DNA from: Malus domestica
Taxonomy: Eukaryota > Streptophyta > Magnoliopsida > Rosales > Rosaceae
Length of the DNA: 64,000 bases
Reading direction: 5' to 3'
Assembly (NCBI RefSeq): GCF_042453785.1
Contig: NC_091674.1
Coordinates: 28,407,501-28,471,500, forward strand
The notes under the pieces were generated by a model. The model saw only the letters and a program-made list of their open reading frames with translations. It had not been told where the DNA came from and ran no database searches. Shown here one piece after another: positions 1 through 64,000 of this stretch. A program made the position numbers and the translations under genes. How positions within the stretch are numbered: position 1 is the first letter of the stretch; each line of letters starts with the position of its first letter.

Positions 1-2955
1 GGTTGGAAAATTAATCTACCTAGCATTATTTTTAATAATATTATGCCCTCTCTATACCTTCAACCTTTCTCCTTTCCAGAAGAACCAAACGTCTTTAAAA
101 TTTCAGTGGCTCTATCTCTCAAACCTTGAAATGTTCATGGCCGCTAAACTACCAAGACTCCATAAAAAAGAATAATCAAGCAAACCCAATAACTCATACT
201 CCATATTTAGAAATTATCGTTGTACCAAGAACATGGTTCTTCGACCCAAAAACAAAAACAAAACAAAACATGTATTTACATCAATATTGGATCAAATTAT
301 CCAGATATTTTTATATCAAAGAGCATAAAGAAGTTACACGGAGAGATCCATAGAAAAATTAACAATTCTGTTTCATTGAAGAGAGTTGGTTTGTACTCCT
401 TTATGGGATCGTTGTTAGTTCTCTCTATCTTCATCTTGCTCAGGATCGCAGAAGCCCATAAGACATTTGATGCAGACTTCTTCTGTTGTTTTTCGACAGA
501 TTAGTAAGTTGAACTTGATACGCATGGATCATCAGAATGTTCATTGACTATTATAGGATACTTCGAAGACGGTGTTGAAGGTGTTTTTGGGGGTAAAGAT
601 GGCGTGGTTGTACTAATCATCAGATATGCAACCACAGAAGATACTCCAACAATGCCTTTAACAAATATCTCCTGTATTTAGCGTGAATGTCCCGACCCTT
701 ATCTTTCTTCGAGAAATAGGAAGAAACTGAGCCAGCTTGAGTGAGATCAATTTCTGATCGTGCAACTGAGAATGCATGCATCGGCTGAGCTTCCATCCAA
801 GCGACGGTTACATATCGCTTTAGCTATTTTGATCGATAGGGGCAAGTAGGAAAGCTATCTACAGGTTAATGTGCTTGGTTAGGCAATAACAGCAGCTCAG
901 CTTCATCCATGTCATGGTGCTGTAAGATGGTCCCAGTCCCCCCAACTCTCAACGTGTGATAGATTTACGTCGATTCTTCTTGAAGTTGGCTTAATTGTGA
1001 AAGCTTTTCTTTGTTGGTTGAGTTTCCATCTGCCTATGAAGTCAGTGTCTTATTGACTACACTTCCTCTTGCATTTATTTTGGCTTCTCCAGCGCACTTG
1101 CTGGTGAGGGCATGTATTTGCACCTAGAGCAGTTCGTCAGATAGAGAGAAAGTTCGAGCAGCAAACCCATTTGGTGAAGAGGGAGGGAGTTGGGTGTACT
1201 TGGCTTTTGTAATTTCTGTTTGATATCAATGGAATTTCCTCGCCGTCTCTGAACTAGCTTTTGCGTGTTATTTGGATTTCTGAATTTATCATATTTTGCC
1301 TTGTTTTGAACAATTCCATGTGCTTAATGTGCTTGAAATTTGATTTGGTAAAGGATGTGACAGCCACCTGCTTGTGATATCATTTTGTAAAAAAGCATGT
1401 GGAGCAAAAATCTTGGAGAAGAAGAGTATACCCTGTATACGCTAGCAGATACATCCCCTCCCATAATACACATGCAGGCATCCTGCTTATGTTTTTTATG
1501 ATTCGAGCGACGGTCCACATTAAACTAGTCTAACTACGGGAAGAGAGATTCAAATTTGTGTAAAGGTAAAGGGCATTGTTCTAACTAACTTGGCTTATCG
1601 CGTTTGCTTATGACTCACCTAAATGTTGTTCTTCTTTAGTTATGGGGGTTGCTCTTGTTTTGTGGTTAGGATGGGTGGGTAGTGATTTTCACGCTTTCAT
1701 TTTCTCCTTATGTAGTACGCCTCATTTTTTCGTGAATCTTAAATTTCTTTTAATTTATTCAATCCAAGAGAAAAACAAGGAGAAGTGCACGGGAAAAAAG
1801 GAATATACACAAATCAATGTAAAATAACAGCGTGAATTGGTTCCATTCATGCATAAAATTAGTTGTATAATATGCCAAATTATTCATTTTGTTAGCAGTT
1901 TAGTTTAGTTCGGTTCAGTTATTTTCATTCATAACTAACTAAGAAAATATTACATATTAATGGCTTTCATACAATAATAATATAACAATAGTTGATAATA
2001 ATTATTACCGTAAAAATTTGAGATTTACGCTCTTCCTTAACATATAATCTTCTCTAGGAAAACCCAAAAAATAATAGAGAAATGTTAAAAAGATTCTCTA
2101 TCAGCTTATGTTTTTTTTCGCACAATATTTTATAACGTTACCGTGGAAATTAACGTTAAGCAGTGAGGTAACAGAGAGTCCACACTTTGAGAGAATATTT
2201 CTCAAAAAAATATCCAAGAAATAAATAGATTATTATTTTCAATAAAAATAAATAAATAAAATGTGTGTCCTGACTGTCTCTAACCTGAAAGGCTTAAACA
2301 CAACTATTAAGCTTTCCTTTCTCTTTGCTTGAGAGCATTTCTCACTGTCTTGTGTGAGTGTTTGCAATTTCGTCACTTTTCGTTGTCGCTGATCCTAGCT
2401 CCGGTTGGGGTCGGTGGCAGTTTCTTCTCTGTTTGTTATGTTTTCCCTTTGCTCCTTTTCTAGTTTGTTCTCCACAATTCTTTGGCATCCCTTTTTCTAA
2501 GTCATTTCCAATTCGATTTGTAGTCACTTTTCATCGCGATTCGTCGTGATTTATCGAGTCGGTGTATCGAATTCCGGTGTTCTCATTGGTTCGTTGCATG
2601 TGGATCTCCACAGGCTTCAAGGGTGGTTTTTTCCAGCTTGTGGTTGCGATTGAAGAGTTGTTCTCAGCTGATAGAGGCAATCAGAGTGGGGATGCTTCGT
2701 TGGAAGCGTGGAAGCGGGCTGCTGGATGGGATTTACTGGTGTGCAAAAGGCTGCAGCAGAGATCTAGGTTGTTCTCGGTTTTTCCAGTTTGGGCTCAACC
2801 TTTGGTTGCGCTTTTTGTGTTTTTTGGGTTGGTCCTTTTTGGTTTGTATATTTTGTATGCGAGTCAGTAGTTTGTAAATTTGTGTTGTATGTTTAATAAA
2901 GTTTCATACCTTTAGTTGAACATAATAAAATAAATAAATAAAAGGCTAAATCCCC
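1..2955. other. Intergenic, no gene recognised
   Basis: No reading frame here resembles a known family and the longest are about 100 codons. The stretch 2330-2930 is less AT-rich than its surroundings and ends in an AATAAA-like signal near 2893, so it could be a non-coding transcript or the 3' part of an old retroelement. The stretch 360-1250 has the look of a decayed exon or 3' UTR, with a GC content closer to genes, but I cannot assign it. The stretch 1830-2280 is plain AT-rich spacer. Confidence 0.5.
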
Positions 2956-2958
2956 TTA

Positions 2959-3829
2959 GGCCATCTCCAACCGATGGCTGGTCAGATGACTCGTTTTAGC
3001 CTTCTAACCCTCCAAGATTCTCCAAGATATTAATATTTTAATGAACAGTACATGGTCATATTTGCCTCCGTCTCCAACCGATGGCTAGAGGGCCAGAGGG
3101 CTCGTTTTAGCCATTTCACAAAAAACCGTCTCCAACCGAGGGCCAAATGATCATAGGGCCAAACATAATTTATTATTTAAAAACTACAACTTTAATTCAT
3201 ATTGTTTAATGTTGTTTCATGTTACTTAATTTAATTTAATGTTGTATAATGACTTAGGAAGTTATAAGAAAAAAAAAAGAATTTAAAAAAAAATATGAAA
3301 CAAATTTTGTGAAATAAAAGTTATAGGAAAAAAAATGGAATTTAAAAAAAATATGAAACAAATTTTGTAAAATAGAAGTTATAGGAAAAAAATGGAATTT
3401 AAAAAAAATATGCAATAAATTTTGTGGAATAGAAGTTATAGGGAAAAAATGGAATTTAAAAAAAAATATGAAATAAATTTTGTGAAATAGAAGTTATAGG
3501 AAAAAATAGAAGTTATATGAAAAATTTTGTAAATAAAAAATAATAATTAAATTGTAAAAAAAAACAAAAACAAAAACAAATGCAACGGCTACTAGCCGTT
3601 GCATTTGAATTTTTTATTAAGAAATCATGTCGCTTATAACCGACAGGAATAACAAAACATTAAAAAAAAAATAGCCAGCCAGCCAGCCAGCCTTCCAGCC
3701 CTCTAGCCCTCTCCGATTCCATGGAGCCCTCCCAGATTCCAGAGCACTCTGGCCTAGCCCTCGGTTGAAGACGATTTTCGAACTATTTTCGACCCTTTAG
3801 CCCTCTAAACCCTTCGGTTGGAGATGATC
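2959..3829. mobile_element. PIF/Harbinger-like non-autonomous DNA transposon
   Basis: The left end GGCCATCTCCAACCGA is matched by the inverted right end TCGGTTGGAGATGATC, and TTA flanks both sides (2956-2958 and 3830-3832), as expected for a PIF/Harbinger-type 3-bp target duplication. The motif CTCCAACCGA(T/G)GGCT recurs inside near 3072 and 3130. There is no coding capacity. The interior holds an A-rich tandem array (3261-3535) and an AGCC repeat near 3673. The element ends about 530 bp upstream of the TOC1 start codon and so sits in its upstream region. The superfamily is inferred from ends and TSD only. Confidence 0.6.
3261..3535. repeat. A-rich tandem repeat, about 58-bp unit
   Basis: Four near-full copies plus a partial copy, each beginning GTTATAGGAAAAA, then GGAATTT, an A-run, ATATGAAA and AAATTTTGTG. 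Copies differ by a few substitutions and A-run length. The array lies inside the transposon at 2959-3829. Confidence 0.75.
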
Positions 3830-4357
3830 TTACTTTTTTACACTTTTGTTATTTGTCCCCCAACCATTCACGTATCCTCCTCTCTATCCTACGCCTAATA
3901 CTCCCCCACGCGCACGCTAGCGAATCTTACACGTAATATTATATAGATTTTAGTGAGATTTATTTAAAATTTCACTTTTTTTTCCTGCTAACTTTTCTTT
4001 TTTGTTTTTTTTTTCCAACTCATCGGCTGGTGCTATCGTGCGCCGCTGGTGGCCGGTGATCCGAACTTGTAACTCTTTTTAAGTATCAATTCTATCAGCT
4101 TCTCTCCCGCGGTCATCTCGAATTCCCAACCGCCCTATAAGCTTGCTCGGAGCCTGCGATTGTGCGGACGGGTTTGTGGTTTGGGGTTTTGACTAAGAAA
4201 TGGAGTCAACGCTTGGGATTGGGGGTTGGGGACCAGCAAAACCCTGATTTGGGATTCTGATTGGAGCCCTGGAGATGGAGCGGTGAGTATTTTGGTTGGA
4301 TTTATGGAGGTTTTGTAGGATCGGAGAGTTTGCCTGGGGTTCTTGGTGGATTTTGCT

Positions 4358-4398
4358 ATGGAGCCGAAGGAGCTGAATTTGAACAGAGAGTCTGAAGC

Positions 4399-4430
<32 letters not shown>

Positions 4431-7400
4431 TTTGTGGCGTCGGTGGTGGTGCTGATGGGTTCATCGACAGGAGCAGGGTGAGGATTTTACTCTGCGATAA
4501 CAACGAGTACAGTTCGGAAGAGGTTTTCACGCTTCTTGTGAAATGCTCTTACCAGGGTATGAACATATTTTATTTTTGTAAAAGTTCATTACTTTGATCG
4601 TATCATCCTATTTGAAGTTTGGAAATTGTTAGAGCTTATCATTTGTTTGGTTGCTAAGAAAATGGAGTGAGAATTGCGAAAGAAAGGCCAAATTTTTAAC
4701 TTTTTGATGGTCTGAGAAAGAAAAAACAAGTTGGAGTTGCATTTTCTGTTGCTTTGTGCTGTTTTTTGTTTTCAATCTACAAAGATAAAGTGCACCGAAA
4801 TGATCTCAATTACGGTATGTGATAACGTGAATTGTTTGTCGTTGCGGACGTTTGATCGTTTCTATCTTTCTCGAGTTTCCAAATGAATCCTTTAGAGTTT
4901 AGATGAAAGATGGTGTGATTATTTTCAAATAAGTAAATTTTTGGGAAGAGTAATGCCAAACACGCCACCAGGATGACCAGGTTTAGGAAGGCCAACATAA
5001 AAAGCCAACGCAATAGAAGATGATTTGTGTGCTCAATTCTGACTCTCGATTTCTTTGCTTTACAGTTATTTCCGTGAAGTCTCCTCGACAAGTGATTGAT
5101 GCATTGAATGCAGAGGGGCCTGATATTGATCTCATACTTGCCGAAGTTGACCTTCCAATGCGCAAAGGCATGAAAATGTTGAAGTACATCACACGGGATA
5201 GAGAGTTAAGGCGCATTCCTGTAATCAGTAAGCATGTCTTATCCTTTTACTTCCATTTTCTTTCAATGATAAATGTTTCATATTAAAATTATAGTATTAA
5301 CCTCACTGCTGAACCTTTTTTTCGGTCAGTGATGTCGGCACAAGATGAGGTCTCTACTGTTGTCAAGTGCTTGAAGCTTGGAGCAGCAGACTATCTTGTA
5401 AAGCCTTTACGCACAAATGAGCTTCTGAACTTGTGGACACACATGTGGAGAAGAAGGCGCATGGTTTGTTTGCACGACTTTAATGCTTTTGTTTCTGAAC
5501 TGTTCTTCGAATTACCCCTTGCTTTATCAAAATCTTTCTCGATAGAAATAAACACAATAGGGATGCCTAGCAAGATAGCAAGTTAGAAATGACCGTCATG
5601 TAAGAGTTGATGTTTCATTTGGGCTGTTAGTATCTTTATATGACCCTTTTAGGTGGATGTACCATGTTGGATAGTTCAGAACAAAGCATGCAATCAAATT
5701 ACTTGGCTTCTCAGCCTTCTCACTTCTAAAGCTAAAGTTCGTACTCTTTTAGTTGAATGTACTTTCGTGTATGTAATACCTCTTTTTTCAAGTTCCTCAT
5801 CCCTAACTGATGCATATGCACTAGGATACTACTATATCCTCTCAAATTAGTAACTAAAACATTTTTATTTTATGTATTTGGCAGCTTGGGCTAGCAGAGA
5901 AGAACCTTATAAATTATGTTGATCTGGTGATATCAGACCCTAGCGGATCTAATACGAACAGTACTACTTTATTCTCGGATGATACAGATGATAAATTGGG
6001 CAATCCTGAGACAGGAACCTCAGCTCCCGAGGAAGATAAGGTGACTGTTTACTATTTATAATTTACTTTTTTGAAGATGAATTTTTTTGGTTGGGTAAAG
6101 GAGGAGGGGGAGGGCGTCAGGTAGTCGACAGCCGGCACTCCTCAGTTACGTCGAATCCTTATGAAAATGAATTCAGAACGAAATCGCGCAATGGCGTTTT
6201 AGGATTCATATAGCCGACCCCACTTAGTGGGAAAAGGCTTTGTTGTTGTTGTTGGATCTAAGATTAACTTAATATTTATTATATATAGAGTTAAGGCATG
6301 ATCGTTAATTAATTAATTTTATTTTTTAGTCTACTCCTGTTATGGAGCTTCCAGTCGAGAATATATCAGAATTTCGGCCCGATGTTCCAGGAATAAGTGA
6401 CCGGCAAACTGGTGAGCCACTTGTGACATTGAGAAATTTTGTTGTATCATATGTCGTAACATGTGTTCACTTCAAACACCATCATGTATGGCTAATACTA
6501 TTGTGTTATTCATTCGACTTCACTAATTTGAGTAAAGCAAAAACCTATCTTTAAGGATAATAGTTTTTCAGTATGACATTTTCATCTTTTACACAAATAA
6601 CTTTTTCCATTTTCTCTGATTATGTTCTTAGGAAAGTTTTTATCTGCCCCAAAGAAGAGCGAACTAAAGATTGGCGTTGGCAAGTCATCTGCCTTCTTTA
6701 CGTATGTGAAATCAAGCAAACTAAAAATCAATCCTCAGGTGGTTGCACATATTGAAGACATTGCCACTGAAAATTTGAGGATAGAAGAGAAACATGAAGA
6801 ATGTGTTCACCAAGTGGTTGATGATCCCCAAGTACATGGAAATGGAGAGGCGTGGGAAAGCAACTCACAGGGAGATGACTTGCCGAGCAGTAACAGTATC
6901 CCAGATTCTCTTTCTTTGGAGAGGTCTAGTACCCCGTCTGGATCAATGGAACTTCAAAATCAGAGCAGTTTTGAGGAAGACAGATCCTCTCTGGTGCCTG
7001 CACATCCAAGAAATGAACCTCAACATGATTTTTCTGGCCTACCTGCCCAAGCCGCCTATCAATATTATATGTCGGGAGCTGTCAATCAAGTTATGATGTC
7101 ATCATCACCCGAAGTTTATCAAAAGAATCTGCATGACATGCAAAATCATGCTATGATGCCGCAATACAATCATTTTCCACACTGCCCTCCACACCTAAAT
7201 GGGATGGCTTCGTTCCCCTATTATAGTGTATGCTCGCAACCTGGTCAACAAATGCCGAATGCTCAGCCATGGCCATCATTTGGAAGTTCAGCATCCACTG
7301 AAGTGAATCTAAATAAGGTTGACAGAAGGGAGGCAGCATTGATTAAATTTAGGCAAAAAAGAAAGGAGCGCTGTTTTGATAAAAAGATCAGGTATGTAAA

Positions 7401-7584
7401 TAGAAAGAAACTTGCCGAAAGGAGACCTCGTGTGCGGGGACAATTTGTGGGGAAGTTAAATGGTGTAAATGTGGATCTTAACGGCGAGCCTGCTTCTGTT
7501 GAAGATGATGAGGAGGAGGAGGATGAAAAGGATGACGAGGAGCTTGCATCAAGGGATTCCTCCCCGGAAGATGGTGCTTCTTGA
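4358..7584 (+). CDS. TOC1: Two-component response regulator-like APRR1 / TOC1
   Basis: Pseudo-response regulator of the core circadian clock, acting in the nucleus as an evening-phase transcriptional repressor (family knowledge). Predicted coding exons are 4358-4556, 5066-5227, 5330-5463, 5885-6040, 6330-6411 and 6632-7584. All junctions are GT/AG and phases close, giving 561 residues. After a poly-Gly tract the pseudo-receiver starts at VRILLCDNN and runs to about residue 145. The canonical phospho-acceptor Asp is replaced by Glu93 (ILAEVDLPM), as in TOC1. The block [18 protein letters not shown] is nearly identical to Arabidopsis TOC1. The C-terminal CCT domain (about residues 474-516) contains [20 protein letters not shown] and the [19 protein letters not shown] block, followed by an acidic tail. 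I used the ATG at 4358. An upstream in-frame TTG at 4343 is not a plausible plant start. Its neighbours match the Arabidopsis TOC1 locus. Confidence 0.95.
4401..4432 (+). repeat. GGC trinucleotide repeat encoding poly-Gly
   Basis: About ten GGC triplets in TOC1 exon 1 code for a glycine run just before the pseudo-receiver. Such tracts often vary in length between alleles. Confidence 0.85.
6085..6258 (+). mobile_element. SINE-like insertion with TTG tail in TOC1 intron 4
   Basis: The 3' part (GCCGACCCCACTTAGTGGG, then AAAAGGCTTTG and a run of TTG triplets ending near 6256) is the characteristic 3' end shared by Au/TS-type plant SINEs. The 5' limit is uncertain. It lies wholly within the intron between exons 6040 and 6330 and leaves the splice sites intact. 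Confidence 0.55.
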
Positions 7585-8030
7585 TAATATTACCTATATG
7601 GATGAGTGGGGATTTGTGTTGCATGGTTTAATTGAAGTATACTGGGTGCATCGTCGTATTGGTTGGACATTGATCAAGGGTTCAAGCTACTGGTTCTATT
7701 TCAGTAATCAAAGATCAGATCATCGTAAAGTATCCCGCTGTCCATCTTCTTGAGTTACAGAATAGCCCAACAGACACTCAGTGTAGAGCTCTTGAGGTCG
7801 GGAACCTTTCATCCTTGATTCATCCATGTCCGAAATCCAAACCGGAAATGGGCTCATCTTCCGAATTTTTCTGTCAAGAAGTTTTAGATTTAAACAATGA
7901 CTTAAACAGGAGAACGGTGTTTTCTCTTCTTGTTAGTATATGGAATTTTATGGTAATCGAGATATCATACTTCTTTTGTTCTGTTTCCTTAATTTTTGTG
8001 AAAGTTTTGAAGATTTCTTGTGCCTCTTAC
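7585..8030 (+). other. TOC1 3' untranslated and downstream region
   Basis: No separate gene is seen. The sequence directly follows the TOC1 stop and probably contains its 3' UTR. The poly(A) site cannot be fixed by eye. Confidence 0.45.
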
Positions 8031-8039
8031 CTTCTTTGA

Positions 8040-8215
8040 TGTAAAAAGTATCGTTTGCAGAACAAAAGAAAGACACAATTTGTGACTTCCCGAAAGGAGG
8101 CCTCTGTGCTCCCCCAATCACTGATGAAAATATCGATAATGCACATAAGGGGATTCGAACTCCTCCCATCTAACTCCTTCAGCGCCTTGACCACCATACC
8201 ACTTACGTTTTTGTG
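8040..8215 (-). mobile_element. tRNA-derived SINE-like fragment
   Basis: On the minus strand a box A-like TGGTATGGTGGTCAAGGCGC is followed about 30 nt later by a box B-like GAGTTCGAATCCCC, the spacing of an RNA polymerase III internal promoter. No tRNA cloverleaf could be closed, so this is read as a degenerate SINE rather than a tRNA gene. Confidence 0.45.
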
Positions 8216-8394
8216 AAAACATGCTAAACTATTTGTATATATGGTTTTGTTTTGAATTCTTTTTGCAAGAAACAAATTTGCACATATTCCAAATTTTTTG
8301 TGGTATTATATTTTAAATTGTGTCAATTAATTACTTAGTCAATGGCATGTGGTTTTTAATTTTTTAATTTTTTATTTGGTCACTTACATGTATG

Positions 8395-8575
8395 GTTGGA
8401 AAAAATTCCCAAAAATCCCAAACCAAACCGAAAAAGTCCCAAACCAAAACTATCCCGAAAAATACCGAAATTTTCGATATGGGATTGGTTTCCAAATCCC
8501 ATTTGTTTGGTAATCCCGAAATCCCGAAAAATACCGAAGTATTCGGTTTCCTATTGACTTTTGGGTTTCGGTGCT
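8395..8575. repeat. Short-period CCCGAAA/CCCAAA repeat
   Basis: Degenerate repetition of words such as AATCCCGAAA, AATACCGAA and TCCCAAACC over about 180 bp. It is non-coding and I know no function for it. Confidence 0.5.
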
Positions 8576-8599
8576 TGAAAGCCATTGTCATGGTTTGGT

Positions 8600-8930
8600 A
8601 TTGTTGTGCTTTGAAAAAAAGCTGCTGTGAGAATAAGCGACTGTGAAATAAATCAGCAGAGTGTTTGGTAAACTTTTTTGTAAAAGTGCTTTTGGAAAAA
8701 AAAGCAGTCTGATAGTGGGTCTTTTCATTAAAGGAGCACTATAGTTCTGTGTGCTTTGAAAAAAAACTAGTTTTCCAAAGCTACAAATGGCAGCTTCAGC
8801 TTTTTCCTTTGATTTCAGCTTATTCTCACAGCAGCTTCCAAAATAAGCCCCTTTTTTTTAGTTTACCAAACACCAAAAACACTCCCAGCTTTTTTTCATA
8901 GGAGCTTTTTTTAAAATCACCTCAACCCCA
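8600..8930. mobile_element. MITE with imperfect inverted repeats
   Basis: GCTGCTGTGAGAATAAGC near 8622 is mirrored by GCTTATTCTCACAGCAGC near 8817. The flanking text GTTTGGTAAAC is mirrored by GTTTACCAAAC. It is AT-rich and non-coding. Exact ends and target duplication were not resolved. Confidence 0.55.
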
Positions 8931-9004
8931 AACTGGGGCTTACTCTACACATAGAGATGATGAAGATAGTGAAAATTTTGAACATCATAGGAACTCTATG
9001 TGGT

Positions 9005-9382
9005 ACTTAGTCACTCATGTATCTTACCATGCAATGTATAAAGTGTAAAATATTGTACTAATTCATTATATATAAATGATTATGGTGTGTTTAAACTTCT
9101 TTCATTAATTACTACATATTTTCTACACTCACAATGTTTGCCAGCTCGCTATATAATTAACTTAAATCAGTTAAATCCATCATGCAATGCATTTCATTCC
9201 AATTTTTTGTGATAAACTAATAGATAATTGACTAAATAAACATCCTGCAAAGTTTCAATAAAAATTTCCAAGTTTTTCTTACAATTTCCGTGGTTTCCAT
9301 GTAATTTTTATCGATATCGATATTATCCCGATATTTCCATCGATATTTCCGTGTTTTCGGACTACCGATATTAACGATATTT
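9005..9382 (-). repeat. Dispersed repeat, copy A (ATATCGAT-rich)
   Basis: About 380 bp that reads as the reverse complement of 24963-25344, with most words conserved: CTAATAGATAATTGACTAAA, AAACATCCTG, TTTATCGATATCGATA. The Rosaceae-style word TATCGGTAGT occurs at one end of both. No coding potential. Confidence 0.8.
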
Positions 9383-9607
9383 TCTTCCTTGCCCCCAATA
9401 CACGGTCTACTCTGTTTTCTCCGGCCATCTCCGGCCATGCTGTTCGTCTCAAACGAATCCATGGCTGCTTTTCATTCGTTCTAACACCAAATTTTGCAAG
9501 GATATAACGAAAAGACAACTCTGTTTGCCCTTTTGCCCGAATCAACCAGAAGCAATATCCAATAACATACACACCAGTATCAGAGTGAAATTCCAGACAA
9601 ACATTAG

Positions 9608-11460
9608 CTAGCGCGTAATCTTAAGATAAAGGATAAACAAGATTGCAACGGCAAAAACTCCGATGATGGAGCCGACAATCCATTTGTTCCTGTTCATACT
9701 CCTCGTCATGGCGGTCAGCACCTTCTTGCTCTTGCTGATACTTTCATCCGCCCCGCGGAGCTGCCAACACATAGAAACGAAATTAGGGTGACCACCTCGA
9801 CAATCTCATTTTCTCGTTAGCCTAATTCATCGGAGATTATCTAATGTAACCGTGGATATATCCCCCTCGTCCTATATCTCTCGCCACGTAAGCAACAAGC
9901 ATATGCTTTCCAGGGCAAATGACACAAAGCAAAAGGAGGTACAGGCATAACAGACATACTGTATTGTGAGCATGTAGAAGTGACTGGCGTTGTTGGTGCA
10001 AATCTTGGAGGATTGAGACCCCAAGCTCCTCGGTTTCCAGCATTGCTCTTCTACTCTCCTTGATTCTGTCCGTCGACTGATTTAACCTGTCAGTCGTCAT
10101 CAACAATCTTCCTCGTTGATCATTCGATGTCTGTCACACAACCAAAACATCCTATGAACAAGAAATCTTGACAAGCTAACACGCATAGAGAGAGATAAGG
10201 TATAGAGATGATGCATAACCGTCAAGGAATCTGCCGATCCGGGCTCCAACAGTTCATCCCGAGCTGCGAAATTCACGACAGGTGATGCCATTCTCTTCAG
10301 TTGGCTCTTCAAATTGTTCAAATCAGCCTTGTATCCTCTTAGCTTAGCAAGAAGAGCTGCCTTCACACTTGGCTGCAAACTCCTTGCCTCAAGGTCCATA
10401 TTCCTAAGCTGGATAAGTTTTCCAACATGGCATAAAGCATCAATCTAATGTCATAAACAGAAGAAAACTTGGGTACGGTTGCTACACCACAAAATCCGTA
10501 GAGCACCTCTTGACCCTCTGTGTTTTGGTTTCACCATAGCCTACGTTGGTCTCATATGGTGTGAGAGCTGCCCTAATCAGACAACCTTACTAAAGTTTTT
10601 CTACATAAACACAACAAACATGAAACATCTAAACCATGGATTTTAACTGGAGTTAGTGCCATACCAAAGTATCTGCATCCTCAAATCCAGCTTTTACCTC
10701 TGCAATTATCTGATTCTTTTTCTCTGCAAAGCAAGAATTCACATAAGCACCACCTTTTATGTACATTCTAAAGTCTCTCATAAGCACCACCATGTTACAA
10801 ATTTTCAAAGGGGTGTGCTATCCACACCATTTTTTACTTCTCACACACCTTTTGTTAATTTCTGTCCGTTGATCTTCTTCAATTCATCCGATCCGATAAT
10901 CGAAAATTAGAAAGGTGTGTGAGAAGTAAAAAATGGTGTGTGGATATCACACCCCATTTTCAAATTGAACCAAAAAATAAAAACAACAAACAAATGCATG
11001 ATGAATCCAACCAATACACTATGCTTGAATTTTACAATTCAATGTTGTTATTGCACCCGACATTAACAGTTGACCGCTAAGGAACCCGAATGCATGTATC
11101 ATGCATCATATTCCTATCAAACACAAAAACCCACAAAAAAAGAAGTAAAAAGCACATGCATTTTTTTTTTTAGAGATATACTGTTCTAGCCAACTACTCT
11201 TATTTATCATGAACGAGAACCTAAAAAGGTAAAAAAAGTTTAGAATTACTGCTTTTGCCAACTGACATAATTTACGCTATAAAATGTAGTTCCTGAAAAC
11301 AAAAGAAAAGGAGAATTAAAAAGCACAGAACAATTGCAATTCATTATTCAGAGATTTTACCACATCCTCCATCCACGGCGGTGGCAGCCGTGCACTTGCT
11401 TGAGAGATTGGCTGAGAGCTCGCAGTATTGGCGCTCGTACCCCTCAAACACCTCACTCAT
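9608..11460 (-). CDS. Vesicle transport v-SNARE, VTI1 family (VTI11/12/13-like)
   Basis: Qb-SNARE for membrane fusion between trans-Golgi network, prevacuolar compartment and vacuole (family role). Predicted exons on the minus strand are 11361-11460, 10665-10723, 10220-10408, 9960-10130 and 9608-9760. Phases close, giving 223 residues, the usual VTI1 length. The N terminus MSEVFEGYERQYCELSANLS and the block MDLEARSLQPSVKAALLAKL are diagnostic. The SNARE motif follows (ETEELGVSILQDLHQQRQSL), and the C-terminal anchor IVGSIIGVFAVAILFILYLK is a single membrane span just before the stop. Alternative donor choice at exon 1 would give a stop codon, which supports the junction used. Intron 1 carries a 146-bp MITE. 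The start codon lies head to head with the broken PPR gene, 331 bp away. Choice among VTI11, 12 and 13 is not certain, so no symbol is given. Confidence 0.92.
10810..10955. mobile_element. 146-bp Mutator-type MITE in VTI1 intron 1
   Basis: Near-perfect foldback: GGGGTGTGCTATCCACACC at the left is mirrored at the right end, and the stem continues through ATTTTTTACTTCTCACACACC. It is flanked by a perfect 9-bp direct repeat ATTTTCAAA (10801-10809 and 10956-10964). A 9-bp target duplication fits a MULE-derived MITE. Confidence 0.8.
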
Positions 11461-11791
11461 CCTTCTCGATCTCGATTCCACCGCCTACCCAATTCTCCTC
11501 GATCCGATTAGTGCCTAAATTATTAAACTTTTTGTTAATCAAACTCTGAAAATTGAACCAGTTTTCAATTTCGGAAAAACTGATGGAATTGGAGCTTTGC
11601 ATGGCTGCGAGTTTGCGAATGTTCCCATTATGCCCTTGGTTGTTGCGTTGGATCACGTACAAAGGACGGGTATTGACGTGTCGTTACATACATGGATATA
11701 TAATATTCTGTTTGGTGTCAGGTAGCAGGGGATGTTGGGGATGAGCTTTTTATAATGCACTCCAATTGTTCGACGGATTTCCTCAGAGAAA
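11461..11791. promoter_or_regulatory. Shared upstream region between VTI1 and PPR pseudogene
   Basis: A 331-bp spacer between divergent start codons. It would hold the VTI1 5' UTR and promoter, and formerly that of the PPR gene. No clear TATA element was found by eye. Confidence 0.4.
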
Positions 11792-13227
11792 ATGCGTTCC
11801 GTATTGGTATCGAAATGGCAGCGGCTTTTGCTGCAGAATGCAGTCAGTAGTCGGAAATCTCAACGCTTTTTTGTGTTTTTACTCCTCGACAGAGCGCCAC
11901 CCGAGCTGCAAGAGCTGTGTAGTATTGTTTCGGGTGCAATTGGCGGTCTGGATGATTTGGAATCGAGCCTAAATAAACTTACAGCTTCCTTAACATCATC
12001 GCTTGTGACCCAAGTAATCGATTCTTGCAAAAATGAAGCACCCACTAGAAGATTGCTAAGGTTTTTTTCCTGGTGTCATAAGAATTTGGGTTATGGTTTG
12101 TAAGAGAAGGATTACAATTTTGGGATTCGGGTTTGAGGACCACACGGCAATGAACATTGTACTCTCTGATATTGTGAAGGCGGGCTGCGCAATGGCAGCT
12201 TAAACTTTGGTGAAGTTGGGCAAGGAAGATGAGGCATTTGGGTATGTTTAAGAACTTGGACAAGTACAAGTGACCTCAAGACGGTGTTACAGTCACTGCC
12301 AGTGTCAATGCGCTTTGCGCTTGAGGGCACGTTAAAAGAGCAGAAGGGGTTGTTTTGCACCACAGGGATAAGATTGCCGGTATAGAGCCTTGCATTTATA
12401 AGTCTTTTGTATGGATGGTCTGTGCAGGAGAATGTGAAGGAAGCAAGAAGAATCATCAAAGAAATGAAGTCGATTGGGATTATGCCAGACTTGTTTTGCT
12501 ACAACACATTCCTTCGTGGCCTTTGCGTGAGAACTTTAAGCGCAGTTCGTCTGGACTTGTTCCCGAAGAGCTAAATGTTATGATTGAGATGAGGTCTTAT
12601 AGCATTTCTCCAAATTCCATTAGTTACAATATATTGCTTTCTTTTTTGGGAAGAACAAGAATCAAGGAATCTTGTAACATTCTTGAGACTATGAATAACA
12701 GGTTGCTCTCCGGATTGCATTGGCTATTACCTTGTTGCAAGAGTGTTGTATTTGACCGGAAGATTTGGTAAAGGAAATAAGATGGTGGATGAGATGCTTG
12801 AACAGGGCCTACAACTGAATTGTAAGTTCTAATATGATTTGATTGGTGTACTCGTAGGCAAGGAGAGACCACTCTGGAGCTTCTTCAAAGGATGAAGGCA
12901 AGCGCATTAGGTGTATATTGTCCGGTTTATGACGTGCTGATTCCCAAGTTTTGTAGGGGAGGGAACCTTGAAAAGGGTAGAGAGCTTTGGGATGAAGCTG
13001 TATCTATGGGCGTCACTCTTAGCTGCTTGAGCAATTTGTTGGACCCTTCGATCACTGAGGTTTTCAAGCCAACAAGGAATGAGGAAAAACTCCACCTTAC
13101 AGAATGCGCCAATGCAAAGGCTGAGGTGAAAGTTAGAAGGAGGACCGGGAAGACAAAGCAGACGAAGAAGAAGAGAAAGATTTTAAGGGGAATGCTGAAG
13201 AAGAAAAAGAAATCCGCCGCAACTTAA
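11792..13227 (+). pseudogene. Broken PPR protein gene (At5g61370-like)
   Basis: Pentatricopeptide-repeat protein remnant; intact relatives act in organelle RNA processing. The start MRSVLVSKWQRLLLQN and the frame to 12103 are open, then stops and frame changes follow. Recognisable PPR text continues across different frames: EDHTAMNIVLSDIVKAGC near 12136, SIGIMPDLFCYNTFLRGLC near 12470, ISPNSISYNILLS near 12604 and VYDVLIPKFCRGGNLEKGRE near 12925, ending in a basic tail at 13227. I count at least four in-frame stops (for example near 12101, 12200 and 12322) and at least four frameshifts. The neighbouring TOC1 and ERULUS-like genes match the loci that flank At5g61370 in Arabidopsis, which supports the identity. 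A working copy probably lies elsewhere. Sequencing error could explain one or two lesions but not this many. Confidence 0.8.
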
Positions 13228-13797
13228 TTGGTATGCCTGTAACTTATGCAACTGTTGTTTTGGTTTTCTCCTTGGATGTTTTGTTGCCTCATATACTTGT
13301 TTGAACCCTTGGCCAAATGAATTGAATTTGACTTGGGGAGTGGGGATTCGAACTTTGGACCTCATCCAACATCGAATCGAGAAGTATCATTAGATTAATG
13401 GTTGGTCAGTTGAATTCGACGAGGTTGGTGAACCATATAGTTTGTCCATGGTCAAAACTTATGGTGAAACCTAAGAGAAATTTAGGAGACTTGAGAGGGA
13501 TGTGAATCAAAATTTGCTTTCTTTCACTATCTTCACATTTTTGTCATGTTTGTAAACTCTGATAACTCACCGCATTGAGTAAGATTGATTTGGCTGAATT
13601 AATTATTAACCCTTTATTTAGTTGGTTGAATCCAAATTCCTCTTCTTTCCACCTAACTCCGAGCACTTCTGCAAGATTGCACTTTTATTAGATTATTTGG
13701 GGCTGTTCTTATTATTTTTAAATCAAAAGGCCAAATTGCACAAAGTCGTACGTGGTGGCGGTTTATGTACCCTTGTAGTTAAGCTTGCTGCCCCAAC

Positions 13798-14008
13798 AGG
13801 ATCCTCTCAGAATCCTTTTGGTGAGGATCCTAAAGATCCGTGAATCGTATTCGTTCATCGTATATCGTGCGGTCAGTTTTTGTCAAGTACTGTTTATGTT
13901 TAATTTTAAATAAAATTATTTAAAATAATTTCTGACCGTACGATGTACGATGAACAGACATGATTCACAGATTTTCGAGATCCTCACAAAAGGATCTGGA
14001 TTCCTCGC
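13798..14008. mobile_element. MITE family A, copy 1
   Basis: Inverted arms: CCTTTTGGTGAGGATC near 13816 is mirrored by GATCCTCACAAAAGG near 13980, then GTGAATC(G/A)T and a CATCGTA/TACGATG pair closer to the middle. The centre carries TTTAATTTTAAATAAAATTATTTAAA. It is related to the copy at 59752-59945. Confidence 0.65.
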
Positions 14009-14445
14009 TGCCAATCTCAGTCCAAATCAAAGTTTCCATCCGATTCACTTCAACTTCGACCAAATGTGTGCATCACTTTAAGTGCCAGAAGGGACATTCC
14101 AAACCTTTGCTTAAGAGTCAAACGAGCTCAGATGGCTTAAGGTAACCTTTCTACCCTTGCACCTTGTATCATTGCACGCACAATAGATTCTTTTATGTAC
14201 TTAATTTACTATGAAATAAGCATCTATTTCACAGGTAGTTTATTTTTTTAACACGCGACACATTATTTAACAATAATATTATCATGACTAAAATTTAGTT
14301 GCATGAAAGAATATCTCAACGTAAACCTTGTGAACTAAATTCAAATGAACAGTTGGATTTAAATTGACAGCCACAATGGTGTGATTAGGATCTTTTTCAA
14401 CAGAAGGATAATTTTGTGCGAACATGGCTTCTCTGTCCTCCCAGC

Positions 14446-14612
14446 TTTCATACATTCTTATCTCTTCTTATTTATGAAGTCACTCTTAAGTCACGTCAAC
14501 ATTTTATATCACTATTACTTTTTATCTTATTATCTTTATAAAAAAAATTAATATAAAATGTTAACATGCCTTAACTATGACCCGCACAAAATAGAAGGAG
14601 ATATGAGCGTAT
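14446..14612. mobile_element. MITE family B, copy 1
   Basis: TTTCATACATTCTTATCTC is mirrored by GAGATATGAGCGTATGAAA. Both halves share ATTTTATAT and AACATTTTATA words. It is related to 59522-59691. Confidence 0.6.
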
Positions 14613-15288
14613 GAAAACTAGGATCGCAGAAGCCGGGTCCATTTTGTGCAACTCCTAAAAACCTGCTACGATCAGTAAGTTGAAACATGGCACATGGTCC
14701 ATGAGGATGAAGACACTGACATGACTGCTGAGATGGGATCTTGTGGGACACTACCTAAAAAATTAAGTAAAAAGTTTGAGAGGTGGATTCTCTCTCTTTC
14801 TCTCTTCTCGTAGTTACGTTAATGTTTTATATTTATTTTTTTATAGAAACAATAAGACAAAAAATAAAATATGAAAAGAATGATAGGAATGAGATGGTAA
14901 TAGGAGAAAAAAGAATCATCCTTTAAAAAAGATTCTCTCCGGATCAATTTACTCTTAATTTTAGCTCGCAATCAGCGCGGACCTAATAATCATAGTATAA
15001 AAAAATTCGTTTGTTAAAAGAAAAAAAAAATCCATTTCAAAAGAAACTTCGAAATCCAGATCAGACAATAAAATTTAAAAGACGTAAAGCCCCACGACAG
15101 TCGATGTTGGACGCATGTCCTTACATTTCCCCCATTTTTCCAATAATCTCCAATCCTTCCGCCATGCCCCCCTCACTATCTCCCTCTAGGGTTTTACACA
15201 TCCTCACGCCCCTATAACCTCCCCGTACAAATTTACAAATACACCCCCATAAAACACCGAACACACTCGGCCCACAAGGCGATTGGAT

Positions 15289-16671
15289 ATGGGGCAAGAC
15301 AGTCCTTTCGCAGCTCAGAAGCGTACCAGCTCGGGCGGGCTTCCGACCACCACCACTGGAACCTCGGCCAACGGCCGTGCGGGCCGCGCTTACGGAGCCC
15401 TGCCACGTGGACGGCAGATCCAGAAGACATTCAACAACATCAAAATCACCATCCTCTGCGGCTTCGTCACCATCCTCGTCCTCCGCGGCACCATCGGCGT
15501 CGGCAACCTCGGCAGCTCCGAGGCCGACGCCGTCAACCAGAATTTGATCGAAGAGACGAACCGGATCCTCGCCGAGATCCGGTCCGATTCCGACCCCAAC
15601 GATCCGGACGAGCTGACCGAGACCGAGATCAACCCCAACATCACCTACACGCTCGGACCCAAGATCGCGAATTGGGACAAGGAGCGGAAGGATTGGCTCC
15701 GGTTGAATCCGGATTTTCCGAGCTTGGTCAACGGTAAGCCCCGTGTTCTTCTCGTTACTGGGTCTCCCCCTAAGCCTTGTGATAACCCAATTGGGGATCA
15801 TTACTTGTTGAAGGTAATCAAGAACAAAATTGATTACTGTAGACTTCATGGGATTGAAATTGTGTATAATTTAGCTCATTTGGATAAGGAACTCGCCGGG
15901 TATTGGGCGAAATTGCCGTTGATTCGGAGGCTGATGCTTTCGCATCCCGAGGTTGAGTGGATTTGGTGGATGGATAGTGATGCATTGTTTACTGACATGG
16001 TGTTTGAGATTCCGCTGTCCAAGTATGATAGTCATAATCTTGTGATTCATGGGTACCCCGATTTGTTGTTTGATCAGAAGTCGTGGATTGCGCTCAACAC
16101 CGGGAGTTTTCTGTTTAGGAATTGCCAGTGGTCTTTGGATTTGCTTGATGTTTGGGCTCCGATGGGTCCTAAGGGTCCGATAAGGGAGGAGGCCGGGAAG
16201 ATTTTGACGGCTAATTTGAAGGGGAGACCGGCGTTCGAGGCAGATGATCAGTCTGCGTTGATATACCTGTTGCTTTCGCAGAAGGATCGGTGGATGGAGA
16301 AGGTGTATGTTGAGAATTCGTACTATTTGCACGGTTACTGGGCTGGGTTGGTGGATCGGTATGAGGAGATGATTGAGAAGTATCATCCGGGTTTGGGTGA
16401 TGAGAGGTGGCCGTTTGTGACCCACTTCGTGGGTTGCAAGCCCTGTGGAAGTTACGGGGATTACCCGGTGGAGAGGTGCTTGAGCAGCATGGAGAGGGCG
16501 TTTAATTTTGCGGATAACCAGGTGCTTAAGCTGTATGGGTTTAGGCACAGGGGTTTATTGAGCCCTAAGATCAAGAGGATCAGGAACGAGACGGCAGCCC
16601 CTCTAGAGTTTGTTGATCAGTTTGATATTCGGTGGCATCCAGTGCAAGGGGGCAGCGGATCACACAGCTAG
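15289..16671 (+). CDS. XXT5: Xyloglucan 6-xylosyltransferase, GT34 (XXT5-like)
   Basis: Golgi type II membrane enzyme that transfers xylose from UDP-xylose to the glucan backbone of xyloglucan (GT34 family, CAZy). A single exon encodes 460 residues, close to Arabidopsis XXT5. The N-terminal tail ([12 protein letters not shown]) leads into one membrane anchor at about residues 51-70 ([20 protein letters not shown]). The catalytic region begins with [20 protein letters not shown]. The metal-binding DxD motif is D229-S-D231 within [30 protein letters not shown] and [20 protein letters not shown] follow in the family order. The start is the ATG at 15289; an in-frame TTG six bases upstream is not used. 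The anchor region and [20 protein letters not shown] match XXT5 better than XXT1/2. Confidence 0.94.
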
Positions 16672-17358
16672 TGAGTAAAACATCCTCGTCACCTCGAATG
16701 TTTGATTATTTGGTAGGTAATGATGTAATACATCAGTTACAGAAGAAGATTTTAAACTCGATTACAGTTCACGTTTACTTTGTATTTCGTCTGTTCAGTT
16801 GTCGTTCTACTTGCTTCCAACTTTCAAGAACGATAGAATAGAATTCTTTTACAATCTTGATATCATTTTGTACTGTGTTCTAGTAAGCCTTAAAGAAGGA
16901 ATTTTATTTATCGACCGCGGTATACTTTCCATTTGAATTTGTTCGAGATTTTCTAGTATGATCCGGTGTACAGGACAATAGAATTTCCGCTATTATGTTC
17001 TCCTTGTAAGTGCATCCATCATAAGCATATTTTCGGTCTAGGGTTTGTCAACTTAGGTTAGTAGTCAGGACTAGGAAGCAACGGTTGTTGAATTCTTGAG
17101 GTAACTAGCTCTGGCGTTTTATGTCAAAAGAGATGCCTTGTTGAGATATGTTGTGCCACTTCAAGTTTTAGTTGTCGCATTGAGCATCGCGTTCGGATGT
17201 CCTCAGCTCTACGACATGCTCTGCTCCGAAGTATTTCGGAAAGGATTCGACGATCTCTACGTGATTGTTTAGATTATCTTGTTCTAGTTTCTGAGATTTC
17301 TACCTGAGCATCAACTATGGATTATCTGGCATTGCTTGTACTTTGTTTCCGAATGTTA
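16672..17358 (+). other. XXT5-like 3' UTR and spacer
   Basis: No open gene. The first few hundred bases are the likely 3' UTR. Nothing further is recognised before the transposon at 17359. Confidence 0.45.
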
Positions 17359-18314
17359 GGCCTCGTTTGGTGAGTCGTATAAGGGATCGGATAGGACTAA
17401 TAATACGGACCCGGTCGTTTGGTGTCCTCTCGTATTAAATAGTCGCCGGATTAATTTATTTAGTAGGGTATGCACCTGCATAATAAACCCTTCCAAAAAG
17501 AATGGATTATTAGTCTGGTTTCCTTCCCTCTCTCACGCACTTCGTTCTCCACGACACCTCCTTTCGCCGTTGGCCCCCTCACCATCGTCGTTCTCCCCGT
17601 CGTCGTTCTTGCCGGCACCGTCAATGCCTATGGACTCCATGTCTTCCTCTGCTACAAGAGCCTCGAGGCTTGGTCGTTGCACATCGAAAGCTTTGAGTCT
17701 GATCCGCTCCCTTAGTTTTTCGCCTGCTCTCTCAAGGCTCGCAAGAACGACATCACTGTTAAGGTCCGTCTTGCAGCTCAATTCGTCGGCGTTTCTGATC
17801 GCGTTTTCTTAACGTTACTTATTTTCTGGAGCTACAGAATTCTGGTGTTGAGCTGAGTTGATTCCATTACTCACTTTGGTTCTTGGTTTTTGATAGACGA
17901 TGTTGATAGTAGCTCCAAGAACAGCAAGGAGATGGGGAGTGAGGGTGTTAGGGGGTGCGACGGAGAGATCTAGGGAAGACAAGACTGAAGAGATGATTAC
18001 AATTTTTTTTCTAATTTTATTTTAAGTTTGATTAAATAAAGGTAGATTTTGTTCTTTTTTAATTTGACCCATTTGGTGGTCGTGAAAATGTAAAAAAAAA
18101 TTATATTTTTTTCCATTAATCATCAATATTTATCTTAAAAGTAATAATACTTTGAATTCCTTATATCCGGTATAGTACCAAACATAGTATAAATAATACG
18201 GTTGTTAGTCTAATACTGCACCAAACGTCAGACAAATTTAGTCTGTACTATTCGATAACTATTTATCATATCCGACTAAAATAGTCAGCACAGTCCGAGC
18301 TGCCAAACGGGACC
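17359..18314. mobile_element. PIF/Tourist-like non-autonomous element, copy 1
   Basis: The left terminus GGCCTCGTTTGG is matched by the inverted right terminus (10 of 12). Flanks are TTA and TTG, a 3-bp target duplication with one change. Subterminal words GGATCGGATAGGACTAATAATA (left) and AATAGTCAGCACAGTC (right) recur in the element at 34103-36616. The interior contains GC-rich, CTC-rich sequence without a credible gene. It serves as an empty-site reference for the larger nested copy. Confidence 0.65.
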
Positions 18315-19498
18315 TTGAGGTCTTGAGAAAATTTAAACTTGGACTTTAAGATGATCAACGAATAAGTACTAAGTAGTTTAGTTACGTTCACCATTTTCTA
18401 AAACTACAACTTGTTTTCAAATTGAATGGCAGTGAAAGTTGGGCAACAACAACAAAGCTTGCAGACTCGAAATCGTACCAATCGTAGGCGGATTGCGCCC
18501 TGTAAATATGTTTCATGCACTCAAGAAACCATAATTATTCGATAATTCAAAACTTATTAATAATTCACATGAACTTAATACAGACATTAACACCCTGCAA
18601 AGAAAATTGAAGGTCCATAATATGTTGCGAAAATTCAGAGACAAACAACGAAGAGGAATGATCAGTCGACCACAGCGAGAGTTTCATGCTCCTTGCCAAA
18701 AACGGCTGCTTCCACGTAGTGGCGTAGTCAGAATTTTCAAATAATAGGATCATAATATCAACAAAAAAAATTCATTGGGCCATTTCGTCGAGCAACTAGT
18801 AGACACCTGCCAATTTCTGTCAACACATGATGCAGTTTATGCCAATATATATCGATAACTACTATTATTTGTAGAGGTTTGTCGAGGGTGGATGCAATAC
18901 AATGGAGTAATGCTGAAGACTGGGAAGGTTTTTCAACTAAATTATTTCATATAAGAAGAGAGAAAATGAAGACAAATATGATAGAAGAAAATAGAAGAAG
19001 TATGAGGAGGACGTTGTAATTTAGTTTGTCTTAGCTGTTTATCGAGATCAAATACAATATACAAACAAATATACATGAGTTTTTTGAAATTATTAGGGTG
19101 ATATCACCTAATAATTCCAATGATGATGATAATGACCTCATGATGACTCCGCCACTGCTTCCACAAGATGTCGCGGCTAGCGGGATGATAATGATACAAA
19201 ATACTCCAGATCACACAAATCTTTTTAACATTTCAAGGCCTTTTTTTTTTTTACTTTTTAATTTTTCAACGTTGGGCCGGCTTTATTGGGCTGATTTTCA
19301 GCTTTATTGGGCTGATTTTTGTTTGAATTTTGTCGTAACCATTAAATAAAATTAAGAGCACTTTTGGTTAAAATTTAGTTATTGAGGCCGTTATCGTTAG
19401 TTTTCCTTGGATTAGCTGATATCACCACCGTTGGAAGACACGGCGGCGATCCAGAGGGCTTCCATGGAGTTTTCTCGAGCTTTTTAGCCGGCTTTAAA
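18315..19498. other. Intergenic, no gene seen
   Basis: AT-rich spacer. GTGGCGTAGTCAGAATTTTC near 18719 resembles the end of a hAT-type element. A short tandem duplication of CTTTATTGGGCTGATTTT occurs at 19281-19318, upstream of the next gene. Confidence 0.4.
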
Positions 19499-20377
19499 AT
19501 GGCGGGCGAGCACTTCGATTCAGCGGGATTCGAATTCAAAAGCATCCCCGAAACCAAACACAAAGAATGGTCCATGGTCGCCATCAGGGACACTCCCTCA
19601 CCCAATACTGACTGCTCCGTCTTCCCTCCAATCAATCACGAAAATCTTCACCATCCATCACAACCCGATCAAAAGCATCCGGACACGTTATCGCCACCGC
19701 CGTCGTCTCCGTCGCTGTCATCTTCTTCGTCGTCGTCGCTGTCGTCATTCTCACCGTCCGATTCCGATGAATCGGGCCCGCTTTCGCCGCTTCCGTCCGA
19801 TACCCTGGTCCGAAAGCCTGGCGAATTCACCACCTGGGTAGGAATTGGCTTTGGGTTACTGCGTTCCAAGGTTTCTGCTATGGCTTCCTCATCTGGGTTC
19901 GATAAAGTTTGGAGTTTTGCCTCTGGCGCGGGAATGGCGGCTGTTGTGTTCGTGTTATGGTCCTTGTTCTTGCGGGCTCGGCAAAGGCGGTATCGGAATC
20001 ATTTGAAATCGATCCGCAAAGAGAAAGACGAGGTTAGTTTATCATCCAATGGCTTGAATTTAGATGTTGCCTACCAAATGTTTGATGCATTGCTCCAAAT
20101 TTGATTGCCTTTTATGTGTTCGATGGAATGCCAATGTGGGTGCTGAAAACTTTATGCTGGAAGCGATTTTCGAGCTTCCTTTTATTTCTTGTTGGTTTGT
20201 ATGATTGCTTGAAGTTGATATCTTGTTTGTTACTGTCAATGTAGCCTTTGTCTGTGTACTGAATTGTTTGAGTTGATGCATTTGCAGAAAATCAATAAAC
20301 TGCTGCACCAAATCGCGCAGATGAACGAAGTTCTGGTAGCTCGGCATAAAGCTCTCGCTTCCAAACTGGCTAATTGA
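19499..20377 (+). CDS. Small single-span membrane protein, function unknown
   Basis: Two exons, 19499-20032 and 20288-20377, joined at GT/AG without frame change, give 207 residues. I do not recognise a named family. The order is: an N-terminal segment MAGEHFDSAGFEFKSI, a long Ser/Pro/Asp-rich low-complexity stretch (about residues 60-105), a conserved-looking WVGIGFGLLRSKV, a hydrophobic helix AAVVFVLWSLFLRA, a basic stretch RQRRYRNHLKSIRKEKDE, and a short C-terminal coiled-coil-like helix (KINKLLHQIAQMNEVLVARH). The coding start is the first ATG in frame. Its position between the PPR pseudogene and the ERULUS-like kinase suggests, by collinearity, the uncharacterised Arabidopsis gene At5g61360; this is inference. 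Splicing is supported because the read-through frame runs only 24 codons into the intron. Confidence 0.75.
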
Positions 20378-21208
20378 ATAGAGAAATATAACATCTTTAG
20401 CTGCTAGGTTGCTACTGAATTCGTGAAATTAGGATTGACAGCGCAATAACAGAGCTGCAAAACATCGCGCAGTAGACTTGCAATGGCACTCCGATGCTCC
20501 AGTCATCGCTGAGGAGGGAGGACATATCTCAAGTTGAAGCACGTATAACGGAAATGCCGGTACAAGTTTGAGCTCTGCAAACAATTTTGGGTGGAGAAAA
20601 CAAGTTTGGTACCCGAGCTTCGGAGTTTCGAACATATAGCGGAGAAACTTTGATGCACAATATTCTTTATGTATGGAAGTCACACAGTCTTGTAAGTTTT
20701 GCTTGCATTTTAGTTCATGGTTTATGAAGCCAGTTGAAATATCTTGTGTATATTTGGTTTGGGGCTCTTTATGTGCATATGATTTGACAAATTTTAGCAT
20801 TAATTAAAAGTTTAAGCTCATGAGTTCATCCTCGTTTAATTTTTCGTTAAGATGCAGTTTAATTTTCCCGGAAAGATCACGGTGTTTGCGTTCGAGTCCT
20901 CGACAGTACGCAGTCACAGATATGATGTTAAAGCTCAAAACATACGGATAATTCTATAGATTGATAAAGTTCAAAACAAACTGCTTGGACAACTTAGCAG
21001 GCAATCACTAACATCTTACTGAGTTAATAAAAACCAAGAAAGAGAGACCTATCTAAGAAGCTTTTTCCCAAACTGTGAACTAACAGTTCAATCGACGCCA
21101 TTTTTACTTTGATTCGTGTCGATGCTCGTCATACTGCTAAAGTGGAGCATGGAACTCGAACCAGTAGGAACCAGAAGTGCGAGAAGAAAATCGGAACTAG
21201 GGCGAATT
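20378..21208. other. Intergenic between convergent genes
   Basis: Probably the 3' UTRs of the small membrane protein gene (+) and the receptor kinase gene (-), which face each other here. No further gene is seen. Confidence 0.45.
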
Positions 21209-23872
21209 TCACCTCCCCTGAATGTTCCCTTTTTTAGCAAACGCAGGAGAACCAATTGTCACTCCAGAATCATCACTCACTCCGACAGCAGAGCCTTCCT
21301 TTGATCCGTTTTCGCTTGCTTTGTCCAAAGAAATGAGACTGGAAGTTTTATCTTCCGGCAGATCAATCTGCGAGGCGGCCTCTTGAAGCTGCAAAGCATA
21401 CTCCAAGTTCCACAACACATCTCCCATGTTAGGCCTATCTACACCGTATTCAGCAAGGCATTTCTCTGCAGCTTCTACAAACTTTTTCAGCGAACCAGAG
21501 TCAACTGAGCTAGCGATATAAGGATCAATTATCTTTTCGATCATGCCTTTCCTGTGCCACTGCATTGCCCACTCAGCCAAGCTCACCTGCTCTCTTGGCA
21601 GGGCCGGGTTTATGACAGGCCTTGCGCATAGCGCCTCGAAAAGCACCACACCAAAAGAATAGACATCGGATTTCTCAGTTAGCTGTTGCCTTCTGAAGTA
21701 CTCCGGATCAAGATAACCAAAACTACCCTTGACGGCTGTGCTGACATGGGTTTGTTCCAGCGTAGGCGCAGCTTTTGACAAGCCAAAATCTGAAACTTTT
21801 GCTACGAAATTCTCATCGAGGAGAATGTTTGTTGTCTTTACGTCACGATGTATGATACCTTGTGCGGCACCAGTGTGCAGGTAATGTAAACCGCGAGCAG
21901 CACCAATGCAAACCTCAAGCCTTTGTTTCCATGACAGTGGAGGCTGGTTCGAGCCATAGAGGTGGTCGCGAAGCGGTCCATTCGCCATGTACTCATACAC
22001 AAGGATCATTTCATTATTCTCATCACAAAATCCGATCAGCGAAACAAGGTGGCGATGGCGCAGCTTGGAAAGCATGTCCATTTCTGTTCTGAATTCGTTA
22101 ATGCCTTGCTCCGAATTTGGATTTCCTCGTTTGATCGCGAGCTTTGTGCCATCTTCCAACTCCCCAAGGTACACTTTTCCAAACCCACCAACGCCAATCA
22201 CTACCTTGTCATCAAAGTTTTGTGTTGCATTTTGTAACTGAGCGAAGGTGAAGGACCTTCCATAGGATGAGAAGTAGCCTGAGTAACCGCTTTTGCTCTT
22301 GCGCGACCCAAAGACGCTTGATTTGCGAGAGCTGTTCTTGCTGGAGAAGAAGCTAGACTGGCTCGAATGGAGAGGAAGCAACCACGACGAAAAGCTGTTT
22401 CGCTTTTCCCAGCCTTGAGGTCTTTTGCGCCACCGGACAACAACCACAACAACTAACAACATTGCTGTCACTCCCATTGCCAAACCAACGCCGGCAACTA
22501 TCTTCTTCACGGTGCTTACTCTTCCTGGCCCCTTGTACGATCCATCAACCCCGAAAAGACCATCCAGGCTATCCGCAACGTTGGTCATCTTTAATATCTC
22601 CAATCCATTAAGAAGTGCATCCTGAGAGCCTGACCCAGTAGTTCCGGGACCAACCTGAATTCTGATGGTACTATTTTCACTTGACACCGCCGTGGCATTG
22701 AGCACGAAATCTTTGTAATACGCAGTGGAGAGCGCGCCGGTGAGTGAGGAAAGGTCAAGGTTGGACGCGGCCATCATCCCGTTGATGTAGAAATTGAAGT
22801 ATAAATCGTTAAGGGTTTTACTCACAATGTCAGCAAAATGCAGCCTAATCAAATACGAAAACTCTTCTTCGACATTCAACTTCCAAGTGAGGTTGAAATT
22901 CTGCTGGCTTGTAGCAGAGTCTCGCATGTGTTGAGCAGTTGAGTAAACCCAATTCGGGGCAATCAATGGAGAAGCGCCACTCTGTGGATACTTGATGGCT
23001 TTCGTAGCCACAGACGCGTTTTTAGCTCCTTGTGGAAATACATTGTATGCACTATCAGGCTCCCAAGTCCTTGACAATGTGTCGTTTCCTGGAGATATCA
23101 ACTGCCCTCCAATGTTTACACGGTAACGAACTTGAAAAGCGTAATTAGCCAAGCTGTTGAAGTCTCCAACCGGAGAAACGGATGTAGCTGAATTGTTGAA
23201 CATAGTGTCAGGGGCAGAGACAACCTCAATAGCATTAACAAACGCACACGATTTCTTCTTGGGATCGAAATGTAGCGAAAATCTGTTTTCCGTGACATTG
23301 AGAATGTACTCTTTAAACACCAACGTCATATTGTCTGTCACGGAGAAGTCATGCAAGAGAACATACTTATCCGCGTTCACTGAAAAAACCGCTCTCGTCA
23401 GATTATACGTGTTGTGTGGAAGTGGATAGAAGTAAAGCCTGATCCAATGCTGCCCCGGTTTGTTAATGTAGAAAGAGTAGGTGGATTTTTCGGAGAAGAT
23501 TCGCGCAGTGCGATACAAAGGTTGAGAGGAAGGTGGTATAGAGGAAGAGGCATTGGCAGTGATTGAATCAACTGAAGTTTGGACATCTTCGGTTGTGGAC
23601 AAAAGACTAGCCGTGTCACGGTCTGATTTGAATGTCCTGCCATCGTCAAGCTTGGTTTGTTGGGACGAGCCACAATCGATGAGAAAGTTATCGGAGGGAG
23701 AGAATGTGGCAGTAGGAGGAGGAGGAGGAGAAGAAGAAGAAGATTCGTGACCTTTGGCCGAAACAAAGTTGGCGAAGTTGAAGGTTGACGTGAATAGGAG
23801 AAGGAAAGGAAGGGATAGGGAGAAGAAAGGCCGAGGCATTGGTGGTGATGCCCCATTGATCTTTCTCCCCAT
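21209..23872 (-). CDS. ERU: CrRLK1L receptor-like kinase (ERULUS/CAP1-like)
   Basis: Plasma-membrane receptor kinase of the Catharanthus RLK1-like family. The closest recalled match is Arabidopsis ERULUS/CAP1 (At5g61350), which acts in root-hair tip growth and calcium signalling. It is a single exon of 887 residues, typical of the family. A signal-like segment (PFFSLSLPFLLLFTSTFNF) is followed by two malectin-like domains beginning at SDNFLIDCGSSQQTKLDDGR, and a membrane span at about residues 455-478 (AGVGLAMGVTAMLLVVVVVV). The kinase (about 545-820) has the loop GVGGFGKVY, AIKRG lysine, catalytic HRDVKTTN, DFGLSK and the activation segment GSFGYLDPEYFRRQQL, so it should be active. The juxtamembrane SFSSWLLPLHSSQSSFFSSK is shared with ERULUS and separates it from THESEUS1. 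An alternative in-frame start is Met12. It is convergent with the gene at 19499-20377. Confidence 0.93.
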   Translation of the reverse strand: MGRKINGASPPMPRPFFSLSLPFLLLFTSTFNFANFVSAKGHESSSSSPPPPPTATFSPSDNFLIDCGSSQQTKLDDGRTFKSDRDTASLLSTTEDVQTSVDSITANASSSIPPSSQPLYRTARIFSEKSTYSFYINKPGQHWIRLYFYPLPHNTYNLTRAVFSVNADKYVLLHDFSVTDNMTLVFKEYILNVTENRFSLHFDPKKKSCAFVNAIEVVSAPDTMFNNSATSVSPVGDFNSLANYAFQVRYRVNIGGQLISPGNDTLSRTWEPDSAYNVFPQGAKNASVATKAIKYPQSGASPLIAPNWVYSTAQHMRDSATSQQNFNLTWKLNVEEEFSYLIRLHFADIVSKTLNDLYFNFYINGMMAASNLDLSSLTGALSTAYYKDFVLNATAVSSENSTIRIQVGPGTTGSGSQDALLNGLEILKMTNVADSLDGLFGVDGSYKGPGRVSTVKKIVAGVGLAMGVTAMLLVVVVVVRWRKRPQGWEKRNSFSSWLLPLHSSQSSFFSSKNSSRKSSVFGSRKSKSGYSGYFSSYGRSFTFAQLQNATQNFDDKVVIGVGGFGKVYLGELEDGTKLAIKRGNPNSEQGINEFRTEMDMLSKLRHRHLVSLIGFCDENNEMILVYEYMANGPLRDHLYGSNQPPLSWKQRLEVCIGAARGLHYLHTGAAQGIIHRDVKTTNILLDENFVAKVSDFGLSKAAPTLEQTHVSTAVKGSFGYLDPEYFRRQQLTEKSDVYSFGVVLFEALCARPVINPALPREQVSLAEWAMQWHRKGMIEKIIDPYIASSVDSGSLKKFVEAAEKCLAEYGVDRPNMGDVLWNLEYALQLQEAASQIDLPEDKTSSLISLDKASENGSKEGSAVGVSDDSGVTIGSPAFAKKGNIQGR

Positions 23873-24330
23873 CGTTGATGTTTTCTAGCGGGGTTTAATT
23901 AAGGAGGAGGCAGCAACGATGGGGCAATGGCGGCGGTGGTGGCAATGGAGGTGGAGGTGTTGATCATAGTAATGGGATCGGATTGGATTGGACACAAAAC
24001 CAAAATGCAGCAAGGTTAACTCAAGAACAATGGGGGTGGTGAGGGAGGAGGAATACGTGGTTTTCGAATGTATAAAAATGGTTAAACAGTTGGAGGAAAC
24101 AGAAAAGAGAAGATAAAGATTAGATCAGAAGAGATGATGAAGTTGTTGGAGGAAGAAAACGTGCAGAGATGTTTGTTTCTGTTGCTGTTTTTGTTTGTTT
24201 GAGTTTGTGTGATGGATGAGAGAGACTTGGTAAAAGAAATGGAGAGGGACAGCGAGCTATGCGTTGAGCCCTCAAACCTCTATAAATATATATATGCATT
24301 TGTAATCTTATCACTAACTACCTTACTAAT
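23873..24330 (-). promoter_or_regulatory. Upstream region of ERULUS-like kinase
   Basis: Contains the likely 5' UTR. A TATA-like run (TATATATTTATAG on the minus strand, near 24281-24296) lies about 410 bp upstream of the start codon and could set the transcription start. This is visual evidence only. Confidence 0.35.
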
Positions 24331-26013
24331 CCAAATATTGTGCTTAACACAAAATTATGATGCTGCGACGTCGTTTCAAACATATCGAACATTGTTTGGC
24401 TCCTTTGCATGCAAGGCGCAACTTTTTATACAAAAGTAACTAGTTATGCATGCATGTCAAATCATGATTTAACTAGAATGAATAATAACTACTTAGAGCT
24501 CGTTTAAAACTGTTCACGTAAGAATCACTTTTGCTCATAAACACTTACGTTATAAATTCTTTCATTAAGAAACGCATTGAAAGTTTTATTAAAAGCCCTA
24601 GTACTTCATAAAAAGCACATGAAGGTACTTAGGAATAAGCATTTTGACATTCGCTTATCTAGAAAGTGCTTCCAATATTAAAAAATCACTTCTAACTTTC
24701 TTTTGTTGAAACGTTTTTTATTGTCAAAAAGTATTTTAGTTACTCTAGGATTGGTGCATGCACACTAGAGATTGCAGGCAAACCAAAACACGCATGAGTG
24801 TTTCCCAAGTCGATAATTATATGAATAGTAAATCACGTTTAAGAGGAACAAACCAATAGTATGACGACAGAGATGGACGGCTTCGAAGAAGTCAGCAAAT
24901 AAACGTATTAAAATGCAGGCCAACGTTGCTTGGGATCTAATTAAGAGCAAGGAATAAAATAGCGATGATATCGGAAATATCGGTAGTAAAAAAATACGGA
25001 AATTTCGATAGAAATATCGGGATATTATCGATATCGATAAAAATTAAATAAAAACCACAGAAATTGTAAAAAAAACTTGGAAATTTTTATTGAAACTTTA
25101 CAGGATGTTTATTTAGTCAATTATCTATTAGTTTATCACAAAAAATTGGAAGGAAATGCATTGCATGATAGATATAACTGATTTAAGTTGATTATATAAC
25201 GAGCTGGCAACCATTGTGAGTGTAGAAAATATGTAGTAATTAATTAAATAAGTTTAAACACACCATAATCATTTATATATAATGAATTAGTACAATATTT
25301 TACACTTTATATATTGCATGGTAAGATACATGAGTGACTTAGCAAGGTCTAAAATATCGATGATATCGGAAATATCGGTAGTCCAAAAAAATATTGATAG
25401 TCTAAAAACACGAAAATTTCGATGAAAATATCGGAATATTATGGATATTTTAGACCATGATTATTTAAGAGTCAACTCTTCAACTTTGTACAACAAAAAG
25501 AGGTTGATCCGCTTTTCGAGAAGTATTAAGGAGACCCTCTCAAAAGTAAGAATTTTCGTGAATTCTCTGCCACCTCATGTTTTTTATACAATATTTTATA
25601 ATGTTAACACAAAAATTAATATTAAACTGTTAGATAGCGGAGAGTTCATATAAGTCATGCTTTTGAGTCTCCTTAGTATTTCTCTCAATTTTTTATCTAT
25701 TAGATTGGAACGTTAATAAATGTAGTATGTCATCAATTCAATGTTGATCGTTAATTTCTGCTAAGCAATCCAGACTTCTAAAGAAAAATTAATAAAAAAA
25801 AAGAAAATTTATAAATTCAAAATTTTAGAAACTTGATTTTATTTATGGTAATTATTAAACGGGTTAAACCCAATGTTACAACAAAAAACAAGGGATCCAC
25901 CAACATTTTGTGGATCAAAGAATGCTGAATTTTCAAAGCATGTAATTTTGCTTGTATAACAATTTAACTTCTAAACTGTATTCATATGAACTAAACCCAA
26001 TTACAGCTTTCCC
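24331..26013. other. Intergenic with dispersed repeats
   Basis: No gene seen. It holds the dispersed repeat copy B (listed separately), a partial further copy of its TATCGGTAGTC end at about 25350-25458, and AT-rich spacer. Confidence 0.5.
24963..25344 (+). repeat. Dispersed repeat, copy B (inverted relative to copy A)
   Basis: Reverse-complement match to 9005-9382 along its whole length, with shared words TTTAGTCAATTATCTATTAG and GGTAAGATACATGAGTGACT. The two copies lie about 15.6 kb apart in opposite orientation. Confidence 0.8.
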
Positions 26014-29000
26014 TCATTGCACTTGACAACCCTGCTCTTCGGCTCCAAGATATATCAGTCCCCGGTGTATTCTCTGAAGACCAAAAATGGATAAGAAACC
26101 GCCTAATGACACAAACAACAGAGCTTCGCAGCTCTGTAGTTCATACGGCATGGCGTTAACGTATGAACTTATTCTAAATGAGATCTCAAATAGCATGTGT
26201 TTGTTGAGAAGTATAATTCATCGGTAGGCCTTACGTGTCCATGAAATCGCTAATGCAAAGACGGGAGAGAAGTAAAATACCTCTTTTGTGTCTCGCAAGC
26301 GTAGAAGATCCAACCTTTCATGAGGACGCCGGTTTGATAAGGAAGCAAGCTGCGTCCAATCATACATTAATGGCGTTAGTAACATGATCGTGCCCTCAAT
26401 ATACTAACGGTAAATGAACAGAAAGTTATAAGGTTACCCAAAAGCTGAAGCGTTCAGGATCTTGTAGTGAAGGCATCATCACTTCCACACCGAGAAGTCT
26501 CTCAAGTCGTCTTCGATCTGCAAAGAGACGGTCATACATTAAAAGTGGAATATGGGATACCAACATAAAAATAGGGGCAGAAACCATTTTCATGGAAACT
26601 GGCAACACATGTATACTCTCGAAAAAGACCATACGTCATCCCTGAGCATTTTACCTTGACGTGCCGCTCTTTTACCCCGCGCTATCCATGATCGAGCATA
26701 TTCTGCTGCATTTCTTGCCAATTCCTGCAACTGTACAGACATAGAAGTTAAACCACTGTGCACAACCAAAATGACAGGAAAACAAGGAATGACATTATCG
26801 TCCATCTTCCCATTTCGAGAAACCAAAGTATCATAAACTTACTTCTTCTCTCGCTTCAGACCCTTCTGGTGGAATGTCTTGCACCCATTCAATCTCCGCA
26901 ACACGGTATCTGAAAAGCACATTAAAATGACAAATATATTTAGCAAGATGCCAAGAACAGTTACTGGAGGCTGAATGAATAGCTAGACAACTCACCCATC
27001 TTGGTCCCAAGATCGAATTATGCAAAACCTTCGCCGACTTTCAATCTGCTTGAAATTTTATTGTTATAAATATATGACTGGCTCTATGAAGAGGAAAATC
27101 ACAAAAAACAGTATGCCACGAAACATAAAGGATAATCGTTCGTTAAATGAAAAGTAGTATCTAACCTCTAAATAAAAACGCCCATCTGGAAGTGGCTCAC
27201 ACCTACATAGATAGTAATTAGTAAAATAGTTATAAGAAAAAAAATCTATAAAATAGAAGTATTAAGAGGCAACATTCATAGTGGAGTTTACAAATGACAT
27301 TCTGCATGATATAAACTTAAGAAGGAAAGAAGGATGATGAAAGACATACTCGGTAATTTCCACTTCGCAAGCAAAATCAGCTATTGAACCTGTTGAAGAA
27401 TCAATGATAACCTATAAAATACAAGAAAGCCAGAGTCGGTGAAAGTTATACTTCGTATCAAACTTCATATAGGTACAAAATGTTGAAAAGGAAAGAAAAG
27501 GACCAGTGACAATAATCTACCATTCCCATCCGACGATTGCCTTCCATTATCCTCCTTACCTGTTGTTTAAGTAACAAGTTAGTTAAAAACAAAATCTATA
27601 ATTATTCTATACAAACACATGGACCATACAAATGTACCAAGTTGATAAACAAAAACTTTGCCAGATAAGTTTGTCAACATAGTTCTTTTGCATAAAATGT
27701 ACCTCTATGTCAATATTTTATGAATGTCATATGTGAAAACTATAAATTGCTAAGCAACTTACCATAAGTCTATACCGCGGTTCAAAAATGTGCAGCGGAA
27801 ACTTCTGGAATGGGAGGACAACATCCATTACAAAGAGAGGCATCAAATCAACACCAAAGTTTGTCATTTGGTCATTCTCTACCTTCCTTTCGGCAAATTC
27901 TTCTGGGAAGTTCTTTTGTATAATGTCATTGAGTGTAACACTGGCAAAAATGAAAATAAAACATTGCATGATGAACATTACAAGGTGAAATCCTGAACCG
28001 TTGCCAGGATGTTCAGCCATTCCCCAACTAAAAAAAAGCATGGGCACAAAAAACCATAAAGCAATAATTCTGATGTCAAATGATACAAGTCATTCAAATA
28101 TTATAAATCAGCAATTTACCTGATTGCGCACGTTCGAGGACTAATGAAAAGAACTGTTCGGCACAAAGGACATTTGTTACCTAAGATAATTAACACAGGT
28201 CAGAGAAAGAAGAAGAGAAAGATATATACAAGCTCAATTAAATAGAACAATACCAGCAAAACACTCACCCCGATCCATTGACTGAAATAGGCATGAACGA
28301 CAAAAGGAATGCCCACAAGGAGTTGTGACAGGTTCGTATAGTAATTTTAAGCATAGTGTGCAATCATAGTCATCACTGCGTTCTGCTTTTCTATGGCTTC
28401 TCCTCCCTGTGAAATTAGCTCGTATTCTCTCTAAATTCTGGAAAGATTCCTGAAGATAATTGCTACAGAATACCACACAAAAACAAATTAGAAATTCACA
28501 AACAGAATCTCGTACAGCCAGTGGGTTTGAATAACATATAATATGTTATATCCATTTATTTAGTAATCAGGAAAGTGAATAGCGTTATTATTACCTAAAA
28601 GGATTAACCTGAAGACCCGAAAGAATAACATCACGGGCCATTTCATATTTCTCCAACTGCCAATTCAAATGAATGCAAACTAATCAATCACAAGTAAAAA
28701 GGTGGAAGGGGGAAACTAATCATTGCAGAGAAAAATAATAATAAATAGTTGTAACCTCATATCCAATCTGACAAAAATTATGAAAAGGAGCCACACAGCG
28801 TGACAAATTTACAAGTAATTAACCACTGGTTGCCTCTTCCTCTTAAGAAAAGTATAAAGGTAAAATAAATAGCAACACATTCTCACCAAAATGAGAGTTT
28901 CGGCCTTTAATATGTACGCCTTTTCTGAATTACTTAGAAGGTTGACTAACTTCTCTGCATCCTTTAATGCAAGCTGAAGATTTTTTAAGTTCTTTAGAAT

Positions 29001-31233
29001 GTAACCAACGGCTATCCGGTTGAAAAAGACACTTGTTTCCTAATACATAAACAGTGAACCAATAAGACATACTTCAGCATGTGTTGTGGGATCCAATCCA
29101 GTCCGTGCTTTATATTCAGAAGCCGATGCTGGTATGCGTTTAAGGAATTTACTGATCCTGCTTGAAATAAGGTTAACAAAACATATTACAAACAGTGTAC
29201 AAAATTAGGTCAAAATTCATCTCAAAGATGCTTGAGAAAAGCAGCATAACCTAGACAGTGAATGGCAGAAAAATTAAGGTAAAAGAATATAATATATAAA
29301 ATTAACCTGATGTAAGCAGCACTTCGGTTGGCAAGAATAATTGGATCACATGGTTTAATGTTATTGGCTCTGGAGTAACAATTAATTGCCTGAGGATATG
29401 AACTTGATTAATCAGCAATGGACAAACAAGAATTCAGAGAAGCTAACCGAAAAAATTTCAGTCTAAAACTTAAAACTCATGAAATTACACAAAATATTAA
29501 GCAGAATGATAAAGAGCTAATGATCATTCCAGTCACCAAGAAAAATGTATCATTTGATTGTAACATTTTTTATTTCCTAAAGTAATAAGCATGCCAATAG
29601 TGGCAACACAGTATCAAGGAATACTCCGATGATAATAACGACAACAATAACAGTACTACAATAATCCTTCCCAAACTGATAACCCTTGGTGCCCCTACAC
29701 TAAACAGAGCAAGAAGGAAACCACCACAACAAAAAGGTTTAAAAACAAAAAATTACATGTCCCTTCAGTTGACGGAAGAACGACATTGGTTGCAATACCA
29801 TGTCTTCTTTTGTCAAAACTAGTACAGCATATAATTACCTCTTAAGGAATATAATCAATAAACACTGAATCTCTGCTTCCCGTATACTCCTCTAAGAATC
29901 TCATATCAACGACATCTACCTGATCACAATCACCATTTCCAATAAAACTAAGGTTACTAAAAGCCTTGGTCATCTAAGGAAATCCACAAATACAATGGAA
30001 GAAGATTATAGTCATCCCTCATATCAGTCCTCACAACTCAAATAGTTGGGTAAGACTTAGTAGGTAACTCCAAAGACAAGGTTTCCTAGGATAGTTGCAA
30101 CAAATCAAGAACACTAATAAACCATATCGTGTGGATTTTAAAATTTAGAAGCTCACATAAGAAGATAATGTACACACTCAGAATGAAAGTGATTGACACT
30201 AACATATCACCTCCTCAAAGCGATTCTCCCGAAATGACTGATTTCCATTCTTCACAAGATCAAAAATGTGACCAAATATGTCCCGGGGCAATGATGGCTC
30301 TCCTTCATTAGCCTGCATTTCAGACATTGCCATACCATCAGATTCACCTGAACTCAAAACTTACTCAAAAATATAGTCTACTAAATATAGTCTATTATCT
30401 AAAAACACAAAAAGTGAGTTTTTAGAGTTTTTAAACTTAAACTCAGTCCTTTCTTTTCTCTCCCTCGTCCCCTCTCACTCCAAATCTATCTCTCTTTTCT
30501 TCTTTCTCTCTCTATGTTTTGAAAAATTATAAAAAATTTCAAGGATACCAAACAAGCCCTTAACATGCCGAATGTTCCGCAGTTTAAATTTAGCTCAAAA
30601 GTTCGAAAAAATAAACAACCAACCAATGGCACCAGCTATATAAACCAATGAAAAAAAGAACGCGAATTCGACATGATACTTTATTTAAATGGATACAAAG
30701 GAAAGAAAACAAGCAAACTATAATAATCAATTTGTTTTTTCATGAAATATTCGCAGCAGCCAAACACTACAAACAAAACTTGAATCCAATGAATGATGAA
30801 AACTCCGTTCTTCGAATTCGTTGGCAAAGAAAATGCCGGGAAAACACAAGAAACTTCAATCTCTCCACCGAACCAAGTTCCCAAATTACATCTACCAAGC
30901 ACGTTGCAGCTAAAATTTTCTCGTTTCCTCCACTCCTACAGCTTTAAATTATTAAAAAATATCAAGCTTAAATTAAAAAAAATAAAAAATTCTCCCACAT
31001 GTTCTTCTTCCATCGATCAAATAACTAACAAAATCACGTTTCCATCGGAAAAATAAACATAATCCAGCTACAAATTACTCAAATTCTCCTCATTTTCCCA
31101 CATTTTCTCAGCAGCCAAACAGGCCAAACAAAAATAACAGAAAAGAACGCACGCTCACCGAATTGTAGTCCTCGACGTCGGCAGGCACGTCGGTGCCGAA
31201 TCCGGACGACGACGGCTCGGGCTCGCCGGACAT
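26014..31233 (-). CDS. TPR-RING-LON domain protein (LONRF/At1g18660-like)
   Basis: Probable RING E3 ubiquitin ligase with an N-terminal TPR array and a C-terminal Lon-substrate-binding domain. Plant relatives are annotated as C3HC4 zinc finger/LON proteins. I infer 18 exons on the minus strand: 31159-31233, 30211-30312, 29307-29389, 29073-29157, 28887-28973, 28595-28656, 28269-28462, 28120-28180, 27763-27940, 27521-27559, 27350-27411, 27166-27202, 26996-27045, 26843-26909, 26655-26730, 26438-26517, 26281-26349 and 26014-26073. All phases close, giving 488 residues. TPR-like helices occupy about residues 30-170. The RING at about 198-240 reads CTLC, then PCGHSFCRSC, then CPLC, a complete C3HC4 set. 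The LON region starts near LMPLFVMDVVLPFQKFPLHI and includes EPLPDGRFYLEIESRRRF. The C terminus is RIHRGLIYLGAEEQGCQVQ. The function is inferred from domains. Confidence 0.88.
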
Positions 31234-31297
31234 GGAGGAAGCCGAATCCAATCCAATCCAATCCGCAGAAAAAATCTTGAAAGTTCGAAGCTTTGAG

Positions 31298-31322
31298 AGA
31301 GAGAGAGAGAGAGAGAGAGAGG
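31298..31322. repeat. GA/CT dinucleotide repeat in 5' UTR
   Basis: About twelve GA units on the plus strand (CT on the gene strand), 65 bp upstream of the LON/RING start codon. CT-rich 5' UTR runs are common in plant genes and usually variable in length. Confidence 0.8.
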
Positions 31323-32308
31323 GTGAAGACCGAGGCTTTAAAAGCTCGGGGGAAGCGCTTATAGAGAAGCGAAACAGTTGTGAGTACGAGTGCTGCTTCT
31401 GCATGCTTCGTGTTCGTTTCTGTGCCCCTTCATTTCACTCGCGGACCACATTCCACGACGTCCTCTCCGCGGCTTTTCGCTCGAAGTTTTTACTAGCGGC
31501 TTTTTTGCTTCCTGTTTCCGGATCCTCTGTGGCCCGTTCTATCCGAGCTCGCGATCGCATCCCGTTCTATCCCGCTCGATTTAAGTAGGAAGACGAGTTA
31601 TCACTAGTCCGGTAAACGTGTCATATCTTCATTGGCTGATATAATTTCCCGGACTTTTCTCCCGGGAAGCACTTAATAAAAAAAAAATCACTAACAATGT
31701 AGCCACGTGGACAAGAGAGTTTTTAGTGTATTTGATATACAGGACAAACACGACATATTATATAGAATTGGAGAGACATTTGAAAATAAAACTTTTTCCT
31801 ATTGCATAATAAGCTATATCGGTGCAATCGTGCAAGTCATAATTAAAAGTCGAACGCCACAAATAATTAGTTATTTTTTTTCTTATGAATGTAACAATAT
31901 ATTTATAGAAGGGTTGAGAAGTTTGGGCTCAACAGCGTAATAGACCTCATAATTTGATATCGATTACTTTCTGCTTACAAGTAATGATGGATAATTAAAT
32001 CATAGTATTAAGCGATAATAATTTTTAAATATTTATGAATGTGACCAGAGCATTGTGAGTAGTTATGTTTCAAACGTTTGGAGGAACATGAATGAATTGG
32101 ATACAGAGTGTAAAAGCCGTCTTGGTCTTAGATCACCTTTTGCTGGTTGAAACGGCAACCGTCTTACAAATACAATAAGACAAAACTCGTGTCTAAGTTA
32201 TCAACTAACCCCAATCTTAATTCTTAATCATTATATTAGTGAATCTATGTGACTTGGAATGAAGACCAAGAATTTACAAGTCAATAAAAAAATGTGGGTC
32301 AAAATTTA

Positions 32309-32382
32309 AAAAAAAACATTTAAAGAAAGCCCAAGAAGAATGAGCCTAAAAACATTTAAAGAAAGCCCAAGAAGAATGAGGA
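32309..32382. repeat. Tandem duplication, about 36-bp unit
   Basis: AACATTTAAAGAAAGCCCAA plus GAAGAATGAG occurs twice in direct succession, separated by CCTAAA. The two copies are identical, so the duplication is recent. Confidence 0.85.
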
Positions 32383-32553
32383 GTACGAGAATTTTTCAGT
32401 GTGTCGAGAACATAGTATGAAACACTATAATTGGTTTAAAACTTAAAAAAAACTAAAAAATTTAGTCTATGACACTTGGTATTCCACTGTGTATTCTCAG
32501 CATACTAAAAAAATTCTCGAATAATACAAGCTAGGGCAGATTTGGGTAGGAGT

Positions 32554-32752
32554 GGATTTGGATCCTCTCCTGAGCTAATGGAGAGGATCCTCCTAACCCA
32601 TCATCGTGGACCATTGGATTTTTATCCAATGATTATAATTATTATAACTTTAAAGGGATCCTCTTTTTTGTAACCGTTGGATAAAAATTCAACGGCCTAG
32701 GATGATAGGTTAGAAGGATCCTCTTTATTAGCTCAGGAGATGATCCAAATCC
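32554..32752. mobile_element. 199-bp MITE with perfect 9-bp target duplication
   Basis: Terminal inverted repeat GGATTTGGATC...TCCTGAGCTAA, mirrored at the right end with a small change. Flanked on both sides by GGTAGGAGT (32545-32553 and 32753-32761). The 9-bp duplication and lack of coding capacity fit a Mutator-type MITE. Confidence 0.85.
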
Positions 32753-33786
32753 GGTAGGAGTGAGTTGGGATTATGTGGACTAAGGATTTTAGGGTGGTGT
32801 TTGATTGAGATAAGGCCACGTTGACCTGGTTATTTCCACATTATTTTTTCTGTCCTTTTGGTTTTACTATTGTTATTATTCTATTTTTAAATTGATATGC
32901 AACTAAGCATCTGTCTTTGTCTTAATTCAGGCCTGCTTTCCCACACAAAAAGAACACTTAGTTGGTTTGAAAGTTAAAACTGTTACTGTGGAAAGTAGTG
33001 CTGTTTATAAGCGTTTTTAGATAGTAAAAGAGTTTTTAAGTTGTTTTGCTAAGTAGTTATGGTCGAAATGGTATTTGGGTAAATTATATGGCAAGTTTCG
33101 TATCAAAATCTGGTTTGTGGTTCAAAGTGATCATTTGGTCTAACAGTCGATGTTCTAAAAAATTTCGCCTAACACTGTCTAAGCTCCGCTTAAGTGCTAA
33201 ATGATTTGTCATCACCTCGATTAATTCATGGTGTTTCAAACTGTAGTAAAAATGCGAAGTTAAATGCATAAAACAAACGAGCAAGATTTAAATCTTGTCT
33301 TGTATTGTATTGTATTGTCGCTATGAATTTGGAATCAATTAAACTTGGTCGGCATCAAGTGTGTCTTTTTCTCATCAGGCATAAATGATGGCCTAATAAA
33401 TTGTCTGTTTGTGAATTTGTGATCCTCCTTATTTTCAGAAAACAATTATCTAATGAAAAAAAGTATCACTCCAATGAAATAGGTGAATACGCAAAATTTT
33501 ATTTTATATTTTTTTTCACCTTTGATATTTAATTTTATCTTTTATTTTTTACTTTTTTCCCTTACCATATAGAATACAGGTTCGTTTCGACGTGTTTTTA
33601 AAATGACTGAAAACTATTTTGATGAAAATATTTTTGAGACCAATCCTTAGTAAGATCCTAAAAAAAAACTTGAAATATTTTCTGCAAGAAGCACATATTT
33701 GGTGGTTCTTCCAAAAAAACACTTAAAGTGTTTTTGGAACCCAAAATCAATTTCACCATAAACGTTTTTAGTCATTTTAAAAGCAC

Positions 33787-34010
33787 TTCCAAACAAACTC
33801 ATTTTATTATAAATAGATGTGTGAGGTCGAGTTTTGCCTACACATATAGAAGTAGTCAATTGTCTATGTAGCTCGTGAAAACGAATTTGACTATTCGTTT
33901 CCAAACAAACTCATTTTATTATAAATAGACGTGTGAGGTCGAGTTTTGCCTACACATATAGAAGTAGTCAATTGTCTATGTTAGGTCAAGAAAACGAATT
34001 TGACTATTCG
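33787..34010. repeat. 112-bp tandem duplication
   Basis: Two adjacent copies beginning TTCCAAACAAACTCATTTTA and running through GAGGTCGAGTTTTGCCTACA and CAATTGTCTATGT, with only a few differences. No function is evident. Confidence 0.85.
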
Positions 34011-34183
34011 TTTGCCTACTTCAAACTGTCATCTTTTAGTCGTTTGTCTAATCGCACTTTACAATGACTTTTTTTCAAGTACAAATAATACTCTTACAAT
34101 GAGGCCTCGTTTGGTACGCTATTTTAGGCATCGGATAGGACTAATAATATGGAGCCGGATGGTTGACGTCCATATATATTAAA

Positions 34184-35545
34184 GGGTAAAAGACTGTTTA
34201 CTACCCTTATGTTTCGTGGTTTTCAACATTTAGTACATTAAGTTTTTTTCATCTCAGATTCATACCTAAAGTGTAAATTTTGGGACAGTCTCATACATCC
34301 ATTAGTCAAATTGTTAAATATGCCGTTAATTGTGACGTGGCGCCCATGTGGACAATGAATGGGCGCCACGTGTCATCCATGTTTTTTTTTCTTTTCTTCT
34401 TTTTCTTCCTTCTTCTTCTTCCTCCGATTGCAACTTTATTTTTTCTTCCTTCTTCTTCTTCCTTCGACTACAACTTTTTTTTTTCTTCCTCCTTCTCCTT
34501 CTTCATTCCTCCTACTTCCTTCCCCTTCTTCTCCTTTTTCCTTATTCTTCCTTCTCCTTCTCCTTCTTCTTCTTCTTCTTCTTCTTCCTCCGAATCTAGG
34601 GAATTTTTTTTTTTTCCTTCTTCTTCCTCCTTCTTCCTTCTCATTCCTCCTACTTCTTCCTTCCTCTTCTTCCTCCGAATCTGGGTTGCACATTCGGTTT
34701 TTTTTTTATTTTTACTTCTTTCTTCTTTCTTCCGCTTCCTCCTTCTTCCTCCTTTCCTTCTTCTTCTTCTTCTTCTTACTCCGACTGCAACCTTTTTTTT
34801 TTTTTTTGAGAAAGATGAAGAAGAAGGAAGAAGGAAGAAGGAGAAGAAGGGGAAGGAAGAAGGAGGAAGGAAGAAGGAAGAAGAAGAAGAAAAGTTGTAG
34901 TCGGAGGAAGAAGAAGAAAGAAGAAGAAAAAAAAACCTTCATCTTCCCCAGATTCGGAGAAAGAAGAAGAAGAAGAAGGAAGAAGGATAAGAAGGAAAGG
35001 AAGAAGGAGGAAAGAGAAAGGAAGAAGGAGAAGAATGAGGAAGAAAAAAAAAAGTTGCAGCTGGAGGAAGAAAAAGGAAAAAAAAAAAAAACCGAATCTG
35101 CAACCCAAATTTGGAGGAAGAAGAAGAAGAAGAAGAAGAAAGGAAAAAAAAAAAAAACCTTCCCCATATTTGGAGGAAGAAGGAGAAGGAGAAAGAAGAA
35201 GAAGGAAAAGAAGGAGAAGAAGGGGGAAGGAAGAAGGAGGAAGGAGAAGGAAGACGGAGAAGAAGGGGAAGGAAGAATGAGGAAGAAAAGGAAAAAAAAA
35301 AGTTGCAGTCGGAGGAAGAAGAAGAAAGAAGAAAAGATAAAAAAAAAACGTGGATGACACGTGGCGCCTATTCATTGTCCACATGGGCGCCACGTCACAA
35401 TTAACGTAGATTTAACAGTTTGACTAACGGATATATGAGACTATCCCAAAATTTACACTTTAGGTATAAATCTGAGACGAAAAAAACTTGATGTACTAAA
35501 TGTTGAAAACCACAAAATATAAGAGTAGTAAACAGTCTTTTACCC
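34184..35545. mobile_element. 1.36-kb palindromic foldback element (Mutator-like)
   Basis: The ends GGGTAAAAGACTGTTTACTA are exactly inverted at the right. The inverted arm continues for about 200 bp each side, including the GTGACGTGGCGCCCATGTGG block. A perfect 9-bp target duplication TATATTAAA flanks it (34175-34183 and 35546-35554). Inside the arms the left half is a TTC/CTT pyrimidine run (34381-34795) and the right half a GAA purine run (34810-35350), so nearly the whole element can fold on itself. Within each run, units with CCTCCGA(C/T)TGCAAC recur. Long frames here are low-complexity artefacts. The TSD length and foldback form point to a MULE-type element. Confidence 0.85.
34381..35350. 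repeat. Mirror polypyrimidine/polypurine tracts
   Basis: Roughly 415 bp of (TTC)-rich sequence followed, after a short T-run centre near 34800, by about 540 bp of (GAA)-rich sequence. It combines a hairpin-forming inverted repeat with a triplex-prone purine/pyrimidine asymmetry. Confidence 0.85.
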
Positions 35546-35947
35546 TATATTAAATAGTCATCGGATTAAATAGTCATGCCCCACCTATTTTATGCGGTGT
35601 ACACCCGTTTAGTTGTACACTCTGAAACCACTGTATTATTTAGTCGAGTAGAAAACACTCTTGCTCGCTTGCTCTCTCCATCCCTCTCATCGCTCTCTCT
35701 CTCTCTCGTCCCTCTCGTATCGCTTGCTCGAGAATCTCATGTTCTTCTTCTTGCCTCTCAATTCTCCCCTTCTATTTTTCTTGCAATTTTCCGCGGCGGT
35801 TGCTGGTGGGATTGCTGCACGTAATTGGAGAAGAGGTAGAACGAGAGTTGCTGGACGTCGCGCTAGGCTTCTTCCTTGAAAGCTTTATAAAGGAGTTGAT
35901 CCTCGTCCAAGTCGTCGCCGCCACTCGACATTGATGGGGATCATGTC

Positions 35948-35974
35948 CCTCTCTCTCTCTCTCTCTCTCTCTCA
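35948..35974. repeat. CT dinucleotide repeat
   Basis: About thirteen CT units inside the PIF-like element copy 2. A second CT-rich stretch lies at 35695-35712. Confidence 0.8.
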
Positions 35975-37061
35975 CAACTCAATTTTGCAATTTCAAATTT
36001 CGAATTTCTGAAAAATCCAAAAAAATTGTGAATGTAGAAGGATCTGAACTTGTTTTCCACTAGAAAATTGAGATCCAATTATATCACACAGCTATGTATT
36101 TACACCAATTATGGTTGGCATTCTATTCAAATTGTTTACCACTAGAAAATTGAGAGATTTCATATGGGTTTTTGGATTAAATAGTAATTGATTTTTTGTT
36201 ATGAGGTAATTAAACTCAAAATTGTGAGAGAATTCATTTGGGCTTTTGAAGGTAATTGAAGGTGGTGATGGATTGATGATAGATTTAAAATTAGGTTTTC
36301 TTGGGAAATATTTCAAATTGAGAAAGATGATAGGTTTTCCTGGGAATTGATAATGGGATTTGATGAGAATCGATAATAGGATTTCAAAATTATGAAAGGT
36401 TTCATCTGGGCAATTTCATCAGGGAAAGATTATGGAGAGAATAAGCCGATGACCTAGGTTTTTTTTTTTTACTCTTATACCAAACACAATATAAATAATA
36501 TGGTAATTAGTCTAATATTACACCAAATGTCCGACTAATTTAGTCAGTCATATCCGATGACTATATATCTTATCCAACTGAAATAGTCAGTACAGTCTAA
36601 GCTGTCAAACGAGGCCTAAAAGGTACAAATAAAACGGTCAATCCGTATTGAAATAGCACGAGATACCTCTTCATTTGGTCTCACTTGTTACAAGTCTTCG
36701 TTTGGTCTCACATGTTGTAAGGTTGTGTTATTGTAGGTTATCATTTGGTCTAATATGATTTTATGTTAGTTTTACTTGTTGATAGGTTTAATAAGTAGGT
36801 CTAATACGACAATGTTAATATGTTCCACTTTTAAAATATATTTCATTATTTCTTAATATTCTACTTATATAGATTGTTATACAGTCTTTCTCATCTACCA
36901 GGAGAGGCACTCACATGAGATGCCCATATGGAAAACAAAAGCGAAATTGAAATAACGTAAGGGCAGTGGCCGATTCAGGATTTTAAATTCGGGGGGATCC
37001 CTAATGAAGGTCAAAAAATTTATAGACAAAATTAACATTGAAAAGTTAAATATAATACATT

Positions 37062-37240
37062 TCATTCAAAAATCATAAGCAAAACAACATTACAAGCTAT
37101 AAAATCATAATTCAAGTGTCCACGACGAGGTTTCATAGTCTGAAAATGTTCCATGATAGCTTCATTACCAATATATGAAAAGCCATATTTCTCAATGTAA
37201 ACAACTAAACTGTCACTCAACCATCTTTCTGAACAAATAG
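37062..37240 (-). pseudogene. hAT transposase C-terminal fragment
   Basis: The minus-strand translation reads SERWLSDSLVVYIEK, then a segment with NEAIMEHFQTMKPRRGHL. This matches the C-terminal end of TTF/KIAA1586-type plant hAT transposases just after the dimerisation region. The N-terminal and catalytic parts are missing. It lies 100 bp from the left end of the hAT remnant, as expected for a transposase ending near a terminus. Confidence 0.6.
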
Positions 37241-38296
37241 ATGGTGCTATTGGGCCAATTGTTAAAAATGGTCCTATTTTCTTTCGGACAATACTTGGGT
37301 ACCGAACAGTCAGTACCTAATTTCACTGACTATCTATGTGGCCCAATAAGTTTGAACCATCTGTCAATCCAAAGACATTGTCATCTCTGTAACCAAACAC
37401 AAATCCATGATTTAAACCAGAGACCAAACAATAGTCTTTTTCCTCTCCAACAAGTTTGCCAAGATCTTCACAGCCGGCCACCATGAACTCTTCGACTCCA
37501 CCATTTCAAGACGTCACCAATCTTGTCCCCTACAGCCACATCGAGCTCGATCATCGGCCATTCGTAATCCTTGTCGTCACAAGTTGGCAACATCCACGTC
37601 AAACCCACATAGCTGCGTCGTCGTCAAACTCATTGCAGTGGTTGGAAAAGGGATTGGGGTGGTAGGGGGGAGAGAATATGGAGGAAAGAAGATGGGCTGA
37701 AGAAAATACCATAGCCATGGCATGAAGATTAGCAGACATCGAAGAAGAAATGTTCTATTTGGTATTGGGTTTAAAGGGGTCCCGAAATGACACGCCTCGA
37801 TCCCGATATTCCACAATTACCAGGATAGGCACGTACTAGCCGACACCCGAGGATGACGAAAGCCATTTATTGAATGCATGAGGACTAAAATATGAATAAC
37901 ATAAAAGAAATTTAAATATAATTAATGTGCAAATAAGGAACGTGTTCAGAGCATACAACTAACTAGAACACTAAAAGAAATAATATAAATTTGAATGAAT
38001 AAAAGAATGGGTCTTACACCTAGAGGACTCGAAGGTGCCGATGCGGAAGTGTCTTGATACCGGGATTGTATGCCTTAGTTCTAAGTCCTGAAGGGGGCAC
38101 AAAACAAACATGAGTGGACCAAGTTGATATATATATATATATAGTAAAACAGTTATCAACATACTAACCCCCGGGTTTTATAAAAACACATATAGCATGA
38201 TAAATAAAATAGGTTTTCCGAAACCTAACATGTCGTGTAATGTCTCAAATCATATCTCGTATATATCGTAATCACTAGTGAATGTCCAATATCCTT

Positions 38297-38435
38297 CCAG
38301 GCCCCATGCCAGCTCCTCGTCTTTGTGCCAATTGCCAGAGGAAAATCACCCTCAGGCCCCGTGCCAGCTCCCCGTCCCTATGCTAATAGCCAAAGGAAAA
38401 CTATCTTCAGGCCCTATGCCAACACCATAACAGTC
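38297..38435. repeat. Imperfect tandem repeat, about 52-bp unit
   Basis: Three copies starting CAGGCCC(C/T)(A/G)TGCCA and continuing through CTCC(T/C)CGTC and GCCA(A/G)AGGAAAA. It lies inside the LTR-like unit. Confidence 0.7.
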
Positions 38436-40398
38436 GTCCGGGACAGAATCTATCCCTCGTCCCGTAATGGAATTGAGACCACTGGGTAAGTACAAAGCTA
38501 TTGAACATACATTTATTTGAAAAGCAACTTCATAGTATAAAGTCATCCATCATATATACTATCAAGAGGTGTTCTAAATATGTTATAAATAGTATATCGT
38601 CATCCATCAGATATTCTATAAAGAACACGGGTTATAGGAAAAATAGTAATAATTCAATTTAGCCTCAGTAAGCATATTATCTCAAAGCGTTTCATAGAAC
38701 ATAATTGTTAAATCATGTTTTTCCATGTATGCATTTCTACTATTAAAACATGCATTTTAGAAGGGGTCCACTCACAGATACTTAGCTGTCGAAGAGCCAC
38801 GCAAACTAGCGGAGACAACGTCACAATAAATTGCCCTTAAGCACATAAAGGGTACAATTAATAAAACTCTATTATAACAATTGAATTTGGAAAAATGGAC
38901 ATTGGAAACGGATTTAGGACGTCGAATTACCCTAAGAAGACCCGGTTAAATTTCGTGAAAGTCAACACAAAGAATATTCCCCATAAAGGGTATGGGCCAG
39001 TTAGGGTTTAGAGTTTGAAAGGGTAAAGGGTTTAGGCTTAGACTTTTAGGTGGGTTGGGTTTGGGGTTTAGTTGGGCTTAGGGGGTTTAAAGTCACGGGC
39101 CTAAGGCCCGACTTCCAAACGGCCTAAGGGCTTTAAGCCCACAAGGGTTTTGGGGTTTTAAGAGAAAAGGTCTTAGGGCCCTAACAGACACAGCACAAGG
39201 ACCTTTAATTTAAATAAAATAAAATAAAATAAAACAAAACTAAAAAGAAAAGGTTTAGGCCTTGGTTTTTAAACTAAAAGAGTTTAGGGCTTTAACATAT
39301 AAGGCCCAAAGGCCTTTAAAACCAAAAATAAATAAAACAGAAAAATAAAAAGGGTTAGGTTGGGCTCGGCAGGAATGGCCAGAAGGCCTCAGAGGTTTCT
39401 TGGGCTAGGTTTCACGCTGGAGAGGAAGGCCAGAGTTTCGGCAGAAAATTAGACACACTTTAAATGCTCAAACTTTGTCAATACTCAATGAAATCAAGTG
39501 ATTTAAAAACAAAAATCATAGTTCTCAACGAGACGAAGATAATGTTACCTCGCACGACGTCTAACTCGTCGTGGTTTGGCCGAAAAATGCCTCGAAAGTC
39601 ATAGAGGTTGCCAAAAACTGAGTAAGATTCAAATGGATATAACTTCTTCAATACTCAACGAAATTGGGTGAACAAAAAGAAAAGTTGTAGTACTCAGCGA
39701 GACGAAGAGAATGATAGCTTGAACGCCTGCCAACTCACTGTGGTTTGGCAAAAAATTGGCTCGAAAGTGACGGGCTCATCGCTGGAATCCGGGGAAGTGA
39801 TCCGAGTTCATTTTTTGCGTTCAAATACACCAACCCACTTCAAAGATAACCTAAATTACTTCTAAAACACGATCTACTAGATTTTAAAAGGTTTTGGAAC
39901 GTTACCTTCACTAAGATCGGCAAGGTCTTTGCTGGGGAAAATCACAGTTCCTCGCCGAAGCCCATTGGCTCAACGACAGTAGCTGGGTTCGACATAGGGT
40001 GGTTTTGGTGGGGTGGTGTCGTCTTCGTTGGTGTGGTGTGGAAGTGAGGGTGTGTGGGTTGGTTCATGGGTAAAGAGAGAGAATACAGAAAATGGGGTCG
40101 GGGGAAATAGAGAAAAAGAAGAGAGTGTGAGGGAGAATTGAGAGAGAGAAAGATAGAGAGAAATACTTTTCAGAAAAATAAAAGAAAATGGGAAGGGAAC
40201 CGGGGGACAAATCAGAAGTTGGGCCCCTTGGGCTCACCAATTAAGATCCAAAAACCATTTTTAAAAGAAAAAGATCTAGCCCAAGGTGAAATTTCACGAA
40301 AATACCTCATTTGTTCCGATAAAATCGGGTTGTTAGATCTCACATCGCCCAGGGGAGCGGATCCTCTATGTCTTATATGTACATGCTCACCTCCTATA

Positions 40399-40516
40399 GC
40401 ACGAGGCCTTTTGGGAGCTCACTGGCTTCGGGTTTCGTAGGAACTCCGAAGTTAAGCGAGATTGGGCTAGAGCATTCCCAAGATAGGTGACTTACTAGGA
40501 AGTTCTGCTCTCGTGT
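40399..40516 (+). repeat. 5S rRNA-like segment inside LTR
   Basis: GAACTCCGAAGTTAAGCGAG, TTGGGCTAGAG, AGATAGGTGAC and TAGGAAGTTCT follow plant 5S rRNA order and spacing, including the box A, intermediate element and box C regions of the polymerase III promoter. The first third and several stem bases differ from 5S, so this is not a functional 5S gene. LTRs carrying 5S-like domains are known for Cassandra-type elements. Confidence 0.8.
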
Positions 40517-42027
40517 GTTTCTAGAAACAAAACTGTGGGGGCGTGCCCGGGGCCCAAAGTGGACAATATCGTGTTACGGCAGAGGCGGAGCTCGGGTTGG
40601 GATGTGACACGAAAGCTGCAACTTGCACAGCACATACCTTGTGTTCGAGTATGAAAGGTCCCCGAAATTTTTTTTGTAGCAATCCGCTACTACTTAAGGG
40701 TAATGTTATCCAAACATTTTTTTTATTCTCACATATTTCTCTCAATCTTCTGTCATGAGAACAAATGAATTGAACAATATTGATGATAAAAAATTAACAA
40801 GAGTTCGTGGAATTAAAAATGTGTGAATACACCTTTCGCACGTGAAGCGATATAGAGGAAGCCACACGTCCATCTCCCATGCAAATACAAAGTAGTTCGG
40901 GCCTAACCCAAAAACTAGCCTGGGCCTATCATTATCAGCCCAATCCTCAGCCAGAGGCCTTGAAATCATCATCCACCATATCTTTTTCCTACTCCAACTT
41001 TGGCCCAAGAGCTTCTTGCATTTATCAATAAACCCAAAAGGCCTAAATATATGAAAAATAATTAAAACAAAAAGGGATTTTATATTAGCACTCTGCTTAA
41101 CGTCATTAGAATTTAATATTATATGACCTATGTACTCTACTATGCAATGATAATTTTGACCTTACTAAATTTAAAAAAAATAAAAATTTTCTAAATACAA
41201 CCCAAATCACGTTTAACGTATTATTTATCTTCTTCAATTATCAAAACTCCTCACACTCTCCATTGTTGAACAAAAGGTAAGACTTCATATTTTTCATTGT
41301 TTTAGTGATTTCAATGATATCGATAATTATTAAATCTAGCTTTTGCTGCGTTATTTAAGCTTCTCCACTCTTATTCATCTTTTAGAGAATACATGAAGAA
41401 CATTCAAATGAAGTCTCAAATCATTTAAGCTTCTCCGTTATTCACCTTTTAGGGTAGCTTTGAAATTGTTATTATCATTATTGAAAAACACGCTCAAATG
41501 AATCTAAACATTTTTCAAATCATTTAATTTGAAATCATTCGATAAACTAAACGTTCAAATGATTTGAAATCATTTGGCACTAAATGCTCAAATGTTTAAA
41601 TTCAGTCCCTAAAAATTAAAAATGAGTATTATAAGATTTTAAAAATGTGGTATATGTAGAAAACGTAAGGTTTATGTTGAGAATGTGGGGCGTGAGGGAA
41701 TATAGGGAAGTATGTGGGGTGTATTAAGATAGATTTTAATTAAAAAGGCAAATGTGAGGTGTATTAAATATGTGAGGTTTATTCAACAATATGTGGGGGT
41801 GTTAATATGGATGTGAAGACAAATTAATTTGGATTCGTAATTCTAATGTTTTGTCAAAGGTAGATTGATATATAACATGCTAAAATTATGAGGAGAGTTT
41901 CTTACATAAAACTTCGAACATATGTCCGACTACACTCAAGTGGTTCTCGAGTAAAAGACGTCAATCACTTAGCAATATAGGGAGCAACACAACTTCTTAT
42001 AAGCATGGACAATGTGTGACAATCTGC

Positions 42028-42165
42028 TTTGATACCATGCAAAAAGTTAGAGTTCCACCATAAAATCATTTGGCAAAATAAGAAATAGTCCAACTCATTA
42101 TAAGCTCTTGCATAGTTTGGTCACTCATTGTCATGTGTGACTTTATTCTCACATTCTCACACATC
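42028..42165 (-). mobile_element. Short LTR with tRNA-Met primer-binding site
   Basis: On the minus strand a TG...CA stretch of about 125 bp (TGTGAGAATGTG to AACTTTTTGCA) is followed directly by TGGTATCAAAGCAGA, a close match to the initiator-tRNA-Met primer-binding site. This arrangement is typical of TRIM or copia elements. No coding part is seen. Confidence 0.6.
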
Positions 42166-43365
42166 GGAGTGCTATAAGTCAGTTGACTTAATCCATTGAC
42201 ACTTAAGTTCGATCTAATATAGATTAGCATGCCTTAACCACCAAGTTTATTTAGATAAATAAACCCTCTTCAAAGTACTTATGAGAGATTTGGCAAGGTG
42301 TGTAGATAGGATCCAAACAATAACGTACGTAATCAACTGAAAATATAATTAGTAAAGATGGTGCAGTTTCTTGGTGGATTAATGTTACAACAAAAGACAA
42401 TACGATTAAGTCAAAATAATCTTCCTGCTCACCTGAGTTCATGGTAGCAGTATAACTTCAGGCAAGAAAGCAATGGATGTTTTGGTGAGTTTCCACTCAA
42501 AATGTGGAGAGATTCTTGGTTTTTGTGTGTGTGGCTTTGGTGAACAGATGACGTGACATCGAAACCCTCACACAAAAATGCCTCCAAGTTGAGTTTAAAA
42601 TTAGATAGTTTTTTAGGAAAACTAATGAAAATGATTTGAAAATTTTGAGTTTTAACGATAAAAATAAAATAAAGGGTAAAGTAAATAGTACCAGGATTGA
42701 CTTTTTAGTGTAAAAATATGGGTTTTCGTTAAAGTGAACAGTATCATGAGCTTTTCATCTTATCTTTTAGTGTATAATACCAGGATTCCCTAGTTTTTTC
42801 ATAGACTGAGCTAGTAATTGATGGAAATACGAATCAAATCGGTATTGCAAGTTTTTTTCATAGGAAAGGGTATCAAATATGTAGGGGCCTGGCACACGAA
42901 TTTCTTCTTATCTTTTAGTGTATGCATCTTTTTCGTCTCTTTTTTTTTTAATTTTTGTGTGCAACCTTTGTTATTTAATCATTTTTCTCTTGTATATATA
43001 TAAATCATTAGATGATGAAACTAATACATTGTATTATTGAAGAACCAAATATGAATAATAGGGGTTGTCACAGATTACAACCCATATATGTGGTCTTTAA
43101 TTTTTCACAATAAGAAAAATGAAAAAGCAATTGATCCAATAATTAATTTGGTAGATCGAACAACTCTTTGGCAAATAAAGTTCAAAATCAAAATAATTAA
43201 AAACAGTCACTTGATGTGTATTCTTGATTAATTTATTGTCAACTTTATGCAATGATGTATATATCTCACTTGTTGGAAAAGGTCGTTAATCGCAATTAGG
43301 GTGTATATTTATTATATTTTGGTCGTTTGTATTAAAGAAAAAAGTTTATTCAACAAAGCTAATTT

Positions 43366-43637
43366 TGTTGTACGCCTATTTTACTGAGGGAAAAGCAAGG
43401 GAGAGAACTAGCGGCAAGGAGAAGAGAGAAAAGGGCTCAAGGGATTCGTGAGTGTTATTCATCATGCATTGTGTCTTTATTTATATGTTTTTATTTATAC
43501 TAATAAGGGAGAAATAAATTTGTTCTCCAAGTAATACATGTTATACATGGAAACTATCTAAAAGATACTGCAGAATCCTACATATAATTCACTAGGATTT
43601 AAACAATCACACTCTTAACGATGCTTGGATTGCAACA
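43366..43637 (-). mobile_element. Copia-like 3' LTR
   Basis: On the minus strand the polypurine tract CTCAAGGGGG (43638-43647) is followed directly by TGTTGCAATCC, and the 272-bp unit ends GGCGTACAACA. The TGTTG/CAACA inverted ends and a TATAAATAAA promoter-like word support an LTR. The internal region upstream (43648 onward) is degenerate and has no intact frame. Confidence 0.65.
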
Positions 43638-44755
43638 CCCCCTTGAGTGTGTAAATACTCAAGTAAATTACGCATCAGATTTTCATGTGATGATGTAGAA
43701 ATAGTTGATGAAGTAGTATTGTCAAGTCGGCACAATAAGCGAATGCGAGGCTAATAAATAACAAAAGAATACATAAGTAATAAAACTCACAAAACTTGGC
43801 TATAGTAAAACACAAGGTAGAATAAATCTCACAATCTATGGATAAAAGTGAGAAGTTGTATTAAGTCAAAACTAAACGTTTTCAGGACGCAAGTAGAATG
43901 CATACAGAGGTATAACCAACCCATAATAAATGTCTCGTTAAAACCTCTCTAATCTAGATAGGGTCCACCAATACATGTGGAACTCTTATTAAAAATGTTA
44001 TACGAAAAATGCAATAAAAGTTATCATTTTTGTTGTTTATTTATGTGAAGTCCACGTGGAATGTAGCTAGGTGAACTCATAGTCCTTATACAACACATTT
44101 TGGTTTAAATTATCTTCAAGTTAGAAGGTCACCACAAACACAGACACTTCACCAAAGCAGGGAAGTAAGCACCCAACCAAGTCAAAAGTCTGCGCACCAA
44201 GCTCAGCCGCATGATGAAGACGATAATCCCTCATCATCTTTGTATTTATTGGGCCATCGGATTAAGGCTTCTCACCTAAACATACCCAGTCATGTTGATT
44301 AACTCAGCAGAATTTCACTAATATTATTTCATTTAATTATTTAAATCAATAAATTTTAAAAACCATTTCCTCTCACACTAACACAATTTCTCCATTAATA
44401 ACACTTTTCTTAAAAGTTCAGTCAAGTTTCTCGACGACATATTTATAAGACGTATAGAAATGTAAAATCAAGTTATTGACATGTCAATAACATATGCGAC
44501 ACAATGGTTATCAAATTATTGAACAACCGGGAGCAATTTATTTACGATACTTAGTTAACATTCATAAAAATTTTCTAATGAATTATGAGTTTGATACATT
44601 ATGTTTAGCAAAAAGATGAATATTTCTTGCTCATTATCAGACAATCACTTATTCACAAACCTTCTATGGGGGCTAATAGTTTTCATTTCCCATCTCATGG
44701 AAAACCCTTTTCGCTCCCTTTTCTTTATCCCTCTAATTGCATTAGAGAAAAAAAT

Positions 44756-45124
44756 GGCATTTTAGCCAAAATGGTCGCTAAGATTGACATAACTCCTCAA
44801 TTTGGTCCCTGAGATTTGAAATCAATAGAAGCGGTCCTTACGTTTGTCCACCATCAATCATTTTGGTCATTCTGTGAAAAATTTATGTTAAATAAAGACC
44901 AAAATGACAAAAATACCTTCAATTTAGTAAACAATGGGCCAAAATAATTCAACAAAATTAGAGGATATTTTTGTCATTTTAGTCTTATTTAGCAGAGATT
45001 TTTCATGCAAGGACCAAATGATTGACGTGGACAAACTCATGGATCATTTCTATAGATTTTAAATCTCAAGAACAAAAGTAAAGAGTTATGTCAATCTAAG
45101 AAGCCATTATTTTGTTAAAAAGCC
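44756..45124. mobile_element. Mutator-type MITE, 369 bp
   Basis: Long inverted arms: GGCATTTTAGCCAAAATGG at left is mirrored imperfectly at right, with further paired words such as TTGACATAACTC/GAGTTATGTCAA and GGTATTTTTGTCATTTT-type sequence. Flanks (G/A)AAAAAAAT give an 8-9 bp target duplication. Confidence 0.7.
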
Positions 45125-46361
45125 AAAAAAAATTAATACTAGTGTGGATGTAAACTTAGAGAAGTACACTACAATAAATCATGCAAGCGGTCCTTTACCA
45201 CAGGTCCACCGTGGCGACTTGTAAGATGGCATGAATTTAAACACTATCGGTGACTAATCTAACATTTAATTGAACAAAATCTGCATTTGAAAAAAAAAAT
45301 TACAATAAATCATGACAAAATGGATGATGTGCATTTATGCAGAAATTCAAGAGATGGAGGCATCTATCAGTGGATCTGATTTAATATGAAAATCGACGGT
45401 GAGGATTTATGTTAAAAAAATGATAGGGTCCTATTATTATCATAAATAATTGTTGACAGAATAAGAAGGTGACACATCCTATTCTAAACCAATTTGTATT
45501 TAATTTATTTCGACATTTCTTTTCCTTTTTATTTCGCAGATAGCTATTATTATAATTATATTGCAAAATAAGAATTATACTATTCCCACGTGAAACATTA
45601 CAAAATAAGGACTACTTTACAGGTCGCGTGAAGGTCAATTGTTTATCTATTTATCTTAGAATTTACTTTCAAGAATAAAAAAGTTAATGATAAGAGCCCC
45701 AAATATTTAAACCTTAACAACAAAAAAATACTCATATAACTTTGTTTAATGATTATGACAAAATTCAAAATTTTCCGTTTTGTTTGTTTAAATAAAATTT
45801 TTGCTTGGTTAAATGTTCATAAAATAAAATAATGTAGTATATTCAACAATGCACAATCTATTTTTGAAAAAAGAAGAAGTAAATTCATGAATTTTACTTG
45901 GTTAAAAAAATACATAGATTACAATATAAAATATTTTAGAAAATAAAGAATACATGAATAAATTAATAAGTTAATAAATTATTAATTAAGTGATTATTTA
46001 ATATTCTCTAAATTTATATATTTTTTTTCTATACAAGTTTAATTGCCGTGACTAGCGACTAGCTGATCCTTTTTGAAGTAAAAAAAACAAAAGAGAAGTA
46101 TTCTACCTTTTATCTTTTACAAAATTCATGCATGAGGTTTGTGGTGACTGCATCGAAGTATAGATATCTTTGGCAAACAACAAGATCTACCTTTATCTTC
46201 TTAGAGTTGCACTCAAATTTTCATCTATATGATAATTCATAAATTAGGAGATTGTTATTAGTATTTAGTACTCTAATAGTCATCCTACACTTTTTCTTCT
46301 TTTACTTTTTATCATGAAGGATTGCAGAATAATTTTTTCAAAGAACTATTAAACATGGAGC

Positions 46362-46705
46362 GGATTTGTGACACTACTTTTTTTTACAACGGTTGACACA
46401 CATTTTTGTGGGACTTACTCTGTAATGTATTTTAATATACCGAACCGTTTATGTTTTAGAACATCATTTATAGATTATCTTTGCAAAAAATTAGATGAGT
46501 CCAAACCATTAAGACATTCATTTGTAATGAAAAAAAGAACAAACCTAAACCCCTAATCCAACGGTTATATGGTTTTAGATTTAGATAATTTTTGGTAGAG
46601 GGCAAGCTAAAACATAAGCGGTTAGAATCGTTGAAATACATTACAAAAAGGGCCCCACAAAAACATGTGGAAATTTGTGTAAAAAAAAATGGTGCCACAT
46701 ATCCC
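46362..46705. mobile_element. MITE with long inverted arms
   Basis: GGATTTGTGACACTACTTTT is mirrored by the right end near AAATGGTGCCACATATCC. AACCGTTTATGTTTTAG pairs with CTAAAACATAAGCGGTT. It is non-coding, with no clear target duplication. Confidence 0.7.
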
Positions 46706-47056
46706 TTCCCAATAAGAATTTCCAGAAAAATATGTAGGGTTTACATTTTCCTATGATTTTATATCCAAATCCAAAAACAGTTCTTTGAAGTTAAGTCAAG
46801 GGAGAAAAAAATGATGCTATCATCATGAAACAAAAAAAAAAAAAAAGTATACTTGAAGCAATCCAAAACAAAGGTTTCTTTGTACTCATAATCCATCCTC
46901 CTTTGTCCAATTACATTATTGGGAATTTGGAGATTACAATGTCACCAAAAGACTCCAAGTAATTTCTTTGATGAAAACAATAGCCTTCCCAAACAACTCC
47001 AGCTCTGCAAATTTGTTAGTTTTAGTTGTTGGCCAGTCCTTGCATCCAAGACACCA

Positions 47057-47060
<4 letters not shown>

Positions 47061-47107
<47 letters not shown>

Positions 47108-47115
47108 GAGAGAGC
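47061..47115 (+). repeat. GA microsatellite in 5' UTR
   Basis: About 27 GA units, interrupted once by GGGA, ending about 135 bp upstream of the membrane protein start codon. Confidence 0.85.
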
Positions 47116-47249
47116 CAATTAAAAAATTTGGGAAGAGAAGAGAACCGACATTTCTCTTCTAATACACACCCAATTTTGTGATTCACACACCCAGTTTCAT
47201 ACCAATTTCCTCTCCCTTGGAGTGCAAGAAGGCTCAAAAAGTTCTTGCA

Positions 47250-48224
47250 ATGGAAAAGGCAGGCAGGATTATCAGAAAATCAGTCCACACATTCCTTCTA
47301 AACTACCAATACTTCACCTCAATTGCAGCAGTCATTGCCTTACCCTTCTCAGCCTCAGTTCTCATCTCACAAGCACTTCTTCCGTCTAGCTTCGCCCTCT
47401 TGCTCGCCGTCTACAACCGCCTGCACAGCCTTTTTGACGCGGCCGGCTTCCCTCCCTCCTTGGAATTCTTCACCATTCTCAACAACAAGCTCTCCCAAAC
47501 CATCACCTCCTCAATCTTCACATTCCCATTCTCCCTCACCTTCCTCCTCATAACCAAAGCTTTTGTAATCCAATCTCTCAGCCACCACCAAAAACCGAAT
47601 ACCTCGTCACACCCATCGTTTCTTTCCACAATTTCTCTCTACACCCCACTCCTCCACACTCATGTCTACAACTCGTTTTTGATCCTCTCTGCCAATGCAA
47701 CAGTGTTTTCTCTCTTGTTCATCGCCTTCAATGTCCTCGAGGGACTCGGTTTCTCTTCTCCGAACACCCTCCTCTTCTTATCGGTATCTGGGGCAGTTCT
47801 GTACTCCATTGTTCTTGCCAATGCGCTCATAATATGCAATCTTGCATTGGTTCTATCAGGTGCACAAAAGAGTGGCGGTTACTTGGCAATTCTCAAGGCC
47901 TGTCTTTTGATCAGAGGAAGAACTTCAACGGCTCTCTGTCTTGCTCTGCCTGTCAGCTTAACCCTAGCTGCAGTTGAAGCATTGTTCCAATACCGCATCG
48001 TACGAGCTTATCATTTCGCAGGAAAGCTCGGATCTTCCATGGCTATGGAGGGTGTTTTCCTTGCTTATTTGTACTCAATTCTTGTTGTTCTTGATATTAC
48101 TGTGAGCTTTATGTTCTTACAAAGCTGCAAGCCGAGTTCTCGACGGATCGAACACAGAGACGACGAAGAAAGTCGTGGAGATTTGAAGGCTGTCAAAAGT
48201 GCTTCCATGAAAGTGCTTCCATGA
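47250..48224 (+). CDS. Polytopic membrane protein, plant-specific, function unknown
   Basis: A single exon from the ATG at 47250 encodes 324 residues. The frame is open further upstream but only from a GTG, so this ATG is the likely start. It begins MEKAGRIIRKSVHTFLLNYQ, a pattern seen in a plant family of uncharacterised membrane proteins. About six hydrophobic spans can be seen: IAAVIALPFSASVLISQALL, FPFSLTFLLITKAFVI, SANATVFSLLFIAFNV, LLFLSVSGAVLYSIVLANAL, LCLALPVSLTLAAVEALF and VFLAYLYSILVVLDITVSF. The C-terminal tail is charged and cytosolic-looking (RRIEHRDDEESRGDLK). By collinearity it may correspond to At5g61340, a memory-based inference. No catalytic motif is visible. Confidence 0.8.
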   Translation: MEKAGRIIRKSVHTFLLNYQYFTSIAAVIALPFSASVLISQALLPSSFALLLAVYNRLHSLFDAAGFPPSLEFFTILNNKLSQTITSSIFTFPFSLTFLLITKAFVIQSLSHHQKPNTSSHPSFLSTISLYTPLLHTHVYNSFLILSANATVFSLLFIAFNVLEGLGFSSPNTLLFLSVSGAVLYSIVLANALIICNLALVLSGAQKSGGYLAILKACLLIRGRTSTALCLALPVSLTLAAVEALFQYRIVRAYHFAGKLGSSMAMEGVFLAYLYSILVVLDITVSFMFLQSCKPSSRRIEHRDDEESRGDLKAVKSASMKVLP

Positions 48225-49845
48225 ATTTTGGTTCAAGAAATTCAAAGGACCCTTCAAACTTCAAACCAATCCATTTTAGTTCTTTCTTTATTTATGGAAG
48301 AAAGAATATAAAAAAGGTATTGCAAAAAAAAAAAAAAAAAAAAATGCTTATGATTATTTTATTCCAATTTAATTTAGTTGCTTTGTTCCAAGTTAGGTTG
48401 GCAACTTTAGCAGTGTGAATGATACATTTAGGTCTCTTTGTTTCTTTTTCCTTTTTTGTTATTCAAGTTAGTTTTGTGTTGGTTTATTTTTTTTCTTTTA
48501 AATTACAGATCAGCTGGTGATAGATGCTTATAAAATCTTGGTTAGTTTTGTATTGGCTTAGCATTAAACGAATAATATTGGTCATATTCCAATGTAAATG
48601 TACCGGAGTGACTGAGCAATATAAAATTTACATCTTGCAACCGTTTATAAATTCTTACAATTCATGCATAATTTCATAGATGTTTCGGCCTGCGTAAATT
48701 GTTCTCTAATTGTGTCTGCAAAAGATCGTGTGAAAACTCAACCATCGCATTTTTTAGGCATTTTTCCCCAAAAATGTAGCTCACGGTTTTTACATATTGA
48801 TTTTTGTGAAAAACCACAAAAATCATTCGAAAACGTATTTTGTAAGCAGTTATCATTGTCTAACATTTTATAATTTCTGATGTCTCTCGGCCTCGTACCA
48901 TTACTTTGTAATTTCTCTTTTGTCGGGCTATTAGCCCTTTTATTTAACCAAAAAAATACACACAGAAACACACACATTTCATGAATGAAGTATACTTTTT
49001 GACTAACAACCATAAGGAAGCAACAGTCAGTTTCTAAAACCAGCCTATACTTATTTTACAATTACCCTAAAAAATTAACGAAATTCCCCCGTCGATCGTC
49101 TAGTTTCTTTCTGAACCTGATTACCTATACAACGCCTAACACGACGGGGTCTCCTATCCAAAATTTCAACGTAACGAGGAACTAAATTATATGTTACACG
49201 AAAATGAATTGAATTCTAAACTACGGAGAGAGGGTTAGCGTGATTTGTACAGGATTTAACGGTACAGCAGGAAGGCGGGTGCTTTACAGATCCCAACGGC
49301 ATCTTCCTTGGTGTGTGCTGTACATTTTATGCCAAACGAATGGTGAAAGCCGAAACCTGATCGCCTAGGCTGAACCGAGACTGAACTTTGCTCTCACAAG
49401 GACGCCAGAGGGGCCAGATCCGACATCATGATGGCAGCCGAAACCAGATTGCCTCGGGGAACCCTTGCTTCTCAATTAATGGATAGAACTGTCGAGTGAA
49501 AGCCAAGGTCCGGTCTCTTTGTATGACATCCCGCATGATTGATCAGTTGGCCGTGATCATCTGATTGAACATCTTGTCAAGCATGTATAGTTAAGATTCA
49601 TGCATAGTTCACAACTTCGAATGCTGCAGGACTCGATCAGTTGCCCTTTCTGCCCTCATCCAAATAAATCTCAAAGGGCCTTCCGTTGCACAAGCTCTGA
49701 GAAAGGGATTCCGACCAGGGTCCTAAAAGCAAATATGCTCCTTGCAACTGGTTAGGAACACTGCGACCGAACACTGGGTCCTAAGAGCAAGTATGGCAGG
49801 AGAGCTCAATTTCCCATGTAGTGATAGAGTGACTATAATCTTCAC
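48225..49845. other. Intergenic between convergent genes
   Basis: Contains the 3' UTR of the membrane protein gene and that of the formin gene on the other strand. An A-run sits at 48325-48343. No additional gene is recognised. Confidence 0.5.
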
Positions 49846-52800
49846 CTATTTTGGTGTTTTTTTTGTGAGGTTAATGCCCTTGGCCTTTTCCATTTCAGCT
49901 TCCTTTTCGACTTTCTTCTTCTCCAATTCAGCCTGTTTGACATTCTCTTCGTGTGCTTTCCGAAACAACTTCACGAAATTTAAGAGAGTCACGGTAACTG
50001 CAGTCATCAAAAAAGGGTTTTTAATACGATGATAGTTAGTTTCAGAATGTATACATGAAAAGAGTTAATTACAGATTGTGCGCATCCAGAAAAACCCCCG
50101 TCCCATAAAAAACATATAGGTTCCACCGAAAACATAAACTCTCTTACCCAATCCAAAATCTAAAAACTTAAAAAACCCTCACCCCCATCCACTACTAACC
50201 TTGCTCAAATGGACAGCGGGCGGGATCCTCACCAAAATACAATGCAAGCGCATCTGCATTTCTACCCTGTCCACCAAAAGCAAATGACAATGCTGAGATC
50301 ATAAAATACAAAATAAGACCGGCCACAAGGACACAGTTGATAATTAGCATATTACCACCACAGAATATAGGTTCGTCACAGATGCCACTTCGGTCTCAGC
50401 AACAGTAATGAACTCTTTCAACGTCTAGAAATTCAACAATAAAAACAAGTACCAAAAAAATTGTTAGGGAACCCATAAAGAAACCAGAAGAAGAAAAAGA
50501 CTGGCCTTTTAGCATTAAAAGGGAAAAATTTAATACCTTACGGAAAACGTCTGACACAGGGCCATCATTTTCTGATGCCGTCAGCTCCTGATTGAGCTTT
50601 TCTAACCCCTTGATTATGGCTTGCATTTCTTCTGCTAAAGACTTCAATTGTATCTGCATGGAAACAAGATTTGTCACATGCAAAAATTAACTACAATGCT
50701 TACAATTAAATTAACACCAAGGAAACAAATGGCCACCTTTGTTGCAGGTTCCAGGCTGACAAGGTCCTGGTGAAAATCAAGGAGTCCCGGTGATTTAGAT
50801 GCAAGGATCTAAGACACAAGAAAGCCAAACCTTAGATTCAAAATTTGATGGTAAGTACCGCTTACAGAAAAAACAGAGACAACATATCCATCTGTGAGAA
50901 AACTTGTATCCAAAAAAATTTGGCAAGAATGAGAAATTTTGCACGCAATCATCTCTTATTTGTTAGTTCTCATCAGACAATAACGCATTTGCTTCAATAT
51001 ATTCACTGCATAACCCAAAAAAAAAAAAATGAAACATACCTTACAAAGATAATGCATGAGTGTCATCTTACTAGTAGACGCACGTGTATCATAGAGCTTT
51101 AGTAGACTGTCTAACTTAAACCCAACAGCAGCACCTGTACAAATAATTTAACAATTCATATCATTTCACAAAGGCTTCACAAAAATAAAGCTAAGTGTAG
51201 ATAGGAATTTAAAATGGAATACGAAATAGCTGGTTTCAAATAAAGGATGCTTCTGCCGGTAACTCTTAATCCAGCATGTGATTCACATAATTTATCTTAA
51301 TACTTCCCAGTCTACAATAATAGGTTATCTTAAAGTTCTTACTTCAAGCAACATATAAAACAACCTTCCTACATGCTCTAAATTCAACAAACATAACAAA
51401 TTCCAATATAACATACCCCTTGCAGTTCCTTGGTTCAATGTGTTCCCCAAAAAAAGAATCTTCTTCATAATCTCCTTCAACTTAGCAGAGTTCCGAACCT
51501 AATTTATCAGTAAAAGAGTAGCTGAGTTAATATCGGTATCTATTTACTGCAGGAAGCGATTCATTATTAGTACTGACATACCTCCTCACATGCAGAGTTT
51601 ACTGTGTTCAAACTTCTTTTAAATTCTGAGACCTGCAAAAGAGGTCAAAAATTAGATAAAGATGCAAAGAGAAAAACATTAGGCCACATTTACTGACACC
51701 AGGAACAAAATAGCACATACTACCAAACCTGAGTGCCGAACTGAATCTTGAAAGAAAAAACTCTCATCTTTGACTCCACCCGAGGCACTTTCATCAACTC
51801 CAAAAAGTACTGAAACATTACAAATATACAGAGACTTTAAATATCTGACAATTAGTTATAGCTGTAAATATTTAAGGGAAATTACAATCCAATATGCACT
51901 CAAAACATCTAGCACATAATTGCTATTATTGAAATTCTCCAAGCAACATAAAACATAATTAGGAAAACAATATTCAAAAACTTAATAAAGTTTATGTAAT
52001 GCAGAGCACTACTATCACAAAAGTTGGGAATATCTCCAAGAAACTAATCTGAAATGATTCCACCTGACCATTCAATAAAGTTTAGGTAGTGCCTCACTAA
52101 TTTCCTTTGGGGTTTTCCTATGTCTAATTAAGACACCGATTAAACCAATAGCAGTGTAATTTAGCATCTTAAACAAGGACAAGCAAATTATATCCCTTAA
52201 AACATTGTAAAAACATATCATTTCTTGGTATCGGATGGAAAAATTCCATATATTGTTTACTCCTCACGCAAAAAGAAGTTGGTCCATCTCAAAATCTTTT
52301 ATTTTTCAACAGTCAAGGGAAATCATTTATTGATGTTTACTGATTATCAGCCATCTTCAAGTCTTCCATTGCCGCCACATTTACAAGTGTAATAATATTG
52401 GAGGAATATTTTTAAATTAAACTGAATAAGTGGTGAATGGACTAATCTGTGTCTCCTTAATATTATAAATTAATAAAGCACAAGATCATGGGGACACAAT
52501 AAGATTTAAATCATAATTTATAATATTCAAAATCTGGTCAAAGCTTTTGTATATGGCACAGAAAAGGCCAGCGACTTAGAGCATCTCCAATGGGATATGC
52601 ACAATCCCTTGAATGTGTAATATACATTTTTGGTTGGCCCGAAAGCTCCAATGGAGATGCAAAATATTCATCTTACCATTGGAGATGCTCTTATTGTCAT
52701 TAATCTACTAAGACAAATACTTCAAGAATATGCTATGATCTGGTTATACCTTTTCACACTTCCCCAGGGTCTCCTTGTCACCAGTGTAGTTCTAAACAAC

Positions 52801-55800
52801 ATAAATCACAAGCAAGAAAATATATAATTGATGAGGAGATGAAGTCATTTCAGATTGTAAAAAGGGACTATAAAAATAACCAACAAAATCGTAAAAAAAA
52901 ACAAAAAAAAAATTGTAAAAACGAATAAAGGCCACACCTTAAGAAGTTCCATCTCTTCTTTAGTAGGACAAAATTTAATTAAATTTTCCACCTGATCAAC
53001 ATCTAATACTGAATCATCCATTGCTAAAACGGCAGCCTGAGAATGTGCATACAAATACATAATTAGCTAAGTATGAAAAGTGTTCATTTACAACATCAGC
53101 ATTAGAAACACTCGGAAAGTAAAAGCCAATTGAGAAGACTCATCAGATAAGCAAATTATCTATATTCACGAACCACGAGTAAGAAGAAATTCAACTGGAT
53201 CAGCTTACCATCATATCAGGAAGTGGCATCTTAACTTTTGTGAGCATAATTTCTGTGTTGTTTGCCCTTCTCAGGTCAATCTACAATGTGGAACAAAGTG
53301 AATCACAGTAAGAAAATAGAGAAGTAATAGCATCTGACATTATATTGAAAAATGAAGAAAAAAAATATTCATCAAAACAAATCTCTGCTTTAACGAATAT
53401 AGCCAACACGCAGCAACGTGCACACCCAACTAATTAATATAAGTGCAACTATATAACAAAAACTCTGGAGACATGGAGGGATGGATGATAGATGGTTACA
53501 TTCTAACAGAATAATCAAACCCCATAACTGGTAGGAAGACCCAGAAAGTATAACAGGAAAAGAATCCCCTTTAACAAGCATAACTTTAAGAATATATGAT
53601 TTTACAGTAAAATAACCAATTGTACAAAATTACCAGTTGGACTTTCTCAGGTTTAGAACCAGCAGACTTGCGGCGCCCTCCAGATTTATCTGAGTTTGCA
53701 GGTTTTGGAACTATAGCAGAGAAAAGGCTCTCTATCTCTGACACATCAAATTCTGGCTCACTAGATTAAAAGAGAAGCACATTAGTGATTTGAAATGAAC
53801 AATCTGAAACAAAATACACGGTTGCATGTGTTAAACATGTAAGATCCATCAAATCAACAACATAACTTTATGGCAGAAAACATGCTGCTAACGGAATGAT
53901 AAGTTGAAAAATAAGATGGAATACTTTTGAGTCTCTCCATGTCTTTGCAGCTCCTCCCACAGGCTTCCATGCAACGCCCTTGTCACCTTGCTCCAATGTA
54001 GTGGTTTACAAGAGGACCGTCGGGGCGCTGTGGCAGGTATCCCACGTCCGCGCCCTCTACCAGCGGTAGCTCCTCTGGCACCTAATGTGGGTGGCGGTGG
54101 AGGAGCACCACCAGGAAGTCCAGGTGGAGCAGGAGGCCCAGGACTACAACCTCCTGGAGGTGGTGGGGGAGGTGGTGCTCCATGCAGTGAGGGAGTGCGA
54201 CCTCCACCAGGAGGTGGAGGAGGAGGTGGTGCACCGTGCCCTGATGGTGGTGGAGGGGGTGTAGGTGTGCCCCCACGCATTGGCGCGGGCGGCGGAGGTG
54301 GTGCACCATGTCCTGAAGGTGGTGGAGGTGGTGGAGGTGGCCCCCCATGCATTGGAGGGGGCGGTGGAGGTGGGGCACCATACATAGGAGGTGGTGGCGG
54401 AGGTGGGGCACCATACATAGGAGGTGGCGGTGGAGGGGGGGGCCCCCGCATTGGAGGTGGTGGTGGTGGAGGTGGAGCTCCACGCATTGGAGGTGGTGGT
54501 GGTGGTGGTGGAGGTGCTCCCTGCACTGAAAATGGTGGTGGGGGTGGTGGAGGTGGAGTTCCACGTAACGGTGGTGCCGGTGGTGGAGGTGGAGCTCCTT
54601 GCATTGGAGGTGGTGGGGGCGGGGGTGGCGGTAAAGCTCCACGTAAGGGAGGTGGAGTTCCTTGCATTGGAGGTGGTGGTGGTGGTGGGGGTGGTGGAGG
54701 TGGAGTAGATGAAACTCCCAACATAGGAGAAGGCGGTGGAGGAGGTGGGGTACCACGAGTAGGTGGTGGCGGTGGAGTAGGTACTCCAACTCCAAGAGGC
54801 TTGGATGCACTTGCAGCAAAAGGAGGTGGAGGGGGAGGCGGCTGTGGTGTAACACGGGCAGCTGAAGAGTACCCAACCTTCCAAAGAGATGAAGAAGTCA
54901 GTGGAGGCATTATGGTGCCACTATTCTGCCCACCAGATTGTCGCGGAGGGGGAGGGGGAGGTGCAGGGACCAAAGCTATACCAATATTCTGCGTGCTAGA
55001 TGACAAGGCATAAGGAGGTGGAGGTGGAGGTGGAGGTGGTGGTGGTGGTGGTGGCAGGGGAGGATATGGGAACAAGGACGAGACTGAAGAGGGCTTTGAG
55101 AAGATAGAGTTAGCACTTAGCAGAGGTGGCAGCGGTGGTGGTGGAGGAGGTACAGCTACCTGTGACAATGGGGTAGCTGGTGACAAAAGCATAGGAGAAG
55201 TGTACAATGAAGATATTTGAGACACAGGTGGTGGAGGGGGCGGGGGAGGGGGAGGAGGAGGAGGAGGAGGAGGAGGTGGAGGTGGAGGCGGAGGGGCCAC
55301 TACTGCTGCATCAATATGTTCTGTTTTAATAGAGGAAAGCTCTGTCTCTTGGATTGGTGGTAGTGTCGATGGCAGGCAGGATGTGGATGTCTCTGTAAGT
55401 GTCTCTGGTGCAGACTTTGAATGCTTCAAAGGGTCCACCTTACTATGTTTCAGTTCAGTTTCCACATCCTTTGAAACCACAGTTCCAGAAGAACCTTTCA
55501 ATCGAGCATTTGCATTTGTATCTTTTGAAGAAGCAGTACTGGCAACACCAGCTGGTGCACTATTATATCTTGATGGTGGATAGTAAACATGCATTGAATT
55601 AGTATAAGAGCCTTTGTTAGGGGGAATCCACCTAGATACTGCATTTGGTTTTGCTATTTTTGCCGAAGTGCCCTGAGTTTCTTGTTGTTTAGTCTTCTGT
55701 TTTGCAACCGTAGTTTCTGCACCTACTTTTGCATTAAATGAAGGCTGTCTCTTATAAGCAGGTGGCTGCAATCTCTCAGATTTCGGTCTAGAGACCTCAG

Positions 55801-57813
55801 CACTCGGTTTTGATTGTGCAACCTTGGTCTCTGACCTCTTCCGTGGAGCGCAGTCTTCTTCATTAATTATATCTTCCATCTCTTCCAATTTCTGACACAC
55901 CTCTTCTACCACTTCCTTAGATCCAGTATGACTCCGCACATCAGCAGCAACTGGGATGAAATTTGACTTCATATCTCCATCATCCACAGCAATGTCTTTC
56001 ACTGCATCGACATTGGAATCCACCTCATTGAGCTTGTACTTCACATCGTCAACAGCAATGTCCTTCACCGCATCAATATTAGAATTTGCCTTTCTGTCCT
56101 TTTTGTGCTTCCCATCATCTGACGTACAGTCTACAAATGCCTGACGATCTAAATCCTCCTTCCAGATTTTTTTCTGAACTATATCTTTAGGAGTATTGTC
56201 GTGAACCATGGAAGTGTCCAAATCCGCCTTCACTTCGTGTGAATCCAATGCATTGCTAAATATCTCTTCCACCTCAAAAAATTCCTCAGGTGATGCATTC
56301 CCTGGCTCGCTTTCTTCACTTGCCACAACTGTGGTGATATTAGGCACAACAGCATCAGCGTCCAGAAAAAGTACCTGATACAGATTTGAGTATGCATTTA
56401 ACTCCTATAGCTTCAGAAAAGGACACCCATATAAGAATAAACAATGACATACCTCTGCTCTAAAGTCCTTTGGAAACTGATCCTTGGCATCCCAAAGAAT
56501 ATCAATATCATCACGACCCAGCATCAATATATTTGATCGTACAAATGCTGTGTGGAACATAACCCGCAGCATCATCTCCTCGCGAACCAGATCTTCATCT
56601 AGGTGGATGCATTCAAGAACCACATCCCCTCTAACACGGCAACGAATATCAATTTTCACCAGCACACACTCTGCCTGTGATTAGGATTCATAAGAACGCT
56701 AAAAAATATATCATCTTAGTCATCAGATTTTGTTGCATGAAGTAGACATTACCTGTACATAGAGGTGGGTATTCTTTTCATTCCTTAAAGTTGAAAAGAG
56801 AAGCTTAGAGCTCCTGTTAGCTGGTGTAGAAGGGTCTTGACCAAAAACACGGATAAAAGGCCTACAACCTTTTCCGTCATCAAAAAGCGGTAGGTTTCGA
56901 AGTATCAGACAATCCAAAAGTAGAGGTGTATCTGATGGAGGCCATTCAGAACCCAAATTTCGTCGTGAAATGTACTGAAGATATCTCATCTGCGAAGGCT
57001 GTGGGTTTAAAGGAGATAAAATATTGAGAAGTTCCCTAGGAGCCTGCTTGTAAACCATTTCAAGAGTCTTCTGCTCCCCACTGTATTGTTTACGGTACAA
57101 CAGAAGACCCGCAAGCATAAACGCGAGAACAGGCCATCCTCCTCTTTCACAGTGCATCAACAACACATTCTGTTGCCCCTCCAATGACAACCAACTCTCA
57201 CTCGAACGAAGGAAGTGATGAATCATCTCTAGTGGCAACAGCGGGCACCCCTCATATTGCCGAGGGTAATCCATTACTGTCATGTCATACTGCGTAAGCA
57301 CGTCGGAAATTTGGCTCCGCTTATCCCCTTCTCTGAAGTTAAACACCATGAAAGAAGCATCTGGGAAGTAGTCTTGCAGCTGCGCTACAATGCCACCCAA
57401 GTATACTTTGTACTCATCTTCTTCCAACACATCGGTCGAGAAGCAGCAGTCGAAAACTGCATAATTCGGAGCCAAAACAAGTTAAAATCAATCCACATTA
57501 CACTAAAAGGTTCACAATTTTGAGCTAAAACAATCCACAAGCATATATAATGCACGAAAAAACAAAATTTGATCGAATTCGAAGCAAATTCAATCGCATT
57601 TCAACAAGAACCCCAGAAAAGACTCTGAATTTCCATCAAATCCAACCGCATTGGCCCAAACCTCAACAGATTGAGCACAAAAAGACCAGAACTTCGCAGA
57701 ATTTGGCAAAATTCTCAAGAAAGACGAAACGGCGACGTACCGTACACCCGCTCGGAGATCTCAAGAAGCCGATCCGGCGGCTTCCGATAGAAGAATCGTC
57801 TGAACAGCGCCAT
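49846..57813 (-). CDS. FH20: Class II formin with PTEN-like domain (FH20-like)
   Basis: Actin-nucleating formin. I infer 17 exons on the minus strand: 57741-57813, 56753-57456, 56453-56674, 53925-56374, 53634-53760, 53209-53280, 52938-53036, 52750-52791, 51729-51809, 51582-51632, 51417-51498, 51040-51134, 50737-50808, 50537-50653, 50356-50424, 50200-50266 and 49846-49997. Phases close, giving 1524 residues. The start MALFRRFFYRKPPDRLLEIS equals Arabidopsis FH20. The PTEN-like domain occupies about 1-190. Its loop reads HCERGGWPV (about 125-133), lacking the catalytic Arg of HCxxGxxR, so it is probably a membrane-binding pseudo-phosphatase. A C2-like domain follows (about 200-335), then a charged linker, a very long FH1 proline tract (about 695-1095) and the FH2 domain (CKPLHWSKVTRALHGSLWEE through GRNADALALYFGEDPARCPF). 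The C terminus is a charged helix. Exon borders of the short FH2 exons are by eye. Confidence 0.92.
52578..52692. mobile_element. Short MITE in formin intron
   Basis: AGCATCTCCAATGG at left and CCATTGGAGATGCT at right are exact inverses about 115 bp apart. It lies within the intron between 52750 and 51809 of the formin gene, away from splice sites. Confidence 0.7.
53988..55310 (-). repeat. Proline-codon repeat tract (FH1 region)
   Basis: GGTGGAGG-type sequence on the plus strand encodes runs of 5-20 prolines separated by M(R/Q/Y/H)GAP spacers on the gene strand. This is profilin-binding FH1 sequence. It also creates long glycine-rich frames on the opposite strand that are not genes. Confidence 0.9.
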
Positions 57814-58300
57814 CTGATGGCGCTGTTTCTCCCCCGATCGGATCCAAAACGGTAATCGAAATCAGCTCCAATTGGATCACAATTCCGATCCCTTGCAATA
57901 TACGCAGCCAGATCTCGCCTTTAACCGATTCTTCAACGGTCCAAAACCCGACCCGAACGAGCCAAACCCTTCCGGCGAAACGAAAATCCCGAAAGAAATC
58001 GCCAATTGAGAAAAAAAATCAAAAGGGGGAATTGAATTCCCGAGACGAAGTGAGGGAGTGGGGGTTTTGGGAAGGGCAAAGCAAAGGGAATTCTAGAGAG
58101 AGAAAGAAGAGAGAGAGAGAAGAGAAGTGGACTGAGAAGGAGAAAGCAGCTACAAGACCCGACCCGTCTTCTTCTCCTCTTGTCTCCGTGGGGGCACCTC
58201 TGTGTGTCTTCTGCAACTCTCGCTTTCTTTCCTTTTTTTTTTTTTTTTTGTTTAATTTAATTTTCTTCATTTTTTTTCCCGTTTTTCGGGTGGGGCAGCG
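57814..58300 (-). promoter_or_regulatory. Formin gene 5' UTR and promoter region
   Basis: CT-rich on the gene strand (GAGAGAGA near 58090-58115 on the plus strand), with GC content higher than the flanks. It probably contains the transcription start. No definite core element was identified. Confidence 0.4.
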
Positions 58301-58711
58301 CGGGGGAGGGATCGGCCGGCAGCTGTCCGACGTGGCAAATACGATAGTGGCAAATTAATTAATTGATGAATAAAGTTCGTTACGAGATGATTAAGACCAC
58401 TGTTACTGTCTGAAAAGGGAAAGATTACGTTTGTTCGGAAAATGATTCTCTACGGATATCTTTCACCAAATCATTTAATTCGAACCTTTAAAATTTGATA
58501 TAATAGCTAAAGTTATTATAATTTTTAAATGGGCTTCCTGTTTGTAGCTGTTTGATCAAATTTCAAGGATCTGGATTGATTGATTGAGTGGATTTGATGG
58601 AAGAGATCCGAAGATAATCTCTTTTCGTTTCTTAGGTCTAAGGTAAAAGCTTTTTTTTTTGGTATTTACAGTTTAGTCAAACTTATGGTTTCAACATAGA
58701 AATTATTATCC

Positions 58712-58882
58712 GTCATTTAGTACTACGATCTAGTGGTATTCCTCTTCACTTATAAGTGAAATGTCTTATGTTTGATTCTCACTAAAAACAAGTTTGAACC
58801 ATATTATTGCTAGCCAATGTGAGGCTAAGTCCACTCACTCTCCCTTAGCGTAAATAATATCGTTTGTTCAATAAAAAAAACA
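58712..58882 (+). mobile_element. tRNA-derived SINE
   Basis: Box A-like TAGTGGTATTCC near 58731, box B-like GTTTGATTCTCAC near 58767, then a body with TTGCTAGCCAATGTGAGGCT and AATAATATCGTTTGTTCAAT, ending in an A-run. This is the layout and text of a common Rosaceae-type SINE. Confidence 0.65.
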
Positions 58883-59521
58883 TAGAAATTATCCATGATT
58901 AAAAAGCATTGAGCAAGTTTACTTCTTTTTAAGAGAAATACTAAGGAAACTCTCATAAAGTTCTGAATCCTTTATACTCTCTATCATTTCACAATTTAAC
59001 GTTAATTTTTCTGGTAATCTTATAAAATATTGTGTTGAAAATATGAGGTAACAAAAAGTTTATAAAAATTCATTTTTTAAAGAATCTGCTTAACATTTTT
59101 CTTCTCTTATTACAACATATTAGTTGGGTCGAAAACTTAAAAGTGAAAGTAACGACTCAAGTTTATTTCGAAACAATCATTATCAAGATAAATCAAGAAT
59201 TACAGAATTGATTTTTGTGATCCAAATTTTGTCTTCTTTTATGTATTCCAACTACGAAGTTGTTTCAGAATGGGACGATTTACTTTGAAATTTCTAAGGT
59301 ACATAATTATTTTAATTTGCTTTGATTTACCATCCAAGAATTTTCTAAAGTCCAAGTCCCAAATGTTCATCTTTTGAGGATAGTGGGGTAAAGAAATTAT
59401 ATAATCATACCGCATAACGTTCCAAAAAAAAAAAACGTCATGTCGTCGCGTAGCCAATCCCCATGTGCGCTGACTCTCACTGCTCTCTGGGTGACTTTCT
59501 TGGACCGGTTTTTCTGCCCTT

Positions 59522-59691
59522 CCAGTTCTCATACACTCTTATCTTATCATATTTTGTGCGGTCACGGTTAAGTCATGTCAATATTTTATATTAATTTTTT
59601 TTATAAAGATAATAAGACAAAAAACAATAGTGATATAAAATGTTGATGTGGCTTAGATTGACGGTACAAATAAGAAGGGATGAGAGTGTAT
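59522..59691. mobile_element. MITE family B, copy 2
   Basis: TTCTCATACACTCTTATC is mirrored by GGGATGAGAGTGTATGGGAA. The interior TATTTTATATTAATTTTTTT and AAAATGTTGATGTGGCTTAG match the family at 14446-14612. Confidence 0.65.
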
Positions 59692-59751
59692 GGGAAATGA
59701 GAGGGGAGAGAAGCCAAGTCCGACTTTCTTTGTGCCAACATGATCATTTCT

Positions 59752-59945
59752 GGATCCGAGAAGATCCTAGAAATTCGTGAATTATATCTGTTTATCGTAT
59801 ATTATGCAGTTAATTTTTATCAAATATTGTTTATGTTTAATTTTAAATAAAAATATTTAAAATAATTTCTATTTTCAAGATATACAATAAACTGATGAGA
59901 TTTACGAATTTTTAAAATCTTCACAAAGAGACGTCATCAGATCAG
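59752..59945. mobile_element. MITE family A, copy 2
   Basis: Shares GTTTATGTTTAATTTTAAAT and ATTTAAAATAATTTCT with the copy at 13798-14008, with inverted arms around (TCGTGAAT/ATTTACGA) more diverged. Confidence 0.6.
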
Positions 59946-60957
59946 ATGGCACTTGTCTCATCAAATCAAGACGTTTCTTTTTTCCTTCTTCTAATTGTAC
60001 GTTTCCGTTTCCCGAAACGCCTTTTGCTCGTGATCGACTATACGACAGCTTTTCAGTCCCGAGGGATGTCGTTTAGCACTTGGAGCCGGAACCACCACGT
60101 GATTGCTCTCTCACGTGTATTCGTTTGGACCGTCTAATTTGTTTTCGTTTGTGGTGGGTTTCTTGAAGCACCAATCACCGCCGTCCAATCTTTAACTTTC
60201 ATCCAATTCAACTAATGGACGGTGACAAATAAATATAGGGTGATGGCCAAGCAACCTTTGTTATATAGTAATAATCTAACACACATCATGTCGTAAAAAA
60301 TTAATCAAAATCATTGAATGGTTGGTAGTAGCCTACTCTCCAATTTACATGCGCAAGATGAAACTCGCACGTCATTTTGATTTGTGGTTTTTACGCTTTT
60401 AGTATTGTATCTTGTTGAAATCTCTTTCAGACATTATTTAGGGATCTCCAAGGCTCGTTTTGTCTGTTCGGATGTTGTTTCTTAGTCTTGTTTGGGATTT
60501 TTGACCACATTATTTACTTAAGTTGTTAATTACTATGTTAATCTCTTTAAATGTCCTTGTAACCAAAGAAACATTGTCATTGCAGAAATTAGAGGCACAT
60601 GTTGGGGTGAAAAGCTTGGACCACAAAGGCAATGAGATCCAGATCCACGTGGCGTACATGCAATGCAACTGATTTATCAAAATGTCAGAGACATGAACGG
60701 TGAGATTACAGTGATCATCTTAAAAAGGGCCCCACGAAATGATTGCAGCCACTCCGTGCATGCCATGTGCACCCTAGCATATTCTGAGAGAATATTTATC
60801 AATTGGGGAGATGATTCGTGAAAGCGAGACCTCACCTTCCAAAACCTTCACCATCATGTGTTTGTCTTAAGGTAATTATTATGGTAACAGTAATCCCATT
60901 TGCTTCAATAACTATTTTTGATAGCCCCTTACCTTAATTAATTTGATGGTACTAACT

Positions 60958-61148
60958 AGGGGCTCGTTTGAAAACGATTTTAAAGAAAACATTTTTGAGT
61001 TCTAAAAGTAGTTGAAGTGTTTTCTGCTATAAGCATCAGTGCTTCAAGTACTTCTCGATGATTTACTTGCATTTTTATTAAAGATTGGTTCTAAAAATAT
61101 TTTAACTAAAATCTTTTAGTCATTTTAAAATCACTTTCAAACGAGCGC
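60958..61148. mobile_element. hAT-like MITE
   Basis: GGGGCTCGTTTGAAAACGAT is mirrored by TTTCAAACGAGCGC at the right, with ATTTTAAA/TTTAAAAT next to the ends. The interior has a TAAGCATCAGTGCTTCAAG hairpin-like word. A related but diverged element appears near 24497-24720. Confidence 0.55.
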
Positions 61149-62957
61149 TAGTACTAATTATAAAGTAACAGAACAATGTTTGTAATAAGGACTATTTTGG
61201 TGTTGAGCAAAGCGAGGGTGTGTGTGTCGATTGATAAGCCCCACACATGATGCGCAATGTTAATGACAGCATAGAGGAGAAAAACTTTCATGCAACAAGA
61301 ATGTCATTGTAATAATATCTTAAGTCAATCACTGTTATGTGATGAGTTTAACGTACAACAATACGTATTTGGCTTGAAATACTGTCATATAGACAAAAAG
61401 ATTCAGGTACATTTCTCTAACTAGCTCAAACAATTGTATGTTAAAGTATTGTACTTTCTTCTAATTAACGTGTTGTTAACAATGGTCAGCAGTTTCTCAT
61501 GCGGAATGAGATCTTATTAGTGCCCGTTAGGTGTGGGTGTGAGTGACCAATCATGCACTGTATTTGAAAAAAAATCAAAATATGTAATAATAATACGTGA
61601 TTAATTTAAAATAACGCTACAAACGTAAGTTTATCTTGAATAATAGACAAGCTCTGACAATGATTATGACTTGAAGGGTTTGAGTGGAGGAAAACCCGAT
61701 AGACCCCTTTATATCCATGGCAGTGACAGATTTGGGCCATTGGTTCCTTTTCATGTTCCCCTTTACAATCATGGAGGTTGCAGAGCCCTTCACTCATGCT
61801 TTAGTTTCCATCTTAATGTTGTTTTGTATTTGTTTTGATCCCATTGATGCAAAGCTTACAAGTTGTAGTAGTAGCTAAGGTTTTGAGATGTCCATTAGAG
61901 GCTTATATGAGACTGGGGACACCCAAGTGACGTGCTAACGGTGTCCCGAACTTATCATGTCTCCATATGTTTGAACTTTGTTACACAACGACACATAATT
62001 AGTTTGAAACCCCGTCACCTTTACAGCATTGTTTCAGTGAAGTTATTCTCTCAATTACGGGCTAAAAGCTACATGAAATCGAGTGCACTCCTTAAGTATT
62101 TGTCTCTTTCTTCAGGTAAGTCTCTCTCTCTCTCGTAGGACTTCCATTCCATGACATAAATACACAAGCCACCATGATTTCTTAAGTCGGCGATACAGCA
62201 TCATGTGTAAGTTTTTCTTTACATGCGGTTGTTTAACTAACACGGGACATCATAGTAGCAGTATACTCACACCTTCGAGGTCTCCATCAAATGAATGACT
62301 CTTCCTAATCCACATGATAAAAATTGGATTGGACTTAAATGTGAATGTGAAGTTGGATCGGTCTTAAATCTGAATGTGTTTCAGATTTTGGGCCTCAAAA
62401 TGTTGTATGCGTGCAATAATCTGAGCCTGTCAAACGTTTAAATATGTAAACCTGCTGTGAGCTAAGGATCCTTCCATTTTTGCTATTCTTTCACTTCAAG
62501 ACTCTTCTGAAAGCTGAGAAGTTCAGAAGAACCAAAGCTATAACGATACGAAGAGAGGCATGATGCCCTAACCTACGAAACAAGAAACTGTACACGGCTT
62601 TTCCTCGGAAACCATTGCTACGAATCTATGCATTTGCCCAACGGGACTTTGACAAAACAGGAAACCAGGAGCTAATCAGGCAACAAACAAAAAGTTTGAA
62701 CAAGAGAGAGAGAACATTACTCTAAACAAGAGATCCCATCGTTTTAGACCATGCTTTCCTCCCCTCCCGAATATTCTAAGGTGGATCGGTAGTTTCTCTG
62801 CTTACTTTGTCACCGAGTTTGTGGCAGAGATTTTCACTTCCTCAACTAGTGGATGCAGCCGCCTAGATGGAAATGCCAGCGACCAGGTTGTACTCTTGTG
62901 TTTCTCGTCGAGATCTGTCTCCTTTTCTGGTTTACTCAAAGTCTCTCCATCAGACAT

Positions 62958-64000
62958 TTACTTCCCCTGCTTTTTACCTGCAATTCAAAAGTCACAATAT
63001 TTAGCCAAAGACAGCCATTGCAATCATCACCTATATTTAGTCAGCTACACGATAATGTAGTAAAGTACCCCTCTCCATCCCCGATCCACTAGGTCTGTGG
63101 GGAAAACCAGAAGATATATGGTAAGTTAGTAGTGTTAGTCCGGTACCTCTATGAAACCATGAGTTCCGGGTCGCCCTTCTGATGCGGCGCTCATGTCTGT
63201 CCAAAAATTCATCAACTCTATACGGTTGAGACAACAAGGGTCCGGAAAATTCAACCTTTTCTCCTTGATCTTGAAGTTGAAACCCCTGTTACAAAACCAA
63301 TATTAACGAGGTTAAAGACGCCAGGTGATCATCTATAAGACTATAACATCACCAAAAACAAAATTTTTTTTGCCTTACAACTTGTATTCAACTTGACCAA
63401 AAAAAACGAATAACTAAGAAAAGCTAAAAGATAAATGAGACGGTATTCCTGTGGTGTTCCAGGTAATGCGAAAACTGGGAGTTGTATGTCGAAAGTCATA
63501 TAATTATATCTGATTTCTGTATTTACAAACTTACTGTATCACTTTTAGCTGCCATTTCCTCTCTCTGATAAAGTGCCAATGATAATTCCTGCGAATGGTA
63601 CTCCTCGGAAGCATCAAAGGAATCTGGACGCTCAAGCTTGCCCCATTGTTTCAGCATTGCAAGCTTTGCAATCTCGTATGAATCGTTCCCTTTAGAATCA
63701 GTGCACCCCTTGTACGTAAGTTCCCCATTTTCATGCCTTCTTGAGTCAAAGTTGCTCCTTGTATGCACTGTGATCGAAGATTCTAACGTGTTAAAAATGT
63801 GTCCTCTTGAAATAGACCGAGTATGAGATCTTCTGGCCTCATCTTTTCGTCTCTTTGCCCATGCAAAGCCACTTGATGTAGAAACCTCTAATGGACCGGT
63901 GAGTGGAATGTCTCCTTGAGATGCATTTTTTACATGCGAAGAGTCTTCTACTTTACCAGCTGACGGCTTTGGAAGTTCCCTCCCTACTATTGAGTTATCT
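62958..64000 (-). CDS. IBS1: IBS1-like protein kinase, C-terminal part (cut by window edge)
   Basis: C-terminal region of a CDK-like Ser/Thr kinase resembling Arabidopsis IMPAIRED IN BABA-INDUCED STERILITY 1 (At1g18670), linked to defence priming. Visible exons on the minus strand are 63535 to beyond 64000, 63147-63285 and a final 62958-62977. They join in frame. The kinase domain itself lies outside the window. Diagnostic text includes GPLEVSTSSGFAWAKRRKDE, RPDSFDASEEYHSQELSLAL, KVEFSGPLLSQPYRVDEFLD and RRIRRATRNSWFHR, ending GKKQGK. The tiny last exon (20 nt) was chosen because GKKQGK fits the family C terminus. The alternative acceptor at about 63093 would give an unrelated tail. The partner LON/RING gene at 26014-31233 resembles At1g18660, next to At1g18670. 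Confidence 0.85.

Follow-up and report, generated by a model that had tools for sequence, protein, structure and literature searches.

Positions 34184–35545 of the window (the whole 64,000-nucleotide stretch of Malus domestica DNA analysed here) hold an exactly bordered element of 1,362 bp, inverted at its ends, which we interpret, at a probability of about 0.9, as a copy of a non-autonomous foldback transposon family of the Mutator (MULE) superfamily, that is, a foldback TIR-MULE. The argument, drawn from sequence comparison, joins two observations: a family with fixed termini, arms and target duplications, and a relative, L046, that combines the same termini with Mutator transposase domains. 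The window element was probably moved by the enzyme of such a related, larger Mutator-type element in the same genome. The class of transposon is not new; the kind is ordinary and the family well defined. An earlier sequence-only reading of this DNA had arrived at a foldback MULE family with 9-bp duplications and many arm-sharing copies, and the copies, their duplications, an empty site of copy L040 and the transposase-bearing L046 all support it, with a qualification to its further remark that no named family has this design.

Structure of the window element

The element is bounded on both sides by the 9-bp target site duplication TATATTAAA, which is unstranded (left, 34175–34183; right, 35546–35554). 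Its left terminal inverted repeat (34184–34380, plus strand) is a non-repetitive segment of about 197 bp, the first 189 bp of which also form the ends of L046, and its right counterpart occupies 35349–35545 (minus strand). Between them lie a left inner arm of pyrimidine-rich tandem modules (34381–34807, plus strand), which ends in a central T15 run (34793–34807, plus strand), and a right inner arm of purine-rich tandem modules (34808–35348), equivalent to the pyrimidine modules on the minus strand; the switch from pyrimidine to purine thus falls between 34807 and 34808. The inner tracts consist of imperfect, TTC/GAA-rich tandem modules in which three boxes recur, A (CTCCGACTGCAAC), B and C, with matches in the left inner arm at element offsets 238 (A), 278 (A), 407 (C), 492 (B) and 595 (A). 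The sequence GGGTAAAAGACTG at 34184–34196 and its reverse complement at 35533–35545 are the sole exact 13-bp matches within the window. The inversion is perfect over the first 21 bases, and the two 197-bp arms are 92.9% identical, which places them among the terminal inverted repeats of at least 100 bp expected of a TIR-MULE.

Purity reaches 0.89 in the pyrimidine tract and in the purine tract alike. The element scores 0.78 for polarity; across 476 randomly chosen, equally long window segments, some of which overlap, the scores average 0.10 and do not exceed 0.31. When the element is cut at the pyrimidine/purine switch, its arms measure 624 and 738 bp, and their alignment (626 against 736 bp) comprises 539 identities, 55 mismatches and 174 gap columns. 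Composite arms of this kind, in which the number of tandem modules varies, are characteristic of foldback elements. The exactly inverted ends, non-repetitive arms of about 200 bp and perfect 9-bp duplication described in the sequence-only reading were thereby confirmed. Its nearly complete 1.36-kb palindrome has exact coordinates but unequal arms that align only with the gaps given above, and the mirrored TTC and GAA tracts do meet at the central T-run but are not exact mirror copies.

Copies in the apple genome

We searched the genome (651,096,769 bases in 19 contigs) with the left arm of the window element and scored the best 40 of 2,453 first-look candidates. This yielded 43 matches in all, which resolved into 37 loci, comprising the window and 36 others, each of which was fetched and read. 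A facing arm pair was present at 36 of the 37 loci, the exception being the solo arm L029; paired copies ranged from 750 to 2,276 bp (median 1,401.5 bp), in a sample biased toward those closest to the left arm of the window element. In two pairs of loci, L014/L015 and L030/L031, the similarity extends into the flanks, so that at most 34 of the 36 insertions are independent. The sequence-only reading had named many copies with 9-bp duplications as part of the support for a foldback MULE family, and the arm search gave 36 paired copies, mostly with duplications. Pyrimidine-then-purine polarity scored 0.71–0.84 in 34 of the 36 copies and was weak in L028 (0.34) and L043 (0.44).

Across the whole genome, the 23-base end was found, allowing up to two mismatches, 507 times in forward and 511 times in reverse orientation, whereas the reversed-sequence control gave 0 and 0; these 1,018 termini are ends by sequence, counted whether or not they belong to pyrimidine/purine foldback copies. 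Among the 100 perfect terminus places listed, a hand count gave at least 22 facing pairs 0.8–2.3 kb apart and one at 6.3 kb. Near-identical termini number about a thousand in the genome, and almost every copy sampled is a long near-palindrome built from TTC/GAA-type tracts. Together they offer natural sites at which to test how plants deal with such DNA in silencing, replication and recombination.

Some loci have a more complicated structure. Extra terminal arms lie next to the paired ones in L009, L028 and L043, and the outer arms of L009 could represent an older element invaded by a foldback copy. In L043, positions 2256–3779 form a composite with slightly different outer terminal repeats, in which the left interior is non-repetitive and the right side carries a purine arm and an inner terminal repeat of the foldback family. 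L037 has a second, more diverged arm pair (4943–6623; 74–76% identity to the window arm), with an interior that by eye is unlike the pyrimidine/purine tracts. The facing pair 6.3 kb apart, L045 (G000:C5:8879800–8886700), was considered as a long relative and rejected, with a retrotransposon gag domain inside and a pyrimidine/purine-type arm on one side; it is apparently a foldback copy split by a retroelement.

Target duplications and a related empty site

Duplications were sought at 8–10 bp with shifts of up to three bases, using ends mispaired between copies as a control (n = 1,260). A perfect duplication flanks 28 of the 36 copies, compared with 46 of the 1,260 mispaired ends, and 35 of the 36 have one when a single mismatch is allowed, in agreement with the target site duplication of about 9 bp that marks a TIR-MULE; for L038, the search at 8–10 bp found none. 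An exact 9-mer at the chosen boundaries occurs in 24/36 copies and in 11/1,260 mispaired ends, a comparison that somewhat favours the true pairs because their boundaries had been fitted beforehand. A+T makes up 97.6% of the 23 perfect 9-mers, to which one duplicated pair contributes both its members, compared with 68% of the flanks, which indicates that the sampled insertions prefer AT-rich sites.

When the two flanks of copy L040 are joined, they match window positions 3422–3659, which lack the element, at 90% over 238 columns with 7 gaps. Judged from this alignment, window 3422–3659 is a related empty site of L040: the foldback copy sits in another genomic copy of the repeat at window 3258–3659, and the stretch can serve as its empty counterpart. 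Weaker empty-site matches (77–83%) were obtained for L013 and L032. The repeat at 3258–3659 itself consists of a tandem array with a 58-bp period and adjoining DNA.

A transposase-bearing relative shares the terminal repeats

One terminus on contig C1 lies 2.8 kb from a match to the MULE transposase family, and among the transposase matches listed, this is the one that was read, as L046. The locus, on a contig other than that of the window, contains a 4,936-bp element (L046:3981–8916) with a perfect 9-bp duplication, TATGGAAAA. Its terminal repeats, of about 250 bp, are 97.6% alike; they match the window arm at 90–92% identity across 189 bp and reach up to 95.6% with other foldback arms in local alignment. 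The minus strand encodes MULE (PF10551; 1.4e-18), Transposase_mut (PF00872; 1.5e-7) and SWIM (PF04434; 7.2e-9) domains, all over the cut-off, along with a sub-cutoff match to DBD_Tnp_Mut (9.4e-5), so the terminal repeats of the foldback family are shared with an element that encodes a MULE transposase. The transposase matches are pieces of one frame broken by in-frame stop codons in the unspliced sequence. An inverted-repeat search of L046 returned the terminal pair only, and its interior has no pyrimidine/purine polarity (score of 0.15, or 0.07 when the 480 bp adjoining each end on the inner side are taken). A relative of this type offers a concrete partner for trans-mobilisation tests.

Arm comparison and competing explanations

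Of the 72 arms, 52 have a match to box A at 210–290 bp from their end, a placement shared by both arms in 22 of the 36 copies, and 58 have a match to box C at 290–410 bp. A centre motif, in which GGAAGATGAAG (one mismatch tolerated) comes after a T-run, is present in 28 of the 36 copies in one or the other orientation, never in both, which argues for a single ancestral foldback. A stricter version of this motif allowed 25 of the 36 copies to be oriented, and we compared their outer 196 bp. The two arms of the same copy are 92.9% identical, and a left and a right arm taken from different copies 92.2%; left arms are 94.7% identical to one another, a likeness that may stem partly from the use of a left-arm query, and right arms 90.1%. 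The right arm closest to a given left arm is its own partner in 4 of the 25 copies. Since arms of the same copy are about as similar as arms of different copies, and partners are so seldom the closest, there is no sign of continuing homogenisation in the outer 196 bp of the 25 orientable copies. The proposal that arm-to-arm gene conversion or hairpin-templated repair actively maintains the palindrome could draw on the tendency of both arms toward the same outer boxes, but given the arm identities, in a comparison that covers the outer 196 bp and not the tracts, we regard it as improbable.

The same comparison bears on whether the inverted repeat could be an assembly artefact, for instance where a collapsed repeat was folded back on itself. 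Assemblies are known to contain errors in the form of long near-perfect palindromes, yet the 36 paired copies, up to 34 of them independent, lie in their own flanks and mostly carry a perfect duplication, and the arms of single elements are non-identical and mostly not each other's closest; we therefore reject this explanation as having almost no chance of being right, and neither a lack of arm-sharing copies nor an artefact, named in the sequence-only reading as grounds for abandoning it, was encountered. Scarcely more probable, and likewise rejected, is a TTC/GAA microsatellite-type expansion that turned palindromic locally with no transposon involved: the inner tracts are indeed TTC/GAA-rich tandem modules, but an expansion of this kind sits poorly with fixed, non-repetitive termini and target duplications, with a centre motif common to most copies, with the L040 empty site and with terminal repeats held in common with L046. 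A different proposal sees in the pyrimidine/purine arms a host-gene fragment that was captured, in the manner of a Pack-MULE, and later multiplied; it is compatible with a foldback TIR-MULE and concerns the origin of its interior. The modules contain recurring, non-simple boxes, and in L043 an arm of this type adjoins a non-repetitive interior of unrelated sequence; we hold this origin to be possible but on the unlikely side.

Substitution history

Substitutions were counted relative to the majority consensus of 66 unique arms, leaving out the four arms of L028 and L043. Copies differ by several per cent in their arms, a divergence that lends no support to the active family envisaged in the sequence-only reading, and most of the changes are of the C-to-T type, affecting 9.3% of CG, 8.4% of CHG and 3.7% of CHH sites, compared with 0.24% for the reverse type; with a majority consensus as the reference, shared variants are counted many times in these figures. 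Altogether, the 472 arm changes comprise 328 transitions and 144 transversions, and at least 306 are of the C-to-T type. An excess of this kind would be the expected trace of methylated-cytosine deamination in all contexts, and it fits past methylation of a silenced family.

Folding, DNA structure and a proposed mechanism

As RNA, the window element has a computed fold of −812.5 kcal/mol with 82.7% of its bases paired, while three base shuffles gave −313 to −322 kcal/mol and four other window segments −262 to −379 kcal/mol. In this fold, the arms fill nearly the whole element and form one hairpin, as expected of a foldback element; the long double-stranded RNA suggested in the sequence-only reading is to this extent supported in silico. 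Mirror repeats that are in principle capable of forming triplexes number 2 in the window element, 1–15 per copy among the 36 copies and 4 in the remainder of the window. Cruciform and triplex formation by the element are, from its sequence, possibilities. One citrus study proposes that a TTC-repeat motif forms a triplex in a deletion associated with a MULE (PMC4334395).

We propose that a transposase of the L046 type would bind the terminal repeats of about 190 bp and mobilise copies in trans, with AT-rich 9-mers as targets. As cargo, the element would carry the inner pyrimidine/purine arms in the form of tandem modules, whose number may shift by slippage or unequal exchange, which would leave one arm longer than the other. 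Transcripts that read through a copy would fold into a long hairpin, a probable source for small-RNA-directed DNA methylation that silences the family. The polarity, present in 34 of the 36 copies and absent from the transposase-bearing L046, might conceivably be more than cargo, with a cruciform, triplex, R-loop or self-made double-stranded RNA affecting the amplification of the element itself, for example through hairpins exposed at replication or silencing tuned family-wide. We consider such a role unlikely.

Relation to known families

Several families with related designs have been described. MuTAnT of Medicago truncatula comprises short non-autonomous foldback MULEs (about 200 bp to more than 1.6 kb) that target (TA)n and, like the apple family, have 9-nt duplications, long modular foldback terminal repeats and A+T targets; it also has an autonomous partner with a mudrA-like protein (PMC4486113). 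The (TA)n targeting and the size range are particular to MuTAnT, and pyrimidine/purine arms are absent from the consulted part of its description (PMC4486113). FARE of Arabidopsis (Windsor and Waddell 2000, cited in PMC4486113 and PMC3169594), a plant foldback family now counted among the MULEs, resembles ours in its long palindromic ends, a likeness by description rather than by comparison of arm sequences. The Tm1 Mutator/Foldback family of root-knot nematodes, which has a separate transposase-coding member, shares composite terminal repeats, a variable number of tandem modules, unequal arms (93.15% alike on average) and mostly 9-bp duplications (PMC3169594). It differs in its module of about 14 bp, asymmetric extreme ends and animal host, and the portion of the text consulted describes no pyrimidine/purine polarity (PMC3169594). 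The extra terminal arms of L009, L028 and L043 recall the MULEs with multiple terminal repeats reported by Ferguson and Jiang 2012 (PMC3310237), but here they accompany pyrimidine/purine tracts, and L009 may be nested. Within the rose family, Falling Stone (FaSt) of Prunus is also a non-autonomous Mutator element, compared here by description, and at 349 bp is much shorter (PMC13359793).

Among the matches listed in a search of the open-licence literature, no foldback MULE with arms of the pyrimidine/purine type was found for apple or other Rosaceae. The earlier remark about the lack of a named family stands, within this search, for pyrimidine/purine arms but not for foldback MULEs with modular arms as such, which are known from MuTAnT and Tm1 and, by citation, from FARE. 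The distinctive feature is the pyrimidine/purine polarity of the arms, which sets the family apart from MuTAnT and Tm1 as far as these are described in the texts consulted.

Surroundings of the element in the window

Across the whole window, Rfam at gathering thresholds gave no match and ARAGORN no tRNA. Pfam searches of eight stretches around the element returned a single sub-cutoff match (THU_Piezo1, E = 0.0091, 27730–28089), and we therefore claim no gene adjoining the insertion. By eye, a tandem duplication of about 112 bp (33788–34010) lies directly to the left of the element, and a short inverted-repeat, MITE-like stretch (32548–32760) starts near TGGATTTGGATCCTC. On the minus strand, positions 53891–57481 contain a long repetitive open frame of 838 aa beside a sub-cutoff PTEN_C2 match, a combination that we presume to be reminiscent of a class II formin.
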